Shown here: piece after piece, positions 1 through 64,000 of the stretch
Numbering within the stretch: position 1 is the first letter of the stretch
Layout of the letters: every line of letters begins with the position of its first letter
Assembly (NCBI GenBank): GCA_905479115.1
Contig: CAJQLF010000009.1
Span: forward strand, 1 to 64,000
DNA length: 64,000 bases
Reading direction: 5' to 3'
DNA from: an uncultured Flavobacteriales bacterium
GTDB lineage: Bacteria > Bacteroidota > Bacteroidia > Flavobacteriales_D > Sanyastnellaceae
Position numbers and translations under genes: made by a program
The notes under the pieces: generated by a model
What the model saw: the letters and a program-made list of their open reading frames with translations, nothing else
What the model was told of the DNA's origin: nothing
Database searches by the model: none

Positions 1-91
<91 letters not shown>

Positions 92-129
92 AAAGTTTAA
101 TCTGTTGAGAATCTCAGGGAATCTAACGT

Positions 130-149
130 CTTATCCGTTGCGGGATAAG
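130..149 (-). other. 16S leader hairpin 1
   Basis: Perfect inverted repeat with a 7-bp stem (CTTATCC / GGATAAG) and a 6-nt loop, about 40 nt before the mature 16S 5' end. It is the most gene-proximal of three consecutive perfect stem-loops in the leader. A role in rRNA processing or anti-termination is inference. Confidence 0.55.
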
Positions 150-152
150 ACA

Positions 153-174
153 CCACTTTCCGGGGGGAAAGTGG
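153..174 (-). other. 16S leader hairpin 2
   Basis: Perfect inverted repeat with a 9-bp stem (CCACTTTCC / GGAAAGTGG) and a 4-nt loop, 3 nt upstream of hairpin 1 in transcript terms. No U-run follows it on the minus strand, so it does not look like a terminator of the rRNA transcript. Confidence 0.6.
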
Positions 175-184
175 ATTTTTAAAT

Positions 185-206
185 GGATTCTTCCGAAGAA
201 GAATCC
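185..206 (-). other. 16S leader hairpin 3
   Basis: Perfect inverted repeat with a 9-bp stem (GGATTCTTC / GAAGAATCC) and a 4-nt loop. It lies between promoter P3 and the other two hairpins, so transcripts from all three promoters would carry it. Confidence 0.6.
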
Positions 207-291
207 GGGCTGCTGCATCAAGTCAAAGAACGTTTATCGAAATCCACCAACCGAAGCTGGTTTCTTCAAATGCTCTGTAAAAAGCGGGTGA

Positions 292-320
292 CAAATATAC
301 TGTTGATTAAATCCTTTCAA
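292..320 (-). promoter_or_regulatory. rrn promoter P3
   Basis: On the minus strand, a -33 TTG (318-320) is followed after 18 nt by TATATTTG (292-299), a perfect match to the Bacteroidota primary sigma factor -7 box TAnnTTTG. It is the promoter closest to the 16S gene. Confidence 0.7.
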
Positions 321-392
321 AAGTTTCTGAAGGGAACCTTTCAACAATCTTTCACGCCACATTCTGTAAAGAACTTCCCTCGAAAGGGGGCG

Positions 393-422
393 CAAAGGTA
401 GTCAGAAAATTTCATCCTGCAA
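393..422 (-). promoter_or_regulatory. rrn promoter P2
   Basis: On the minus strand, TTG (420-422), 19 nt, then TACCTTTG (393-400), a perfect -7 box. The sequence just downstream (GCGCCC then TTTCGA) resembles the corresponding segment of P1, suggesting the two promoters arose by duplication. Confidence 0.75.
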
Positions 423-530
423 TGAATTGCAAGAGTTTTTTTTCGACTCTCTAAAATCGACCTGAAATCAGGTCTCATTTGGAGTTGTCATTCGCATTTC
501 AATGAACTTGCTTTCCTTCGAAAGCGGGCG

Positions 531-560
531 CAAATGTACAGTGCCTTTTGTGATTAACAA
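531..560 (-). promoter_or_regulatory. rrn promoter P1
   Basis: On the minus strand, TTG (558-560), 19 nt, then TACATTTG (531-538), a perfect -7 box. It is the most distal of three tandem promoters. Bases 92-580 hold no credible gene; they are the promoter and leader region of the rRNA operon. Confidence 0.75.
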
Positions 561-580
561 GCAAGGAAGTCACGAATAAT

Positions 581-1249
581 TCAATCTTTTTTTTCGATCA
601 GCCAACGGGCATCTTCAACCAGTTGATTCATAGCCGATTCGCTGGTTCCATCATAGAAACCTCTCAGTCGACCGAGGCGATCCACAAGCACTACGTTCTC
701 TGTATGCACGAAATCCTGTAAACCGCCGTCTCCTCCTTGGGCTTCATCATAGCATGCAAAATAGCTGCGGCGAGCCAGCCTGTAAATTTCTTTTTTGGAT
801 CCAGTAATAAACCACCAGCGACGATCTTCCGCCCCCATCTTCTCAGCATACGCGCGCAGCACTTCAGGGGTATCTGCAACAGGCGTCACACTGTGGCTTA
901 GGATTTTCCAGCCTTCGTATGAATCCAACTCGCGGGGAATCCGGGTCAAATTAGTCGTCATGATGGGACAAATGGTGGCACATCGGCTGAAGAAAAAGTC
1001 CACAATCAATACTTCACCTTTCACATCGTTTAGCCGAACGGAATCCCCCAGGTGATTGACCAATTCAAAATCCGAAATACGGTGATTCTCTTCTTCCCAC
1101 GCAACAGGGTCGACCAGCGCGGGATTCAATTGACTCGGCTGATAAATAGGGAGCGCTTTGTTAGGAGCCAAGATCCCCACCCCGATTAGCACGGATATAG
1201 CGAAGACTGCGGCCAGCCAAAACCAAGGAGATCGAATACTGGATTTCAT
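581..1249 (-). CDS. SCO1/SenC family copper chaperone
   Basis: A membrane-anchored, thioredoxin-fold protein of the SCO1/SenC/PrrC family, which delivers copper to or reduces the CuA centre of cytochrome c oxidase. The ATG at 1249 gives 222 aa, with an N-terminal transmembrane segment at about residues 8-27. The copper-binding CxxxC-P motif is at Cys90/Cys94 (CATICP) and the family histidine is in DFVHTEN (about His182), so all three ligands are present. This ATG overlaps the upstream stop as ATGA; an ATG 27 nt earlier is possible but would put basic residues before the anchor. It is the last gene of an operon with an amidohydrolase and an SDR enzyme. No oxidase gene is in view, so its target is unknown. 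Confidence 0.9.
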   Translation of the reverse strand: MKSSIRSPWFWLAAVFAISVLIGVGILAPNKALPIYQPSQLNPALVDPVAWEEENHRISDFELVNHLGDSVRLNDVKGEVLIVDFFFSRCATICPIMTTNLTRIPRELDSYEGWKILSHSVTPVADTPEVLRAYAEKMGAEDRRWWFITGSKKEIYRLARRSYFACYDEAQGGDGGLQDFVHTENVVLVDRLGRLRGFYDGTSESAMNQLVEDARWLIEKKD

Positions 1250-2904
1250 TGCCGTGGTTTTTCGAGGTAGCACCATTCACCATTAATACAGGTGCCTAGG
1301 ATGCGCGTGTTGCCTACTTCTGCTGGATCAACTTCGAGCCAATTGCGGTCGACCCACACAAAATCTGCTATTTTCCCAGGCTCGATGGTCCCAAAATCTG
1401 CTTCCTGAAATTGGGCCATACTGACCCATTGGGTCATGCCCCGCAAAGCTTGTTCGGGGGTCAGTGAATTCTCAGACTGAAAGCCACCCGTCGGGTACCC
1501 CGAGGCATCAGTTCGAGCCACAGCAGCCACAAACGTCTTTCGGGGATCAATGTCCTCCACAGGGAAATCTGTCCCTAACGTCAGCATGCCTATCGTTTGA
1601 AGCAGCTCCTGGTAGGCATAAGCGCGTCGAATTCGATTGCGCCCAAGCCTCTCTCCCGCCCAATACATATCACTTGTTGCATGCGTCGGTTGCACAGAAG
1701 GAATTACGCTGTTTGCGGCAAACCTTTCCACATCCGATTCCGAGACGACTTGGGCATGCTCGATTCGCCAGCGGCGATCGTTGGTTCCTTGAAGCAACTC
1801 CCCGTAGGCATCCAAGACAAGTTGAACGGCAGAATCACCGATGCAATGCGTCGCCGCCTGCAGTTGATTTTGGTGCAGAAGTTCGAGATGACGGTGATAC
1901 GCTTCCAATTCTTGGGTAGCAAGTCCAAACCAATTGGGACGATCGGCATACGGTGACCGCAGCAGGGCACCGCGCGAGCCCAATGCACCGTCCATATAAA
2001 ACTTAACCCCGTTAACGACCAATCGGTCGGTCATGCGACGCCCTTCCGTGATGAGCCATTCGATGTTCTCGTCCGAGGCAGAAACCAAGGCATTAATTCG
2101 CAATTTGAGTACACCTTCGTCCTGCAGCGAATCCAGCCGCTCAATAGCCCTTGGAGACAAGCCTGCGTCTGTGACACCCACGACGCCCATTTTCAATAAA
2201 TTCGTTTGCGCTGTTTTTAATGCCTCCAATCGCTTGACTTTCGAATGAGGCGGCACCATGCGCCCGACCAATTCGCATGCACGATCGATGAGAACACCCG
2301 ATGGCATGCCTGTTTTATCTCTCAGGATTTCTCCTCCTTCCACGGATCGTTTTTGGGCATTGAACAATCCCGCTCGGCGCAAGGCCTCCGCATTGGCAAT
2401 CACGGCATGTCCATCAATGCGCTCCAAGACCACTGGTTGATTTGGAAATAAGCTATCCAAAAGGCTGCGATCAGGAAAATCCTGGGTGAGCCAATCGTTT
2501 TGATCCCATCCACGGCCAACGGCCCATTCGCTTGGCCAGGCCCGCTGCTGTTCGCTCAACCTTTCCACTGCCTCTTCCCAGGATGCAGTTCCCACTAAAT
2601 TCGCTTCCAGCAGTCCGTCAGCATATCCCACAAAATGAGCGTGACCATCCATCAATCCAGGCATTAAAACGGCGCTCCGCAAATCCGTGTACTCTGCAGC
2701 TCGGTACTTATTAAGTATCGCGCGATCCGCGCCTACTTCAATGACGCGACCTCCTCGAACCGCCAGGGCTTGGGCTCGGCTGTTCTGAAAGTCCTGCGTG
2801 AGGATGATTCCATTGTGAACAATCAAGTCGACTGACTCCGATTTGAAACCGCATCCCAATCCTCCAAGCACAGCGACACACGCTAAAGCCAAAATGATTC
2901 TCAT
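1246..2904 (-). CDS. amidohydrolase family protein (YtcJ-like)
   Basis: A 552-aa metal-dependent hydrolase of the amidohydrolase 3 (YtcJ) branch. The N-terminus is a signal sequence ending in a lipobox-like GGLGC (Cys18), so it is probably an exported lipoprotein, although the residue at -3 is not ideal. The metal-binding HxH is in LMDGHAHF (His89, His91). Later features include GVKFYMDGALG, THCIGD, RIEHAQ and the aspartate in TLGTDFPVED, all typical of the family. The substrate cannot be told from sequence; the family includes enzymes acting on amides and cyclic imides. The start overlaps the SDR stop as ATGA and the end overlaps the SCO gene. Confidence 0.88.
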   Translation of the reverse strand: MRIILALACVAVLGGLGCGFKSESVDLIVHNGIILTQDFQNSRAQALAVRGGRVIEVGADRAILNKYRAAEYTDLRSAVLMPGLMDGHAHFVGYADGLLEANLVGTASWEEAVERLSEQQRAWPSEWAVGRGWDQNDWLTQDFPDRSLLDSLFPNQPVVLERIDGHAVIANAEALRRAGLFNAQKRSVEGGEILRDKTGMPSGVLIDRACELVGRMVPPHSKVKRLEALKTAQTNLLKMGVVGVTDAGLSPRAIERLDSLQDEGVLKLRINALVSASDENIEWLITEGRRMTDRLVVNGVKFYMDGALGSRGALLRSPYADRPNWFGLATQELEAYHRHLELLHQNQLQAATHCIGDSAVQLVLDAYGELLQGTNDRRWRIEHAQVVSESDVERFAANSVIPSVQPTHATSDMYWAGERLGRNRIRRAYAYQELLQTIGMLTLGTDFPVEDIDPRKTFVAAVARTDASGYPTGGFQSENSLTPEQALRGMTQWVSMAQFQEADFGTIEPGKIADFVWVDRNWLEVDPAEVGNTRILGTCINGEWCYLEKPRQ

Positions 2905-3665
2905 GATGTATGGAAATGATATGCACTCGCTTGAGCAGCGGGCATGATTAAAATATCTTGAACGCTCACGTGCGGCGGACGAGTCGCAATAAAAAGTACG
3001 GAGTCTGCAACATCATCGGCCGTGAGCGGCTCAAATCCTTTATAAACTGCATCCGCCGCCTCTTCATCGCCTTTGAATCGCACCAGACTAAACTCCGTAT
3101 CTGCAGCTCCCGGCGCCACTTGAGCGACTTGAATTCCCCGTGGCAACAGATCCATTCGCATGGCATGGGTCAATCCATCCACGGCAAATTTCGATGCATT
3201 GTAAACCGCTCCACCGGGATATGGCTGCCTTCCTGCAACGCTGCCTATGTTGATGATCCGGGCACCTTGAGTCATCCGAGGTGTTAACTCCCGCGTGACA
3301 TGCAGCAACCCTTTGACATTGGTGTCAATCATCCGATTCCAATCATCGTAGATCCCCTTGTCCACTGGTCCCTTACCAACCGCAAGTCCGGCATTATTGA
3401 CCAGTATCCTTGGAATCTCATCGTCACCTAAACGCTCAATAGCCTGACGTGTTGCATCGCAATCGCGCACATCAAAGCAGAGGGTTTTGATCACCTTGTC
3501 TCCTAAAAGATGCTGAATCTGCTCTAGGCGGTCCCCCCGTCGCCCGGTCAGAATCAATTTAAATCCCGCGGCAGCGGCTTGCTTGGCAATGGCTTCGCCA
3601 AAACCCGAAGTAGCGCCGGTAATGAACATCGTGCCCCGGTTGTTTTGTGTTTCGTGATTTTTCAT
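2901..3665 (-). CDS. short-chain dehydrogenase/reductase (YdfG-like)
   Basis: A classical SDR of 254 aa. It shows the cofactor motif TGATSGFG (residues 16-23), NNAG (90-93), catalytic Ser142, and YNASK (Tyr155, Lys159). The pattern resembles YdfG-type 3-hydroxy acid dehydrogenases, which use NADP and act on short hydroxy acids. The Arg-Arg at 42-43 after the second strand fits NADP preference. It is the first gene of a three-gene operon. The start could instead be Met13, just before the Rossmann fold, because the first 12 residues look disordered. A -7 box lies 15-22 nt upstream. Confidence 0.92.
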   Translation of the reverse strand: MKNHETQNNRGTMFITGATSGFGEAIAKQAAAAGFKLILTGRRGDRLEQIQHLLGDKVIKTLCFDVRDCDATRQAIERLGDDEIPRILVNNAGLAVGKGPVDKGIYDDWNRMIDTNVKGLLHVTRELTPRMTQGARIINIGSVAGRQPYPGGAVYNASKFAVDGLTHAMRMDLLPRGIQVAQVAPGAADTEFSLVRFKGDEEAADAVYKGFEPLTADDVADSVLFIATRPPHVSVQDILIMPAAQASAYHFHTS

Positions 3666-3679
3666 TTCTCTTTGCTATT

Positions 3680-3687
3680 CAAAGGTA
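3680..3687 (-). promoter_or_regulatory. -7 box for the SDR operon
   Basis: The minus strand reads TACCTTTG, a perfect TAnnTTTG -7 element, ending 14 nt before the SDR start codon. No clear -33 TTG was found at the usual distance, so only the -7 half is supported. Confidence 0.5.
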
Positions 3688-3706
3688 CATTCACAAATTC
3701 CTCTCC

Positions 3707-4615
3707 ATGAAACACATTTACACTTGGCTCTTCGTCGCATTGCTGGGTTTTTCGTTAAATCAAGCAAGCGCCCAAGCCACCACCCACACCATTGCCGAAA
3801 TTCAAGGCGAATTATTCAGCTCTCCCCTCGTCGGACAGGTGGTCACCACCTCCGGAATCATCACGGCCAATAACGTCGCTTCGGCTACATCAGGCGTCAT
3901 CGGTTACTTTGTTCAAGACGGAGAAGGTCCCTGGAACGGAGTCTTTGTCTATGACAATACGCAGGCACCCGAAATTGGGGATGAAGTCATTATTGAGGCG
4001 GAAGTTCAAGAATACTATGACGTCACCGAATTGGGCAATGTCAGCTACTTTGAGACCGTCAGCACGGGCAATGACGTGCCCACACCCTCCATTGTTTCCA
4101 GTGGCGAGCTTGCGACCAGCGAAGCTTACGAAGGATGCCTGGTTCAGGTGGTCAATGTCGTGTGCACGAACCCCGATGCGGATTATGGCGAAGCACTGTT
4201 CGACGATGGCAGCGGTGAAATCAAAACCAACGACTACATGTACTTGCCTGAAGACGGGTGGGTCCTCAACGAAACGTATTCCATCACTGGATGCATTCAC
4301 TACACCTTTGAAGAGTACAAGCTGGAGCCACGAATGGCCGAAGACATTGTTACGGGATTCATCAATGGGATCAGCGAATGGCTCCCGGCCCAGCCCTTGA
4401 CCATTTATCCCAACCCAGCTCAAGATGTTATTCGCATGGGCACCAACCAACCCGGACAGCTTATTGTGATGGATGCCATGGGACGAACCGCCTTGCACCA
4501 GACCATCCAGGGGATGCTTCCGACAGTCGATGTAAGCGCATTGTCACCGGGTGTTTACCATGTCCAATGGCTCACGGCAACAGGAAAAGCATACACGAAG
4601 CTCAGCATTCAGTAA
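3707..4615 (+). CDS. T9SS cargo protein with OB-fold-like domain
   Basis: A 302-aa secreted protein. The ATG at 3707 starts a signal peptide ending ASAQ at about residue 23; the upstream in-frame start at 3647 would bury it, so it was rejected. Residues about 25-215 resemble the OB-fold-like domains seen in extracellular nucleases of Bacteroidota (GxVVTTSGIIT, GYFVQDGEG, GDEVIIEAEV), but no catalytic domain is present. The last ~75 residues form a type A T9SS C-terminal sorting domain: YPNPAQD, a MDAMGR turn, SPGVYHVQW and a short hydrophobic end. It should cross the outer membrane through the type IX system encoded at 52967-58810. It is followed by a strong terminator. Confidence 0.85.
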   Translation: MKHIYTWLFVALLGFSLNQASAQATTHTIAEIQGELFSSPLVGQVVTTSGIITANNVASATSGVIGYFVQDGEGPWNGVFVYDNTQAPEIGDEVIIEAEVQEYYDVTELGNVSYFETVSTGNDVPTPSIVSSGELATSEAYEGCLVQVVNVVCTNPDADYGEALFDDGSGEIKTNDYMYLPEDGWVLNETYSITGCIHYTFEEYKLEPRMAEDIVTGFINGISEWLPAQPLTIYPNPAQDVIRMGTNQPGQLIVMDAMGRTALHQTIQGMLPTVDVSALSPGVYHVQWLTATGKAYTKLSIQ

Positions 4616-4639
4616 TCACTGAATCCTAGAAAAAGAAAG

Positions 4640-4668
4640 ACGGTTCCAGGTATGGGACCGTTTTTTTT
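4640..4668 (+). terminator. Rho-independent terminator
   Basis: An 8-bp stem (ACGGTTCC / GGGACCGT, one G-U pair) with a 6-nt loop is followed by eight T residues at 4661-4668. It ends the T9SS cargo gene just before the convergent methyltransferase stop. Confidence 0.9.
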
Positions 4669-5875
4669 ATGCCGTGGTTTCAGTCTCGGGAGCTTCCTCT
4701 CCCTTCCCTTCGTATAAATCCCACCCCATCCATCGGCATTCCATCGCGCCATTGAAGCACTTGATTCGGCGCTTGATTTTCAGCCCCACCTGCTTCATCC
4801 CATCGACATCTGCTGAGATGATCCAGGCAGAAAAACCGGGCCAATTCGACTTAAACGCGTCCCCGATTTTCCCATAGAATGCAGGCGCATCCTCCAAGGG
4901 CATTCGCTCTCCGTACGGTGGATTCAGTACCATGATCCCCTCGTCAGTTTCTGGCTTCAGCCTGAAAAAATCTGAGCGACCCAACTGAACTTGCTCGTCG
5001 AGTTCCATCGTCGACAATGCCTGCCGAGTTTGCGAAATCGCCGCGAAATCTCGATCTGAGGCAAAAATCTTTGTGGCAACAGGCTCCCTGCTCTCTTTGA
5101 GTTCATCGCGAACCACCCACCACTCGTCCTCATCGTATCCGCGCCAATCCATGAACGCAAATTTGCGGCGGTGCCACTGGATCGGAAAACCATCTGCCCA
5201 CAATGCAGCCTCGACGGAAAACGTACCCGACCCGCACATGGGATCGTAAAGCGGAATACCCGGCTTCCAACCTGCATGGGCCAGCAATCCCGCAGCTAAC
5301 ACTTCGTTCAATGGCGCTTTCGCACCGGCAGGTCGGTACCCTCGGCGACTGAGCGGTCTCCCCGCCGCATCCAGCGAAATGGTCACTGTTGTGTGGGCGA
5401 TATGCAAGTGAATCCTCAAGTCAGGCTCTTCGCGGTTGATGCCCGGCCGAAGGCCTGAAAATTCTCGGAAGTGATCCACGACGGCATCTTTCAATCGCAG
5501 CATGGCGAATTGGGAGTGTGTAAACACAGCCGAATGGACGGTGACGTCTATAGCAAAAGAAGATTGCGCCGTCATGATCGCCCCCCAATCCCATCGCTTG
5601 GCCTCGTCATACAGTGCATCTGGATTCTGAGCATCAAAGGTCAAAACAGGACGAAGCACGGTGAGCGCAAACCGGCTGCACAAGCACACACGAAATAACG
5701 TAGCCATATCTGCTTGGAATTCCACCCCGCGTTTGGCCTGTTCAACATGCGTCCCCCCCAACGAAATCAATTCCTTCTCCAAGAAACCTTCAAATCCAGC
5801 AAGGGTCTTGACAAAATAGAGCGGTAAAGCCGGCGTAACGCCATTTTCTGATGTGGTTTCCGGTTCCGAATTCAT
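4667..5875 (-). CDS. THUMP-domain class I RNA methyltransferase
   Basis: A 402-aa SAM-dependent methyltransferase of the RlmL/YpsC family, which makes N2-methylguanosine in 23S rRNA (G2445-type). An N-terminal THUMP RNA-binding domain spans about residues 60-170. The Rossmann methyltransferase domain carries DPMCGSGT (211-218) as the SAM loop and NPPY (318-321) as the amine-methylating catalytic motif. The length is that of the single-domain bacterial family and lacks the RlmK half found in E. coli RlmKL. The start overlaps the stop of the SUI1-like gene as ATGA, so the two are translationally coupled and probably both serve the ribosome. Confidence 0.92.
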   Translation of the reverse strand: MNSEPETTSENGVTPALPLYFVKTLAGFEGFLEKELISLGGTHVEQAKRGVEFQADMATLFRVCLCSRFALTVLRPVLTFDAQNPDALYDEAKRWDWGAIMTAQSSFAIDVTVHSAVFTHSQFAMLRLKDAVVDHFREFSGLRPGINREEPDLRIHLHIAHTTVTISLDAAGRPLSRRGYRPAGAKAPLNEVLAAGLLAHAGWKPGIPLYDPMCGSGTFSVEAALWADGFPIQWHRRKFAFMDWRGYDEDEWWVVRDELKESREPVATKIFASDRDFAAISQTRQALSTMELDEQVQLGRSDFFRLKPETDEGIMVLNPPYGERMPLEDAPAFYGKIGDAFKSNWPGFSAWIISADVDGMKQVGLKIKRRIKCFNGAMECRWMGWDLYEGKGEEAPETETTA

Positions 5876-6234
5876 CCTCCTTTCCTTTTAATTTTAAATC
5901 CCTTTTTCACGAGAACATCAATGACCTTTTCGCGGTGATCGCCTTGAACCAAAATAACCCCTTCCTTCACAGCCCCTCCTGCTCCGCATTGCGTCTTTAA
6001 TTCTTTACCCAATTGCAGGAGCTCCATTCCCGATGCCGTATACCCTTCGACCACAGTCACCGGTTTTCCTGCACGTTGCTTGCGATCTAAACTCACATAC
6101 AACGTTTCTTCGTGAGGAGCACGTTCCACAACTGAATCGTCTTCTGATGCGGCGGGTTGCCAGCCGGGTTGCGTGCTAAACACCATCCCATCGCCCGAAG
6201 GTCGGACGCGTCGATTGATTTTCCGCTTTACCAT
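5872..6234 (-). CDS. SUI1/YciH-family translation factor
   Basis: A 120-aa protein of the eIF1/SUI1 family, called YciH in bacteria. The core beta-alpha fold is visible as LYVSLDRKQRAGKPVTVVEG, then LGKELKTQCGAGGAVKEGVI and QGDHREKVIDVLVKKGF. An N-terminal extension of about 40 residues looks disordered. The ATG at 6234 was chosen because upstream codons encode no recognisable domain and would cross the likely promoter at 6242-6249. In bacteria the family is linked to initiation fidelity or stress translation; its exact role here is inference. It is the first gene of a pair with the rRNA methyltransferase. Confidence 0.9.
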   Translation of the reverse strand: MVKRKINRRVRPSGDGMVFSTQPGWQPAASEDDSVVERAPHEETLYVSLDRKQRAGKPVTVVEGYTASGMELLQLGKELKTQCGAGGAVKEGVILVQGDHREKVIDVLVKKGFKIKRKGG

Positions 6235-6241
6235 GGCGTCG

Positions 6242-6249
6242 CGAAGGTA
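6242..6249 (-). promoter_or_regulatory. -7-like box for the SUI1 gene
   Basis: The minus strand reads TACCTTCG, one mismatch from TAnnTTTG, ending 7 nt before the chosen ATG. That implies a very short or absent leader. No -33 TTG was seen. Confidence 0.35.
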
Positions 6250-6278
6250 CTCGATGCAGAAAGAAGCCCCATTTATTA

Positions 6279-6310
6279 TTTGTGTTTCAACTAAAATCTT
6301 TGTATCTTTT
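6279..6310 (+). promoter_or_regulatory. possible promoter of the Cys-rich gene
   Basis: TTTG (6279-6282), 20 nt, then TATCTTTT (6303-6310), one mismatch from TAnnTTTG, ending 3 nt before the ATG at 6314. If real, the transcript would be leaderless or nearly so. Confidence 0.35.
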
Positions 6311-6313
6311 AGT

Positions 6314-6991
6314 ATGGTCCAGAAAAACATCCTAGCCACATTCATCGTCACAGCGGTAGCCGCATTTGGGGTCGTACGTGCTCAAGGAAATTGCACGTCA
6401 TTGGACTTGGAGTACATCTGCCAGAACACGGAATATGTCCAAGGCATCGCAGCAGATTGTGGACTGGCTTGCTTGTCGGAGGGAGAAGAATGCTTGGAAG
6501 CATGCATGGTTGAGCAATTGGAACTGACCTTGCCTTGCATTGATTGCTTCGGAGAACAAGTGGTGTGTGTCGTTCAAAACTGCTATTTCCCTTGCGCTTT
6601 TGGAACCGAAGAGGCATGTGCTGAGTGTGCATTGCAAAATTGCGAAGCGGGTTTCAATGAATGCGCAGGGATCGTGGATGCCGATGCCGACGCGTGGACC
6701 AACCTGTGCGATTGCAATGACAACAACCCCGTTATTTATCCCGGTGCAGAAGGCACCAATCAAGGATATGACAACGATTGCAACGGGTTGTTGAGTCCGA
6801 GTGAATTGACCACTTGCGTGGCTGACATGAACAACGATCAAATCATTGGTACGGCCGACTTGCTCATTTTCCTCGGAACGTTTGATTGCAGTGATAATTG
6901 CCTTCCTGAGGCAGACTTCAATAACGATGGCGTCGTGGGCGCCTCAGATTTATTGACGTTCCTGTCTGAATTCGGGTTGTACTGCTTTTGA
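6314..6991 (+). CDS. secreted Cys-rich protein, MopE/dockerin-like repeats
   Basis: A 225-aa exported protein, not recognised as a whole. Residues 1-24 form a signal peptide (cleavage near VRAQG). Residues 25-120 are very rich in cysteine; the protein has 22 cysteines in all, implying a disulfide-bonded periplasmic or extracellular domain. Residues about 121-158 match the MopE-type putative metal-binding motif (D-rich, CDCNDNN, IYPGA, DNDCNG). Two dockerin-like calcium loops follow at 171-190 and 201-220, each with DxNND, then DLLxFLxxF. The ATG at 6314 is preferred to in-frame upstream starts because it begins the signal peptide. No T9SS sorting domain is present, so the paired loops may be an anchor or a docking module; that is inference. 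Confidence 0.8.
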   Translation: MVQKNILATFIVTAVAAFGVVRAQGNCTSLDLEYICQNTEYVQGIAADCGLACLSEGEECLEACMVEQLELTLPCIDCFGEQVVCVVQNCYFPCAFGTEEACAECALQNCEAGFNECAGIVDADADAWTNLCDCNDNNPVIYPGAEGTNQGYDNDCNGLLSPSELTTCVADMNNDQIIGTADLLIFLGTFDCSDNCLPEADFNNDGVVGASDLLTFLSEFGLYCF

Positions 6992-7041
6992 ATCTGATCC
7001 AAGTTGGTCCGAGGCTAAATTGGTGTGACCTTTACCGACCA

Positions 7042-7716
7042 ATGAGCCGATCTTCCAATATGCCCCATCAACTGGACGATGAATTGCTTCAGTATTCTGT
7101 TCAAAACAGCACGAAAGAAGACGCTATCCTGTCAGCATTGCGCAAACGCACGTGGCAAAAAGTACTCACCCCCCAAATGCTCAGCGACCCCATTCAGGGA
7201 AAATTCCTCCAGAATTTGAGTCGCATGGTGCGTCCAAAACGCATTTTGGAATTGGGCACTTACACCGGATACTCGACGATCTGCTTGGCCTCCGGACTTG
7301 CGGCCGACGGGGTCATCGACACGGTAGAACCCAACGATGAACTGAATTCGATTCAGGAAGAGTTCTGGCAAGAAGCGGGGATCATCGAACGTGTAAATCG
7401 CTTCAACGCTGAAGCGCTGGAGGTACTGCCCAATCTCTCCGGACTTTATGACATTATATGGATTGACGCCGACAAACCGCGCACGCGATTGTATGCAGAT
7501 GCTTGCCTTCCTCTGTTGCGACCAGGTGGCTGGTTGCTCGTGGACAATGTTTTATGGTGGGGCAAAGTCCTTCCAAGCCATGCCGAAACAGATGCGACGG
7601 CAGAAATTATGAAGTCGACAGCTTCGTGGTTGGCTGGTCGAAGCGACGTCCGCACGACCTTACTCCCTATCCGAGATGGGATTTTGATGGTCGAAAAACT
7701 AGGCGTTACGGAATAA
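7042..7716 (+). CDS. O-methyltransferase family 3 protein
   Basis: A 224-aa SAM-dependent O-methyltransferase of the catechol/caffeoyl-CoA type. SAM motif I is LELGTYTGYST. The metal-binding aspartate motif is IDADK, followed by LLRPGGWLLVDNVLW, where the DN completes the divalent-metal site. Substrates of this family are catechols and other vicinal diols; the one used here is unknown. An in-frame TTG at 6988 overlaps the previous stop, but the ATG at 7042 fits the family's N-terminus better; ATG 7060 is a further option. It lies downstream of the cysteine-rich gene and converges on sucC. Confidence 0.9.
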   Translation: MSRSSNMPHQLDDELLQYSVQNSTKEDAILSALRKRTWQKVLTPQMLSDPIQGKFLQNLSRMVRPKRILELGTYTGYSTICLASGLAADGVIDTVEPNDELNSIQEEFWQEAGIIERVNRFNAEALEVLPNLSGLYDIIWIDADKPRTRLYADACLPLLRPGGWLLVDNVLWWGKVLPSHAETDATAEIMKSTASWLAGRSDVRTTLLPIRDGILMVEKLGVTE

Positions 7717-7734
7717 ACGAAGCGCTGAAGCTGT

Positions 7735-8949
7735 TTACTTGCTCACTACTTCGGCGACAGCTTCTGCAGCCTCCTTCAAGAGAATGACAGACTTCACCTC
7801 AAGGCCAGATTCGTCGATGAGCCGCTTGGCTTCTTCTGCATTGGTTCCTTGCAATCGCACGATAATGGGCACCTCGATGTTTCCCATGTTCCGGTAAGCA
7901 TCAACGACGCCTTGTGCCACTCGATCGCACCGGACGATACCGCCAAAAATGTTGACCAGAATGGCCTTCACTGCTGGGTCTTTGAGAATGATCCTGAACG
8001 CTTTTTCCACGCGAGCTGCATCGGCTGTTCCCCCGACATCCAAGAAATTCGCCGGCTCTCCTCCACTGAGCTTGATAATATCCATGGTCGCCATCGCCAA
8101 TCCCGCTCCGTTCACCATGCAACCGACATTGCCATCCAATTTCACATAATTCAACCCGGCTTCATCGGCCTCTACCTCCGTTGGATCTTCTTCAGAAGTA
8201 TCGCGCATTGCGGCATAATCCGAATGGCGGTAAAGCGCATTTTCATCTAACGAAACCTTCGAATCCACCGCAATGACGCGGTCATCTGCAGTCTTCAGGA
8301 CCGGATTGATTTCAAACATGGTCGCATCGCTTCCGACGTATGCATTGTATAACGACACAACAAACTTGGCCATTTCCTTGAATGCCTTTCCTGACAAACC
8401 TAAGTTGAAGGCAATTCTGCGGGCCTGAAACCCTTGCAGACCGACAGTTGGATCGATGGATTCCTTGAAAATTAATTCGGGTGTTTCTTCTGCAACGGCC
8501 TCAATATCCATTCCACCTTGCGGCGAGTACATAATAAGGTTGCAACCGTTTGCACGATCGAGCAACACACTCATGTAAATTTCTTTGGGCTCACTATCAC
8601 CTGGACCGTAAACATCCTCTGCAATTAAGACCTTGGAAACTTGCTTGCCTTGTGCACTCGTTTGAGCCGTAACCAAATGTCCGCCCAAAATGCCCTGTGC
8701 CTTACCCTTTACCTCATCCAATCCCTTGGCGAGAACCACTCCATGAGAACCCGTCTCTGTCACCGTGCCTTTGCCGCGACCTCCAGCGTGGATTTGCGCT
8801 TTCACCACAAACCAACCCGTTCCCGTCTCCTCCGCCAATTGCACTGCAACCTCGTGAGCTTGCTCAGGAGAATCTGCTACATATCCGTTTTGGATGGCGA
8901 CACCGAAACGCTTCAATATTGACTTCCCTTGGTACTCGTGAATGTTCAT
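7735..8949 (-). CDS. sucC: succinyl-CoA synthetase beta subunit
   Basis: A 404-aa beta subunit of succinate-CoA ligase, the TCA enzyme that makes ATP or GTP from succinyl-CoA. It opens with the family signature MNIHEYQGK and has an ATP-grasp domain ([30 protein letters not shown]). The C-terminal CoA-ligase domain contains [25 protein letters not shown] and [10 protein letters not shown]. The length is normal for the family. The alpha subunit (sucD) is not next to it, so the two are encoded apart in this genome. A perfect -7 box lies 29-36 nt upstream. Confidence 0.97.
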
Positions 8950-8977
8950 TTCAACAGATCATTTTCTAAATGCGGGG

Positions 8978-8985
8978 CAAAGGTA
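8978..8985 (-). promoter_or_regulatory. -7 box for sucC
   Basis: The minus strand reads TACCTTTG, a perfect TAnnTTTG box, leaving a leader of about 22 nt to the sucC ATG. No clear -33 TTG was identified. Confidence 0.55.
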
Positions 8986-9022
8986 GGGAACAGACGGTGC
9001 GATTCCTTTGTAGTTTGCATCC

Positions 9023-9691
9023 ATGAATGAAATCATGATTGAAGCACGGGGACTTACCAAATCCTTTGGAGATCTCGAGGTCCTTCGCGGCATTGATTTG
9101 GACATTCGCCGGAACGAAATAACAGCCATCACGGGTGCTTCTGGCGCTGGTAAAACAACCCTGCTCCAAATACTGGGCACTCTTCATTCACCGGACGCAG
9201 GCCAGCTCCGAATCGGGAATCAGCACATTGAATCGCTTAAAGGAAGCGAATTAGCGGCTTTTCGCAATCAGCGCATCGGCTTCATTTTTCAATTTCATCG
9301 ACTGCTCCCTGAATTTTCCGCCTTGGAAAATGTTTTAATGCCGGCCTGGATCTCCGGGCAAGATGGGAGCCTCGAAAAAGCGCGTGCTGAGCGCCTTCTC
9401 AAGGACCTCGGAATGGGAGACCGAATGCACCACGCCCCCAACAAACTCAGCGGCGGTGAGCAACAACGCGTGGCTGCTGCACGAGCACTCATGAATCAAC
9501 CTGACGTTGTCCTTGCCGATGAGCCCACCGGGAACTTGGACTCGGGCAATGCGGATTCCCTGTTCAATTTGTTCGAAGAATTGCGCGATCGGGAGGGGCA
9601 AACCTTCGTGGTGGTCACCCACAACAATGCCATGGCAAAGCGAGGAAACCGCACGCTTCATATGGCCGATGGTCAATTCGTGGCCTCGTAA
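9023..9691 (+). CDS. lolD: LolD-type ABC transporter ATPase
   Basis: A 222-aa ATPase of the LolD/MacB-type family, which powers extraction of lipoproteins from the inner membrane or related mechanotransmission exporters. Walker A is GASGAGKT (38-45), the Q-loop is in GFIFQFHRLLPEF, the signature is LSGGEQQR (142-149), and Walker B runs into DEPTGNLD (166-173). VTHNNAM holds the switch histidine. The permease partner (LolC/E-type) is not adjacent, so assignment to lipoprotein sorting rather than another MacB-like exporter rests on family resemblance. Met5 is an alternative start. Confidence 0.85.
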   Translation: MNEIMIEARGLTKSFGDLEVLRGIDLDIRRNEITAITGASGAGKTTLLQILGTLHSPDAGQLRIGNQHIESLKGSELAAFRNQRIGFIFQFHRLLPEFSALENVLMPAWISGQDGSLEKARAERLLKDLGMGDRMHHAPNKLSGGEQQRVAAARALMNQPDVVLADEPTGNLDSGNADSLFNLFEELRDREGQTFVVVTHNNAMAKRGNRTLHMADGQFVAS

Positions 9692-9715
9692 AATTTCATT
9701 GAACCTGCAGTTTCC

Positions 9716-9727
9716 TATGCATGCATA
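9716..9727. promoter_or_regulatory. palindromic operator O1, fad operon
   Basis: A perfect 12-bp palindrome, TATGCATGCATA. It shares the core TATGC-R-TGCATA with O2; the two centres are exactly 28 bp apart. Probably a MarR-family binding site. Confidence 0.55.
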
Positions 9728-9737
9728 AAATAATGCC

Positions 9738-9761
9738 ATTTACTATGCGTGCATAGTAAAT
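9738..9761. promoter_or_regulatory. palindromic operator O2, fad operon
   Basis: A 24-bp inverted repeat with perfect 11-bp arms (ATTTACTATGC / GCATAGTAAAT) around a GT centre, 18 bp before the marR-type start codon. Size and symmetry suit a dimeric winged-helix regulator, most likely the product of the next gene acting on its own operon. Confidence 0.7.
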
Positions 9762-9779
9762 ATACCGTATCTTGTCCGC

Positions 9780-10247
9780 ATGAAGCCGCAGGATACGATT
9801 GACTTTCATTTGCGTTGGGGTTGGACCAAATTATCCAAACTCTATTCTGCAGAAGCAGAGCGCCGAGGCATTCCATTTTCCTTTGTCTTCATTCTTCTTC
9901 ATACCGAAAAAAAAGGCACCCCTTCGACCAAGTTGGGCCCCAAAATGGGCATGGAATCAACAAGCTTATCGCGGTCATTGCGCGGGCTTGAAACCCTGGG
10001 GTGGATTGAACGACGTCCGGACCTCGTCGACAAACGCATGGTCCGTGTTCACCTGACCCTTGACGGAATTGCAGCGCGCAGAGAGGCGCGCGATTTGGTC
10101 GTCACCGTAAATCAGCGTCTGCGAGACCTGCTTGGAGGCGAATCAGTGGACCGCTTGCTGAATGAATTGAAACGACTCAACGAAGTATTGGAGCAACCGG
10201 ATGTGTTGATCTCCCCCCAACCTCCTATCCCTGACATCAGATCATGA
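9780..10247 (+). CDS. MarR-family regulator of the fad operon
   Basis: A 155-aa winged-helix regulator. The DNA-binding core reads STKLGPKMGMESTSLSRSLRGLE (split as helix 3 and the recognition helix), followed by the wing GWIERRPDLVDKRMVRVHLT, where DxRxxxV-L is the classic MarR wing. The N- and C-terminal helices would form the dimer interface. The gene is 4 nt before fadN and heads the fad operon, so it probably represses it and releases in response to acyl-CoA or a fatty-acid signal; that ligand is inference. Two palindromes just upstream are likely its operators. Confidence 0.9.
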   Translation: MKPQDTIDFHLRWGWTKLSKLYSAEAERRGIPFSFVFILLHTEKKGTPSTKLGPKMGMESTSLSRSLRGLETLGWIERRPDLVDKRMVRVHLTLDGIAARREARDLVVTVNQRLRDLLGGESVDRLLNELKRLNEVLEQPDVLISPQPPIPDIRS

Positions 10248-10251
10248 ATCC

Positions 10252-12636
10252 ATGAGCAGTACACCCATCCCCTACCACCGCATCAAGAAAGTCGCCGTCC
10301 TCGGATCTGGCGTAATGGGTTCACGCATTGCGTGTCACCTTGCCCAGACCGGCTCAGAAGTATTGCTGATGGACCTTCCTTCATCCGAAGGTCCTCGAAA
10401 TTCGATTGCAGACGGGCACCTCAAGACCGCTTTGAAGTCCAATCCGTCCCCCATTTACTCCAAACGCTTCGCGAAGCGGATCACAACGGGGAATTTTGAC
10501 GACGACCTCCCGAAGCTAGCTCAATGCGACTGGGTCATCGAGGTGATAGTAGAACGCTTGGATATTAAGCAGCAGCTCTTCGAACGGGTCGAAAAGCACC
10601 GGGCTCCAGGAACGCTGATAACATCAAACACTTCGGGCATCCCCATCGCCCAGCTCAGCGAAGGCCGCTCGGAGGATTTTCAAGCACACTTTTGCGGAAC
10701 GCATTTCTTCAATCCGCCACGCTACCTGCCCCTGCTGGAGGTCATCCCCGGACCGAAAACGCAAGAGGATGTCCTGGCCTTTTTTATGGACTACGGAGAG
10801 CGGATTCTTGGTAAACAAGCGGTGCTGTGCAAAGACACGCCCGCGTTTATCGCCAACCGGGTCGGCGTATTCGCCATTCAAGCGCTGTTTCATACAGTAA
10901 GCGAAATGGGATTGAGCGTCGAGGCCGTGGATAAGCTCACTGGACCGGTCATGGGCCGCCCGAAAAGCGCAACGTTTCGTACGTGCGACGTCGTGGGATT
11001 GGACACCTTGGTTCACGTCGCCAATGGCGTTGCGTCCAATTGCCCAGAGGATGAGCGGCAATCCGTTTTTGCCATTCCCAACTACGTGCAGCACTTGGTC
11101 GACAACAACATGCTGGGCTCTAAATCCGGAGCGGGATTCTACAAGAAGATCAAAAATGCCGAGGGCAAAAGTGAAATCTTGGCCCTTGATCTGAAGACAC
11201 TCGAATACCGAAGCAAAGAAAAAGTCAAATTCGCCACGCTTGATCAGGCCAAAGGAGTCGATAATTTAGCCAAACGAACACAGCTTCTTTTCAATGGAAA
11301 AGATGTAGCTGGAACGTTTTACCGATCCATCTTCGCTGATGTATTTGCTTACGTAGCCAATCGAATTCCCGAGATATCTGACGAACCTTACCGAATCGAT
11401 GACGCCTTGCGAGCGGGGTTTGGTTGGGAACTAGGAGCTTTTGAAAGTTGGGATGCTATTGGGTTTGAGGCAGGCTTGAAAGCCATTACCGACAAAGGCC
11501 TGACCGTGCCTGCCTGGATCACCTCCTTTCAAGCGGCTGGTCACACCGCGTTCTACCGCAACAGCAACGGTGTTCGCGAATGCTGGAATCCGACCACCGA
11601 ATCATTCGAGGCTTTGCCAGGGCAAGATTCACGCATTACACTGGCATGGCTTCCTGAATCTGCAACGGTTTGGTCCAATTCAGGGGTCACCCTCCAGGAC
11701 CTGGGAGACGGCATACTCAATGTAGCCTTTCACACCAAGATGAATTCCATTGGTTCAGAAGTTATTGAGGGGCTGAACAAAGCCGTTGATTTGGCAGAAA
11801 GCTCTTCCGATTGGAGAGGCATTGTCGTTTCAAATGAAGGCGCACAGTTCAGCGCTGGTGCCAATGTGGGCATGATCTTTATGTTGGCTGTCGAACAAGA
11901 ATGGGAGGAACTGGACCACGCAGTGCGCGTCTTCCAAACCACCATGATGCGCATGCGGTATTCTGGAATTCCAGTGGTAGCTGCACCGCATCAGCTGGCC
12001 TTAGGAGGAGGTTGTGAATTGTGTCTGCATGCGGATAAGGTCATTGCCCATGCCGAGACGTACATGGGACTCGTTGAATTTGGAATTGGCGTCATCCCGG
12101 CTGGTGGGGGAACCAAGGAATTCGTCCTCCGTTTGAACGATGAACTGCACGACGGCGACATGCGCATCAACCGTCTCCGCGACCGATTCTTGACCATTGG
12201 ACAAGCCAAAGTGGCCACCTCGGCGAACGAAGCGTTTGAATATGGCTACCTGCGGGAAGGAATCGACGAGGTGGTGGTAAACCGTCGAGATCAAATCGCG
12301 CGGGCCAAACGCGCGGCGGTTGAATTGGCAGAAGCAGGGTACACCCAACCCGTGCAGCGCAAAGACATCACGGTTGCAGGGCAAGAAGGTCTGGGCATCG
12401 TTTACGTGGGTGCGCACAGCATGAAGAGCGGAAACTACATATCAGAGCACGATCAACTCATTAGCGAAAAACTCGGATTTGTTATGTGCGGCGGCGATCT
12501 GAGCAGCCGAACAGACGTTTCCGAACAGTACTTGCTCGACTTGGAACGAGAAGCATTTGTCTCCCTTTGCATGCAACGTAAAACGCTCGAACGCATGCAA
12601 AGCCTGATTCAGAAGGGGAAAATCTTAAGAAACTAA
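10252..12636 (+). CDS. fadN: 3-hydroxyacyl-CoA dehydrogenase / enoyl-CoA hydratase
   Basis: A 794-aa bifunctional beta-oxidation enzyme carrying out hydration of enoyl-CoA and NAD-dependent oxidation of 3-hydroxyacyl-CoA. The order of domains is dehydrogenase first and hydratase last, as in Bacillus FadN and unlike E. coli FadB. Residues 14-330 hold the NAD-binding fold (GSGVMGS, 18-24), HFFNPPRYLPLLEVIPG and the FIANRVG helix. The crotonase domain occupies about residues 480-700, with FSAGAN and LALGGGCELCLHAD for the oxyanion hole and first glutamate, and VEFGIGVIPAGGG for the second. It is 4 nt after the marR gene and 4 nt before the thiolase. Confidence 0.95.
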   Translation: MSSTPIPYHRIKKVAVLGSGVMGSRIACHLAQTGSEVLLMDLPSSEGPRNSIADGHLKTALKSNPSPIYSKRFAKRITTGNFDDDLPKLAQCDWVIEVIVERLDIKQQLFERVEKHRAPGTLITSNTSGIPIAQLSEGRSEDFQAHFCGTHFFNPPRYLPLLEVIPGPKTQEDVLAFFMDYGERILGKQAVLCKDTPAFIANRVGVFAIQALFHTVSEMGLSVEAVDKLTGPVMGRPKSATFRTCDVVGLDTLVHVANGVASNCPEDERQSVFAIPNYVQHLVDNNMLGSKSGAGFYKKIKNAEGKSEILALDLKTLEYRSKEKVKFATLDQAKGVDNLAKRTQLLFNGKDVAGTFYRSIFADVFAYVANRIPEISDEPYRIDDALRAGFGWELGAFESWDAIGFEAGLKAITDKGLTVPAWITSFQAAGHTAFYRNSNGVRECWNPTTESFEALPGQDSRITLAWLPESATVWSNSGVTLQDLGDGILNVAFHTKMNSIGSEVIEGLNKAVDLAESSSDWRGIVVSNEGAQFSAGANVGMIFMLAVEQEWEELDHAVRVFQTTMMRMRYSGIPVVAAPHQLALGGGCELCLHADKVIAHAETYMGLVEFGIGVIPAGGGTKEFVLRLNDELHDGDMRINRLRDRFLTIGQAKVATSANEAFEYGYLREGIDEVVVNRRDQIARAKRAAVELAEAGYTQPVQRKDITVAGQEGLGIVYVGAHSMKSGNYISEHDQLISEKLGFVMCGGDLSSRTDVSEQYLLDLEREAFVSLCMQRKTLERMQSLIQKGKILRN

Positions 12637-12640
12637 CGCC

Positions 12641-13822
12641 ATGAATGCATACATCATAGGAGGGTACCGCTCACCGGTTGGTAAATCGGGCAAAGGAGCA
12701 TTCCGGTTCGTCCGGCCAGACGATCTCGGAGAGCAAGTCATCCGTCGGCTCTTGTCGGATTTCCCACAACTTGACAAAGAACGCATCGACGATGTGATCG
12801 TCGGAAACGCAACCCCCGAAGCCGAGCAAGGACTGAACATCGGTCGCATGGTCAGCCTCATGGGGTTGGACACCGACAAGGTTCCCGGCATGACCGTTAA
12901 TCGCTACTGCGCATCTGGACTAGAAACCATCGCCATTGCCTCCGCAAAAATTCATGCCGGGATGGCCGACTGCATTTTGGCAGGTGGGATTGAGACCATG
13001 TCTCCTATCCCATTTGGAGGATGGCGCATCGTGCCCAACGCTCGAATTGCTAAATCCAATCCCAATTGGTATTGGGGCATGGGACTCACGGCCGAGGCAG
13101 TCGCCAAAGATTTCAAGGTGTCGCGAGACGCCCAAGATGCATTCGCCTTCCACAGCCATCAAAAAGCAGCAGCGGCGATAGACGGTGGACGGTTTGCACC
13201 AGGCATCGCTCCCATCACCGTCAATGAAGTGTACCTCGACGAAAATGAGAAACGTCAAGAACGTCAGCACCTTGTGGATACCGATGAGGGGGTTCGCCGG
13301 GATACCACACCCGAGGGGCTAGCCCGGCTCAGACCCGTATTTGCACAAGGAGGAACGGTCACGGCGGGCAACAGTTCTCAAACCTCTGATGGGGCAGCAT
13401 TTGTTCTCGTTGTCTCCGAGCGCATGCTAAAGGAACTCAACGTTGAGCCCATTGCTCGATTGGCCAGCTTTCATGTGAGTGGTCTGGAACCGCGCATCAT
13501 GGGGGTGGGGCCCATTCACGCCGTACCTGAAGCGCTCAAAAAAGCTGGCCTCCGTGTCAGCGATATGGGCGCCATCGAACTCAATGAGGCATTCGCCTCT
13601 CAATCCGTCGCCGTAATGAATGAATTGGGGCTGGACCCCGATATCGTGAATCCCAATGGTGGAGCAATTGCCCTGGGCCATCCTTTGGGTTGTACAGGAG
13701 GCAAGCTCACCGTGCAGCTCTTGAATGAATTGAAGTTGCGCCAAGCCAAGTACGGCATGGTCACCATGTGCGTCGGAACAGGCCAAGGAGCCGCCGGCGT
13801 ATTCGAAATGTTGAACGCCTAA
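12641..13822 (+). CDS. fadA: acetyl-CoA C-acyltransferase (thiolase)
   Basis: A 393-aa thiolase that cleaves 3-ketoacyl-CoA to acetyl-CoA and a shortened acyl-CoA, the last step of each beta-oxidation round. The nucleophile is Cys90 in NRYCASGLE. The conserved ELNEAFA, GGAIALGHPLGCTGG (active-site His) and CVGTGQGAA (second catalytic Cys) are all present. Length is standard for a degradative thiolase. It lies between fadN and the acyl-CoA dehydrogenase with gaps of 4 and 12 nt, so all are one transcript. Confidence 0.96.
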   Translation: MNAYIIGGYRSPVGKSGKGAFRFVRPDDLGEQVIRRLLSDFPQLDKERIDDVIVGNATPEAEQGLNIGRMVSLMGLDTDKVPGMTVNRYCASGLETIAIASAKIHAGMADCILAGGIETMSPIPFGGWRIVPNARIAKSNPNWYWGMGLTAEAVAKDFKVSRDAQDAFAFHSHQKAAAAIDGGRFAPGIAPITVNEVYLDENEKRQERQHLVDTDEGVRRDTTPEGLARLRPVFAQGGTVTAGNSSQTSDGAAFVLVVSERMLKELNVEPIARLASFHVSGLEPRIMGVGPIHAVPEALKKAGLRVSDMGAIELNEAFASQSVAVMNELGLDPDIVNPNGGAIALGHPLGCTGGKLTVQLLNELKLRQAKYGMVTMCVGTGQGAAGVFEMLNA

Positions 13823-13834
13823 ACCAGTGAAGTA

Positions 13835-15625
13835 ATGTCAGACCAAAATGATGCGATCCGCGGTGGGGAATTTCTAATTCGACCAACCGAAGCCAGCGAC
13901 ATCTTTATCCCCGAAGAGTGGACGGAAGAACAGTTGATGATGAAACAAATGACGCTCGATTTTGTGGCGCAACGGATCATTCCTCAACTCGAGCAAATTG
14001 AAAACCAACAAGAAGGATTGGTACCGAGCCTTATGGAAGAAGCCGGTGAATTGGGATTGGTAGGCAGTTCCGTCCCAGAGGCCTATGGCGGGTTGGGCTT
14101 GGATTTCAAAACAACCATGCTAATTACCGAAGCCATCGGAGGTGCACATTCCTTCAGCGTCAGCTTCAGTGCGCATACCGGAATTGGGACGCTCCCCATC
14201 TTATACTACGGAAACGAAGAGCAGAAGCAGAAATGGATTCCTGGATTGGCTTCAGGTAAACTAAAAGGTTGCTATTGCTTGACAGAGCCGAGCGCCGGAT
14301 CAGACGCTAACAGTGGGAAAACGAAAGCGCACCTAACTGACGATGGCAAACATTACGTCATCAATGGCCAAAAGATGTGGATTACCAATGGCGGTTTTGC
14401 CGATGTCATGATCGTATTTGCCAAAATCGACGACGATGAAGATTTAACGGCGTTCATTGTTGACGGACATGCGGAAGGAATCACGAAGAATCCCGAAGAA
14501 AAGAAAATGGGAATCAAAGGCTCGTCCACCCGCCAAATCTTCTTCAATGACGTTCACGTTCCAGCTGAAAATTTGCTCTACAAGCGAGAACAAGGATTCA
14601 AGATCGCCGTCAATATCCTCAACATTGGTCGCATTAAACTCGGCGGTGCAGTGCTCGGCGCAGCGAAGGATGCCAGCACGGAATCAATTCATTTTGCCAA
14701 TGAGCGTGAGCAATTCGGGCGACCCATTTCGAAATACGGGGCGATTCGCTACAAACTTGCCGAAGGAGCCATTCGATTGTACACGTTGGAGTCGGCACTC
14801 TACCGAGCAACACAGAACATTGATGATGCCATCGCGGCCTTAAAAAGTGACGGCATGGAGCACGGAGAAGCAACCCTCAAGGGCATCGCTGATTTCGCTC
14901 CTGAATGCGCGATGATGAAAGTCCTCGGTTCTGAAGTGCTTGATTTTGTCGTCGATGAAGCTGTTCAGATTCATGGCGGTATGGGATACAGTGCGGAAAC
15001 CCGCGCTGAATTGGCTTATCGAGACGCGCGCATTAACCGCATTTTTGAGGGGACCAACGAAATCAACCGCATGCTCACGGTGGATATGATTTTGAAAAAG
15101 GCCATGAAAGGGGAAATGGACTTAATGACGCCCGCTATGGCAGTCGCCAACGAGCTGACCGGTGTTCCGGACTTCACCTCTCCTTCCTCCGATCCATTCG
15201 AACGTCAGTTAAGTTATGTGGCCAATATGAAAAAGGCCATTCTCATGGTGGCGGGTTCTGCCGCTCAGAAGCTCATGATGAGCCTCGGCAAGGAACAGGA
15301 AATCCTCATGAACATCGCCGACATGGCCATCTGGCTCTACACCATTGAATCTACCGTGCTTCGCGTGCAAAAATTAGCCCAACAGGCTGGCAACACAGAT
15401 GAACTGAGCATTCAAATGGCCATCATGCAAGTGTACACGTACGAGGCAAGCGAGTGGATTCACAGCGCTGGAAAAGAGGCACTGCTCTCGTTTGCGGAAG
15501 GGGACGAACTCAAGATGATGGTCATGGGCATGAAACGCTTCTGTAAAACCGAAGACTTCAACACAAAAGCTGCGAGGCAATTGATCGCCCAGCATTTAAT
15601 TGAGAAGAATGCCTATGCGCTCTAA
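13835..15625 (+). CDS. fadE: acyl-CoA dehydrogenase
   Basis: A 596-aa FAD-dependent acyl-CoA dehydrogenase, doing the first oxidation of beta-oxidation. Characteristic parts are YCLTEPSAGSDA, GQKMWITNG, EREQFGRPI, QIHGGMGYS and the catalytic base in IFEGTNEINR (Glu at about 405). The extra C-terminal domain of roughly 170 residues resembles that of very-long-chain enzymes and Bacillus FadE. Electrons would go to an electron-transfer flavoprotein encoded elsewhere. It is the last gene of the marR-fadN-fadA-fadE operon. Confidence 0.95.
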   Translation: MSDQNDAIRGGEFLIRPTEASDIFIPEEWTEEQLMMKQMTLDFVAQRIIPQLEQIENQQEGLVPSLMEEAGELGLVGSSVPEAYGGLGLDFKTTMLITEAIGGAHSFSVSFSAHTGIGTLPILYYGNEEQKQKWIPGLASGKLKGCYCLTEPSAGSDANSGKTKAHLTDDGKHYVINGQKMWITNGGFADVMIVFAKIDDDEDLTAFIVDGHAEGITKNPEEKKMGIKGSSTRQIFFNDVHVPAENLLYKREQGFKIAVNILNIGRIKLGGAVLGAAKDASTESIHFANEREQFGRPISKYGAIRYKLAEGAIRLYTLESALYRATQNIDDAIAALKSDGMEHGEATLKGIADFAPECAMMKVLGSEVLDFVVDEAVQIHGGMGYSAETRAELAYRDARINRIFEGTNEINRMLTVDMILKKAMKGEMDLMTPAMAVANELTGVPDFTSPSSDPFERQLSYVANMKKAILMVAGSAAQKLMMSLGKEQEILMNIADMAIWLYTIESTVLRVQKLAQQAGNTDELSIQMAIMQVYTYEASEWIHSAGKEALLSFAEGDELKMMVMGMKRFCKTEDFNTKAARQLIAQHLIEKNAYAL

Positions 15626-15709
15626 CGCGAACCGAGATGCGTTAAATCTTTGTTGAAATCCTCTACTTCCCAAACCGTTATTTCGACGTGGACAGGGTAA
15701 TTTTGAGGC

Positions 15710-16798
15710 ATGGCAAAAAAGAAGATTATGACCAAGGCTTCGGAGGCATTCCTCGAAGCGTACCTCAATAACGCAAGTCCAACCGGATTTGAAAGCAGTG
15801 GACAACAGCTTTGGTTGGATTACATCCGACCCTACATCGACGAGCACTTTGTAGACACCTATGGGACGGTCGTCGGCGTCATCAATCCTGACGCGCCTTA
15901 TAAAGTCGTAATCGAAGCGCATGCTGATGAAATCAGCTATTTCGTTCATTACATTACGTCCGATGGCTACATCTACCTGAAGCGCAATGGCGGAAGCGAC
16001 CATCAGATTGCACCTTCTAAACGCGTCGACATTCATACCCCGAAAGGCATTGTCAAAGGTGTCTTTGGTTGGCCGGCCATTCACACGCGAACCGCTGGAA
16101 AAGAGGAGGCACCGTCCATGAAAAATATTTTTCTCGACGTCGGTGCAAAGGACAAAGCGGAAGTCGAAAAAATGGGCATCCACGTCGGTTGTGTTGTGAC
16201 CTACGAAGACACCTTCATGGTGTTAAATAAAGATTGGTTCGTAGCAAGAGCACTGGACAATCGAGCCGGTGGATTCATGATTGCAGAGGTTGCTCGCCTG
16301 CTTCACGAGAGCAAAACCAAATTGCCGTTTGGCCTCTACATCACCAATTCCGTTCAGGAAGAAATCGGACTGCGCGGGGCCCAAATGATTGCCGAACGCA
16401 TCTCGCCGGATGTTGCCATTGTCACCGACGTCACCCACTGCACGCAAACGCCGATGATGAATAAAATCGAAAACGGCGATGTTGCAGCTGGCAAGGGGCC
16501 TGGAGTCACCTACGGACCTGCGGTTCAAAACAACTTGCTCCAGCGGATCATCGACACGGCTGACGCCGAAAAGATTCCGCTCCAACGCATGGCAGCGAGC
16601 CGTTTCACAGGAACCGACACCGACGCATTCGCTTACTCCAATAAAGGAGTTGCCAGTGCCCTCATCAGTCTTCCATTGCGCTACATGCACACGACCGTGG
16701 AGATGGTCCACCGAAATGATGTCGAAAATTGCATTCGATTAATCCTCGCCACGTTAAAGAAGATTCAACCCGGAGAGGACTTCAAGTACATCCATTAA
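15710..16798 (+). CDS. M42-family metallopeptidase
   Basis: A 362-aa cytosolic aminopeptidase of the M42 family (glutamyl aminopeptidase/cellulase-M type), usually a large hollow dodecamer that trims peptides. Two-metal ligands can be placed in VIEAHADEI (His, about 71), ARALDNRAGG (Asp), VQEEIGLRGA (catalytic and ligand Glu), VTDVTH (Asp) and the late RYMHTTVEMV (His). The gene follows the fad operon by 85 nt and may have its own promoter. It converges on the response-regulator gene; the two stop codons share TTAA, a 4-nt overlap at 16795-16798. Confidence 0.92.
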   Translation: MAKKKIMTKASEAFLEAYLNNASPTGFESSGQQLWLDYIRPYIDEHFVDTYGTVVGVINPDAPYKVVIEAHADEISYFVHYITSDGYIYLKRNGGSDHQIAPSKRVDIHTPKGIVKGVFGWPAIHTRTAGKEEAPSMKNIFLDVGAKDKAEVEKMGIHVGCVVTYEDTFMVLNKDWFVARALDNRAGGFMIAEVARLLHESKTKLPFGLYITNSVQEEIGLRGAQMIAERISPDVAIVTDVTHCTQTPMMNKIENGDVAAGKGPGVTYGPAVQNNLLQRIIDTADAEKIPLQRMAASRFTGTDTDAFAYSNKGVASALISLPLRYMHTTVEMVHRNDVENCIRLILATLKKIQPGEDFKYIH

Positions 16799-17334
16799 TT
16801 CGAATCCAACAGCTGGGTGATTTCGCGCGCTAAGCGAGCGATATCCTCCGTTTTTTCAGCATTTAATTCAACCTGACCTTCGGTAAGGCGCTGGATGCGG
16901 GTGGAGTGCAGACGGGCCTCGTTCATGCGCTGCATGAGCTTTGCACCTTCGCTCGCCATACCCTGCCGATGGTGGAATAAATCAGAAGCCTCTTGAACCA
17001 AAGCCTTGAGCTCTGATTCGTTCCATGGCTTGGAAATGTACTTATAGATCTGTCCCTTGTTGATCGCATCAATCACAGCATCGATGTCCGCGTGTCCCGT
17101 GAGTAACATGCGCACCGGATTCGGGTAGTCTGGCATGATCAGCTCAAAAAATTCTACACCGCTCAACTTGGGCATTTTTTGATCTGAAATAATCACCTCA
17201 ATAGGCTGCTCGCGCAAAATCCGCACTGCCTCCGTCGGTTCAGTGGTTACATGCACCTGAAAATCACGGCGAAACGCTGCGCGAAATGCGGTCAAGTTGT
17301 GGGCCTCGTCATCGAGGTAAAGCACATTGATCAT
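16795..17334 (-). CDS. single-domain response regulator with coiled tail
   Basis: A 179-aa response regulator. The receiver domain covers residues 1-120: acidic pair DDE (8-10), phosphorylatable Asp51 in IISDQKMP, Thr79 in LLTGH, and Lys102 in YISKPW. About 55 residues of mostly helical, charged sequence follow, with no DNA-binding or enzymatic output domain recognised. Output is therefore likely protein-protein, or the protein is a phosphate sink. It overlaps the end of the histidine-kinase gene by ATGA and is almost certainly its partner. It ends the four-gene operon that starts at 21278. Confidence 0.92.
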   Translation of the reverse strand: MINVLYLDDEAHNLTAFRAAFRRDFQVHVTTEPTEAVRILREQPIEVIISDQKMPKLSGVEFFELIMPDYPNPVRMLLTGHADIDAVIDAINKGQIYKYISKPWNESELKALVQEASDLFHHRQGMASEGAKLMQRMNEARLHSTRIQRLTEGQVELNAEKTEDIARLAREITQLLDSN

Positions 17335-19469
17335 AATGGAAATCGGATTATAAATTCAGAACCTAAGCCCTCCTCGGACTCGACTTCAACTTCTGCATTG
17401 TGATCCCGAAGAATGCCCATCACAATACTCAGCCCAAGACCTGTCCCCTCGCCCACCGGTTTTGTTGTAAAGAATGGATCAAAAATTTGGGACTTGACCC
17501 CTTCTGGCATTCCGACGCCGCTGTCCTTAATTCGCACCTCAATCCACGACTGACCAATGCTCTCCGTTAAGGCTGTTTGGATATAGACCTCGTTATCTTC
17601 GAACTCGCGCTCTAGCCCCTCCATGGATTGGGCTGCGTTGGTGATGATGTTCATGAACACCTGATTCAATCGGCCAGGCTGGCACGTGACCAAGGGCAAG
17701 TTATCCGCCAACGTGTATCGCACGGTGGCCACATCTTTCAAATTGCTGCGCAATACGATCAGCGTGGATTCGATCAGTTCATTCACCTGGGCCTGAATAA
17801 AATTATCCCCGTCCATGCGACTGAAGATCCTCAGCCCCCTCACAATTTCACTCGTCCGCATGGTTCCGTCTTCGATTCCTTTGAGCAGTTCGTCAATCTC
17901 GCGCTGGGTAAAATCAATATCCAGTTTGGCAAGCTTGGACTTTAAGGCCTCGACTTTCGACCCAATGTCCTCCATTGCTGGGTCGAGCGTTTTCACCGCG
18001 TCTACCACCTCATTTAGATCTTCGAAATCTCGCCGCAACGATTGAGCGCTGGATGACACAAAATTAATGGGGTTATTTAGTTCATGGGCGATGCCCGCAG
18101 TGAGCTGACCGATGGATGCTAATTTTTCGCTTTGAACCAATTGCTGCTGAGCCGACTGCAACTCTTCTAACGTCGCGCGCATGGTGGAATTCATTTCCTC
18201 CAAATCCGCTGTTCGGCTTTTCACGCGATCTTCCAATACGTTATTTTGTTCGCGCACCAAGCGCTCATTCAGCTGCAAGGAGCGCATCTGTTCTTCCCTC
18301 GCAATTGCGCTTTCCTTCTTCAATTGATTGATTCGGCTGGCCAAGGCAAGACTCAAAACGACCATTTCAATGGCGCTGCCCAACGGGAGAGCAAAAAACG
18401 TCCATGCGTTGTAAGGGATGATACCGGAATCCTTCAAAACAAACACCAGCACGGCGATGATGAAAATGGTAAACGCCAGGAGAAAATATTTAGCCGGAGC
18501 GTATCCCTTGCGCATCGTTATGATGGATCCGGGGATGCAAAAGAAAATCGCTGCAGCGCAGAAGTTAATCACATTGTAACTCCAGATGAGCTGACCAAAA
18601 ATTGCCAGAACAAATGCAATGAGGTAAATGACAAAGTAGAAATTGAGGAGTTTATGCAGCCAAGGCACGTACCGACTTAGCCGCAAAAAATTCTGCACAA
18701 AGACAATGGTTGTCAGGCCACTGAACACCCCAAAGAAGTGAGTTATTCGGTGGTTTAACCAGGGCAACGATTGGATTTGTAAGTAAGAAGTATAGCCGTT
18801 CAATACCAGCTGCGTCCCACCGATCATGAGAATGAAGAGCGAATATTCGAGGTAACTGCGGTCACCAACGCTGAAGAACAAAAACAGATTGTACAACAGC
18901 ATGACGAGAATCACACCAAAATAGGCTGCAAAGAGAACGTCCCGTTGATGCGAATCCCCAATGATCTCTCGCGGACCCGCAATGCGCATGGGCAGCAGGA
19001 GAGGTTTTGACGACTTCAATCGAAAGAGCACCGTCAGTTCATCGCATTCCGTCAAGGGAATTGGAAAGGTCGGATAGGTTCCCATGGTGGACTCCACATG
19101 GGATGAAGCGATCACGCCTCGCTCGAACGAGGCCGTGACTTTACCGTCGCAAATCATATACCCAGTCAACTCATCAATCCCTGCATTCTGGATTTCGAGG
19201 AGCATTCCATTTTCTGTCTTGGAATCCAAAATCACCCGAATCCATTGGACATCATCGCTTAACCCCAAATTGGGAACACGGTCAGTATGGGCACTCCAAT
19301 TTTCTGAAAGCGCCACGGCTTCTACACCCATTAATGCAGGCGTCAGAGATTGATCCAAAGATTCAACGCGGGTTCCAATGAATTCTTGAGCTCCAACCGT
19401 GGAAATCATCGCTAAAAACACCCCGATCCAAGCGGTGCGGAGTCCGCGTATTCGAATGGAACACCCCAT
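17331..19469 (-). CDS. 7TM-DISM sensor histidine kinase
   Basis: A 712-aa membrane kinase. It has a signal peptide (to about residue 27, ending VGAQ), then a periplasmic 7TMR-DISMED2-type beta domain (about 30-175) that in this family is thought to bind carbohydrates or other small ligands. Seven transmembrane helices follow at about 180-390, then a coiled coil, HisKA with the phospho-accepting His in [10 protein letters not shown] (about residue 462) and a HATPase with NxxxNA (ITNAAQ), DSGVGMP and GTGLGL. The start ATG at 19469 overlaps the acyltransferase stop as TGATG; a GTG one codon earlier is possible. It is coupled to the response regulator downstream and two enzyme-like genes upstream. 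Confidence 0.92.
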
Positions 19470-20230
19470 CACACGTCTAGCCTAAACTTAAGTTTCAATT
19501 CGCCCTTCGGGCCATGAACAGAATGAGACATCCCCTCCGGATCTTGCCAAATCCCCTCCAACAATTCTCTCACACGGTCTTCGACCGCATCAAGTTGATC
19601 GGGAAAGGTGTATCGGGCAATGGTAGCGCGAAGCTTGGGCGTTGGGTAGGTGAAAAAACCATCTTCTCCAATGCCCTCCTCGGTATAAAATGCCAACGGT
19701 CGCTGCATGCGTCGGGTGACCGGCGAAGTAAGCGCAAACAAATGCCGACCTCCTATCATGGTCAAGGTGGCCATGGCCGCTTGTATCAGAAACGTCGCCT
19801 CCACCCCCATACCAGCCAACTCGATGCTATTCCACATGCCTCCCAGTTCAAATGCACCTTCTTCCACGTACGGCGCCATGTGCTCTGACAAGCGGGGATC
19901 TTGGCTTCCAATGGCCTTCATCAGCGGAAGTTCACTCACAGTTTTGGCACCGTGCATCCGGGCGCCACCCAACACGCGTTCTCCTCGTCCGTCAATGCCT
20001 GAGCCCAGCCCTACAGCAGCGATCACAATAATCTGAGGGTTTCCAATCCAATCGCGGTTGAAGGTGGTCAACTGCTTGATCCCATACGCTTGCAATACGG
20101 CTTGATGACCATCCACCAGCTCATGGCACATGTCAGGATGCCGATCCGCACGAAACACACGAACCTCCGCCTCTGATATGCGTTCTGCTCGGCGGGTACG
20201 GTCAATTGACGGATTCAATGAGCTGCTCAT
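19469..20230 (-). CDS. GNAT-like acyltransferase (FeeM/autoinducer-synthase-like)
   Basis: A 253-aa protein tentatively placed in the GNAT fold, closest in pattern to N-acyl amino acid synthases and acyl-homoserine-lactone synthases. The supporting pattern is an N-terminal MCHELVDGHQAVLQAYGI, a strand with GGARMH, then FELGGMWNS, GMGVEATFLIQAAMATLTMIGGRHLFAL and a closing RRMQRPLAFY. No experimentally known relative could be named from sequence alone. The ATG at 20230 is preferred; one at 20254 is also in frame. Either start overlaps the upstream ThiF gene (29 or 53 nt), so translation is probably coupled. It may modify a product activated by that ThiF protein; this is inference. Confidence 0.6.
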   Translation of the reverse strand: MSSSLNPSIDRTRRAERISEAEVRVFRADRHPDMCHELVDGHQAVLQAYGIKQLTTFNRDWIGNPQIIVIAAVGLGSGIDGRGERVLGGARMHGAKTVSELPLMKAIGSQDPRLSEHMAPYVEEGAFELGGMWNSIELAGMGVEATFLIQAAMATLTMIGGRHLFALTSPVTRRMQRPLAFYTEEGIGEDGFFTYPTPKLRATIARYTFPDQLDAVEDRVRELLEGIWQDPEGMSHSVHGPKGELKLKFRLDV

Positions 20231-21278
20231 TCCATTCCAAATAATGGCGAGCATCCGAAACGGAGTCGCCGAGAAAAATTTTACGAATCACTTGGGCCGC
20301 ATGCGCCCCACCTCCTGCAACATCTGAATACAATTGCGGCCAGCCCACGAGGGTCTCACCCACCTGCTGCAAACTCTCAACGCCCCGTGCAGATGCTTCT
20401 GCAACATCTATGAAGGCGTCGAAATAAGCCGGCGTCCATTCTGCTGCGCTGCGCATTTCTTGCAGCAAATCATCCGAAATCCGGCCATGCAGAAAGGCCT
20501 GACCCGACTGGTCATAACGCTCGATATCGAGCATCCCACGGTCGGAAGTCTCCATGATGAGAGGAATCCCCGCTTCTCGTGCGTGCCAGCGCAAGTTTGC
20601 TTTTGCTTGAACTTGATCGCAGGCGTCGACAACGCAATCCACACCTTCAAAAAATTCCTTCGCGTTGTCAGAGGTAAACCCCTCAGAAACCAATTCGACC
20701 TCAAAAAAAGGATCAACCTCTGCAATGGCCCTCGCTACAGCGACTGTTTTTGGAATACCTAAATGATGGACACCTGTTTGAATCCGATTCAAATTGGACA
20801 ATTCTAAGGTGTCAAAATCTGCAAGTTTCAGACGCCCGCAAATTCGCTCCATTGCCAATGTCACAGCCAGTGAACTTCCAACGGAAAGCCCGACAATCCC
20901 AACCGTTTTCCCCCCTAATTCGTCTTGCTCTTCCTGATTGATCTTGTTGCGATTTCGGTTGGTACGCACTTCAATGAATGCCGATTCTGGCAACAACCGC
21001 ACCCACGTTGCCCGCCAAGGGAACCAGGCCCACACGCCATAAGCGTCCCATCCGTCCGGACCGATTTCCCGGCGGATTTCCGATGCTAATTTTTCAGGCT
21101 GCGCTTTCAACTTAGGCTGCCGTATGATCAGCAATTCAGCCACTTGATCTTCCAAAGAATCCACAACATGGGCATTCAACGTTGACTGCTTTCGTTCTTG
21201 AAAGAGCTTACGCCTCGGTGAAGAATCCAGCCGGAAAACTTCAGGGTGTGTTTCGTATGGTTTGGGTGCAGAACTCAT
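20202..21278 (-). CDS. ThiF/E1-like adenylyltransferase (Rv1355c-like)
   Basis: A 358-aa protein with an E1/ThiF/MoeB-type fold, which activates carboxylates with ATP. The nucleotide loop is GIVGLSVGSS (127-136), followed by DFDTLELSNLNR (154-165) with the conserved Asp and Arg, and VVDACDQVQAK (217-226). The N-terminal 120 residues and the block METSDRGMLDIERYD (242-256) resemble the front half of mycobacterial Rv1355c-type proteins, where a nitroreductase-like domain follows; here that second half is absent and a separate acyltransferase gene follows instead. No CxxC zinc pair is obvious. The start ATG 21278 was chosen since residues before it look unstructured. First gene of a coupled operon with a two-component system. 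Confidence 0.82.
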   Translation of the reverse strand: MSSAPKPYETHPEVFRLDSSPRRKLFQERKQSTLNAHVVDSLEDQVAELLIIRQPKLKAQPEKLASEIRREIGPDGWDAYGVWAWFPWRATWVRLLPESAFIEVRTNRNRNKINQEEQDELGGKTVGIVGLSVGSSLAVTLAMERICGRLKLADFDTLELSNLNRIQTGVHHLGIPKTVAVARAIAEVDPFFEVELVSEGFTSDNAKEFFEGVDCVVDACDQVQAKANLRWHAREAGIPLIMETSDRGMLDIERYDQSGQAFLHGRISDDLLQEMRSAAEWTPAYFDAFIDVAEASARGVESLQQVGETLVGWPQLYSDVAGGGAHAAQVIRKIFLGDSVSDARHYLEWNEQLIESVN

Positions 21279-21416
21279 CACGTTGAAAGGCTCAATTTCG
21301 CGGGAATCCCGCGTTCCCTGACTGCAAGCTTCAGATGTTTTGAACACGCGTAATGTGAGAATCTGCAACCTTTATAGCCATTTTACGTATTCCAGAAGGC
21401 ATCATGACATGTACGA

Positions 21417-21839
21417 ATGACTCCTTTTAATTCAACACCTCTCATTTATATCGCTTATGCGAATGCATCTGAAGCTCAAAGTCTCATGGAGCGCATCCAA
21501 GATTTTTCAGAGCCCCGTCTGATTGATGCTTCCGACTTAAGTAATTCCAACTTCATGCAATCCATCGCACAACACCAAACCTGTTTGTTGGTTTTGGATG
21601 AAGCATGTGCTGCGCTCAAATCTTTGAAGTCCTTTGGAAAGGAAGCAGCTGAAAGGCATGAGTTCTTTCGTTGCCTGGTGATCGGGGACTCGAACATCGA
21701 GCAATGGCCGCAAGGCACGATTCAAATGAACACGCATACGCTCTCTACGACGATTATTGATCGGTTGCGAAACGAATCAAATGTACTTCGCATGATGAGC
21801 AGCCGTGTGCGCCATGTGCGAAGATTGCAGAACCGATAA
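21417..21839 (+). CDS. hypothetical protein, possible alpha/beta (TIR/receiver-like) fold
   Basis: A 140-aa protein, not recognised. Its start (LIYIAYANASEAQSLMERI) and the segment QTCLLVLDEACAAL look like alternating strands and helices of a flavodoxin-like, TIR or receiver fold. The conserved catalytic Glu of TIR NADases and the phosphorylatable Asp of receivers could not be placed. The C-terminus is basic (RVRHVRRLQNR). It is transcribed away from the ThiF operon and converges on the DUF4924-type gene. It may share a regulatory region with the ThiF operon, which makes a linked role possible but unproven. Confidence 0.6.
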   Translation: MTPFNSTPLIYIAYANASEAQSLMERIQDFSEPRLIDASDLSNSNFMQSIAQHQTCLLVLDEACAALKSLKSFGKEAAERHEFFRCLVIGDSNIEQWPQGTIQMNTHTLSTTIIDRLRNESNVLRMMSSRVRHVRRLQNR

Positions 21840-21854
21840 CGGGCTTTCACCGCA

Positions 21855-22373
21855 TTATTTTCCTTGGTAAACCTTTACATGGCCGCGGGCCAAAGAATTC
21901 GCCATTTCTCGAATAGGCTGGAGCGCTGCTTGGGTCTCCAGTGAGACTTCTTCCTTCTTCATTTTGAGCACCAACCAGCCGTAAAGTGCAGTGAGCATTG
22001 TTTCCGTGGGGTGTCGCAGTCCCGTCGACATCTTGTTCTCTTCAAACTCCCGCAAAACGGGTTGGGCTGTTTCAAACGAACTAACATACACCTCATCTTC
22101 CATGGGCCCCGTGAGCAAGTCATGCAGCAAGGCCAATTCCGTTTGAACCTCGAGTACATCCGACACATGACCTTTTTCTTCGAGGTGCTCCACCTTCATC
22201 TTTTCTGACAATGCCAGCAACCAGTCCAAGTCAGGGGTTTCCTGACCTTGGAACATCGCGCGAATTGTCTCAGCCGAAAACTGCGTGGCACGCACGACAT
22301 CTTCCATCTGCCACACATACAGCACGTATTCCACAATGTGGGTGAGCTTCTTGGTTGCCGCCGTCGTGCTCAT
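21855..22373 (-). CDS. DUF4924 family protein
   Basis: A 172-aa helical cytoplasmic protein matching the Bacteroidota family DUF4924, recognised by its start (IVEYVLYVWQMEDVVRA) and length. No catalytic motif or known function. Its ATG overlaps the stop of the Skp-like gene as ATGA, so it is the last gene of a three-gene operon (23238 to 21855). Confidence 0.75.
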   Translation of the reverse strand: MSTTAATKKLTHIVEYVLYVWQMEDVVRATQFSAETIRAMFQGQETPDLDWLLALSEKMKVEHLEEKGHVSDVLEVQTELALLHDLLTGPMEDEVYVSSFETAQPVLREFEENKMSTGLRHPTETMLTALYGWLVLKMKKEEVSLETQAALQPIREMANSLARGHVKVYQGK

Positions 22374-22984
22374 TCGGTCGCTTCTTCTGATGCCGGCGCA
22401 GCTTCCATGTGCCGCGCGTTCAAAAATGCCAACAGCTCCACTGTCACGTCATAGGATGGGGAGCCATACAAGACACCCTCTCCCGACAACCCCCAATTCA
22501 GGACAACTTCCAAGCCATTCTCTTCTGCAAAAACGGCTACCTCTGAAGCAAGTTTTTGTGCCACTGCGGATTGAAGTTGATTCTCCATTTGCATCAATTG
22601 GCTCTGGGATTGATTCTGAATTTCAGCCAATTGGGCCTCGATTTCATACAAGCGGTTTTGGGCAATCTGGATTTCATCCCTGGTCACATCAGGGCCATTG
22701 GCATAGGCAATCAATTCTTGTGCTTCGTCTTGCAACGGCACGGCGGCGCGTTCCAGGGCGAACTGTGATTGCTGAACTGCCTTGAACAGCGTCTGCTCTT
22801 GATCTTGAATGAAGGCGTAGCCAACCTGAATGGAGTCGCCATGGACAAAGGCTATCGTGGCGGCCTTACCTCTTTCGAGTGCTGGTGAAAGTTCTGCATT
22901 TTCGGTGTCCAGGGTCATGAAGGTTAGCACGGCCAACCAGCCAGCCAAAAAAACCATCAATACCATTGTCAATTGCTTATTCAT
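22370..22984 (-). CDS. OmpH/Skp-like periplasmic chaperone
   Basis: A 204-aa protein of the OmpH/Skp type. Residues 5-25 are a hydrophobic signal or anchor. Then comes the short strand IAFVHGDSIQVGYAF and a long coiled coil (about residues 60-165, rich in Gln and Glu), then a closing strand LEVVLNWGLSG, the arrangement of Skp tentacles. Skp holds unfolded outer-membrane proteins in the periplasm. The lack of an obvious cleavage site suggests it may stay anchored. It is the middle gene of an operon with a short conserved protein and a DUF4924 gene. Confidence 0.8.
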   Translation of the reverse strand: MNKQLTMVLMVFLAGWLAVLTFMTLDTENAELSPALERGKAATIAFVHGDSIQVGYAFIQDQEQTLFKAVQQSQFALERAAVPLQDEAQELIAYANGPDVTRDEIQIAQNRLYEIEAQLAEIQNQSQSQLMQMENQLQSAVAQKLASEVAVFAEENGLEVVLNWGLSGEGVLYGSPSYDVTVELLAFLNARHMEAAPASEEATE

Positions 22985-22995
22985 CTTCCAGGGTG

Positions 22996-23238
22996 TTACG
23001 TTGTTTGGTTCGGTGAAGTGTTCTGCTGATATGTGCTGCGCATCTCGACAAAAATCCGCAGCACCTGATCCGCCATAGCATTACCTGCGCGCTCTAGATC
23101 GGACAAGGTGAATTCGCTGTCATCAAATTTATACGTCTGCTCAAATCGGTCCAGCTCATACCGCAATTGGAACTTTTCATTCCAATGGTTGATGGTAATC
23201 CGCATCAAGGGGTGGGGAATGTGCGCTATCGTTCGCAT
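22996..23238 (-). CDS. small conserved hypothetical protein
   Basis: An 80-aa protein beginning MRTIAHIPHPLMRITI, which resembles a short family found widely in Bacteroidota upstream of OmpH-type genes. The body FQLRYELDRFEQTYKFDDSE reads as strands plus a helix; it carries no known motif. It lies 11 nt before the Skp-like gene and begins the operon. A -7-like box TATCTTCG lies in the short divergent intergenic region before it. Confidence 0.65.
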   Translation of the reverse strand: MRTIAHIPHPLMRITINHWNEKFQLRYELDRFEQTYKFDDSEFTLSDLERAGNAMADQVLRIFVEMRSTYQQNTSPNQTT

Positions 23239-23277
23239 CTATTCACTTAATTTGAGCGCGAAGATAGCCTTCCACCC

Positions 23278-24204
23278 ATGGAAAAAAACCCCGCTTGGCC
23301 TCCTACCCTCCCTCATTTATTGGAGGCGTGCACTTCTCCGCTGGAAAAAGAGCTGGTTTGGGCGGTCGGAAGCCCCGCGTTAATGGGATGTCAAGCTCCA
23401 GGAATTGAACGTCATTTGACCCCAGGGTTCTTTGAAGCCGCTCGGCTTGACCTCGATCAGTGGATCCATGACGCCGAGCGAACACCACGGGCTGAAGCCG
23501 AGGTTCTCGGGTCGAAAGCCATGCGCCTCGGACATCGCTTCGAACGGTTGATCCAGTGGTGGTTTCACGAACATCCAGAATGGACCGTGCATGCGCAAAA
23601 CGAAGTGGTGCAATTGGGTAAGCAAACCGCGGGTGAAATCGACCTTCTCGCTGAGCGCAATGGAGAGTGGACTCACTTTGAATTGGCCTGTAAGTTTTAT
23701 CTGAGTGCTCGCCGTTCGTCCCAGTGGACGAGCTGGATTGGCCTGGACCCCAAGGATTCCCTTGACCAAAAATTGACCGTTTTTCAACGGCAAATCGAGT
23801 TGACTCAGCGAGAAGAGGTTCAGCCGTGGCTTGCGGAACGCAAGTGGCAAGTAGATGCGCATCACATTTGGATGAAAGGGTGGTTTTTTCAGCATTTTCA
23901 GGATCTATCTCATCCAGTTTTACCCAAAAGTCATGGGATCAACTGCTGTGTGGGTTGGTGGTGTCACCTCCAAGATTGGCCTACAATCTGGAACACGTCA
24001 ACTGCTTGGATTGCCCTTCAGCCAGCGCATTGGATGCGAATTCGACACCGCAAAACAGATGTCACTTTGCTGTATGATGCAGATGATGCAAAGGCAGAAT
24101 TGGCCGGTCGGAGAGCCCTAATGGTCGCTCAAGCCGAATGGGTTGGCTCCGAATGGGTGGAAACTTCTCGGGGAGTCCTTGTGCAGAATGAATGGCCTAA
24201 TTGA
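23278..24204 (+). CDS. DUF1853 family protein
   Basis: A 308-aa protein of the DUF1853 family. Distinctive segments are LGHRFERLIQWWFHEHPEW, TAGEIDLLAERNGEWTHFELACKFYL and DSLDQKLTVFQRQIEL. The E-x-D plus E-x-x-x-K pattern (GEID then ELACKFYL) looks like a PD-(D/E)XK nuclease-type core, but no activity is known to me. It starts 39 nt from the divergent small conserved gene. It is the only gene between that operon and the large TonB-type receptor, which starts 123 nt later and probably has its own promoter. Confidence 0.8.
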   Translation: MEKNPAWPPTLPHLLEACTSPLEKELVWAVGSPALMGCQAPGIERHLTPGFFEAARLDLDQWIHDAERTPRAEAEVLGSKAMRLGHRFERLIQWWFHEHPEWTVHAQNEVVQLGKQTAGEIDLLAERNGEWTHFELACKFYLSARRSSQWTSWIGLDPKDSLDQKLTVFQRQIELTQREEVQPWLAERKWQVDAHHIWMKGWFFQHFQDLSHPVLPKSHGINCCVGWWCHLQDWPTIWNTSTAWIALQPAHWMRIRHRKTDVTLLYDADDAKAELAGRRALMVAQAEWVGSEWVETSRGVLVQNEWPN

Positions 24205-24327
24205 TAACGGCCTTGTGTTGAGTTATATGCATTCAAGCCATTGAAGTCCGTGTATTACAACGCAAATTGCAGAGAGAAATTGAGGCTCCATTAAACAAAT
24301 CAGGGGGGCAATCGTCTTATACTTCAT

Positions 24328-26847
24328 ATGTCGAAACACTCCTATTCTTCCCGAGTCATGGCATCAGCGGCGATCGTTGGGTGCTTCATCGCAGGTGGCC
24401 TGCTGAACAGCGCTTGGGGCCAAAGACCCGGTGGACCTCCCAATGGCGCAGGCAAAAGGCCGGCCATTGGCAGCGTGCTTGGCACAGTAATGGATGCATC
24501 AGGCGGTCGGGGTATTTCTTTTGCCTCCATAGCCTTGATCAGTGCGAAGGACAGCTCCATCACCTCCGGTCAATTGGCTGATGAAACAGGTGCATTTGAG
24601 CTCACCGAACTTCCCATTGGTCGGTATACCCTGCAGGTCAATTTCATGGGATTCGAGGGGTTCATCTCGGAGCCGTTCATCCTATCGCCGCGGACGAGCA
24701 TTGTTCGGGATATGGGGGTTATCACCCTCAACCCCAAGGTAAATGACCTCGAGGAAGCGCTTGTCATCGCGGAAGAGAGTTCCCTCGAAATGTTAATCGA
24801 TCGCCGAGTATTCCGGGTGGGAAATGACCTGTCGGCCGCCGGAGGTACAGCAAGTGAATTGCTTGTAAATGTGCCATCTGTCACCGTGGATATCGATGGA
24901 AACGTTTCGCTCAGGGGCTCGTCCCAGGTACAAATTCTCATCGACGGGCGCCCCTCAGGACTGAGCGGTGCTTCGCAAAATGCATTCTTGGAACAGATTC
25001 CTGCGAGTTCCATCGACCGCGTTGAGGTCATCACCAACCCTTCTGCGAAATACGATCCCGATGGCATGGCGGGCATTTTGAATATCATCCTCAAAAAGAA
25101 CAAGCTCCAAGGATTTCACGGCCAAGCCCAAATCACACCTGGCACGGGAGATAACCACAATGCATCCCTGTCATTGAATTACAAGAGCGAGAAGTTTTCA
25201 GTGTTCAGCAGCGGAAGCTGGAACTACCGGGATCAATTTCGCGAAGGGGAAACTTACCGCACCTTGACCGGAGACAGCACCTCGGTTACGGAACAAATTA
25301 GAAGCGGTGGCCGAGAGCGGGCAAGTCTGAGCGGACGACTCGGCATGGAATGGTATCCATCGAAGTCGGAGGTTCTTTCATGGAACATCAACCTGAACGA
25401 GAACGCTGGAGATAACCTCAATAACATCGAAAATTTCGAGGAGTGGGATACAGGTTCCGTCTTTGAGACGGTTCGCGAGGCGAGGAATAAAACTTCCGGT
25501 TCGGGTTGGGATTTGGACGGGAGCTACCGCAAAGAGTTCGACAACAATCCTTCCCACTTCCTGTCGGCTCAAATTCGGCATTCCAATTCATCTTCAGCGT
25601 CCGATGAATTCATCGAAGAAATTGCCACCACTGAGCTTTCCGTGCGGGATACCAACCTGCAAGAAAACGCTTCAACCCGCACGGTCGCACAAATTGATTT
25701 CGAAAAACCCCTTGCCCACGATGGCAAGTGGGAATGGGGGTGGAAATCGAACCTCTCTCTGAAAGACGATGAATTCACCTACTTAGCTGCTGACTCCGCG
25801 GAATGGGAGCAAGGATTGTACATCCCGATCAATCCGCAACGCCGCTCCTTTGATTTTTCATACCGGGAAGATGTCCATGCGATATATTCCACTTATGGCC
25901 GAAAATTTGGAGTCTGGGGCGTGCAAGGAGGCATGCGATTGGAACAGGTATTCACAGCGGCTCAATGGGAAAGGGACCAATCTTTTGAGAACAATTATTT
26001 CTCTGTCTATCCCTCGTTCAATCTTTCCAAGCAACGCAGCGATGAAGTCAGCTGGATTGCGAGCTACAGCCGGAGAGTCAATCGGCCGCGAGGCAGATCA
26101 GTCTCGCCGTTCATCGACGACAGCGACAGCCGAAACATCCGCACCGGCAATCCAGAATTGCAGCCAGAATTCACCAATTCCATGGAGATTGGTCACCAAT
26201 GGAGCAGGGGTCGCATGTCCGTGACCACCTCTCTCTTCTTTAAAATCACCAATGACATCATCCAACGGTACTCGTCGATTAGTGAGGAAGGCATTCGAAC
26301 GTCCAGTTGGATCAATCAGGGAAGCCGACAGAATGAAGGACTCGAGGTCATCACCATGATGCCGTTTGGCCAAGGAGGTCAATTTCGTTTGACCGGTTCT
26401 GTTTACCACCTTCAAAACACCGTCGGTGATGTCGAATTCGCCTCAGACGCTACTGGATGGTCGTACAACTTAAACGTTTTTGCTAACCAATCTTGGGGGG
26501 AAGACCGCCGTTGGAAATGGCAAATCAACGGAATGTATCGGGGGCCTTCCATTACCACCCAAGGCCAGTTCAACGGATTTGCCTTCATTGATGCCAACAT
26601 TCAGCGTTCCCTCTTGGATGGAGACCTGACATTGGCTTTAAAGTTGAGTGATGTATTCAATACCCGCGAATGGTCGTATATCTCCGACTTTGCAAACCTC
26701 TATCAAGAAAACAGGTTCAAACGAGAATCACAGAATTTGTTTTTGACCGCAACGTGGAAGATTGGGAAATTGGAAGAGCGGAGGCGCTCCGGAATGGGAC
26801 GCGGTGATTACAATGGTCAAGGGGAATCAGGCGGAATGGAGTTCTAG
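24328..26847 (+). CDS. TonB-dependent-receptor-like outer-membrane beta-barrel
   Basis: An 839-aa outer-membrane protein. It has a signal peptide (to about residue 31), a carboxypeptidase-regulatory-like beta sandwich (about 45-130, GTVMDASGGRGISFASI), a plug domain (SELLVNVPSVTVDIDGNVSLRGSSQ, IDRVEVITNPSAKYDPDG) and a long beta-barrel. It fits the outer membrane beta-barrel family (OMP_b-brl_3) of Bacteroidota rather than SusC. The N-terminus is Gly/Pro rich (RPGGPPNGAGKRP) and the C-terminus ends in Gly/Arg repeats rather than an aromatic terminal strand. No SusD gene or partner is adjacent, so the substrate is unknown. The last 21 nt overlap the convergent GNAT gene. Confidence 0.88.
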   Translation: MSKHSYSSRVMASAAIVGCFIAGGLLNSAWGQRPGGPPNGAGKRPAIGSVLGTVMDASGGRGISFASIALISAKDSSITSGQLADETGAFELTELPIGRYTLQVNFMGFEGFISEPFILSPRTSIVRDMGVITLNPKVNDLEEALVIAEESSLEMLIDRRVFRVGNDLSAAGGTASELLVNVPSVTVDIDGNVSLRGSSQVQILIDGRPSGLSGASQNAFLEQIPASSIDRVEVITNPSAKYDPDGMAGILNIILKKNKLQGFHGQAQITPGTGDNHNASLSLNYKSEKFSVFSSGSWNYRDQFREGETYRTLTGDSTSVTEQIRSGGRERASLSGRLGMEWYPSKSEVLSWNINLNENAGDNLNNIENFEEWDTGSVFETVREARNKTSGSGWDLDGSYRKEFDNNPSHFLSAQIRHSNSSSASDEFIEEIATTELSVRDTNLQENASTRTVAQIDFEKPLAHDGKWEWGWKSNLSLKDDEFTYLAADSAEWEQGLYIPINPQRRSFDFSYREDVHAIYSTYGRKFGVWGVQGGMRLEQVFTAAQWERDQSFENNYFSVYPSFNLSKQRSDEVSWIASYSRRVNRPRGRSVSPFIDDSDSRNIRTGNPELQPEFTNSMEIGHQWSRGRMSVTTSLFFKITNDIIQRYSSISEEGIRTSSWINQGSRQNEGLEVITMMPFGQGGQFRLTGSVYHLQNTVGDVEFASDATGWSYNLNVFANQSWGEDRRWKWQINGMYRGPSITTQGQFNGFAFIDANIQRSLLDGDLTLALKLSDVFNTREWSYISDFANLYQENRFKRESQNLFLTATWKIGKLEERRRSGMGRGDYNGQGESGGMEF

Positions 26848-28074
26848 ATGAGCCTTTGGCGGATAGGCATCTTGTTTCCAAGGTTGTCGCATAACAGGTT
26901 GAACGGGATCATAACCCCGGGTATACCTTCGAACCACTTCATGAAATAAGCGGTTTTTGAACCGAACTTCACATTGTAATCTGCGTGGCAAAGCCCCCAC
27001 GGAAGACTTAATTTCCAAGGCGGTACGCCCCATGTTCACGCGTTTGCTTCCGCGCTCCAAACCAATCCGAATGAACTCCACCAGCATGCGCTGGTAAATC
27101 GCGTGTGTCTTGATGAATTCTGGATCAAAGCCTACAAAAAAAGCTTCGGTTTCTTCCACGCCCACATAGGCGCATTGGAATCCGACCAATTGACCGACTA
27201 AGTAAAAACCATTGACCACAAAATCGTCTCCCCAAGCCCGTTTGGATTCGACGAATTCTCGGTGATGGAGAGAACCCAATCGAAAACCCGATCGCTCATA
27301 AATTTGTTGGTAGAGTGCGATCAGCTTGTGACCCTGCTGCTCAATTTCACCGAGGTCCCATGCCTTCATTTCCAACGTGTCCGAAATGGCTAATATCCGG
27401 TTGATTTTGGTCCGCCCCTTCGTTTTCATTGCCGCTTTGTACGACTCAATATCTTTCCATTCCGGGTCTAAATGCAGCAACATCTCGGGATCAAATTCCA
27501 GTGGAATCCACCCTGGATGTTTAACCCTGCGAGGCTGATGATCTAAAATTGGATCATCCTTGACCATCACCACACGCGGTGAGGATTTTCCATTGAGCTG
27601 AATGGTTTCAAAAATGGTTTCATTCAACCAACGACGAGCATGGTTTTCGTTCACATCAGAAGCCCACACTTGATCGTGGGTGCCGCTTCCAAGCACCGTC
27701 CCGACCACCCGGACTTGGAATTGAAAACGATTGTCCTTGCCGTGGAGCATGCGGTTTACCCATCGGAACCAAGGGCGTTCCGAAGAAATATGCGCCTCCA
27801 ATCCAACACTTTCTGCACAGGTATCTTCAACCGCTGCAACTCCGATTAGCCGCCCAGCTCGGCGCCAACGCAGGATGGCAAGGGGCCTTTCGGGGCTGGA
27901 CAACAACGCACGAATCATCCGGGTATCGAGGAAAACCGAGTACGCCCTTTCTGTTGCGTAGAAATGATCCAACTCCGTCCAATCGACGTTTTGGAGCGCT
28001 TCATTCCCCCAAGCCCATTCTACCTCTACCCCTTCGGACAGAGGAAATGACCTACACCCGCTTGATTTCTTCAT
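26827..28074 (-). CDS. GNAT/BioF2-type acyltransferase
   Basis: A 415-aa protein with the pattern of GNAT or peptidoglycan-biosynthesis-like (BioF2) acyltransferases. The C-terminal half (about 230-390) has LIALYQQIYERSGFRLGSLHHREFV, then FYLVGQLVGFQCAYVG, EAFFVGFDPEFIKTHAIYQRMLVEFIRIGLERGSKRVNMGRTALEIKSSVGA (quoted in short pieces of a continuous domain), a hallmark order for acetyl-CoA-type folds. The N-terminal half is unassigned. The start overlaps the YfhO gene by 23 nt, tying it to the carB-YfhO transcript; its end overlaps the TonB-type receptor. Substrate unknown. Confidence 0.7.
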   Translation of the reverse strand: MKKSSGCRSFPLSEGVEVEWAWGNEALQNVDWTELDHFYATERAYSVFLDTRMIRALLSSPERPLAILRWRRAGRLIGVAAVEDTCAESVGLEAHISSERPWFRWVNRMLHGKDNRFQFQVRVVGTVLGSGTHDQVWASDVNENHARRWLNETIFETIQLNGKSSPRVVMVKDDPILDHQPRRVKHPGWIPLEFDPEMLLHLDPEWKDIESYKAAMKTKGRTKINRILAISDTLEMKAWDLGEIEQQGHKLIALYQQIYERSGFRLGSLHHREFVESKRAWGDDFVVNGFYLVGQLVGFQCAYVGVEETEAFFVGFDPEFIKTHAIYQRMLVEFIRIGLERGSKRVNMGRTALEIKSSVGALPRRLQCEVRFKNRLFHEVVRRYTRGYDPVQPVMRQPWKQDAYPPKAHLELHSA

Positions 28075-30604
28075 GATTCAATTTAAACCCCCTCCATGCC
28101 GCACCTAAAACAAATAAAACGAAAATTAAATTCACCACCACTTCCAGTGCATTCGACTTCTCTTGGACGAAAGTCCAGGTGATTTCGTGCGACCCAGCAG
28201 GAACTTTAAGCCCTCTCAAAATATAGTTTACCCGCACGGTTTCGACCGGCTCGCCATCTACTTGCGCCTCCCATCCCTCGGGATACCAAATTTCAGAAAA
28301 AACCAGCAAACCCGCTTGATCCAATTCAGCATCGTAAGCCAAAAAGTCAAGAGCGTAATCTGTTAACTCAACCCGTCCTGAGGCTCCAGGTTCCAACGCC
28401 TGCATTTCATCTTCAAAATCAACATGAATCACCGCAGATCGCGGATCATTGAGGTTGACCGTGCCCTCCATTTCATCGTTATCATTCGCTGCCCATGTCC
28501 AATCCGTTGCAACCCATGCAGCACCCGGACAACCAGGGACAGGAAAAGGATCTTGCATATTCTCAAACAAAATGTACCGGGTATTCAGCATACGCAATCC
28601 GATCAATTGTCCAAAGGCGCTCTGGTCTTGCCCGGACTGCAAGGCCTCAACCAACCGCTCGCGCTCTGGCATCAGCACCCGTTCAATAAAATCTTGGTAC
28701 CTGCGCAACTTAGCTGCGTGATATCCTCCGACACTTTGAAAGAAATAGGAGGTCGATGAATCATTAAATGGATTTTCCCATCGCAAAATTCGGTAGGGTG
28801 ATGCAAACCTCATCGCTCCGAATTGACTCACCACCCGCAAACGATCTTTCTCGTTCCGGGTCAGACGCACATCGCCCATTCGCTCGAGATAACTCGCATA
28901 CAATCGTTCCGCATTCTCTTGATTTTCGGGAGTTTTGGAGAAGTCCTTTTCCAAGAGTTGCATCATTTTCGCTGACGGAGAAAAAGGAAACGCGTGGTCA
29001 ACTTTTTTGACCCAATTGCTATCGTCGTTAAAATACCGATGGTCCACCTGCCAAAGGTCAACCGTTGTAACCGCAACAAGAATCACTACACCCCAAGTTG
29101 GCTTCAGTTTTTTCCATACCATGGCTGAGACCACGGCTGCTAAAATCGCGAGCAATCCAAGTGTGCGGAGTACATCAGGTCGGAATATTTCCAATCGTCG
29201 AGCAAGCGATTCCGAGTAGCCTAATTGCGCTACGGCTCGATCTGGACGGATGCTCGATTGAAAATCAAAAAAGACCTCTGGAATCAAATAAAATGCAGCA
29301 AAAGTAGCCATGAGTGCACCCAAGCTGCCCAACCATAAATTTCGCTGCCGCTTGGCCATGCCTTCTTTGGATTCAATGGATTGAATCATTTCTTTCAGAC
29401 CCAGTGCCGCTCCCATTGCAACGGTCAACAACACGAGAATCAGCATCATTTTGGTGTCCCGAAACTTATTGAACAAGGGGATATAATCCAGAAAGAAATC
29501 CGTCAACCATCCTCCACTTCTGCGAGAGAGAATAATGGTCACTAACGTGATAGCTAACAAGGGCCAACGCAACCGATCACGGCCAGCCACCAAGAACATG
29601 AAGAACAAGGCCACCAAAATTGAACCGAAATAAAACGCTCCACCTGAAGAAGATTGCTCCCCCCAATAATAGGGGCTATTCCCGCCTTTGATGTTAGGGC
29701 TCATAATGGACCACCACTCCCCATCCGCCATGCTGTACTCCAAAATATAAGACCGATCCAATCCTGGATCAGAATCAACATCCGTGCTTTGGTCTGCAGC
29801 ATCTGCAAACAGGATCTGCTCGCCTCGAATCGTATGTTTTGCATAGCTCTTCGTTTCGAGTAGATGGGTCGCCCGCGGCAGGACACCCGCGATTCCTGCT
29901 GCGAGTAGGATCCCACTTATTCTAAGCGCCTTCGACCAATCCTTCTCCAAAACGCCTATTCGATAAACTTCCGTTAAGCCTATGCCGACCAGCAAGAATA
30001 GCAAATAATACGTCATTTGAGGGTGCCCAGATGCGATGTGCAATCCCGTACCCAAGGCAGCAATAGCGGCGCCTATCCATAAGTTTTTTCGATATGCCCA
30101 AATCACGCCAGCAAGCACAGAGGGCATGTATGCGATGGCATGCACCTTCGAGTTATGACCTGCAGAAAAATACAAGATTTCAAACGTTGAAAGTCCGATA
30201 CCGACGCCACACAGCATCGCAATCCAAGGAGAAGCACCCAACGCAATCGCCAACAAATACCCCCCGATCATTGCCAACAAAAACACCGTAATTCCACCAA
30301 ATCCGGTCAAGGAATTAATGAACCTTCGGATGGATGAGACCGCATCAAAAGGCGCTTTATCAGGATTGATTTGGGTAGTCGGCATGCCCCCAAACATGGC
30401 ATTGGTCCAGCCCACGGAATTATCAAAAAGCACCCGCGAATCCCTCGCCTCCTTGCTCATCCCAATGTAACCTTCAATATCACCCTGACGCACAACATAG
30501 CCATCAAAGGACTTTGAGAAAAACATGGCCGCAATGGCATAAAAAATCAGGACTGCGGCATAATGAATGCCGTGCTGTGTAAAATGGGATTTGATTTTTT
30601 CCAT
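28052..30604 (-). CDS. YfhO family membrane protein
   Basis: An 850-aa integral membrane protein of the YfhO family, with roughly a dozen transmembrane helices and a large extracytoplasmic C-terminal domain closed by a final helix near residues 820-840 (ALEVVVNLIFVLFVLGAAW). Relatives are GT-C-like proteins; YfhO in Bacillus helps decorate lipoteichoic acid. In the first loop, DIEGYIGMSKEARD may be the acidic catalytic region. The actual sugar or polymer target in a Gram-negative organism is unknown. It follows DUF4834 by 59 nt and is probably on the carB transcript. Confidence 0.88.
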   Translation of the reverse strand: MEKIKSHFTQHGIHYAAVLIFYAIAAMFFSKSFDGYVVRQGDIEGYIGMSKEARDSRVLFDNSVGWTNAMFGGMPTTQINPDKAPFDAVSSIRRFINSLTGFGGITVFLLAMIGGYLLAIALGASPWIAMLCGVGIGLSTFEILYFSAGHNSKVHAIAYMPSVLAGVIWAYRKNLWIGAAIAALGTGLHIASGHPQMTYYLLFLLVGIGLTEVYRIGVLEKDWSKALRISGILLAAGIAGVLPRATHLLETKSYAKHTIRGEQILFADAADQSTDVDSDPGLDRSYILEYSMADGEWWSIMSPNIKGGNSPYYWGEQSSSGGAFYFGSILVALFFMFLVAGRDRLRWPLLAITLVTIILSRRSGGWLTDFFLDYIPLFNKFRDTKMMLILVLLTVAMGAALGLKEMIQSIESKEGMAKRQRNLWLGSLGALMATFAAFYLIPEVFFDFQSSIRPDRAVAQLGYSESLARRLEIFRPDVLRTLGLLAILAAVVSAMVWKKLKPTWGVVILVAVTTVDLWQVDHRYFNDDSNWVKKVDHAFPFSPSAKMMQLLEKDFSKTPENQENAERLYASYLERMGDVRLTRNEKDRLRVVSQFGAMRFASPYRILRWENPFNDSSTSYFFQSVGGYHAAKLRRYQDFIERVLMPERERLVEALQSGQDQSAFGQLIGLRMLNTRYILFENMQDPFPVPGCPGAAWVATDWTWAANDNDEMEGTVNLNDPRSAVIHVDFEDEMQALEPGASGRVELTDYALDFLAYDAELDQAGLLVFSEIWYPEGWEAQVDGEPVETVRVNYILRGLKVPAGSHEITWTFVQEKSNALEVVVNLIFVLFVLGAAWRGFKLNHEEIKRV

Positions 30605-30663
30605 AATCGCTCACTCAAATTAAACCCAAGGTACAATGGATCTTACCAAGGCTTCGGACAAAT

Positions 30664-30891
30664 CTATTTGTCTTCGGAAACTTCCTCAAAGTCGACGTAA
30701 TCACCGATCGCATCGTCTTTAGGCTTCTTTCTTTGGGAAGTTGAATCAGCTGTGTCCCGACCTGTTCGAGGTGGTTTTTGGCCGTCATATTGTTGCTTGC
30801 GTCGGGATCCGCTGAAAACGCGGTCCAACCAACGAAAGACAAACCAAACCAAGAAAATGGTTGCCAGCGTACGAAAAAAACCTGCAAACAT
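30664..30891 (-). CDS. DUF4834 family protein
   Basis: A 75-aa protein with one transmembrane helix (about residues 4-22) and a basic, polar tail ending IGDYVDFEEV, which matches the small Bacteroidota family DUF4834. Its ATG overlaps the carB stop as TAATG, so translation is coupled. It sits between carB and a YfhO-type gene. Function unknown. Confidence 0.78.
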   Translation of the reverse strand: MFAGFFRTLATIFLVWFVFRWLDRVFSGSRRKQQYDGQKPPRTGRDTADSTSQRKKPKDDAIGDYVDFEEVSEDK

Positions 30892-33710
30892 TATTTGCTA
30901 AGATACAAGTTTCGTTCGCTGTATACTTTTCGGAAAAATGGATCACTCAGGTTGGGAATAAACCGAATTCCTTCACCCGTAGATTTCATCTCAGGTCCCA
31001 ACTCTTTGTTCACTTCCGGGAATTTTTCGTAGGAAAAAACCGGAATCTTGACCGCGTATCCTTCGAGTTTCGGGTTGTGAGGCAAATCTTTCAATTTAGC
31101 CTCGCCCATCATCACCTTGGTCGCATGATTCACATAGGGTTCTCCATAAGCTTTGGCTATGAACGGCACCGTGCGGGAAGCACGGGGATTCGCCTCAATG
31201 ATGTACACTTCGTCGTCTTTGATAGCAAACTGAATGTTGATCAACCCCACGGTTTCCAGTGCCAGTGCGATGCGCTTGGTGTACTCTTTGATTTGGGTCA
31301 TGATCAAATCCCCTAGGTTATAGGGTGGCAAGACCGCGTAGCTGTCACCGCTGTGAATACCCGCGGGTTCAATGTGCTGCATGATGCCAATAATTCGTAC
31401 CTCATCTCCATCGCAGATTGCATCAGCTTCGCACTCAATAGCTCCATCGAGGTAGTGATCTAACAACACTTGATTGTCAGGCATATCTCGGAAGATATCA
31501 ATCACATGACGCTCGAGTTCCTCCTCATTGATGACAATTTTCATGCGTTGACCACCCAACACATAACTCGGACGCACCAGCAGCGGAAAGCCGAGCGTTT
31601 TGCTCAAATCATTGGCCTGGTCCGCCGTCTCCACCACTCCAAATTCTGGGTAAGGCACACCGAGGTCACGCAGCAAAGCAGAGAACAACCCTCGGTCTTC
31701 GGCCAAATCCAAAGCACGGTAACTCGTGCCAATGATTTTGACGCCAAACCGCTCCAACTTCTCTGCCAACTTCAATGCTGTTTGCCCTCCCAATTGCACG
31801 ATGACCCCTTCGGGCTTTTCGTGCAAAATGATGTCATAAATGTGTTCCCAGAAAACCGGCTCGAAATACAATTTATCCGCCGTATCCGAATCAGTCGAGA
31901 CGGTCTCCGGATTGCAATTGATCATGATGGTCTCGTAGCCGCATTCCTTGGCCGCCAATACGCCATGGACGCAGCAATAATCAAATTCAATTCCCTGACC
32001 GATCCGATTGGGACCACTGCCGAGAACAACGACCTTCTTTTTGTCCGATACGGTACTTTCATTCTCCGTCTCGAAGGTGGAATAATAATAGGGAGTCTGA
32101 GCGGGGAACTCCGCTGCACAGGTGTCAACCAGTTTGTAGGTCCTTACTATCCCGAGTCCCAGCCGGTGTTCATGCACTTCGGATTCTAAGCAGTCCAGCA
32201 TGTGCGCAATTTGCCGATCCGCATATCCTTTTTGTTTCGCCTCGCGCAACAAAGTTTCCGGCATCGTATCGAGCTTGTATTGACCGATCTCCTCTTCCAG
32301 ATGCACCAGCTCCTCAATTTGACGCAAGAACCACGGATCAATTTTGGTCAATTCGTAAATCTTCCGAATTGAAATTCCCAACTTCATGGCGTCATACAGG
32401 TGGAACAGCCGGTTCCAACTCGCATGCTTCAGACTGTGAAAAATAGCATCCTGATCTCTCAATTCTCGGCCATCGCATCCCAGTCCATTTCGACCCACCT
32501 CCAAGGATTGAGCCGCCTTCTGCAAGGCCTCTTGGAAGGAGCGACCGATGGCCATTACCTCTCCCACGGCTTTCATCTGCAAGCCCAGTTCTCGGTTCGC
32601 ACCTTTGAATTTATCAAAGTTCCAACGAGGCACTTTGACCACTACATAATCGAGCGTTGGCTCAAACATCGCACTCGTCGTACCCGTAATGGGATTGGCA
32701 AGCTCGTCGAGGTGATAGCCGATCGCCAATTTGGCCGCGATTTTTGCAATGGGATAGCCTGTTGCCTTGGACGCCAAAGCCGATGATCGGCTGACGCGAG
32801 GGTTAATCTCAATCGCGATGATGTCCTCATGCTCATCGTTGGAAACCGCAAATTGCACATTGCAGCCTCCCGCAAAGTCGCCAATTTCTCGCATCATCTT
32901 GATGGCCATATCCCGCATTCGCTGGAAGGTCGTATCACTCAATGTCATCGCCGGTGCGACCGTAATGCTGTCACCGGTATGAATGCCCATGGGATCAAAA
33001 TTCTCAATCGAGCAAATGATGGTGACATTGTCATTCGAGTCTCGGAGAAGCTCCAACTCATATTCCTTCCATCCCATGACCGCTTTGTCAATCATCACCT
33101 CATGGATAGGACTCAAATGCAATCCCCTGGTCAGCGCTTCGTCAAAGTCTGCTGGATCGTAGATGATACTGGCGCCAGCTCCCCCCAATGTGTAGCTCGC
33201 ACGAATGCAGAGAGGGAATCCAAATTTTTGCGCCGCCTCTTTCCCTTCCAAAAAACTCTTAGCCGTGGCTTGTGGGGCCATGTCTATGTGAAGCTCTTCC
33301 ATGAGTTTACGGAAGCGCTCGCGGTTTTCTGTAATTTCAATGGCTTCGATGTCCACACCGATCATCTTCACACCGTATTCACTCCAGAGTCCCATTTCAT
33401 CGCACTGAATGCACAAATTCAAGGCGGTCTGCCCTCCCATGGTCGGCAGCACAGAGTCGATGGATGGATGGTCCCGCAAAATCTTCTCAATGGATTCCGG
33501 CTCAAGCGGTTGCAGATATACGTGGTCCGCAATAACCGGGTCGGTCATGATGGTCGCGGGGTTTGAATTAATCAAAACGACCTCAATGCCTTCTTCACGA
33601 AGTGAGCGAGCCGCTTGCGATCCAGAGTAATCGAATTCACAAGCCTGTCCAATGACGATCGGTCCGCTTCCGATGAGCAGTACCGATTTGATGCGTTTGT
33701 CTTTGGGCAT
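30891..33710 (-). CDS. carB: carbamoyl-phosphate synthase large subunit
   Basis: A 939-aa large subunit that makes carbamoyl phosphate for pyrimidines and arginine from bicarbonate, ATP and glutamine-derived ammonia. Two ATP-grasp modules are seen, each starting with a GSGP-I-GQ-EFDY motif (about residues 15 and 560). The second module ends soon after KSTGE, about 25 residues before the C-terminus. The E. coli-type C-terminal methylglyoxal-synthase-like allosteric domain is therefore absent. The ATG at 33710 is preferred to an in-frame GTG at 33725. The small subunit is not adjacent. It starts a run with DUF4834 and YfhO. Confidence 0.97.
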   Translation of the reverse strand: MPKDKRIKSVLLIGSGPIVIGQACEFDYSGSQAARSLREEGIEVVLINSNPATIMTDPVIADHVYLQPLEPESIEKILRDHPSIDSVLPTMGGQTALNLCIQCDEMGLWSEYGVKMIGVDIEAIEITENRERFRKLMEELHIDMAPQATAKSFLEGKEAAQKFGFPLCIRASYTLGGAGASIIYDPADFDEALTRGLHLSPIHEVMIDKAVMGWKEYELELLRDSNDNVTIICSIENFDPMGIHTGDSITVAPAMTLSDTTFQRMRDMAIKMMREIGDFAGGCNVQFAVSNDEHEDIIAIEINPRVSRSSALASKATGYPIAKIAAKLAIGYHLDELANPITGTTSAMFEPTLDYVVVKVPRWNFDKFKGANRELGLQMKAVGEVMAIGRSFQEALQKAAQSLEVGRNGLGCDGRELRDQDAIFHSLKHASWNRLFHLYDAMKLGISIRKIYELTKIDPWFLRQIEELVHLEEEIGQYKLDTMPETLLREAKQKGYADRQIAHMLDCLESEVHEHRLGLGIVRTYKLVDTCAAEFPAQTPYYYSTFETENESTVSDKKKVVVLGSGPNRIGQGIEFDYCCVHGVLAAKECGYETIMINCNPETVSTDSDTADKLYFEPVFWEHIYDIILHEKPEGVIVQLGGQTALKLAEKLERFGVKIIGTSYRALDLAEDRGLFSALLRDLGVPYPEFGVVETADQANDLSKTLGFPLLVRPSYVLGGQRMKIVINEEELERHVIDIFRDMPDNQVLLDHYLDGAIECEADAICDGDEVRIIGIMQHIEPAGIHSGDSYAVLPPYNLGDLIMTQIKEYTKRIALALETVGLINIQFAIKDDEVYIIEANPRASRTVPFIAKAYGEPYVNHATKVMMGEAKLKDLPHNPKLEGYAVKIPVFSYEKFPEVNKELGPEMKSTGEGIRFIPNLSDPFFRKVYSERNLYLSK

Positions 33711-33909
33711 TTTTTTTTTACCCACTCATTTATGATGAGCAGGAATCATGCGTACAACGAAGTTGGGGTAATTTCCGCGAACAAAATTACACCTCAGATT
33801 GGGTCCTTTCGGAAAAAGTCTTTCACAATTTTCACGGGCTATCAACAATGAAAACGACCTTTACTCTGTGGAATTTAGAACAACCCAAACGCAAACACAT
33901 CGCAAACAC

Positions 33910-34752
33910 ATGGACTACGGACTGTGGTCCATTGAATATGCGGTATTGAGCAGCGCCCAAGGTTCAGAATTCCCGATCGACTCGGTCACATTTGGTTTCC
34001 ACGGATTTGCAAGGCCGCTGGAAGATTTACTGCCCGTTGCGAAACGCTGGGCTCCCACTGATTGCTTCATTGGAGTGCACCTATTGCACCACGGACAAAG
34101 CCAACCGCGATCGGATTCTATTCCATGGGATCACCCCATCTCGCCATCTGAAATGAACAAAGTGCTCGAAGCCATAGCTCAACGAGAAGCACCGCAGGCC
34201 AAGCAACGCAAATTATTCGGCTACAGCATCGGTGGACGCGTGGCTCTGGCCCTTATCCACGATACCCCCCAAAAATGGTCGCACACCCTTTTGATGGCAC
34301 CTGACGGATTGAAAAAATCGCCTTTCTATCGCCTAACAGTTCACACTCGCCTTGGCCGATGGGCTTGGTTTTTCATTGACCGAAATGCCGCGCTTATCCG
34401 CAGATTGAACGCCCGATTGCATGCCGTTGGCTTGTTGTCAAAACACCTGTATGCCTTCAGTGAATTTCATATCGAATCACACGAAATGCGCATGATGGTC
34501 TGGCACGGTTGGCGTGCACATCGGTTGTGCTGGCCAACACACCGAGCGTTGAGTCGCGCGTTTCTCGAGAGCAACCGAATCGACTTAGCCTTTGGAGACC
34601 GCGATAAAATCATTCCCGCATCCAATGCAAACCGCCTTAAAAGGCTAACGAGAAAACAACCGCATATTCACTTTCATTCCATACCCTCAGGACATGGAAT
34701 GCTGAGGGAAGAGGTGCTTGATCCCACCTTTCAACGTATATTCCGTTCATGA
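33910..34752 (+). CDS. alpha/beta hydrolase
   Basis: A 280-aa alpha/beta-hydrolase. The nucleophile elbow is GYSIGGR (Ser in the GxSxG pattern), the acid is in FGDRDKIIP and the catalytic His in PSGHGML, so the triad is complete. An oxyanion region is visible near FGFHGF. An in-frame TTG at 33799 would add 37 unstructured residues and was not used. Its stop overlaps the GGGP-synthase start as ATGA, so the two are translationally coupled. The substrate is unknown; a lipid ester is a guess based on the partner. Confidence 0.88.
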   Translation: MDYGLWSIEYAVLSSAQGSEFPIDSVTFGFHGFARPLEDLLPVAKRWAPTDCFIGVHLLHHGQSQPRSDSIPWDHPISPSEMNKVLEAIAQREAPQAKQRKLFGYSIGGRVALALIHDTPQKWSHTLLMAPDGLKKSPFYRLTVHTRLGRWAWFFIDRNAALIRRLNARLHAVGLLSKHLYAFSEFHIESHEMRMMVWHGWRAHRLCWPTHRALSRAFLESNRIDLAFGDRDKIIPASNANRLKRLTRKQPHIHFHSIPSGHGMLREEVLDPTFQRIFRS

Positions 34753-35510
34753 ATTGGCTGAGTACTCTCGTACAAGATCAGATGGAAGGCACTAAGCGGC
34801 TTGCCGCTTTGCTCGACCCGGATGACTTGCCCGTCGGAAGAGATTGGGTGCGATTCATTGACGCATTGGCAGCGTCCCCCGTCACGGATGTTTTCATCGG
34901 AGGTAGCTTGCTCAACAGGCGCCAAGTCAAAGATGTGCTTCATCCATTGCGGGCTCGCTTTCAAGGTAGGTTGACCATTTTTCCTGGCTCTCCTGAACAA
35001 GTAACACCCGGTGCGGACAGCGTTCTTTTTCTCTCCCTGATTTCCGGACGAAACCCCGACTTTTTAATTGGTCGCCACGTAGAATCGGCCATGCGAATTA
35101 AACAGATGGGCATGGAGGTCGTCCCAACGGGTTACATATTAGTCGGTGACGGTCCATTGAGCACAGCGGCGTACATCAGCCAAACAACACCGATCCCCCT
35201 CCATAAACCTCAAATCGTCGCTGCAACGGCTGTCGCGGGGGAAATGTTGGGTCTCAAACTGACTTTCCTGGATGCAGGCAGCGGTGCAGGACAACCCGTT
35301 CCTGTATCGGCCATTTCAGCAGTCCGTAAGAGCACGTCCACGCCCTTGATCATCGGCGGTGGCATCCAAGATGCCGCAGGAATCCATGCCGCTTGGCATG
35401 CAGGAGCAGACTTGGTCGTTGTCGGCCAGGCCATAGAGCAGCGCCCGCAAGATTTGTCTTGGCTGCCCGACCCCAAAAACTACCAAAAGATAGCGCGCCA
35501 AACCGGATGA
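34749..35510 (+). CDS. geranylgeranylglyceryl phosphate synthase-like protein
   Basis: A 253-aa (beta/alpha)8 prenyltransferase of the GGGPS/PcrB family, joining a polyprenyl diphosphate to glycerol-1-phosphate to make an ether lipid precursor. Signature pieces are LLDPDD (21-26), FIGGSL (49-54), FPGSPEQV (78-85), SGRNP (99-103), DAGSGAGQPV and IIGGGIQDA (phosphate-binding turn). Group II enzymes of this type are known in Bacteroidota; their final lipid is not well established. It is coupled to an alpha/beta hydrolase. No glycerol-1-phosphate dehydrogenase is in the window. Confidence 0.93.
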   Translation: MNWLSTLVQDQMEGTKRLAALLDPDDLPVGRDWVRFIDALAASPVTDVFIGGSLLNRRQVKDVLHPLRARFQGRLTIFPGSPEQVTPGADSVLFLSLISGRNPDFLIGRHVESAMRIKQMGMEVVPTGYILVGDGPLSTAAYISQTTPIPLHKPQIVAATAVAGEMLGLKLTFLDAGSGAGQPVPVSAISAVRKSTSTPLIIGGGIQDAAGIHAAWHAGADLVVVGQAIEQRPQDLSWLPDPKNYQKIARQTG

Positions 35511-35523
35511 ACGAGCTCTGATT

Positions 35524-37845
35524 TCAGAAGGTGAGTTCCACTGAGACGAGTCCATTGCGACCCGCTTGAGGGTAAACGTATACCTCGGTTGACATGGCAT
35601 CTAGGCCTCCATACAAATAACTGTATGTCCAACCATTCGCGCTGTATTGGGCATTCAGGAGATTCCTAAGAAACAAAGAAACGCCTATGTGCCCCGCATT
35701 CGATCGGTGCTTCATCCAACGCAAGCGCGCATCGTGAACAGCATAAGCTGGCAGAGAACGGCTTTCCGATGAGGTATTGTCAAGAAACTGACGTGCGACA
35801 TGCCGAAAGGACCATTCTACCGAAGCGGTCGATCCCAAACCTTCGGATGAAATCCGGTTCCAGAACTCCCAAGAAGCCACGCTAGAGGCTGTGAAGCCGG
35901 GCGAGAAACTGATAGCGGTGCCCTCATGCGCCACCGAGACGACGGGGTCAAATCCCTCGGCATAATCAAATAAGACCTCATCAAATGCCTCGATTCGATT
36001 GAGGGCCAGCGTGGTCGTTCCGTACCATTTAAACCCATTGAATGGCCTCCACTCTTGGGTCCATTCAAGGCCTGCTCTGTAACTGCGGTCGACATTTTGG
36101 CGAATGGGAGAGCCCGTGTCATTGAGGGCTCCCGTCAGCACCAATTGGTTGGCATACCGCATGTAAAAAGCCACGGCCTGAATGCTCCAGGTCGACGTTG
36201 AATGTTCCCATCCCAGTTCGACATCGGTCAAGTGCTCCGGAAGCGGATAGGCGCTGGTGGCTCGGTCAATGTAGTCGGTTCTGACTGGCTCTCGGCTCGC
36301 CTGTGCAACGGAAATGAACGCACGATTTTGGTCATTAATCAACCAATCTGCTCCCACTTTAGGATTCAAAAAAGCCATCACCGTATCCACATCGAGAACG
36401 CGAAGGTCGTTGTCTGTGCCGTGCACCTGATAGCCGACCTGCCGCCATTGTGCTTCCACACGCACGCGGACATCGCCTCCGAAAACATCCCGATCCAAGC
36501 CTACGAATCCGTAACGATCCGTCTTTTCACCTCGGTTATCGTAGTATCGGTGCTGCGGCGAAAGCTGGGACGCTCCATATTGCATCCAAATGGGTTGGCC
36601 AAAATGGTCGCCCACGTAACGAAAAGAACCGGCACCGAACTGCAAGGCTGTCGATGACCATTTTCTTGTGCCCTGGATCAACGCGCCGTAAAAGTCATTG
36701 CCCAACCACCTTCGGCGAATAACATCCCCAGAAGAAATGGTGGTATCCGCCAGTCCCAAATCGCCTGCACCGTACAGGCTCAAATCATCCGCCTCCCGGT
36801 ACTGTTCATAATACCCGCCTCCTGCTGTATAATGAACGGTCGCTCCAAAATCCCATGCTCCCCATCGTTGACTCGCATGGATCTGATGATGGTCTTGACG
36901 GTAATCGTCCACTTGATCCACATACCGGTAATAATTATGCTGGCGACCTCGGGAGATCAAATCCAATATTCGGGTGCTATCCGCACCGTATCCATATTCG
37001 TAAGAGTTGGCAGCCCAGTCCCAAATTTCTTCGGGCGTTCCGTTAAGCGACACCTGAGGCACGCCATACCAAGCTTGCTGCGTGCGTTCGTGCCCCAACA
37101 TCGCGGTGTAGGACATCTGACCCGATTGCCATTGGTAGCCCAATCCCAATTGCATGCTGGTCAGCTTGCTTCCCGACCGGTCCATGTATCCATCGGACAA
37201 AATCCGCGAGGTCCTTCCCTCCATGTAGAAACCAGCACCCAACTCGCCGGTGGACCATTTAAGCATGCTTCTTTGCGTTCCAAATGATCCTCCTGCAACC
37301 AGCAATTTTCCGCCTGGATTCCGATCAAATTGCATGGTTTGCATGCCCACCGTGGCTCCAAACGCGCCCGGTCCGTTCGATGAACTTCCGACTCCTCGCT
37401 GAATGTTCAACTCGTCCACGCTGCTTGATAAGTCTGGCAAATCAACCCAGTACACTTGATGGGATTCAGCATCATTCAGCGCAACACCGTTCAACGTCAC
37501 GTTGATGTGGGTCTGGTCCGATCCTCGGATGCGCATCGATGTGTAACCTACACCGCCGCCCGCATCCGAAGTCACCACCAATGAAGGGGTAAAGCGAAGT
37601 AAAAAAGGCATGTCCATGGAACCATCGCGCTTGGCTAATGCAACCGCATCAATGGTTTGTCTTGGAAACGGAGCTCTTTCCGGGTTTTGAATGGCTGCAA
37701 TCGTTGCTGGCAACAATTCTACCGTTTTCAAGATGGAATCCACTTGAACTTCTGACAGTTGCGGTGAATCCTCCGGGGACTTCGCTTGGGAGAAGAGGAT
37801 ACACGGGCATCCAAAAAGAATAAAGAATAAAGACGTCTTGCGCAT
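35524..37845 (-). CDS. TonB-dependent receptor, predicted thiamine uptake
   Basis: A 773-aa TonB-dependent receptor. It has a signal peptide (ending FSQA at about residue 21), a plug domain at about 55-165 (MPFLLRFTPSLVVTSDAGGGVGYTSMRIRGSDQTHINVTLNG in short form: plug start, then the R-G-SDQT hinge) and a 22-strand barrel ending VSVELTF, a classical aromatic C-terminal strand. A TPP riboswitch lies in its leader, so it most likely imports thiamine or a thiamine precursor; Bacteroidota receptors under THI elements have been reported (OMR1-type). It stands alone: no thiamine kinase, PnuT or thi genes are next to it. It converges with the GGGP-synthase gene. Confidence 0.9.
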   Translation of the reverse strand: MRKTSLFFILFGCPCILFSQAKSPEDSPQLSEVQVDSILKTVELLPATIAAIQNPERAPFPRQTIDAVALAKRDGSMDMPFLLRFTPSLVVTSDAGGGVGYTSMRIRGSDQTHINVTLNGVALNDAESHQVYWVDLPDLSSSVDELNIQRGVGSSSNGPGAFGATVGMQTMQFDRNPGGKLLVAGGSFGTQRSMLKWSTGELGAGFYMEGRTSRILSDGYMDRSGSKLTSMQLGLGYQWQSGQMSYTAMLGHERTQQAWYGVPQVSLNGTPEEIWDWAANSYEYGYGADSTRILDLISRGRQHNYYRYVDQVDDYRQDHHQIHASQRWGAWDFGATVHYTAGGGYYEQYREADDLSLYGAGDLGLADTTISSGDVIRRRWLGNDFYGALIQGTRKWSSTALQFGAGSFRYVGDHFGQPIWMQYGASQLSPQHRYYDNRGEKTDRYGFVGLDRDVFGGDVRVRVEAQWRQVGYQVHGTDNDLRVLDVDTVMAFLNPKVGADWLINDQNRAFISVAQASREPVRTDYIDRATSAYPLPEHLTDVELGWEHSTSTWSIQAVAFYMRYANQLVLTGALNDTGSPIRQNVDRSYRAGLEWTQEWRPFNGFKWYGTTTLALNRIEAFDEVLFDYAEGFDPVVSVAHEGTAISFSPGFTASSVASWEFWNRISSEGLGSTASVEWSFRHVARQFLDNTSSESRSLPAYAVHDARLRWMKHRSNAGHIGVSLFLRNLLNAQYSANGWTYSYLYGGLDAMSTEVYVYPQAGRNGLVSVELTF

Positions 37846-37904
37846 CGTCGTTTGAGTTTTTAATTACTAAATGACGCAGTGCGGCCTGGAATCATGGAAA
37901 ACAT

Positions 37905-37990
37905 CCTTTCCATGCCTTGCTCCCCTACCGGTATTATCCGGTCAGGTTATGAGGGTATAATCTCAGCGCTCGATTCGAGGCACCCCTGCG
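37905..37990 (-). promoter_or_regulatory. TPP riboswitch (THI element)
   Basis: On the minus strand the leader carries GGGGTGCC, then GCTGAGATTATACCC, AACCTGA, GGATAATACCGG and TAGGGGAG, in the order and spacing of the thiamine pyrophosphate aptamer (P2/J and P4/P5 cores). It is followed by a perfect 8-bp hairpin (CATGGAAA / TTTCCATG) at about 37893-37914 without a U-run. This suggests translational rather than transcriptional control of the TonB receptor, though the expression platform is not certain. TPP should switch the receptor off. Confidence 0.92.
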
Positions 37991-37996
37991 ATGGCG

Positions 37997-38004
37997 CAAA
38001 AGTA
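37997..38004 (-). promoter_or_regulatory. -7 box for the TPP-regulated receptor
   Basis: The minus strand reads TACTTTTG, a perfect TAnnTTTG element ending about 7 nt before the riboswitch start. The transcript start would thus fall at the first bases of the aptamer. Confidence 0.6.
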
Positions 38005-38027
38005 ATTCAAATCTCTATCTTGCCGTT

Positions 38028-38813
38028 ATGCAGACTTCGCGCATTGAAAATTATTTAGAATTAGGGCTCCAAGCAGCAGCAGCCGGGTCGAAAGTCTTGT
38101 TGGCACACCTATCCAAGCAAAATGAAGCTTTGGTCATTCGCGCCAAACGCGACGGGAGCTTGGTTTCTGCGGTAGACCTTGAAAGTCACCGGGTCATCCA
38201 ACATGTTTTGTCTGCAAGCCAGATTCCCATTATTTCTGAGGAAGGTGAGCTACCTCCCTATGCAGAGCGCGCCCAATGGCCTTGGTTTTGGTTGGTCGAT
38301 CCGTTGGATGGAACGGAATCCTACCTCAATCATCGCGAAGGATTTGCGGTCAATATCGCCTTGTGTGACCACACGGGACCCGTCCTGGGTATCATCGCAG
38401 ACCCGTTGTCCGAAGTTATTTATGCAGGAAGCGCAGGGAGCAATCCGTTCATTGCTGAAATGAACCAATTGGACCAACGAAAGCCCATCCGGTCGAATCC
38501 ACCACAGCCTCCTTACCGGTTGGTGACCAGCTGGAATGAGCCACTCTCGTCCGAGTATTTGATTCCGGAATCCCTCAACCCAGACCTCTTCACAGTTGAA
38601 GCCGTTAGCGGAGCCTTGAAGTTTTGCCAAGTCTTGACCGGAGAAGCGGATGTCCACGCGCGCAGCGCTTCTTATATGGAATGGGACTGTGCTGCAGGGG
38701 ATGGGATATTGCGGAGCATTGGATTGCCGCTCCGGGACAGGGACACCCATGAACCTTTATCGTACAATACCATGAGTTTGCGCACCGGGAATCTATACGC
38801 AAGTCGAATCTGA
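38028..38813 (+). CDS. cysQ: 3'(2'),5'-bisphosphate nucleotidase
   Basis: A 261-aa inositol-phosphatase-superfamily enzyme, matching CysQ, which removes the 3'-phosphate from adenosine 3',5'-bisphosphate (PAP) formed in sulfate assimilation and 4'-phosphopantetheine transfer. Metal ligands are seen in IISEE, VDPLDGTESY (motif DPLDGT) and EWDCAAGDGILRS (motif WDxAA). It is transcribed away from the thiamine receptor and converges with rsgA, stop codons only a few bases apart. No sulfate genes are nearby. Confidence 0.92.
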   Translation: MQTSRIENYLELGLQAAAAGSKVLLAHLSKQNEALVIRAKRDGSLVSAVDLESHRVIQHVLSASQIPIISEEGELPPYAERAQWPWFWLVDPLDGTESYLNHREGFAVNIALCDHTGPVLGIIADPLSEVIYAGSAGSNPFIAEMNQLDQRKPIRSNPPQPPYRLVTSWNEPLSSEYLIPESLNPDLFTVEAVSGALKFCQVLTGEADVHARSASYMEWDCAAGDGILRSIGLPLRDRDTHEPLSYNTMSLRTGNLYASRI

Positions 38814-38816
38814 TTT

Positions 38817-39773
38817 TCAGCGATAATTGGGATCTAAATCAAAGTTTTCATACAAATCGAGGTAGTTCTCATACCGCTGATAAGGAATGTCGTTTTGTTC
38901 AGCCGCTGCGCGCACAGCGCAGTGAGGTTCTGACCGATGCAAGCAATTGTGAAACTTGCAATTTGGCAACCGAGCAAACATTTCAGGGAAATAATGATGC
39001 AATTGCTCTTTTTCAAGCTCCACTAAGCCAAACCCCTTGATTCCTGGTGTATCAATAATAAATCCCCCGCCCGGCAACATGAACATTTCTGCAAACGTTG
39101 TGGTGTGTTTGCCCTTGCTATGTGCTGCAGAAACATCCCCTGTTTTGAGATCGAGACCCGGCATCAACCGATTGATCAACGTGCTTTTACCCACACCGCT
39201 ATGCCCTGAAAGCAAGTTCACACCTGACTGAGCCATGGATTGCCTCAGCACATCCAGTCCCTCACCGGTCTTGGCAGATGCACGAATGCAGTCATATCCA
39301 ACGGATTCATAAATCTGCTCCAGCTCGTGGACTCTCTCAGCCTCTGGGGAGTCAGGTGGGCACAAATCAGATTTATTAAAAACCAAAGTGGTCGGAATCC
39401 CATACGCTTCTGCCGTCACTAAAAAACGGTCGATGAATCCCGTGCTGGTGTCGGGTGCCGAAACGGTTGCAATAAGAAATGCCCGGTCCAAATTTGCTGC
39501 AACCACATGAGTCGCCTTCGATAAATTGACCGAACGACGTACGATCGCATTCTTTCGGTCCTTCCGCTCCACAATCAATGGTGGATCTCCCTCGCCGTCG
39601 TGTTGCATCACCACCTCGTCGCCGACCGCAAATGGGTTGGTGGAACGGTCCCCCTTTAACCTCAGTCGACCACCTGCTCGGCAAGACCAAACTTCATTGG
39701 AAACTGCATCGAGTACTTCATACCACGAACCGGTAGAGCGCATCACTCGTCCTTGAGAACGGTTGCCTTCCAT
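38817..39773 (-). CDS. rsgA: ribosome small-subunit GTPase RsgA
   Basis: A 318-aa circularly permuted GTPase that helps late maturation of the 30S subunit. The order is an N-terminal OB-fold (about 1-70), then G4 (VFNKSD), G1 (SGHSGVGKST), G3 (DTPG) and a C-terminal zinc-binding region with CKFHNCLHRSEPHCAV, where Cys-His-Cys ligands are intact. The ATG at 39773 overlaps the stop of the gldA-like gene as TGATG; a GTG one codon upstream is possible. It is the second gene of a two-gene transcript. Confidence 0.94.
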   Translation of the reverse strand: MEGNRSQGRVMRSTGSWYEVLDAVSNEVWSCRAGGRLRLKGDRSTNPFAVGDEVVMQHDGEGDPPLIVERKDRKNAIVRRSVNLSKATHVVAANLDRAFLIATVSAPDTSTGFIDRFLVTAEAYGIPTTLVFNKSDLCPPDSPEAERVHELEQIYESVGYDCIRASAKTGEGLDVLRQSMAQSGVNLLSGHSGVGKSTLINRLMPGLDLKTGDVSAAHSKGKHTTTFAEMFMLPGGGFIIDTPGIKGFGLVELEKEQLHHYFPEMFARLPNCKFHNCLHRSEPHCAVRAAAEQNDIPYQRYENYLDLYENFDLDPNYR

Positions 39774-40480
39774 CACACTGCGGACCCGAGCGATTGAAAG
39801 ACGGCCTCTAAACCGCCCTCTTGATTGGAAAACGACTGAACCGTATCATCCTCCACGAGCCGTCCCTGGTGTATGAGCACCACACGCTCGCACATCGCCT
39901 CCACTTCCTGCATGATGTGCGTTGAGAGTATGACTGTTCTTCGCTGTCCTACCTCCTTGACCAATTCACGGATATCAACCAATTGAATGGGATCTAGACC
40001 TGAAGTTGGTTCATCAAGAATCAGCACATCCGGGTCGTGAATCAAGGCTTGTGCTAATCCCACACGTTGCCGGAATCCTTTCGAAAGCTGGCCAATTAGT
40101 TTATGCGATTCCGGAGTCAATCCGACTTTATGAATGATTTCGTGCACCCGATCTGAGCGATCGGATAAGCTGTGCATCCGAGCAACATAATCCAAGTATT
40201 CTTGGATGTACATATCCAAGTGCACCGGGTTGTGTTCGGGCAAATACCCCACACGGCGCTTCGTCTCCAATGGCTCAGATGTCACGCTCATACCGCACAC
40301 CTCGACCGTTCCTTTCGTCGGTGACATATATCCCGTAATGAGCCGCATCAAAGTTGACTTGCCTGCGCCATTAGGGCCCAGGAGACCCAAAACTTGAGAA
40401 CTCGGCACATCCAAACTCACATCGCTCAAAGCGGCCTGCTCACCGAAGTATTGACTCACATTTTGAATGGTCACCGACAT
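39773..40480 (-). CDS. gldA: GldA-like ABC transporter ATPase
   Basis: A 235-aa ATPase resembling GldA, the ATP-binding subunit of the gliding-associated ABC transporter GldAFG. Walker A is LGPNGAGKST, the Q-loop region VGYLPEHNPVHLDMY is typical of GldA, the signature is LSKGFRQRVGLAQ, and Walker B runs VLILDEPTSGLDP. The C-terminus (GLEAVFQSL) is shorter than that of longer GldA proteins. The permeases gldF and gldG are not in the window, so the gene may serve another exporter. The ATG at 40480 gives the family N-terminus; in-frame upstream codons cross the groEL terminator. Confidence 0.78.
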   Translation of the reverse strand: MSVTIQNVSQYFGEQAALSDVSLDVPSSQVLGLLGPNGAGKSTLMRLITGYMSPTKGTVEVCGMSVTSEPLETKRRVGYLPEHNPVHLDMYIQEYLDYVARMHSLSDRSDRVHEIIHKVGLTPESHKLIGQLSKGFRQRVGLAQALIHDPDVLILDEPTSGLDPIQLVDIRELVKEVGQRRTVILSTHIMQEVEAMCERVVLIHQGRLVEDDTVQSFSNQEGGLEAVFQSLGSAV

Positions 40481-40510
40481 AGCGAGCAAGTTACAATGAT
40501 TCCACTCGAG

Positions 40511-40545
40511 GAAATAAAAAAAGCCACCCCGATTGAGGTGGCTTT
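40511..40545 (-). terminator. Rho-independent terminator of groEL
   Basis: A 9-bp perfect stem (AAAGCCACC / GGTGGCTTT) with an 8-nt loop. On the minus strand it is followed by a run of seven T residues, placing it as the terminator of the groES-groEL operon (stop at 40569). The opposite strand has a weaker T-rich tail. Confidence 0.9.
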
Positions 40546-40568
40546 CTATTTTTTCAGTCAAAAAACGC

Positions 40569-42215
<1,647 letters not shown>

Positions 42216-42229
42216 TTATTGCTTTTAGA

Positions 42230-42505
42230 TCAAACGATTGCGAGGATGTCACTTTCGCGCATCATCATGTAGTCCACTCCAGCGACCTGGAGTTCCGTTC
42301 CGGAGTACTTGCCGTACAAGACCGAATCACCCACTTTGACAGTGGTCGGCTCTTCTGGCTTTCCCGGGCCCACTGCCACAACGATACCGCGTTGCGGCTT
42401 TTCCTTTGCCGTATCGGGAATGATGATTCCACTGGCTGTTTTTTCTTCTGCCGCAGCGGGTTCAACAAGGACCCGGTCTGCGAGGGGTTGGATGTTAACT
42501 GACAT
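42230..42505 (-). CDS. groS: co-chaperonin GroES (Hsp10)
   Basis: A 91-aa GroES, the lid of the chaperonin. [12 protein letters not shown] begins the protein. The mobile loop [18 protein letters not shown] binds GroEL through its IIIP residues. [17 protein letters not shown] is the core barrel. It is first in the groES-groEL operon, behind a leader of about 115 nt. No CIRCE (TTAGCACTC-N9-GAGTGCTAA) element was found, so heat control must use another mechanism. Confidence 0.98.
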
Positions 42506-42626
42506 TAATGTAGATTTTGATGTGTCTGGTTGTATGAGGTGTTATCGATTTCCATGCCAAGCAATGGATCTCGGTGCCTTACTGACGGCGTGTCAGGTTT
42601 TGAGATGTTTTAGAATCATGAGCGAG

Positions 42627-42658
42627 CAAAGTTGTCATGTTTTCGGACTCGACCCAAA
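42627..42658 (-). promoter_or_regulatory. groES promoter
   Basis: On the minus strand TTTG (42655-42658), 20 nt, then CAACTTTG (42627-42634), one mismatch from TAnnTTTG. The start would be near 42620, giving a leader of about 115 nt to groES in which I see nothing further. The upstream end overlaps the T-run of the secG terminator. Confidence 0.5.
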
Positions 42659-42692
42659 AAAAGCGCACCCCCCTTGTCAGGGAAGCACGCTT
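42656..42692 (-). terminator. Rho-independent terminator of the secG transcript
   Basis: A 14-bp stem including several G-U pairs (42661-42674 with 42679-42692), loop of 4 nt, followed on the minus strand by seven T residues. It ends the miaB-to-secG gene run before groES. Confidence 0.8.
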
Positions 42693-42723
42693 CATCGTGT
42701 TCATATCACGAAATCTTTATTCC

Positions 42724-43017
42724 TTATTCAGCAGCTGGAGCGCTCGTAGCTGGAGGCATCGCCGTGCGACTTTCAATTCCCGTTTCTTGCTGTGCATTTC
42801 CAAAATAGACACCGGCTACAATGCACAGAATAAACAATGCACCTGTCAAGTACCAGGTCGCTTTGACTAAGAAGTCCGTGGTTTTCTGCACGCCTCCCAT
42901 TTGACTTGCTCCTTGGAAGCCTGTAGCTAATCCTCCTCCTTTGGGGTTTTGAACGAGAATCACGACGCCGAGCATTACGCAGACGATCAATATTACAACC
43001 ATCAAAAAGTATCCCAT
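42724..43017 (-). CDS. secG: preprotein translocase subunit SecG
   Basis: A 97-aa SecG, an accessory subunit of the SecYEG channel. Two transmembrane helices lie at about residues 3-23 and 53-72. Between them is the conserved VQNPKGGGLATGF loop. The tail is Ala/Pro rich. It follows the TPR-type hypothetical by 9 nt and ends at a terminator. This position downstream of lptE is common in Bacteroidota. Confidence 0.93.
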   Translation of the reverse strand: MGYFLMVVILIVCVMLGVVILVQNPKGGGLATGFQGASQMGGVQKTTDFLVKATWYLTGALFILCIVAGVYFGNAQQETGIESRTAMPPATSAPAAE

Positions 43018-43026
43018 GATTTTCTG

Positions 43027-43911
43027 TTATTCGTTCGAGTTGGCCTGGCCACTGTCGGTCAAACCTAGTTTTTTTAATTGGGATGCAAAATAAGTGCTTT
43101 TTGCTGGATATTTCAATGCCAAAAGACGGTAAGCTTTTCTCGCCTTCCCCATTTTCCCTTGTTTGGCATAAATCCGCGCCATGGTTTCGGTGACCAAAGT
43201 AGGGTCTTCCATGACACTCTCTCTGGCCCATTGCTCCACTGAGCTGTCCACTTCACGCATCTTTCCAATCTTTGGCTGCGTGGCAATAAAGCGATCAATC
43301 AAGGCACGTGCATCGGAAGGTTCCTCTTGAACAGCCTTCGAATGGGTCTCAATCGATTCTCCAAATCCCACATCGGAAGCGCGCTGTGCTAACCAATTGG
43401 CAAACGGAGAGGCCACGGCCCTCCGAATCCGCATGATGTCCTCTTCTTCCGTCTTTTGGGAATCCGTAGAATCGTCCTGGTCCTCGTTCCACTCCTCTAC
43501 CTCATTCTCAATGGTTCGCCCAATAGCAGAGATCAACGCTTCTCTTTCCAGCGGATTGGATGGATCTAAAATGCGCTGCTCCGCTCCTTCGTCCGGCACG
43601 AAACCTTCAGCGTCCCCTGCATCGGGAAGGTCAAATGCATCCACCAACTCGTCCACTTCTGCAGCCTCTTCCCGCAGCCGAGTGCGCAACATCAAATCAA
43701 ATAAAGGTTGACGAAACGTGCCGTGTGAAGCCGCCCGCAGCAAATCTTGTTCTGAATTCATGTGCCCACCTTCGGAACTCGCGCGCGCTAACAGCATGGA
43801 TATTGCAGCAGCGTAAGGATATTTCTCACTCCACGCAATCAGCCCATTCCGGTCTTCTCCCGAAATCAATTCGGGATTCTGAAGCAATTCTTGAAGGCGT
43901 TGGAGCTGCAT
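43027..43911 (-). CDS. conserved hypothetical protein between lptE and secG
   Basis: A 294-aa cytoplasmic protein of unknown function. The N-terminal 70 residues (MQLQRLQELLQNPELIS, YPYAAAISMLLARAS) and the C-terminal helices (ESVMEDPTLVTETMARIYAKQGKMGKARKAYRLLALKYP in outline) look like TPR-type helical pairs, joined by an acidic middle (EEWNEDQDDSTDSQ). The final repeat is the best-conserved part. An in-frame TTG two codons upstream was not used. It lies between lptE and secG, and this neighbourhood is familiar from other Bacteroidota, but no role has been shown. Confidence 0.7.
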   Translation of the reverse strand: MQLQRLQELLQNPELISGEDRNGLIAWSEKYPYAAAISMLLARASSEGGHMNSEQDLLRAASHGTFRQPLFDLMLRTRLREEAAEVDELVDAFDLPDAGDAEGFVPDEGAEQRILDPSNPLEREALISAIGRTIENEVEEWNEDQDDSTDSQKTEEEDIMRIRRAVASPFANWLAQRASDVGFGESIETHSKAVQEEPSDARALIDRFIATQPKIGKMREVDSSVEQWARESVMEDPTLVTETMARIYAKQGKMGKARKAYRLLALKYPAKSTYFASQLKKLGLTDSGQANSNE

Positions 43912-43926
43912 AGGCAAGCAAGATAA

Positions 43927-44436
43927 TCACCAATTCCCGAGTGAGGCGTTGAATACGTCTTGAGACAACTGAGCTCCGATATCTGCGACCAGATCATCCT
44001 CCACCTGAAGCAAGTCTAAGTCGCTCGTGTAATCGGCAAACCGCGTGAATGTTCGGTCAAAACTCAACTCTGGATCTAGCGTATTTTCGTAATGAATACG
44101 CAGTCCAATTGTGAGGCGATTCGCCGCAGCTGTCTCATCGCCCTGTACATTGACCGGTGTTATTTCCCAGGTAATCAACTCGCCCGAAAACTGAAGCTCT
44201 CCTTCTGCATCGACCAGGCGAAGCGTCGATTGACGTTGCATCCGATCGCGCAATTCTTCGGCCAATGCTAGCGCACTCGAGGCTGTGGCCAGCGGGGTAA
44301 GCATCTCAAAAGCATCCACTGAGTAGGTCGAGGCTCCGGACGTTTGCGCGCCATAAGGAGAGTAAACGCCACAGCCGACCAGGAAGAGGAGAACCGTCCC
44401 CATCCAAAGCAAGCGCACATGAACATGCCCCATCAT
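43927..44436 (-). CDS. lptE: LPS-assembly lipoprotein LptE family
   Basis: A 169-aa lipoprotein of the Bacteroidota LptE family. The lipobox is FLVGC (Cys22), then GVYSPYGA, which is a signature start for this family. The mature part is a small alpha/beta domain (FSGELITWEITPVNVQG) expected to plug the LptD barrel that places LPS in the outer membrane. The start ATG overlaps the stop of the sigma-54-type regulator (ATGA, or TGATG with the next ATG). Confidence 0.85.
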   Translation of the reverse strand: MMGHVHVRLLWMGTVLLFLVGCGVYSPYGAQTSGASTYSVDAFEMLTPLATASSALALAEELRDRMQRQSTLRLVDAEGELQFSGELITWEITPVNVQGDETAAANRLTIGLRIHYENTLDPELSFDRTFTRFADYTSDLDLLQVEDDLVADIGAQLSQDVFNASLGNW

Positions 44437-45707
44437 TTGAGTCCGTATTCTTTGATTTTGCGGTAAAGTGTTCGCTCGGAAATCCCCAATTCCAATGCAG
44501 CGTATTTGCGCCGATTTCGGTGCTTGGCCAATGCCCTTCGAATCAATTCCTTCTCTGAATCTTGCAAGGACAGGACCTCTTCGACTTCCTCTGCTTCATT
44601 GATCGAATCGGAATGGGAGACCGATTTCGCAGGTGACTCCCAAGACTGCGGAGCCCAATCTGACTCAAACGTTTCATCCCCATCGGGCGCTTCCGCACGT
44701 CCCCGGCCGAGGGGGAGTTCTTTGAGCGAGGGCGACGGCTGATTAAAAATTCGCTGGGCCAATTCGGTGCTCACATCCGCATCCCCTCCTTGCATCAAAT
44801 CGTGCACTAATTTCTTCAGATCCTGAACCTCTTGTCGCATATCAAATAGCACCTTGTAGAGGATTTCACGCTCATTCATGGTCGCTTCGTCTGCCTGCGG
44901 TTCACGAATGGGGAGGCGAGTGCGATGGGATTCCGGCAAATAACTGAGCAGCTTATCCGAATCGACCCGACGTTCCGTTTCCAAAATGGACATCTGCTCC
45001 GTTGTGTTTTTCAATTGACGGATGTTGCCCGGCCACGGATAATTTTCCAAGACCTCAATCGCATCCGGCGTCAAAGACAACGGAGGCATTTGATATCGCT
45101 CAGAAAAGTCGGTGGTGAATTTGCGGAACAACAAATGAATATCGGATGACCGATCGCGCAGCGGTGGAACTTCGATTGGGACTTGGCTGAGGCGGTAGTA
45201 CAAATCCTCTCGGAAATGACCGCGCTGAATTGCATCAGCAAAATTGACATTGGTCGCCGCCACAACTCGAACGTCCGTTTTTTGCACCTTGGAGGAACCC
45301 ACTCGAATGAATTCCCCTGTTTCCAGTACGCGCAACAATCGAACTTGAGTGGTCAGCGGCAATTCCGCGACTTCATCCAGAAAAATCGTTCCACCATTGG
45401 CTTCCTCAAAATAGCCCTTCCTTGATTCCGTTGCTCCGGTGAAGGCGCCCTTCTCGTGGCCGAACAATTCGCTATCGATGGTCCCTTCCGGTATGGCACC
45501 GCAGTTCACAGCAATCAACTGGCCGTGTTTCCGCTTTGAAAAGTGGTGCACAACACGGGGCATGATTTCTTTGCCTACTCCGCTTTCTCCCAAAACCAAA
45601 ACGGACAAATCAGTCGGAGCCACCTGCGAAGCCACCGTCACAGCTCGGTCAAGGGCATGGCTCGTACCGATGACCCCAAATCGCCTTTTGATGGAAATTG
45701 CGTCCAT
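44433..45707 (-). CDS. sigma-54 interaction domain regulator, no receiver
   Basis: A 424-aa AAA+ enhancer-binding-type protein. Walker A is GESGVGKE, the sigma-54 contact loop is HEKGAFTGA, Walker B FLDEVAE and the arginine finger region FREDLYYRLSQVPI are present. A Fis-type helix-turn-helix closes it (YAALELGISERTLYRKIKEYG). There is no receiver, GAF or PAS domain in front; the protein starts almost directly with the AAA+ domain. A low-complexity, acidic link of about 150 residues joins AAA+ and HTH. It sits between miaB and lptE and could control envelope genes; that is inference from context. Confidence 0.92.
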   Translation of the reverse strand: MDAISIKRRFGVIGTSHALDRAVTVASQVAPTDLSVLVLGESGVGKEIMPRVVHHFSKRKHGQLIAVNCGAIPEGTIDSELFGHEKGAFTGATESRKGYFEEANGGTIFLDEVAELPLTTQVRLLRVLETGEFIRVGSSKVQKTDVRVVAATNVNFADAIQRGHFREDLYYRLSQVPIEVPPLRDRSSDIHLLFRKFTTDFSERYQMPPLSLTPDAIEVLENYPWPGNIRQLKNTTEQMSILETERRVDSDKLLSYLPESHRTRLPIREPQADEATMNEREILYKVLFDMRQEVQDLKKLVHDLMQGGDADVSTELAQRIFNQPSPSLKELPLGRGRAEAPDGDETFESDWAPQSWESPAKSVSHSDSINEAEEVEEVLSLQDSEKELIRRALAKHRNRRKYAALELGISERTLYRKIKEYGLK

Positions 45708-45717
45708 GCCTTGGAAT

Positions 45718-47175
45718 TTAAATGATCGCTTCCGCCGTGGTTATTTTTCCTCGCAATGTCACCGGAGTGCAATCATCCACATGCACATTGACATAGGTCC
45801 CTCGCTGCGCGTTTTCTTTGGGGAACACCACAACGGCGTTATGTGTTGTTCGACCAAAGTACTCCTCGTCACTTTTCTTGGACACCCCTTCCACTAAGAC
45901 GCGATAAGTATGCCCCACAAGTGCTTTTGTTCGAGCGGCTCCGTGCACCTTCTGCAAGGCGATAATTTCTTGTAATCGACGGCTTTTCATTTCAGCCGGA
46001 ACATCGTCCTCGAACTTACGTTCGGCCAAGGTCTTCGGGCGTTCGCTGTAGGCAAACATGTAGGCCATTTCATACTGGACCGATTCCATCATGGACAAGG
46101 TGTCTGCATGATCCTCCTCTGTTTCGCCGCAAAACCCAGCAATAATATCTGTTGAAATCGCGCAGACGGGCATTATTCGGCGGATCGCATCGATTCGTTC
46201 AAGGTACCATTCACGGGTATAGCCTCTGTTCATTCGTTTTAGCACATCACTGTTTCCGGATTGCGCCGGCAGGTGAATGTACTTACAGATATTCTCGTGC
46301 TTGGCCATGGCATGCAACACATCATCGGTCATGTCTTTGGGGTGACTCGTGGAAAAACGAACACGTAAATCGGGATTTACCATTGCCACACGCTCCATCA
46401 ATTCCGCGAATCGAACCACAGGTTCTTCCGGGTTTTTGACTTGGCCCTTGTTGTCGACATTCCACTTATAACTGTCCACGTTTTGCCCGAGCAACGTGAC
46501 TTCACGGTAGCCTGCTTCAAATAGCTCATGCGCCTCACGCACAATGCTCTGTGGGTCCCTGCTTCGCTCCCGTCCACGCGTAAAAGGCACAACGCAAAAA
46601 CTGCACATGTTGTCGCAACCCCGCATGATGCTAATAAACGCCGTAACACCGTTGGTGTCCAAACGCACAGGGCTGATTTCCGCATAGGTTTCCTCTCGGC
46701 TCAACAGCACATTCACCGCTTTTTGACCTCCTTGCACCTGATCCACAAGATTGGGTATGTCCCGGTATGCATCAGGACCTACAACCAAGTCCACCAACTT
46801 CTCTTGCTCAAGTAAGGATTCTTTCAATCGCTCAGCCATGCAACCAAGCACCCCGACCACCAATTGCGGTCGGTCCTTCTTTGCCTTTTTGAATTGACGC
46901 AATCTAGTGCGGACACGCTGCTCTGCGTTCTCTCGAATGGCGCATGTATTGAGCAACACCAAATCCGCCTCCGCTTCGTTCCGGGTTGTAGAAAAACCGG
47001 CGTCGTTTAAGATACTCGCGACGATTTCCGAATCGCTGAAGTTCATCTGGCACCCGTAGCTTTCGAGGTACAGCTTTCGCGTATTGGTTGGCGTACCCGA
47101 GACCACGGTAGGTAGTCCTTGGAGGGATTCATCCAATGGCTCATGGGCGTGTTCGGCAGAGGTAAGCGGATTCAT
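45718..47175 (-). CDS. miaB: tRNA methylthiotransferase MiaB
   Basis: A 485-aa radical-SAM enzyme that adds the 2-methylthio group to i6A37 of tRNAs. The N-terminal MTTase domain starts [12 protein letters not shown] with three cluster cysteines (the third in VLGCMAE). The radical-SAM motif is [10 protein letters not shown]-terminal TRAM domain ends the protein. Length suits MiaB rather than MtaB or RimO. It is first in a run of miaB, sigma-54-type regulator and lptE, with gaps of about 10 nt and ATGA overlaps. Confidence 0.96.
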
Positions 47176-47245
47176 TCGTTCGGTCTATATGGTGCACAAA
47201 GTTACGGCTTTCGCCGTGAAAACTGTCACTTTGTCAGTCCCATGA

Positions 47246-47443
47246 TCATTCGCTGAAGAGCCCTTTCGCAATCAGGTATGGAATGAGGATGTATAAAATC
47301 GAATCCCGAATGAGGTAGTACATGAAGACGGCAACAATCAGTTTCCACCCGTATTTCTTCACAAGCCCCTTGAAGCCTTGCTGCTTGAAGACCGCTCGGT
47401 ACTCCTTCCCTTTTTCTCTCGAAAAGATTGATTTCAGCCTCAT
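47246..47443 (-). CDS. small membrane protein, unrecognised
   Basis: A 65-aa protein from the ATG at 47443 (an ATG at 47491 would give 81 aa). It begins with a basic amphipathic stretch (FSREKGKEYRAVFKQQGFKGLVKKYGWK) and continues as one or two transmembrane helices (LIVAVFMYYLIRDSILYILIPYLIA). This layout suggests a small inner-membrane protein. The start and length resemble short hypothetical proteins of other Bacteroidota, but no family name is recalled. Same strand as the glycosyltransferase upstream and miaB downstream. Confidence 0.6.
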   Translation of the reverse strand: MRLKSIFSREKGKEYRAVFKQQGFKGLVKKYGWKLIVAVFMYYLIRDSILYILIPYLIAKGLFSE

Positions 47444-47500
47444 TTCAGCACGTATTTCCGCATGGAGGTTCGATCGTCCAAACCAATCCAAAATTTGGCT

Positions 47501-49153
47501 TCATTCTTCAGGATGCTGGTTTCTTTCACGGGAGTGCAAAGTTGCGTCAGAATTCAACAAATCGAACACGCGGAAGTTCCCCAAATTTGTCAATTCTCTG
47601 CTCAACCAAGGACTACTGCCAAGCGCTGCATACGCTTCCGGGTCATTGCAAATTAAATATTTTGCTCCTTTGGAAACATAAAATGCGATGCGATCCTCGC
47701 CTTGAAATGCATCATCGTAAAGATTCGTAAAACCGCGCTGATCTATGAGCGATAGCGTGATATTGGGGCTTGGGTCTGGAATGGATATGACTCCATCTAA
47801 TCGGTCTATGCCCAATGACCGCAGCACCGCCTCCCATTCCGAAATATTTGAAAATCGTCGTTCTTGATCCCAATGGTGCCAGGACCAAATGTCACGCTCA
47901 CGCTGTGGAATAAATGTCTCGGCCAACCAACCTCCAACAGGCTGATGCTTCATGCGAGTCCGAATGGCCGATTCCAATCCTTGAAACACCAGAGCCGTCC
48001 ATGCAATTCCAAAAACAATGCGTCGCCAAAGACCCGGAGGCAGCCCTTCCCACCGCAGCATTATCCAACCAAACGTGATGGGTATAATCAACTGGAATTC
48101 GATTAAATAATAATCGTGCACATCCAAGTTCTCAAACCACAAAACGAAATAAGCCATCAAACCGACCAGCATACCGAGCCAACTAAAACCTACTGACCGC
48201 TCTGCAGGATTGTCTGAACGGCCGGTTTTTAGCAAAGTGACGACCATGATCAATAAGGTGGCTAAGAGCACGAATGGGTGATGCCATTGCGGCAAAACAT
48301 CCTCTCGAAAGGAATGCCAAACAGTCCACGGATCCAATGCCTCCCAAACCGGTCGGATGGTTGTCAAAAAATACACGCTTCCATTCGCCGCATTCAGCAT
48401 TTTAGCCCACAAAATCCAACCGATACCAACACAGATCGGAAGGAAACAGGCCAACAACCAGATCCGACGTTTTCTCACATGCGCCGTGGCTACCAGCAGA
48501 GGAACCCAACCCAGGACCATGGTGGGCCGAAACAGCGCCGCAAGAGTCAATGCTCCCAACATCAGGGCCAACCATCGGTCCCTCACCATTCCGTTTCGGT
48601 GCCATCGCTCGGCCGACCACCAACCGATAAACACCCAACCCAAGGCTGCCGCGTTGACCAAATAATTTGGCCCGTAAAACGCCATCAAACCCGACATCAT
48701 GGTCATCCATGCCACCAAAAGAGACGATTGCAAAGAGATGAACCGCCTGCATAAACTGAAAAGCGCACCAATTCCAGCGAGCAGCATGGCCAAGTGCATC
48801 CACCTCAGTGTCCACGGCCAAATACCCGTACCTCGCCAAAGACGGCCATTTAAAAAGTAAGTCAAAGGAAATTCTCCCGCAGCTTCTCCGGTCCCTGTTC
48901 CATGCAAAAAATGCATGGAAGGATGGAATAAATCGCGTTCCTCCAATGCAAAGTTCAATGCCATGGAATACGCATCGCATTGGCGCCACTGATGCATGCC
49001 GTAAGGGTCCTTAAATGCTACACCACCAAGGTCATAGACAGCAAAGACAACCAGAATAGCTCCCGCCCAAAAGCCCCATCTGCTCCACCTCTGGAGTGAT
49101 GCAATGAATCCGTTTTGCGGATTTTCGTTTGGGGAATTAAACATGATCTTCAT
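47501..49153 (-). CDS. GT-C type glycosyltransferase (family 39-like)
   Basis: A 550-aa integral membrane protein with about ten transmembrane helices. The first extracytoplasmic loop has HQWRQCDAYSMALNFALE and, further on, GEFPLTYFLNGRLWRGTG, a pattern seen in GT-C transferases of the ArnT/PMT group, where an acidic residue in the first loop is catalytic. A soluble C-terminal domain follows (about 420-550). These enzymes transfer sugars from polyprenyl phosphate to lipids or proteins outside the membrane. The acceptor is unknown. An ATG three codons inside is an alternative start. Confidence 0.8.
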   Translation of the reverse strand: MKIMFNSPNENPQNGFIASLQRWSRWGFWAGAILVVFAVYDLGGVAFKDPYGMHQWRQCDAYSMALNFALEERDLFHPSMHFLHGTGTGEAAGEFPLTYFLNGRLWRGTGIWPWTLRWMHLAMLLAGIGALFSLCRRFISLQSSLLVAWMTMMSGLMAFYGPNYLVNAAALGWVFIGWWSAERWHRNGMVRDRWLALMLGALTLAALFRPTMVLGWVPLLVATAHVRKRRIWLLACFLPICVGIGWILWAKMLNAANGSVYFLTTIRPVWEALDPWTVWHSFREDVLPQWHHPFVLLATLLIMVVTLLKTGRSDNPAERSVGFSWLGMLVGLMAYFVLWFENLDVHDYYLIEFQLIIPITFGWIMLRWEGLPPGLWRRIVFGIAWTALVFQGLESAIRTRMKHQPVGGWLAETFIPQRERDIWSWHHWDQERRFSNISEWEAVLRSLGIDRLDGVISIPDPSPNITLSLIDQRGFTNLYDDAFQGEDRIAFYVSKGAKYLICNDPEAYAALGSSPWLSRELTNLGNFRVFDLLNSDATLHSRERNQHPEE

Positions 49154-49248
49154 TCGTTGCCGCGGTGAATTTAACCTGAACAGTTGGAAAGCTTTTTTGC
49201 GGCCTTAAATATTCCGGCCTTTTCTTTGCAACCGATTAAATCCCCCTC

Positions 49249-51567
49249 ATGTCAAAAAATTTAGTCATCGTCGAGTCACCTGCCAAGGCCAAAACCATTG
49301 AAGGATACCTCGGCAAAGATTTCGTTGTAAAGAGCAGCTATGGGCATATTCGTGATCTTGCTAAAGGCAATGAAAGCGTTGATGTTGAGCAGGGGTTTGA
49401 GCCCCAGTACATTGTTGCTGACGACAAGAAGCAGCTGGTCAAAGAGCTTAAACAAGCTGCAGCTAAAGCAGAAATTGTATGGCTTGCGACGGATGAGGAT
49501 CGCGAGGGAGAAGCCATTTCTTGGCACTTGTATGAAACGCTCAAACTCAAACCTGAGTCGACCAAGCGCATTGTGTTTTCAGAGATTACGAAAAATGCCA
49601 TTCTGAAATCAATTGAACACCCCCGGACGGTGGACATCAACCTGGTCAATGCCCAGCAGGCGAGAAGGATTTTGGATCGGCTGGTAGGTTTTGACCTAAG
49701 TCCCGTCCTTTGGAAAAAAGTGAAGCCCGGCTTAAGCGCAGGCCGTGTTCAAAGCGTAGCAGTTCGCATCATTGTCGAACGCGAAAGAGAAATAGCTGCC
49801 TTCCAATCCAAAGCGGATTTCCGCGTTGTCGGTGAATTCATCGCGGATGGTTTGAATGTGAAGGCCCCGCTGAACCAGCGTTTTCAGAATGAAGCCGATG
49901 CCCACGCATTCTTGACGGATTGCACCTCGGCGGAACACAAGGTCGTTTCTCTCGTAACGAAGCCAGCGAAACGAAAGCCAACAGCTCCTTTTACCACCTC
50001 AACCCTCCAGCAGGAGGCGTCGCGTAAATTGGGTTTCTCCGTCTCTCGAACGATGCGCGTTGCTCAAGGATTGTATGAGAGCGGATTGATCACCTACATG
50101 AGAACAGACAGCACCAACCTCAGCGATGATGCAGTCAAACAAGCGAAGAACGTCATTACCCAAGAGTACGGGAAGGAATATTCCAACCCCAAACAATTCA
50201 AAGGCAAAAAATCCAAAGGTGCACAAGAGGCGCACGAAGCAATCCGCCCATCCGATTTGAGTCGGAAAACCATGACCGGAGAGCGTGATCAAGAACGCCT
50301 ATACGACCTGATTTGGAAGCGCACAGTCGCATCCCAAATGGCCGATGCCGAATTGGAAAACACGACGGCAACAATCGATGTGTCCACGCGCTCGGAGCTT
50401 TTTGCAGCAAAGGGGCAGGTCATTACGTTTGAAGGTTTTTTGAAAGTGTACCTCGAAGGAAAAGATGAGGAAGGAGACGAACAAGAACAAGACGGTCGCC
50501 TTCCGGCGATGAAAGAGGGGCAGATTTTGAATCGAACGCGAATTATCGCGACACAGCGGTTTTCGAAGCACGCCCCTCGGTATACGGAGGCTAGCCTAGT
50601 GAAGCGGCTCGAAGAACTAGGCATTGGCCGACCTTCTACCTACGCCCCGACCATTTCCACCGTTCAAAAACGCGGTTATGTTGAGAAGGCTGACCGGGAC
50701 GGCACACCGCGTGACTTTCGAGTTTTAACGTTGGAGGGTGGAAGCGTCAAGGATCAAACGGACACGGAGAACACCGGCGTAGAGCGAGCGAAACTCTTCC
50801 CAACGGACATTGGGATGGTCGTAAATGATTTCTTGCTCAAGCACTTTGTCCAGATCATGGATTTCAATTTCACTGCTGAAGTCGAGGAAAAATTTGATGT
50901 GATTGCCCAGGGCCAAATGGATTGGCGCAATATGCTGAAGGACTTTTACCAAGGGTTTAAGAAGAATGTGGACGAGACCCAAGAAAACGCTGAAAGGGCA
51001 TCGGGGGAGCGCATCCTTGGGAAACATCCCGAATCTGGAAAAACCGTTCTCGTTCGCATCGGTCGGTATGGTCCACTTGCTCAAATTGGAGATCCAGAAG
51101 ATGAGGAAAAAGAATTTGCATCGTTGCTTAAATCGCAATCCTTGGAGTCCATTACCATGGAGGAGGCACTGGATCTGTTCAAGTTACCTCGAAAGCTTGG
51201 CGAATTGGACGGTAAGGTAATATCCGCCGCAATCGGACGCTTTGGCCCCTATGTGCGCCACGATGGCTCGTTTGTCTCCCTGAAGGTCGACGAGGGAGAT
51301 GACCCGTACACGGTAACATTGGAGCGGGCTACGGAATTGGTTTTGGCCAAGCGCGCAGCCGATGCAAAAGCACTCATTAAGGTATTCGAGGAAGACGAAA
51401 CGGTTCGCATTATAGAAGGCCGCTGGGGGCCCTTCATCAAGGCGGGGAAAGTCAATGCCAGAATCCCCAAGGATGAAGATGCTATGTCCATTGATTGGGC
51501 GCGTGCTCAGGAATTGATCGAAGAAGCTGCAAAACGACCCAAAGGCCGGAAACGCAAAACGACCTGA
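49249..51567 (+). CDS. topA: DNA topoisomerase I
   Basis: A 772-aa type IA topoisomerase that relaxes negative supercoils. It opens with the TOPRIM domain (LVIVESPAKAKTIEGYLG; acidic metal triad in ATDEDREGE). The nucleophilic tyrosine is in LITYMRTDST (about Tyr283). The C-terminus contains three Topo C repeats (each with a GR-GP motif) instead of the Cys4 zinc fingers of the E. coli enzyme, a common form in Bacteroidota. The gene heads the plus-strand run that continues into the arginase-like gene and the T9SS cluster. Confidence 0.97.
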   Translation: MSKNLVIVESPAKAKTIEGYLGKDFVVKSSYGHIRDLAKGNESVDVEQGFEPQYIVADDKKQLVKELKQAAAKAEIVWLATDEDREGEAISWHLYETLKLKPESTKRIVFSEITKNAILKSIEHPRTVDINLVNAQQARRILDRLVGFDLSPVLWKKVKPGLSAGRVQSVAVRIIVEREREIAAFQSKADFRVVGEFIADGLNVKAPLNQRFQNEADAHAFLTDCTSAEHKVVSLVTKPAKRKPTAPFTTSTLQQEASRKLGFSVSRTMRVAQGLYESGLITYMRTDSTNLSDDAVKQAKNVITQEYGKEYSNPKQFKGKKSKGAQEAHEAIRPSDLSRKTMTGERDQERLYDLIWKRTVASQMADAELENTTATIDVSTRSELFAAKGQVITFEGFLKVYLEGKDEEGDEQEQDGRLPAMKEGQILNRTRIIATQRFSKHAPRYTEASLVKRLEELGIGRPSTYAPTISTVQKRGYVEKADRDGTPRDFRVLTLEGGSVKDQTDTENTGVERAKLFPTDIGMVVNDFLLKHFVQIMDFNFTAEVEEKFDVIAQGQMDWRNMLKDFYQGFKKNVDETQENAERASGERILGKHPESGKTVLVRIGRYGPLAQIGDPEDEEKEFASLLKSQSLESITMEEALDLFKLPRKLGELDGKVISAAIGRFGPYVRHDGSFVSLKVDEGDDPYTVTLERATELVLAKRAADAKALIKVFEEDETVRIIEGRWGPFIKAGKVNARIPKDEDAMSIDWARAQELIEEAAKRPKGRKRKTT

Positions 51568-51571
51568 GTCT

Positions 51572-51597
51572 TGGGCAGTAGCAATGGGCAGTAGCAA
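51572..51597 (+). repeat. perfect 13-bp tandem duplication
   Basis: Two exact head-to-tail copies of TGGGCAGTAGCAA right after the topA stop codon. Not a terminator and not obviously a binding site; probably a recent slippage duplication. Confidence 0.85.
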
Positions 51598-51685
51598 CAT
51601 AGAGCTCTATTAATCCCCGTTTCCGTGTCAGCAACCTTTCAGCAAGGGAACTGCAACCTGAAATGAATCTGCGAAATTGCCGTCT

Positions 51686-52846
51686 ATGTTGGATGGCATC
51701 TATGATTTATTCGAGTCCGTTATGACTCCGCACTATTCCAATGCGGAAGGTTCACAGCGAATTGCTGAGCGCATTGATGTGCACAGCTTTGACCACCGTC
51801 CAGAATTGGAGGGCGCTCGCGTTGCTATTTTTGGGATTATGGACGGCCGGAAAAGTGGCGACAACGAAGGTTGCAGCGAAGGGCCTCAGCGAATTCGGGA
51901 GTGCTTGTACAAACTCACGCCCCACGCGCATTGGCAAACGACGATAGACCTTGGGGATCTCCGACCCGGGGTGACTGAAGCAGATACGTCAGCAGCCGTG
52001 CAATCCGTGGTGTCCGAATTAACGCAACAAGGCATCGTTCCAGTCATTCTCGGCGGTGGACAGGACCTCACTACTTCCATGTACCGGGCACTTGAGCCCT
52101 TTGGAAAGCCTGTTCAGCTGGTCACCTTGGATGCCCGATTGGATTTCGGTGCCGATCCAGATCAAGGGACATCGCGCAATTTTATGAACGACATCATCTT
52201 GCACGAGCCGAATTACCTTTTCAGCTACACAAACATTGGTCACCAAGGATACCTCACCGATCCCGACACCCTCGACCTTTTGGAGAAAATGCAGTTCGAA
52301 TCCATTCGACTCGGGCAAGCCGTCGATCGACCGGAATGGATGGAACCCACCCTCCGAGATGCGGATTTAGTTTCCATTGATACCGGCGTCATTCGCGGTA
52401 GCGACCACGCAGCGAATGCATTTTCCGGGCCCAATGGCATAGATGCCAAAACAATCTGCCAACTCGCACGCTATGCTGGATTGAGTGATCAGCTGAAAGC
52501 AATCGGAGTCTTTGAACACAATCCCGATTTGGACAACCGCGACTTAGGCGCACAATTAATCGGCCAGGTGGTTTGGCACATCTTGGATGGCATTTATGCC
52601 CAGAAATCGGACTACCCAAAGTGTCCCCTCTCCGAATATGCTAAATACGTTGTTGACCTCTCGGAAATTGAACAGGCCGTGACATTCTACAAATCAGGGA
52701 AAAGCGACCGATGGTGGATGGAGATTCCATATCCTGGCAACAAAAATCAAACCCACCTGGCCGGATGTTCCTACGAGGACTATGTCGAAGCGAGTCAAGG
52801 AAAGATGCCCGATCGGTGGTGGAAAATCATCCAGAAACTGAACTAA
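51686..52846 (+). CDS. arginase-superfamily protein, metal site degenerate
   Basis: A 386-aa member of the ureohydrolase (arginase/formimidoylglutamase) fold, often labelled formimidoylglutamase in Bacteroidota. The family strands are clear: ILGGGQDLT, TLDARLDFG and VSIDTGVIRGSDHA. The usual manganese ligands are partly lost: Gln replaces His in GGxH, Arg replaces the His of DxHxD, and Gly replaces the second Asp of the DxD block. It therefore may not be a hydrolase at all. The C-terminus (WWMEIPYPG, GCSYEDYVEAS, PDRWWK) is long for an arginase and typical of this clade. It sits between topA and porP, a neighbourhood seen in other members of the phylum. ATG 51686 is preferred to an in-frame TTG at 51677. 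Confidence 0.8.
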   Translation: MLDGIYDLFESVMTPHYSNAEGSQRIAERIDVHSFDHRPELEGARVAIFGIMDGRKSGDNEGCSEGPQRIRECLYKLTPHAHWQTTIDLGDLRPGVTEADTSAAVQSVVSELTQQGIVPVILGGGQDLTTSMYRALEPFGKPVQLVTLDARLDFGADPDQGTSRNFMNDIILHEPNYLFSYTNIGHQGYLTDPDTLDLLEKMQFESIRLGQAVDRPEWMEPTLRDADLVSIDTGVIRGSDHAANAFSGPNGIDAKTICQLARYAGLSDQLKAIGVFEHNPDLDNRDLGAQLIGQVVWHILDGIYAQKSDYPKCPLSEYAKYVVDLSEIEQAVTFYKSGKSDRWWMEIPYPGNKNQTHLAGCSYEDYVEASQGKMPDRWWKIIQKLN

Positions 52847-52877
52847 CTCCGCCCGGTTCATTCTACTTTTTTCACAA

Positions 52878-52912
52878 AGAAATTCACAAGTTTTAGAATT
52901 TCTCTATATTAG
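52878..52912 (+). promoter_or_regulatory. inverted repeat and probable promoter of porP-gldKLMN
   Basis: A perfect 8-bp inverted repeat (AGAAATTC / GAATTTCT) with a 10-nt centre spans 52878-52903. A -33-like TTC lies within its left arm (52883-52885) and, 19 nt on, TATATTAG (52905-52912) is one mismatch from TAnnTTTG. A protein bound to the repeat would cover the -33 to -10 region. A second -7-like box, TACTTTTT, is at 52864-52871. Confidence 0.45.
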
Positions 52913-52966
52913 CGTTCTTGGGGAAAACACCCTCAATAACAACCTGTTGAAAACCAACCAGTTAAT

Positions 52967-53926
52967 ATGACTCGACTTCTCCTTTCTGCGAGCCTTTGTC
53001 TGCTCATCGCGACGTCCATGGACGCGCAGCAAGACCCGCAATTCACCCAGTGGTTTATGGAGCCAGCTTCATTCAACCCTGCGGTTGCTGGAAACAGCGA
53101 ACTGACGTGCATTTCTGGCACCTACCGCAATCAATGGGTCGGTTTGGATGGAGACCCCAACACGTCCATGTTGACAGCGCACACGTTTGTCGACCAATTG
53201 CAAGGAGGTGTGTTGCTGTCGTTTTACAATGACGCGCTCGGGCAAGAAGAGAACACGATGGCTCGTTTGGGATACGCCTACCACATGGAACCTCTTTCGA
53301 ACGGTGCAATCGTTAGCGCCGGTCTCTCCGCCTCCATGTTCACCAAAAAATTAGGCAACGAATGGATCTCAATTGACCCGTGGCAGGATGACAATGCGAT
53401 TCCGAACGACAAATCAAGCTCGAGTGCGATCGACATCGACCTGGGTGTCTTCATACGCAAGCCTGGCTCCTTCTACGCAGGAATTTCAGCGACTCATCTC
53501 CTCGAGCAAGAATTGTCATCTTTTGGAATTCAACCCCGTCGTCATATCTACGCAATGGGAGGTTACACGCATTCGCTGGACGGTGATTATTTGCTTTTGC
53601 GAACAAACGTTCTGGCCAAGACAGACTTAGCCGCGACCATTGCCGACATCAACGTCAATGTTCTATGGAATCAAATGGTTTGGGGCGGGGTCAGCTGGAG
53701 ACCAGGCGATGCCATCGCTCCTACGGTTGGATTCGAATACGCCACAACGTCCAAGGACCGAACGAGCACTTCTCAGCAAGTATTTCGCCTAGGATATAGT
53801 TTCGACTCCACTACTTCCGAATTGAGTAATTACTCAGATGGTTCGCACGAAGTCTTCTTGAGTTACTGCTTTAAATTCGAATCTATACCTGCTACAAATC
53901 GCTATGCCAATCCCCGCTTCCTCTGA
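52967..53926 (+). CDS. porP: T9SS outer-membrane protein PorP/SprF family
   Basis: A 319-aa outer-membrane beta-barrel of the PorP/SprF family, needed for type IX secretion and for display of gliding adhesins. The signal peptide ends MDAQQ at about residue 21. The mature start QDPQFTQWFMEPASFNPAVAG is the family signature. Barrel strands follow and the last strand is LSYCFKF before a short tail. PorP and SprF cannot be told apart from sequence; the position before gldK favours porP. It starts about 55 nt after a probable promoter. Confidence 0.9.
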   Translation: MTRLLLSASLCLLIATSMDAQQDPQFTQWFMEPASFNPAVAGNSELTCISGTYRNQWVGLDGDPNTSMLTAHTFVDQLQGGVLLSFYNDALGQEENTMARLGYAYHMEPLSNGAIVSAGLSASMFTKKLGNEWISIDPWQDDNAIPNDKSSSSAIDIDLGVFIRKPGSFYAGISATHLLEQELSSFGIQPRRHIYAMGGYTHSLDGDYLLLRTNVLAKTDLAATIADINVNVLWNQMVWGGVSWRPGDAIAPTVGFEYATTSKDRTSTSQQVFRLGYSFDSTTSELSNYSDGSHEVFLSYCFKFESIPATNRYANPRFL

Positions 53927-54001
53927 TTTGAGGATAATAAATGGCAACCATTTGAAGTTAGTATTCGTACATCCTCTTAGGATACCTAGCCTGCAAGCAA
54001 C

Positions 54002-55366
54002 ATGAAAAACATTCTCATTATCCTCATCACGGCAGCCACCTTGTTTGGCTGCACTGCCGGACCTCAAGGCGAATTGGTGGGCGTTTATCCACGCGAACAG
54101 TGGATTCAAGTCAACCCGTATGGGATGAATTATATCCACCTTGGCTCTTACACCATGGGGCCAAGTGACCAAGATGTTCCTTTTGCGATGAACACGCGTT
54201 CAAAAACGGTAACGATTCCCGCCTTCTATGTCGATGTGCATGAAATATCGAACAACGAATACAGGCAATTTTGTGCTTGGGTAAAGGATTCCTTGTACCG
54301 AAATACGCTCGCTGAAGACGACAATGAAGACTATTTCTTCGCCGAAGATGCACTAGGCCGTGAACTCGACCGATTCATTGACAAGGGCTATGTCCTCAAT
54401 TGGGAAACCCCCATTAATTGGGAGGACGAAGATATCTTCGATCTTCTCTATGACGAGTATTTCCTCCAAGGTTCAGACCAGTACTACAACCGCAGACAGT
54501 ATGACACACGTAAATTGAATTTTCGGTATTGGTGGTTGAATTTTGATGCTGCAGCTAGCAAAGGAGCAAAAGACCTCGAGTTCGGTGAGACGAACAGCCT
54601 TAACCAACTTCACTCCGTGCGTGGTAACAGCGATCGGTCGCAGTTCGTCGTAGAAGAAACAATCAACATCTATCCTGATACGTTGGTTTGGGTGCGTGAT
54701 TACACCTATGGTTTCAACGAGCCCATGGCGGATTATTTCTGGCATCCTGCGTATGACAATTACCCCGTAGTCGGTGTTACTTGGAGCCAAGCAAAGGCTT
54801 TCAACGCATGGCGCACGCAGTTGATGAATAACTACAGAGCCGGGAACGGACAATCCGATGTGCAACGATTCAGACTTCCTACGGAGTCTGAATGGGAGTT
54901 TGCAGCACGGGGTGGTTTAGATCTGAGCCCTTATCCATGGGGTGGTCCTTACATGCGAAATGCGCAAGGTTGTCCCCTGGCCAACTTCAAACCCATGCGG
55001 GGAGATTATGTCGAAGACGGAGGCGCATATACAGTTGAGACAACAAGCTACAGCCCCAATGACTATGGCTTGTACAACATGGCCGGAAACGTTGCTGAGT
55101 GGACGAGCACTGCCTTTGATGAGACCGTTTATGAATTTTCTCATGACATGAGTCCGGAATACAGTTACAATGCAAAGGTTACCGACCCCCCTGCATTGCA
55201 TCGCAAGGTCACTCGTGGCGGTTCATGGAAAGACATCGGATACTATTGTCAGACAGGAACACGTTCCTTTGAATACCGTGATACCTGCAAAGCATACATT
55301 GGTTTCCGAAGCGTTATGTCCTACATGGGCAGAGGCAAGAGTGGAGATCCCGAAGAGTGGAATTAA
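54002..55366 (+). CDS. gldK: gliding motility lipoprotein GldK
   Basis: A 454-aa lipoprotein (lipobox LFGC, Cys17) with a formylglycine-generating-enzyme-like fold, as in GldK/PorK, which with GldN forms the periplasmic ring of the T9SS. Family parts are MNYIHLGSYTMGPSDQD, YVDVHEISNNEYRQF, PVVGVTWSQAKAFNAWR, FRLPTESEWEFAARGG, NVAEWTS and VTRGGSWKD. GldJ has the same fold but the place before gldL makes this gldK. The catalytic cysteines of true FGE enzymes are not expected to function. Confidence 0.93.
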   Translation: MKNILIILITAATLFGCTAGPQGELVGVYPREQWIQVNPYGMNYIHLGSYTMGPSDQDVPFAMNTRSKTVTIPAFYVDVHEISNNEYRQFCAWVKDSLYRNTLAEDDNEDYFFAEDALGRELDRFIDKGYVLNWETPINWEDEDIFDLLYDEYFLQGSDQYYNRRQYDTRKLNFRYWWLNFDAAASKGAKDLEFGETNSLNQLHSVRGNSDRSQFVVEETINIYPDTLVWVRDYTYGFNEPMADYFWHPAYDNYPVVGVTWSQAKAFNAWRTQLMNNYRAGNGQSDVQRFRLPTESEWEFAARGGLDLSPYPWGGPYMRNAQGCPLANFKPMRGDYVEDGGAYTVETTSYSPNDYGLYNMAGNVAEWTSTAFDETVYEFSHDMSPEYSYNAKVTDPPALHRKVTRGGSWKDIGYYCQTGTRSFEYRDTCKAYIGFRSVMSYMGRGKSGDPEEWN

Positions 55367-55439
55367 TTTTTCGCCGATGACTCAGCATCGATGGAAATAT
55401 TGGAGATAAAATTTAATTGAAACCTAAAGCAGAAAAGAA

Positions 55440-56186
55440 ATGAAACCAGGAAGCAAAGGCTGGAAAAACCTAATGGCGAAGATGTACGGAATTGGTGCAT
55501 CCATTGTAATTATCGGAGCGCTGTTCAAAATTAATCACTACCCATTTGCATCAGAAATGCTGATTGTCGGATTGGGAACGGAAGCAATTATTTTCTTCTT
55601 TTCAGCTTTTGAGCCGTTGCCACAAGATCCAGACTGGTCATTGGTTTATCCTGAACTCGCAGTTCCTGGAGACGGTCCAAAACCGCCAACAAAACAATTG
55701 GATGATATGTTGGCCAAGGCGAACATTGACGAGGATTTACTTGGACGTTTGGGAGACGGAATGCGTCACTTAGGTGAACAGGCCTCCAAGATGGGTAAGG
55801 CCGCGGATGTGGGTGCAGCAGCAGAGGACTACTCAGATTCCTTAACCGAAGCGTCGAATCAGGTGAAGGCTCTCGCTGGGAATTATGCACAAGTGAGCGA
55901 ATCATTGACCGGTCTCAAGGACGCGGGTGAAATGGGAGAAACAGTCGGAGCTTCCATGAAGGCGATGTCAGACAACTTGACGTCTCTGAATGAAATGTAC
56001 GCAGGTCAACTGCAACAACTGGAAGTGAATAGCGCATTGTACAAAGGCATGGGTGACCTTGTTACGAATTTGAGCGAATCCGTGGAAGACACGAAGGCTT
56101 ACAAGGAGAACATTGCAAAATTGGCCACCAACCTTGCTTCCCTGAATACGGTGTATGCGAATATGCTGAACGCAATGGGTAAATAA
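55440..56186 (+). CDS. gldL: gliding motility/T9SS motor protein GldL
   Basis: A 248-aa cytoplasmic-membrane protein. Two transmembrane helices lie at about residues 12-32 (MYGIGASIVIIGALFKI) and 39-59 (MLIVGLGTEAIIFFFSAFEPL), with conserved charged residues near the second (Glu in GTEAII). A long helical cytoplasmic tail follows. GldL with GldM forms the proton-driven motor of the type IX system and gliding. The gap to gldK is 73 nt and to gldM 34 nt. Confidence 0.95.
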   Translation: MKPGSKGWKNLMAKMYGIGASIVIIGALFKINHYPFASEMLIVGLGTEAIIFFFSAFEPLPQDPDWSLVYPELAVPGDGPKPPTKQLDDMLAKANIDEDLLGRLGDGMRHLGEQASKMGKAADVGAAAEDYSDSLTEASNQVKALAGNYAQVSESLTGLKDAGEMGETVGASMKAMSDNLTSLNEMYAGQLQQLEVNSALYKGMGDLVTNLSESVEDTKAYKENIAKLATNLASLNTVYANMLNAMGK

Positions 56187-56220
56187 TCCAGCCATCGACA
56201 ATCCACTAAAAGATTAGATC

Positions 56221-57936
56221 ATGGCAGGAGGAAAAGAAACACCCAGGCAAAAAATGATCGGTATGATGTACTTAGTACTCACCGCTCTGCTTGCCTTGAA
56301 TATTTCCAAAGAAGTCCTCAATGGTTTCGTTAAGGTTGAAAACAGCTTGCGCACTACGCAAGGAACGCTCAACTCCAAAGTCAACGAAACCAGCGCAGAA
56401 CTGGAAACAAAATACCTTCAAAACAAAGAGAAGGTTGAGCCTTTTTACGCGAAGGCACAGGAAATCAATGGCAATTCAGCGGACATCGTCAGCTACATTA
56501 CCGAGATGAAAGGCCGCATCATGGCGGCTTCTGCCGGCGACTATACGGAAGCTGGAGAATTGAATCTTGAAGCTTACCTCGGAAAGGACGAAAACGGAAT
56601 GGATACCGTTTTGAATCTGGCTCTGGTTCCGATTAAGGATGAATATCAAAACGTAACCACTTTCGTGGGCATGGCAGAACCGTTAGCTCCCGAAGAAGGT
56701 GAGTGGACTGCCCGAGAATTGAGGATGAAGATGGAATCCTTTCGGGATCAACTCAAAACCACAAGTGTAATCGACAATCAAGGGGTCCGCAGAGAACTCC
56801 CCGACTACCTTAAGGCTCAGTTGGATGAAACCTTCGCCTTTCAGAATGAACTGCAAGAAGAGGACTCAGTAAGCTGGGAACATGCTAATTTTTACCACGT
56901 TCCTTTAGCTGCAGTTATGCCCCTCATGACCAAAATGACTCTGGACATCCAGGACATTCAAGAGGACATCCTCTCGTGGCTTTTGGGCTCCGTTGATGCT
57001 AAATCTTACAAATTCACGAATTTGATGCCATTGGTGGTTCCCGAAAGCAACTACATCCTCCGTGGAGATTCATTCCGGGCAGATGTTTTACTCGCAGCTT
57101 TCGATGGAACAAACCCGCCTGACATCTACGTCGACAACGACAAATGGAACGGCCGTGACTCTGCCAAACTCGAGTTTGAAGGAATCGATGCGTTGCCAAT
57201 CGGCACAGATGGACTGGGAAAATTACGCATCTCTACGCGCGGAATGTCCCTTGGCGATGCGAACTACAAAGGCTTAATTCGGTTTCAGGGACCTGATGGA
57301 AACACCCAAGAATTCCCGTATTACACGCCGAGTTTTACGGTCGCAGAACCTGCTTTGGTCGTCTCCCCTACCAAGATGAATGTCTTCTATCGCGGACTAC
57401 CCAATCCGGTAGAAATCTCGGTACCTGGTGTCCCTTCAGACAAGGTCGACGTCCGAATTTCTGGCAATCATAAGATTAAAAAGGAATCCGACGGCACCTT
57501 TACAATTACGCCTGGAAGAGATTCCAAGGCGAATGTAACCGTCTCAGCTGAATTACCAGATGGAAGCAAGAAGACCCTCCCAGCAAAGGAATTCAGGGTC
57601 AAGCGAATCCCCGATCCCGCTCCGTTTTTCGTTGGTAAAACTTCCTCAGATCGGACCATCAGTAAACAAGCTCTTATCGGGGCAGATGGTTTGGGCGCTC
57701 AAATGGTCAATTTTGACTTCGACGTGCGAGTCGTCGTGAAAAGCTTCAGCGTATCTGTAAGTCGTGACGGTACCTTGGTCGAAAAAAGTTCAAATAGCAA
57801 CCGACTCTCTGCAGAAATGAAGCAACTGTTCAATCGGGTATCCCGAGGCAACGTGGTTTATTTCGAAGACATCATTGTTGGTATGCCTGATGGAACCGAG
57901 CGTCAGGTAGCTGCAATGAAGCTCAAAGTCAACTAA
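56221..57936 (+). CDS. gldM: gliding motility/T9SS motor protein GldM
   Basis: A 571-aa protein with a single N-terminal transmembrane helix (MMYLVLTALLALNIS, about residues 14-30) preceded by GGKETPRQKMI. A long periplasmic part of four domains follows, including helical D1 and Ig-like D2-D4 (PSFTVAEPALVVSPTKMNVFYRGLPNP begins a late domain). GldM spans the periplasm, linking the GldL motor to the GldK/GldN ring. Length and order are normal. Confidence 0.95.
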   Translation: MAGGKETPRQKMIGMMYLVLTALLALNISKEVLNGFVKVENSLRTTQGTLNSKVNETSAELETKYLQNKEKVEPFYAKAQEINGNSADIVSYITEMKGRIMAASAGDYTEAGELNLEAYLGKDENGMDTVLNLALVPIKDEYQNVTTFVGMAEPLAPEEGEWTARELRMKMESFRDQLKTTSVIDNQGVRRELPDYLKAQLDETFAFQNELQEEDSVSWEHANFYHVPLAAVMPLMTKMTLDIQDIQEDILSWLLGSVDAKSYKFTNLMPLVVPESNYILRGDSFRADVLLAAFDGTNPPDIYVDNDKWNGRDSAKLEFEGIDALPIGTDGLGKLRISTRGMSLGDANYKGLIRFQGPDGNTQEFPYYTPSFTVAEPALVVSPTKMNVFYRGLPNPVEISVPGVPSDKVDVRISGNHKIKKESDGTFTITPGRDSKANVTVSAELPDGSKKTLPAKEFRVKRIPDPAPFFVGKTSSDRTISKQALIGADGLGAQMVNFDFDVRVVVKSFSVSVSRDGTLVEKSSNSNRLSAEMKQLFNRVSRGNVVYFEDIIVGMPDGTERQVAAMKLKVN

Positions 57937-57949
57937 CAATCTCACCCCC

Positions 57950-58810
57950 ATGAGTAAGTTCATATCCCCCCTTGTTCTCTGCCTATTCAGTTGGGCCTTT
58001 CTATCGTCCGCTGACGCCCAAGTCTCCAATGTCTTGGATGGAGCGTATGTGAAAGAATCCAACATCACCAAGCGAGTCATCCCTTACCCGCATTTGCGTG
58101 AGGCCGATGTCATGTACACACAGCGCATTTGGCAAGAGATGGACTTGCGCGAGAAAATCAATCACCCTTACTACTATCCTATCAACCCCATCGCGGATCG
58201 GAAGAACCTATTTGATGTGGTGCGGACGGCCTTACTTGTTGAGGGGTCCCTCGTCGCCTATGGAACAGGACCTGCAGGGGATGATGATGAATTTCGATAC
58301 CCGCTCTCCCCCAATCAAGTTGATTCTATGTTGAATCCAACGGTACGATTTGAGAAGTACGATCTAACGACCAATGAACGACTTCCGGATAGCATCGGAA
58401 CTGTTGCGATTCAATCGCAAGCAGTTACACGCTATTTGATTAAAGAAGATTGGATATGGGATCGGCAACGAGGCGAGCGCTATGCCCGTATTATTGGTAT
58501 CGCACCCCGCGTTGAGGAATTCGACCAAGATGGTGTTTCCAAGGGCTTCAAGACTCTCTTTTGGCTTTACTACCCCGAATGCCGATATGTGCTTGCGAAT
58601 GCTGACGCTTTCAATCCGATGAATGACGCCCAACGAAGAACGTATGAAGACCTGTTTCAAAAACGCTTCTTCAATAGCTTCATCGTCAAGGAGTCCAACG
58701 TCTACGATCGACCTATTACGGCATATGCGCGTGGCTTAGATGCATTGGCAGAGTCCGAGCGCATCAAGCATGAGTTGTTCCTTCTGGAACATGATTTGTG
58801 GCATTACTGA
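57950..58810 (+). CDS. gldN: gliding motility/T9SS protein GldN
   Basis: A 286-aa periplasmic protein (signal peptide ending ADAQV at about residue 24). The family segments are YPHLREADVMYTQRIWQEMDLREKINHPYYYP, RYLIKEDWIWDRQRGERYARIIGIAP, FWLYYPECRYVLAN and FFNSFIVKESNVYDR. GldN/PorN completes the periplasmic ring with GldK. It lies 13 nt after gldM and is followed by a strong terminator, so porP-gldK-gldL-gldM-gldN end here. Confidence 0.94.
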   Translation: MSKFISPLVLCLFSWAFLSSADAQVSNVLDGAYVKESNITKRVIPYPHLREADVMYTQRIWQEMDLREKINHPYYYPINPIADRKNLFDVVRTALLVEGSLVAYGTGPAGDDDEFRYPLSPNQVDSMLNPTVRFEKYDLTTNERLPDSIGTVAIQSQAVTRYLIKEDWIWDRQRGERYARIIGIAPRVEEFDQDGVSKGFKTLFWLYYPECRYVLANADAFNPMNDAQRRTYEDLFQKRFFNSFIVKESNVYDRPITAYARGLDALAESERIKHELFLLEHDLWHY

Positions 58811-58824
58811 TACAGATCTCACTG

Positions 58825-58859
58825 CAAAAAAGCCGGCTCTTTGGATCCGGCTTTTTTTT
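58825..58859 (+). terminator. Rho-independent terminator after gldN
   Basis: Stem AAAAAAGCCGG / CCGGCTTTTTT, at least 11 bp, loop about 10 nt, followed by a T-run ending at 58859. It closes the porP-gldKLMN transcript. Confidence 0.92.
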
Positions 58860-58874
58860 GGCTCACTCCTGAGC

Positions 58875-58882
58875 GACCTTTG
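58875..58882 (+). promoter_or_regulatory. -7-like box for the ABC-F gene
   Basis: GACCTTTG, one mismatch from TAnnTTTG, ends 6 nt before the ATG, so the leader would be very short. No clear -33. Confidence 0.35.
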
Positions 58883-58888
58883 CCGCCC

Positions 58889-60853
58889 ATGTTAAGCATT
58901 TCCAACCTATCTGTTCACTTCGGACAACGGACACTCTTCGAAAACATCGATTTATTTATCGGGCAACGCGAACGTGTTGGATTGGTCGGTAGAAATGGTG
59001 CTGGGAAATCTACGCTGCTCAAAATAATATCTGGCCTTCAATCTCCAACCCAAGGCAACGTGAGCATGCCCAAGGATGCCCAAATCGGCTACCTCCCGCA
59101 GGAAATGCAGCACAATGAAAACGCGACCATCCTGGAAGAGGCAATGGCAGCTTTTGAAGAGACCCAGCGATTGGAGGAACGCGTCGACGCTCTGACCAAA
59201 GAGTTGTCCGAACGCACCGATTACGAAAGCCTGGAATACACCCGACTTATAGAGGATTTGACCTCCGCGAACGAACGCATCGATCTGTTAGGTGGAGCTT
59301 CCCAAGAGGAGCAAGTTCAGCGAATTCTCCAGGGCCTCGGCTTCATGGCAAGCGATATGTCCCGTACCATGAGTGAATTCTCGGGTGGTTGGAAGATGCG
59401 TGTTGAACTGGCAAAGCTCCTGCTCCGAAGCCCTGAATTGCTGCTGTTGGATGAGCCGACCAACCACCTGGATCTCGAAAGCATTCAATGGCTGGAATCG
59501 TTTTTACAGCAAAGTGGAAGCTCGATTCTGCTTATTTCGCATGATCGTGCTTTCCTGGATAACCTTACAACGCGTACAATTGAGATTACCCCCATCAAAC
59601 TCTTTGACCACAAATCGAGTTATACCAAATACCAGGTTTGGCGAGAGGACGAAAGAATGCGCCAAGAACAGGCCTTCAAAAATCAACAGAAGTACATTGA
59701 AGAGACGGAGGTTCTGATCAATAAGTTTCGGGCGAAAAAGAACAAAGCTGCCTTTGCGCAGTCCCTTATCAAAAAGCTTGATAAACTAGAACGCATTGAA
59801 GTGGATGCGTCGGACAAAGCTGACCTCCGATTTCGCTTCCCTGCCGCACCTCGCTCTGGAAAAGTAAGCATCGAAGCAAAACAGCTAAGCAAGTCATTCG
59901 GCGATCTCGAGGTATTCCAGAACGTCGACTTCATCCTACCAAGAAAACAGAAGGTGGCCTTGGTGGGGAAAAACGGAGCAGGAAAGACGACGCTCACACG
60001 GATCTTCATGAAAATGGAGGCCGCTCAAGGCAGCATGACCATTGGTCACAATGTAGACATTGGCTACTATGCACAGAACCAAGCAGAAGAACTCGATGGA
60101 AATCTCACCGTCTTCGAAACACTGGATGAGGTCGCGGTTGGAGAGATTCGGAAACGATTGCGTTCCATTCTGGGTTCTTTTCTATTCTCCGGCGAGGATG
60201 CGGATAAAAAAGTCCGGGTGCTTTCTGGCGGCGAAAAGGCACGCCTAGCCCTCTGTAAATTATTGCTCCATCCGTATAATTTACTCATCCTCGATGAGCC
60301 AACCAATCACTTGGATATTCGTGCAAAAGAAGTGCTAAAAGGAGCACTGAAAGCTTACGATGGTACACTCATCATCGTTTCCCATGACCGGGATTTCTTG
60401 TCTGACCTCACCGAAATGGTCTATGAGGTTACCCCCAATGGACTCAAACAGTATATAGGTGACATCAAGCAATTTCTTCACGAAAAACACGCCACGAGCA
60501 TCAGAGCATACGAGTCCAAAAAGGGATCAACGGTGGCCAATCCAGGTGCCGCCACGTCCAACAAAAAACAAGATACTACTACGAATAAAGAAACTTATTC
60601 AGCTCGCAAAGAACGGGAACGAACAGAGCGTAAGCTCAAGAATGCGATCAAGAAGTACGAAACTCGGGTTCAAGAAAAGGAAGCAGAAACCAAGCTATTG
60701 GACACAGAAATGGCCTCCATTGATGCCAATGACCGACAAAAGCTCACCGAACTCGCCTACCAATATGAGGCCGTTCAACAAGCGCTCTACGATGCCATAG
60801 AAAAATGGACCAAAGCCACCGAGCAGTTAGAATCACTGCCAAAAAATGTGTGA
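58889..60853 (+). CDS. ABC-F family ATPase
   Basis: A 654-aa soluble protein with two ABC domains in tandem and no transmembrane part. Walker A motifs are GRNGAGKST and GKNGAGKTT, signatures are SGGWKMRVELAK and SGGEKARLALCK, and each half has LLLLDEPTNHLD or LLILDEPTNHLD. A basic linker (about 235-310) would contact the ribosome, and a coiled-coil tail (Uup-like) covers about 545-650. ABC-F proteins act on ribosomes or nucleic acids (EttA, Uup, antibiotic protection). Uup-like is most probable. The ATG at 58889 was chosen over a TTG at 58841 within the terminator. Confidence 0.93.
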   Translation: MLSISNLSVHFGQRTLFENIDLFIGQRERVGLVGRNGAGKSTLLKIISGLQSPTQGNVSMPKDAQIGYLPQEMQHNENATILEEAMAAFEETQRLEERVDALTKELSERTDYESLEYTRLIEDLTSANERIDLLGGASQEEQVQRILQGLGFMASDMSRTMSEFSGGWKMRVELAKLLLRSPELLLLDEPTNHLDLESIQWLESFLQQSGSSILLISHDRAFLDNLTTRTIEITPIKLFDHKSSYTKYQVWREDERMRQEQAFKNQQKYIEETEVLINKFRAKKNKAAFAQSLIKKLDKLERIEVDASDKADLRFRFPAAPRSGKVSIEAKQLSKSFGDLEVFQNVDFILPRKQKVALVGKNGAGKTTLTRIFMKMEAAQGSMTIGHNVDIGYYAQNQAEELDGNLTVFETLDEVAVGEIRKRLRSILGSFLFSGEDADKKVRVLSGGEKARLALCKLLLHPYNLLILDEPTNHLDIRAKEVLKGALKAYDGTLIIVSHDRDFLSDLTEMVYEVTPNGLKQYIGDIKQFLHEKHATSIRAYESKKGSTVANPGAATSNKKQDTTTNKETYSARKERERTERKLKNAIKKYETRVQEKEAETKLLDTEMASIDANDRQKLTELAYQYEAVQQALYDAIEKWTKATEQLESLPKNV

Positions 60854-60950
60854 AAAATTAGATTGAGTGTTGAAAACCTCTGTTTAAAAGTCCCTCAAAC
60901 AGGAGTTTTTTTTGAGCGCCCGATTGAAACTCATTGTCGATTTTCGTCGT

Positions 60951-61892
60951 ATGCAGATAGTGAAGAATTCTCTACTCGTCTTTTTGGTGTTTTTCGGAGC
61001 TCTCCAGGGCAACGCTCAGCAAACACCCCTTTCCGTCGGAATCAACTTTGGCGGGGCGAATTACCTTGGTGAAATCGGTGGCAAATATGACCCTCGAGCA
61101 TCCGTGCTGGACGCAGACATTATCACAACCTCGCCCAGCATCGGTGGGTTCTTGCGTTACGCCGCCAATGACCGTGTGCGTATTTCTGGGGAAGTCAACT
61201 ACGTCAAGATCAAACAGGCCGATGTCAACGCGGAAGATCCTGCACGTCAAGCGCGCAACCTCAATTTTCGAAACCGCATGGTCGAATTCGGTTTCCGGAC
61301 AGACCTGACGGTGTTTCATATCGCAGATCGCAGCACCAATCGCAATTTCACAAAGCCGGGCAAACTCTTCATCAAAGGCTATGTCTTTACCGGAGCCTAT
61401 GGAGTTCTGCACAATCCACAAGCGCAAATCACGCATGACCCCAATAACGAATGGGAAGATCGTTGGTATGATTTACGCGCGCTTCGAACGGAAGGACAGG
61501 TTGAAGAATATGCTTCTTTGATCGCAGCCATTCCCTTGGGGCTTGGAATTGAATTCGGTTTGGGATATGGATGGGTCATGGGCATTGAAGGCTCATGGAG
61601 ATCCACCTTCACGGATTATCTCGACGACATTTCTGGCATGTACGCCAATCCAGACGTGCTTACGCCGTTGGCTGAGGCCATAAGCTCACAATCCAATGAA
61701 GCGGTTATTGCCGCCATCGGAGATCCCAGTTCAGGTAACGTCGGTAATCATCAATACAGCGAAGGCGGAACCTACCGGGGAAACCCACAATCCAATGACA
61801 GCTACGGTACAATTCAATTCACTTTAGCTCGCATCATCGACACGCGCACTTCTTTTGAACGGGCACTCGACCATATTTCGCGCAGGCGATAG
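60951..61892 (+). CDS. DUF6089-type outer-membrane protein
   Basis: A 313-aa secreted or outer-membrane protein. The ATG at 60951 starts a signal peptide (ending QGNAQ at about residue 22). The mature start LSVGINFGGANYLGEIGG is typical of DUF6089, a Bacteroidota barrel-like family. A conserved F-E-x-G pattern of amphipathic strands follows, with a loop insertion (LAEAISSQSNEAVIAAIGD). Function unknown. It ends exactly one base before the convergent rluD stop. Confidence 0.78.
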   Translation: MQIVKNSLLVFLVFFGALQGNAQQTPLSVGINFGGANYLGEIGGKYDPRASVLDADIITTSPSIGGFLRYAANDRVRISGEVNYVKIKQADVNAEDPARQARNLNFRNRMVEFGFRTDLTVFHIADRSTNRNFTKPGKLFIKGYVFTGAYGVLHNPQAQITHDPNNEWEDRWYDLRALRTEGQVEEYASLIAAIPLGLGIEFGLGYGWVMGIEGSWRSTFTDYLDDISGMYANPDVLTPLAEAISSQSNEAVIAAIGDPSSGNVGNHQYSEGGTYRGNPQSNDSYGTIQFTLARIIDTRTSFERALDHISRRR

Positions 61893-62990
61893 TCAGACGC
61901 TCATACCCGCTAAGAAAGCCCGCCATTTTTCCATGACTTCCCGCATATCATCGGGCAATGCTGTTTCGAACTCCATCCACTTTTCTGTGATGGGATGCTG
62001 AAATCCTAAGGTCTTTGCATGCAGCGCTTGTCGCGGCAAACGCACAAAGCAATTATGCAAGAACGCTTGGTACTTGCCTCCTCGAACTCCCTTCACCGGT
62101 CGGTTTCCACCATAAGCTACATCACCAAACAGCGGATGTCCTTTATGCTCTAGGTGAACCCGAATCTGGTGCGTGCGGCCTGTCTCGAGCTTACACTCCA
62201 ACAGCGTCACCGGTCCCAATCGCTCCAACACATGATAATGTGTTACCGCATGCTTTCCCTCTTCGCCATCCGGATAAACAGCTTGAACCGTGCGATTGCG
62301 ACGATCCCGACCGATGTGCCCCTCAATGGTTCCATCCAACTCGAGGTCTCCCCACGCCAGCGCGACGTATCGCCGTTCTACCGAGCGTTCAAAAAATTGA
62401 TGGCTCAAGGAACTCATAGCCTCCTCTGTTTTGCCTAGCACCATGACACCCGTCGTATCCTTATCTAAACGGTGTACGAGTCCTGGTCGAGGAATCACAT
62501 CAGCCGTGAGGTCATTTGCGTAATCTGGCGATGAAGTGTCGGGAGGAAGTTTTACTTGTTGTTGCAACAGGTGGTGTGCGACGCCGTGCACCAAGGTTCC
62601 CGTGTAATTCCCATTGCCTGGATGGACAACGAGACCCGCAGGCTTGTTGATTACAAGCACATGCTCATCTTCAAACAAAACATCCAAGTCCATCGGTTCA
62701 GGCACCAACTCAAACGTCCTAATTGGCTTTGAATACTCAATGGTCACTACGTCGGACGCCTTGACTTTGTGATTTGGTTTGACCGAAACACCATTGACCC
62801 GCACATACCCGGCTTTGGCCGAGGCTTGCAACCTAGAACGCGACATATTGGAAACCAGGTTCATCACGAACTTATCCACGCGAAGTGGCTGCTGGCCATC
62901 ATCGGCGACCAAACGGTGGTGCTCGAAGAGCTCTTCTGAACCGTCTTCGGGTTGATTCACATCCTCGGTTTGATCAGCCATGGCATTCAT
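61893..62990 (-). CDS. rluD: RluA/RluD family pseudouridine synthase
   Basis: A 365-aa 23S rRNA pseudouridine synthase. An S4 RNA-binding domain lies at about residues 33-95 (RVDKFVMNLVSNMSRSRLQ, GYVRVNG). The catalytic aspartate is in HRLDKDTTGVMV. Motif II KPAGLVVHPG and motif III ETGRTHQIRVHL are present. The acidic N-terminal extension of about 30 residues is poorly conserved, so Met at 62990 is chosen and 62981 is an alternative. RluD versus RluC cannot be separated fully by sequence, but the S4 domain and length favour RluD. Confidence 0.92.
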   Translation of the reverse strand: MNAMADQTEDVNQPEDGSEELFEHHRLVADDGQQPLRVDKFVMNLVSNMSRSRLQASAKAGYVRVNGVSVKPNHKVKASDVVTIEYSKPIRTFELVPEPMDLDVLFEDEHVLVINKPAGLVVHPGNGNYTGTLVHGVAHHLLQQQVKLPPDTSSPDYANDLTADVIPRPGLVHRLDKDTTGVMVLGKTEEAMSSLSHQFFERSVERRYVALAWGDLELDGTIEGHIGRDRRNRTVQAVYPDGEEGKHAVTHYHVLERLGPVTLLECKLETGRTHQIRVHLEHKGHPLFGDVAYGGNRPVKGVRGGKYQAFLHNCFVRLPRQALHAKTLGFQHPITEKWMEFETALPDDMREVMEKWRAFLAGMSV

Positions 62991-63043
62991 TTTGGGATTC
63001 AATAAAGACGATTTATACCTGAGTGTTCTCCGCAACAGATCCT

Positions 63044-64000
63044 TTACTCGAGAAGGAGGCGAACGGATTGACCTGAATCTGAGCGAAGTAGATACATGCC
63101 AGCTGAGAGCGACTCAAGGCTAATCCGGTAAGTCCCTGGCGCGGGCCAAAAACCCGATTGAAGTACTTGACCTGAATTATTATAAAGTGTCCAGCCCCCT
63201 GCATCAGGAATTTCCACCTGCACGGTACCATTTGAAATTGGGTTCGGGTAGGAATGCAATTGCTGCGGATGAGGATTACCAGTCCAAGCAACATCTGTCC
63301 AGGTCTCTTGCTTATTGGCACGCAAAACAGGACGAATCATGACTGAACCTTCAATATCTGAATTGGCCCAAGCGCCACCCAGCCCCAGTTTATAGTGAAG
63401 ATGACCCGCATTGGCATTCGTGTTTTTGTCCAGGCCAAAGTTCAATTCCGCATCTCCCGATTGGACCATGCCCACATGGATTGTACCGCTTACAGGAATC
63501 GGATCATCGTATGGATAGTATGCAAACAAATCATACCCATCGTTAAAGTACTGCGGCGTTTGAAACGATTGAAACTCTTGGCTATCGACAAGTTCCGCTC
63601 CCGGAAAACCTGCACTGTCCTCCCATGCGCGGAGCAAAAACACCTCATCATCAACGTTGGTGTAATAAGGCGTAAAATGTATTGCCAAACCCAATAAGGT
63701 GTCTGGGACTTCGAGCGAAAAGCCCACAGCCAAACTTGCACCTGCCGCTGTCAAGGCGTATGCTTTCTCCGCTGTCCCATCGTCGTAGGCAAAGTCATTG
63801 AGGAACACCTGTTGAAAGATGATGCTGTCATTATCCGGAACCCCTACCTTTTCTGTGTGCAACAATCCAATGGAACTTTGCCAAACGGAAACATCCCAAA
63901 TGGCGCAGCTATCATCGGACGACACGTTGTACGTGTACACCGTTTGCCCATCCTGGTCCGAGCCCAAATAAAGCGGGGTCGTGAATTGTGATTGAGGAAG
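63044..64000 (-). CDS. T9SS cargo protein, C-terminal part (partial)
   Basis: The reading frame is open to the right edge of the window, so the N-terminus is missing; 318 residues are seen. The end is a type A T9SS sorting domain: HSYPNPISNG, LYNNSGQVLQ, LESLSAGMYLLRS and a short terminal strand. Upstream residues are beta-rich and may form a cohesin-, adhesin- or Ig-like domain (DFAYDDGTAEKAYALTAAGASLAVGF), but no catalytic motif is visible. Together with the gene at 3707 it is a probable client of the secretion machinery at 52967-58810. Confidence 0.8.
   Translation of the reverse strand, partial: LPQSQFTTPLYLGSDQDGQTVYTYNVSSDDSCAIWDVSVWQSSIGLLHTEKVGVPDNDSIIFQQVFLNDFAYDDGTAEKAYALTAAGASLAVGFSLEVPDTLLGLAIHFTPYYTNVDDEVFLLRAWEDSAGFPGAELVDSQEFQSFQTPQYFNDGYDLFAYYPYDDPIPVSGTIHVGMVQSGDAELNFGLDKNTNANAGHLHYKLGLGGAWANSDIEGSVMIRPVLRANKQETWTDVAWTGNPHPQQLHSYPNPISNGTVQVEIPDAGGWTLYNNSGQVLQSGFWPAPGTYRISLESLSAGMYLLRSDSGQSVRLLLE

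Follow-up and report, generated by a model that had tools for sequence, protein, structure and literature searches.

A conserved Bacteroidota operon linking a putative oxazolone-type enzyme pair to a 7TM-DISM sensor kinase

Which function would tie two predicted biosynthetic enzymes to a two-component system so closely that all four genes overlap? The arrangement is found on the minus strand of the 64,000-nucleotide stretch analysed here (the window), which belongs to the 2.27 Mb, 99.5%-complete genome of a marine Bacteroidota. The genes run in the order E1, acyltransferase (AT), kinase and regulator, with overlaps of 29, 1 and 4 nt, and the features of the locus are as follows:

20202-21278, minus strand: E1/ThiF-like adenylyltransferase (E1), putative stand-alone oxazolone-cyclase type, 358 aa (Pfam ThiF, NCBIfam Rv1355c family, alignments)
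19469-20230, minus strand: acyltransferase (AT), 253 aa, with a predicted GNAT fold of LuxI/FeeM type; candidate amino-acid N-acyltransferase (AlphaFold, Foldseek, weak HMM match)
17331-19469, minus strand: 7TMR-DISM histidine kinase, 712 aa (Pfam, cassette kinase subfamily)
16795-17334, minus strand: response regulator, a receiver domain with a tail of ~60 residues and no output domain (Pfam, relatives)
21417-21839, plus strand: divergent fifth gene, putative 140-aa pseudo-receiver (synteny, AlphaFold/Foldseek)
21336-21346, minus strand: TGTTCAAAACA, inverted repeat, candidate promoter/operator element (upstream of E1 in relatives)

All four minus-strand reading frames, which the initial annotation had claimed to be made together, were found at these positions. 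The start of AT lies at 20230, as set by the MSSSLNPS start common to the whole genus, and the E1-AT overlap is therefore 29 nt; of the range of 29-53 nt proposed initially, the lower value stands, and the 53-nt overlap was discarded because it needs an upstream ATG that relatives do not conserve. TGATG at 19467-19471 holds the AT stop and the kinase start, and ATGA at 17331-17334 holds the kinase stop and the regulator start. Compared to the closest relative, the dN/dS values are ~0.04 (E1), ~0.02 (AT), ~0.06 (kinase) and ~0.02 (regulator), demonstrating that purifying selection acts on all four genes. Neither an exporter nor a DNA-binding output is encoded in the four-gene set.

The E1-like enzyme and the acyltransferase

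E1 matches Pfam ThiF at 2e-22, and its best NCBIfam match is the 'Rv1355c family' (NF005901) at 1.6e-107, which covers the ThiF half only and scores 360 bits, under the cut-off of 476; both matches support the earlier assignment to an E1-like carboxylate-activating family. It shares 38-39% identity with Rv1355c-family relatives, and is of the same family as Rv1355c itself, now TrzS, an oxazolone synthetase with proven reactions (PMC12856293). Alignments with cassette and actinobacterial relatives revealed that the ATP-site residues are intact and invariant, including the C-D motif (Cys220-Asp221), in which the α-phosphate Asp of oxazolone synthetases has its counterpart, as assigned by this motif and not by direct alignment to TrzS numbering. 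The putative activity of E1 is to close an N-acyl amino acid into a ring at the expense of ATP.

Sequence and profile searches with AT gave zero matches in Pfam, NCBIfam or PDB. The AlphaFold model (pLDDT 89.5) has as its top Foldseek matches the acyl-homoserine-lactone (AHL) synthase BjaI (1.4e-7) and FeeM (2.1e-7), suggesting a GNAT fold as in AHL and N-acyl amino acid synthases (LuxI/FeeM type). The initial annotation had likened AT to N-acyl amino acid or autoinducer synthases and had staked its reading on a GNAT fold of the 19469-20230 protein; this fold is now predicted, since the model resembles FeeM and AHL synthases. AT also matches weakly, by HMM, a Rhodococcus gene adjoining an Rv1355c-family gene, and its overlap with E1 makes it a candidate for the neighbouring N-acyltransferase that is characteristic of oxazolone synthetases. 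E1 and AT appear, by sequence and predicted fold, to match the oxazolone biosynthesis enzymes TrzAS, TyzABC and OxzAB.

The fused or adjacent flavin-dependent desaturase of oxazolone synthetases is absent from the host genome. E1 stops after its ThiF half with no fused nitroreductase-type desaturase, and a desaturase profile gave no match across the whole host genome, although positive controls were detected. The genome encodes three ordinary nitroreductases, none of which fits the profile, and a desaturase acting in trans was accordingly excluded. No desaturase was found in 19 cassette-bearing genomes, in a search that detected three positive controls; a single 32-residue sliver matched in genome G034 is not a desaturase.

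The acyltransferase had been proposed to stand in for the nitroreductase domain. This was ruled out, as the fused E1-nitroreductase of relatives is itself followed by the same AT, so that both are retained together and the nitroreductase is simply missing here; TrzS of Mycobacterium tuberculosis (Mtb) also adjoins an acyltransferase, Rv1356c (PMC12856293). The desaturase has been gained or lost repeatedly, with ~10 presence changes among cassettes, through all of which the linkage of the set was maintained. The C-D, HG and WPQ motifs, invariant in the fused forms, are also kept in stand-alone E1 forms, and both forms accompany the same kinase, pointing to a class of product common to the two.

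Conservation of the cassette across Bacteroidota

In an even draw of 118 genomes across the phylum, the E1 gene is present in eight, and E1, AT, 7TM-DISM kinase and response regulator occur together in all eight. Among 72 independently fetched Bacteroidota loci, selected by E1 alone, AT is present in 72/72 and the kinase in 71/72. The initial annotation had inferred that the four genes cooperate, and had named rarity as neighbours as the observation that would count against it; the genes are instead regular neighbours. As in autoinducer systems, the synthase gene is conserved beside a candidate receptor gene (71/72 and 8/8 loci). The linkage spans Flavobacteriales, Sphingobacteriales, Cytophagales and Chitinophagales and survives ~5 gene-order changes; the four-gene set is ancient. 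Of 100 relatives, 60 have E1 and precisely these 60 have AT, and the kinase is the sole 7TMR-DISM protein of the host genome, so that the neighbourhood lies far beyond chance. The exceptions are a Saprospiraceae locus (L124) and a relative (G096) with E1 and AT but no kinase, and a genome (G087) with such kinases but no E1. Several relatives, moreover, carry reading frames that equal in length the M42 peptidase and acyl-CoA genes downstream of the set.

The kinase, the regulator and the divergent gene

The assignment as a 7TM-DISM kinase was confirmed by Pfam, with periplasmic DISMED2 (residues 48-163), 7TM (177-379), HisKA (from 454) and HATPase (598-712) domains in one chain, all four over the curated cut-offs. 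The protein groups with the cassette kinases in one subfamily. Within the cassette, its sensor domain changes fastest (mean pairwise identity 21%), and a mirror-distance test gave at most a weak hint of co-divergence of AT and sensor beyond that of E1 and the kinase domain (partial r 0.22).

In the regulator, Pfam finds a receiver only, consistent with the earlier claim that it has no DNA-binding output. Its counterpart in many relatives is a receiver-HisKA-HATPase protein followed by a lone receiver gene, whereas the C-terminal HisKA/HATPase is absent in the window. This receiver-kinase form is, judged from its domains, probably a phosphorelay intermediate; given the second kinase module and the lone receiver, the set is likely to be a phosphorelay, reduced in the window. 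Both the hybrid form in relatives and the divergent gene had been missed in the initial annotation.

The divergent gene at 21417-21839 has a canonical receiver gene as its syntenic counterpart in relatives. Its product shows 32-100% conservation in genera g1 and g9 with a dN/dS of 0.13, and its AlphaFold model (pLDDT 86.6) matches receiver-like folds in Foldseek. Profile comparison with canonical receivers gave no significant match, and receiver homology therefore rests on synteny and fold, which point to a conserved pseudo-receiver. Midway in the intergenic region between this gene and E1 sits TGTTCAAAACA. It lies 56-74 nt ahead of E1 in 18 of the 23 distinct loci examined, almost all of them from the genus of the window and the sister genus nearest to it, and the whole host genome has only seven such sites. 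A perfect palindrome just upstream of E1, CGCGGGATTCCCGCG, was dropped as relatives do not conserve it.

A possible azlactone signal and its known counterparts

The most likely reading, at close to an even chance, is that the operon is a dedicated N-acyl amino acid/azlactone pathway and that its own kinase detects what the pathway makes. AT would take a fatty acyl chain from acyl-CoA or acyl-ACP and attach it to an amino acid at the amino group, and E1 would spend ATP to adenylate the carboxylate of the N-acyl amino acid for ring closure to an acyl-oxazolone (azlactone), which would stay saturated in the window's lineage, where a desaturase is found neither in cis nor in trans. The kinase, from the same transcript, would bind this product or its hydrolysed form through its periplasmic domain and phosphorylate the receiver protein, which may then work through a contact partner; many relatives would provide this partner as the fused second kinase module together with the downstream lone receiver. 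A saturated cyclic intermediate does arise when the desaturase does not work, as with R540A or at low O2 (PMC12856293). When cells had Mtb TyzA and TyzB and lacked TyzC, no cyclic intermediate could be detected (PMC12856293), and a saturated azlactone may therefore be too short-lived for a signal. The absence of an exporter and of a DNA-binding output from the set, and the few genomes or loci in which the enzymes and such kinases occur apart, also speak against this reading.

The kinase may instead read an outside cue, such as a sugar or the envelope state, and switch lipid synthesis, with the N-acyl amino acid or oxazolone lipid as an effector or envelope component and not as ligand. We regard this as a real but lesser possibility: SagS, a 7TMR-DISM sensor, is reported as responsive to glucose-6-phosphate (PMC8544897), tryptazolones are mostly cell-associated and not in the medium (PMC12856293), and the rapid change of the sensor domain would fit, but the regulator has no DNA-binding domain for direct operon switching, and one kinase kind stays linked through rearrangements across orders, which is less expected if cues changed. 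It is unlikely, though conceivable, that no free oxazolone forms without a desaturase, so that the N-acyl amino acid, once adenylated or cyclised, hands its activated acyl group on to a lipid, peptide or protein, or relaxes to a plain N-acyl amino acid as the real product. The missing desaturase (0/19 genomes) speaks for it, as do the proneness of oxazolones to hydrolysis and alcoholysis (PMC12856293) and the thalassotalic/kyonggic acid clusters, which carry ThiF genes and gave open N-acyl tyrosines only (PMC12479983). Against it, the motifs of fused E1 are kept in stand-alone E1, and the cassette lacks a conserved separate acceptor enzyme.

In other pathways, E1 enzymes activate the C-termini of proteins, and the tight coupling of E1 and AT to two signalling proteins might point to a ubiquitin-like or lipidation step on the kinase or regulator; this seems very improbable, given that the cassette genes include no ubiquitin-like protein or E2 partner and that the nearest characterised E1 relatives use small molecules or tRNA. 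A chance or hitch-hiking neighbourhood with no functional link is refuted in practice: proximity within one genus can be plain synteny, and the length-matched downstream frames recur too, but the linkage holds across four orders with rearranged gene order, and 38 of 40 relatives without E1 have no strong kinase match.

Recurrence of the same set across the phylum suggests a bacterial chemical-signalling system. That Bacteroidota widely use an azlactone derived from an N-acyl amino acid (or its open form) as autoinducer, with an E1-like cyclase and a LuxI/FeeM-fold AT as its source and a dedicated 7TM-DISM kinase relaying it into a phosphorelay, is a tentative proposal that we place somewhat below even. 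To our knowledge, little is known of small-molecule cell-cell signalling in Bacteroidota, and few ligands of 7TM-DISM receptors have been identified. A literature search for oxazolones with histidine kinases or 7TMR-DISM proteins found no link to a two-component system, suggesting that no such signalling system has been described in the literature searched. The physiological role of oxazolones was called a major unresolved question by the tryptazolone authors (PMC12856293); if the signalling proposal is true, oxazolone lipids would gain a physiological function. A signalling role is directly testable, since across Bacteroidota the kinase accompanies the enzyme pair more constantly than the desaturase does.

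Among known systems, TrzAS (Rv1356c-Rv1355c) of the tryptazolone pathway in Mycobacterium and Rhodococcus likewise has a ThiF/E1-family enzyme with the conserved ATP-site Asp and an adjacent GNAT-type N-acyltransferase (PMC12856293), but carries a fused desaturase and has c-di-GMP genes as neighbours, where the window has a dedicated 7TM-DISM two-component system. TyzABC of M. tuberculosis resembles the window in its stand-alone ThiF cyclase (TyzB) and N-acyltransferase and differs in having a desaturase; its description reports no kinase (PMC10404671). OxzAB of Pseudoalteromonas rubra, as described in citing papers, has a fused ThiF-nitroreductase (OxzB), as do other Bacteroidota cassettes, and thus a desaturase that the window is without. 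FeeM and LuxI-type AHL synthases are alike to AT in predicted fold, although membership of AT in their sequence families is undetectable (Pfam, NCBIfam, PDB). In CqsA-CqsS (Vibrio) and LqsA-LqsS-LqsR (Legionella), a small-molecule synthase is encoded beside its own sensor kinase, and the Lqs system includes a regulator without a DNA-binding domain; the gene layout is like that of the window, where sensing would be analogous, but the synthase chemistry is unrelated and the receptor different. Finally, 7TMR-DISM kinases of the RetS/SagS type share the DISMED2, 7TM, HisKA and HATPase architecture of the window kinase, which differs from them in being genetically tied to a biosynthetic pair.

Enzyme pair related to oxazolone synthetases

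Four ORFs with the coordinates and overlaps of the initial annotation were confirmed in the window:

20202-21278 (-), E1, the ThiF-like gene
19469-20230 (-), AT, the acyltransferase gene
17331-19469 (-), 7TM-DISM histidine kinase gene
16795-17334 (-), regulator (receiver) gene

The AT start was placed at 20230 because MSSSLNPS is the AT N-terminus in all genus relatives, which gives a 29-nt overlap with E1 (start at 21278); the AT-kinase and kinase-regulator junctions are TGATG and ATGA, respectively. Comparison with the nearest relative revealed strong purifying selection on all genes.

Pfam and NCBIfam searches identified E1 as a ThiF-family adenylyltransferase, of which the best NCBIfam model was 'Rv1355c family', with the match confined to the ThiF half. 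Alignment with actinobacterial Rv1355c-family proteins showed 38-39% identity, and their ATP-site residues are also present in E1. Rv1355c is TrzS, an oxazolone synthetase whose ThiF half carries out ATP-dependent cyclisation of an N-acyl amino acid and whose flavin half carries out desaturation, while the neighbouring Rv1356c (TrzA) is an N-acyltransferase (PMC12856293). The same chemistry as in TrzAS is split over three separate proteins in TyzABC (PMC10404671). This literature therefore alters the reading of E1, which together with AT is a known biosynthetic pair.

AT gave no sequence matches in Pfam, NCBIfam or PDB. AlphaFold modelling from 74 natural sequences gave a confident structure (pLDDT 89.5). 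Its best PDB matches were BjaI, which synthesises acyl-homoserine lactones, and FeeM, which synthesises N-acyl amino acids; the lack of a GNAT fold, named by the initial annotation as refuting its reading, is therefore not borne out by the predicted structure.

Close E1 homologues were also observed in two Brevibacillus loci (L099 and L136, about 7000-9080), which adjoin topoisomerase-like genes and have no kinase. The upstream 283-297 aa proteins have no Pfam match and contain an EFVRFSFHP/EFSRFAYHP motif, LuxI-like by eye.

Linkage to the kinase and to the desaturase

E1 and AT co-occur in the same 60 of 100 relatives, and the kinase adjoins them in 58, including one broken assembly in which adjacency was counted via AT (G041). 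The contig of G077 is too short to judge, leaving G096 as the true exception. Only two of the 40 relatives without E1 gave a strong kinase match, one at a contig edge. A genome lacking both E1 and AT (G087) carries two adjoining cassette-type 7TM-DISM kinases (L203, 9976-13396).

Scanning named genomes by E1 alone provided 72 Bacteroidota loci with sufficient flanking DNA, in which AT was present in all 72, the kinase in 71, an in-cis regulator in 66 and a divergent receiver in 55, but the nitroreductase-type desaturase in only 27. The cassette-type kinase was absent from the four non-Bacteroidota E1 loci. Among 118 evenly drawn Bacteroidota genomes, eight carry E1, and each of these has AT, kinase and regulator as well. 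The E1 tree implies about ten changes of desaturase label, only two of them forced by well-supported branches, and about five of AT position. Thus linkage to the kinase is more constant than linkage to the desaturase. One kinase subfamily holds the cassette kinases and two non-cassette paralogs.

In many relatives E1 is fused to the desaturase, with AT, kinase and regulator still downstream. Genome-wide profile searches found no desaturase elsewhere in the window genome, nor in another 18 genomes whose cassettes lack it; three control genomes gave matches.

Next to the four-gene operon, the stretch 10252-16798 holds an M42 peptidase-like gene together with convergent genes of beta-oxidation type (3-hydroxyacyl-CoA dehydrogenase/hydratase, thiolase and acyl-CoA dehydrogenase), all named by eye from translations; several relatives have ORFs of equal length. 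These genes may reflect an acyl-CoA link or plain synteny.

Signalling proteins and the divergent fifth gene

Pfam assigned DISMED2, 7TM, HisKA and HATPase domains to the kinase, the only 7TM-DISM protein of the window genome, and a lone receiver plus tail to the regulator. The relatives' regulator is often receiver-HisKA-HATPase followed by a 133-aa lone receiver, which is a phosphorelay layout. The window lineage has neither this second kinase module nor the lone receiver nor the desaturase. The terminal lone receiver (L056, 11669-12079; L046, 1534-1905) and the divergent receiver are intact in some genera and degenerate-looking in others, a pattern of stepwise cassette-receiver decay.

Features upstream of E1 are as follows:

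21417-21839, opposite E1, fifth gene, a 140-aa ORF
21279-21416, divergent intergenic region between E1 and the fifth gene, with a TGTTYAAAACA inverted repeat
21299-21313, CGCGGGATTCCCGCG, a perfect palindrome shortly before the E1 start

The fifth gene is kept throughout the genus and in one sister genus (dN/dS 0.13). Its counterpart in relatives is a canonical receiver or a degenerate, still recognisably homologous one. Profile similarity of the window product to receivers was not significant, but its predicted structure follows the fold order of receivers, and its structural matches are CpaE-type pseudo-receivers and receivers. The inverted repeat precedes E1 by 56-74 nt in 18 of the 23 loci. 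A GTTGC stretch, likewise conserved, is found about 19-20 nt further upstream, and the window genome has seven exact copies of the repeat. The palindrome was not found in relatives.

Proposed pathway and comparison with known systems

Most likely, E1 and AT would make an N-acyl amino acid, as fold and family suggest, and then close it to an azlactone, to which family and conserved residues point; the kinase would most likely read this product or its open form, as suggested by genetic linkage. Disabling the desaturase does yield the saturated cyclic compound as a genuine intermediate, but it was undetected in cells with TyzA and TyzB only (PMC12856293), so the stability of such a product is in real doubt. 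Rival readings are that the kinase senses a cue other than the E1/AT product, or that the activated product of E1 is passed elsewhere. A distance test for co-evolution of AT and the sensor, beyond what E1 and the kinase domain share, gave a weak signal (partial r 0.22).

Neither the enzyme pair nor this type of kinase is new. The TrzAS and TyzABC papers do not mention their conserved association, whether or not a desaturase is present, and a search outside subscription papers (the 2021 OxzAB paper among these) found none joining oxazolones and histidine kinases. In a six-protein search, the Bacteroidota AT profile weakly matched a Rhodococcus gene adjoining an Rv1355c-family protein (20.6 bits, E 6e-8). 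A Rhodococcus plasmid locus (L165, 3696-7944) carries an Rv1355c-family gene, a divergent TrzA-like gene and, alongside, a GGDEF gene, which parallels the Mtb locus with its c-di-GMP neighbours.
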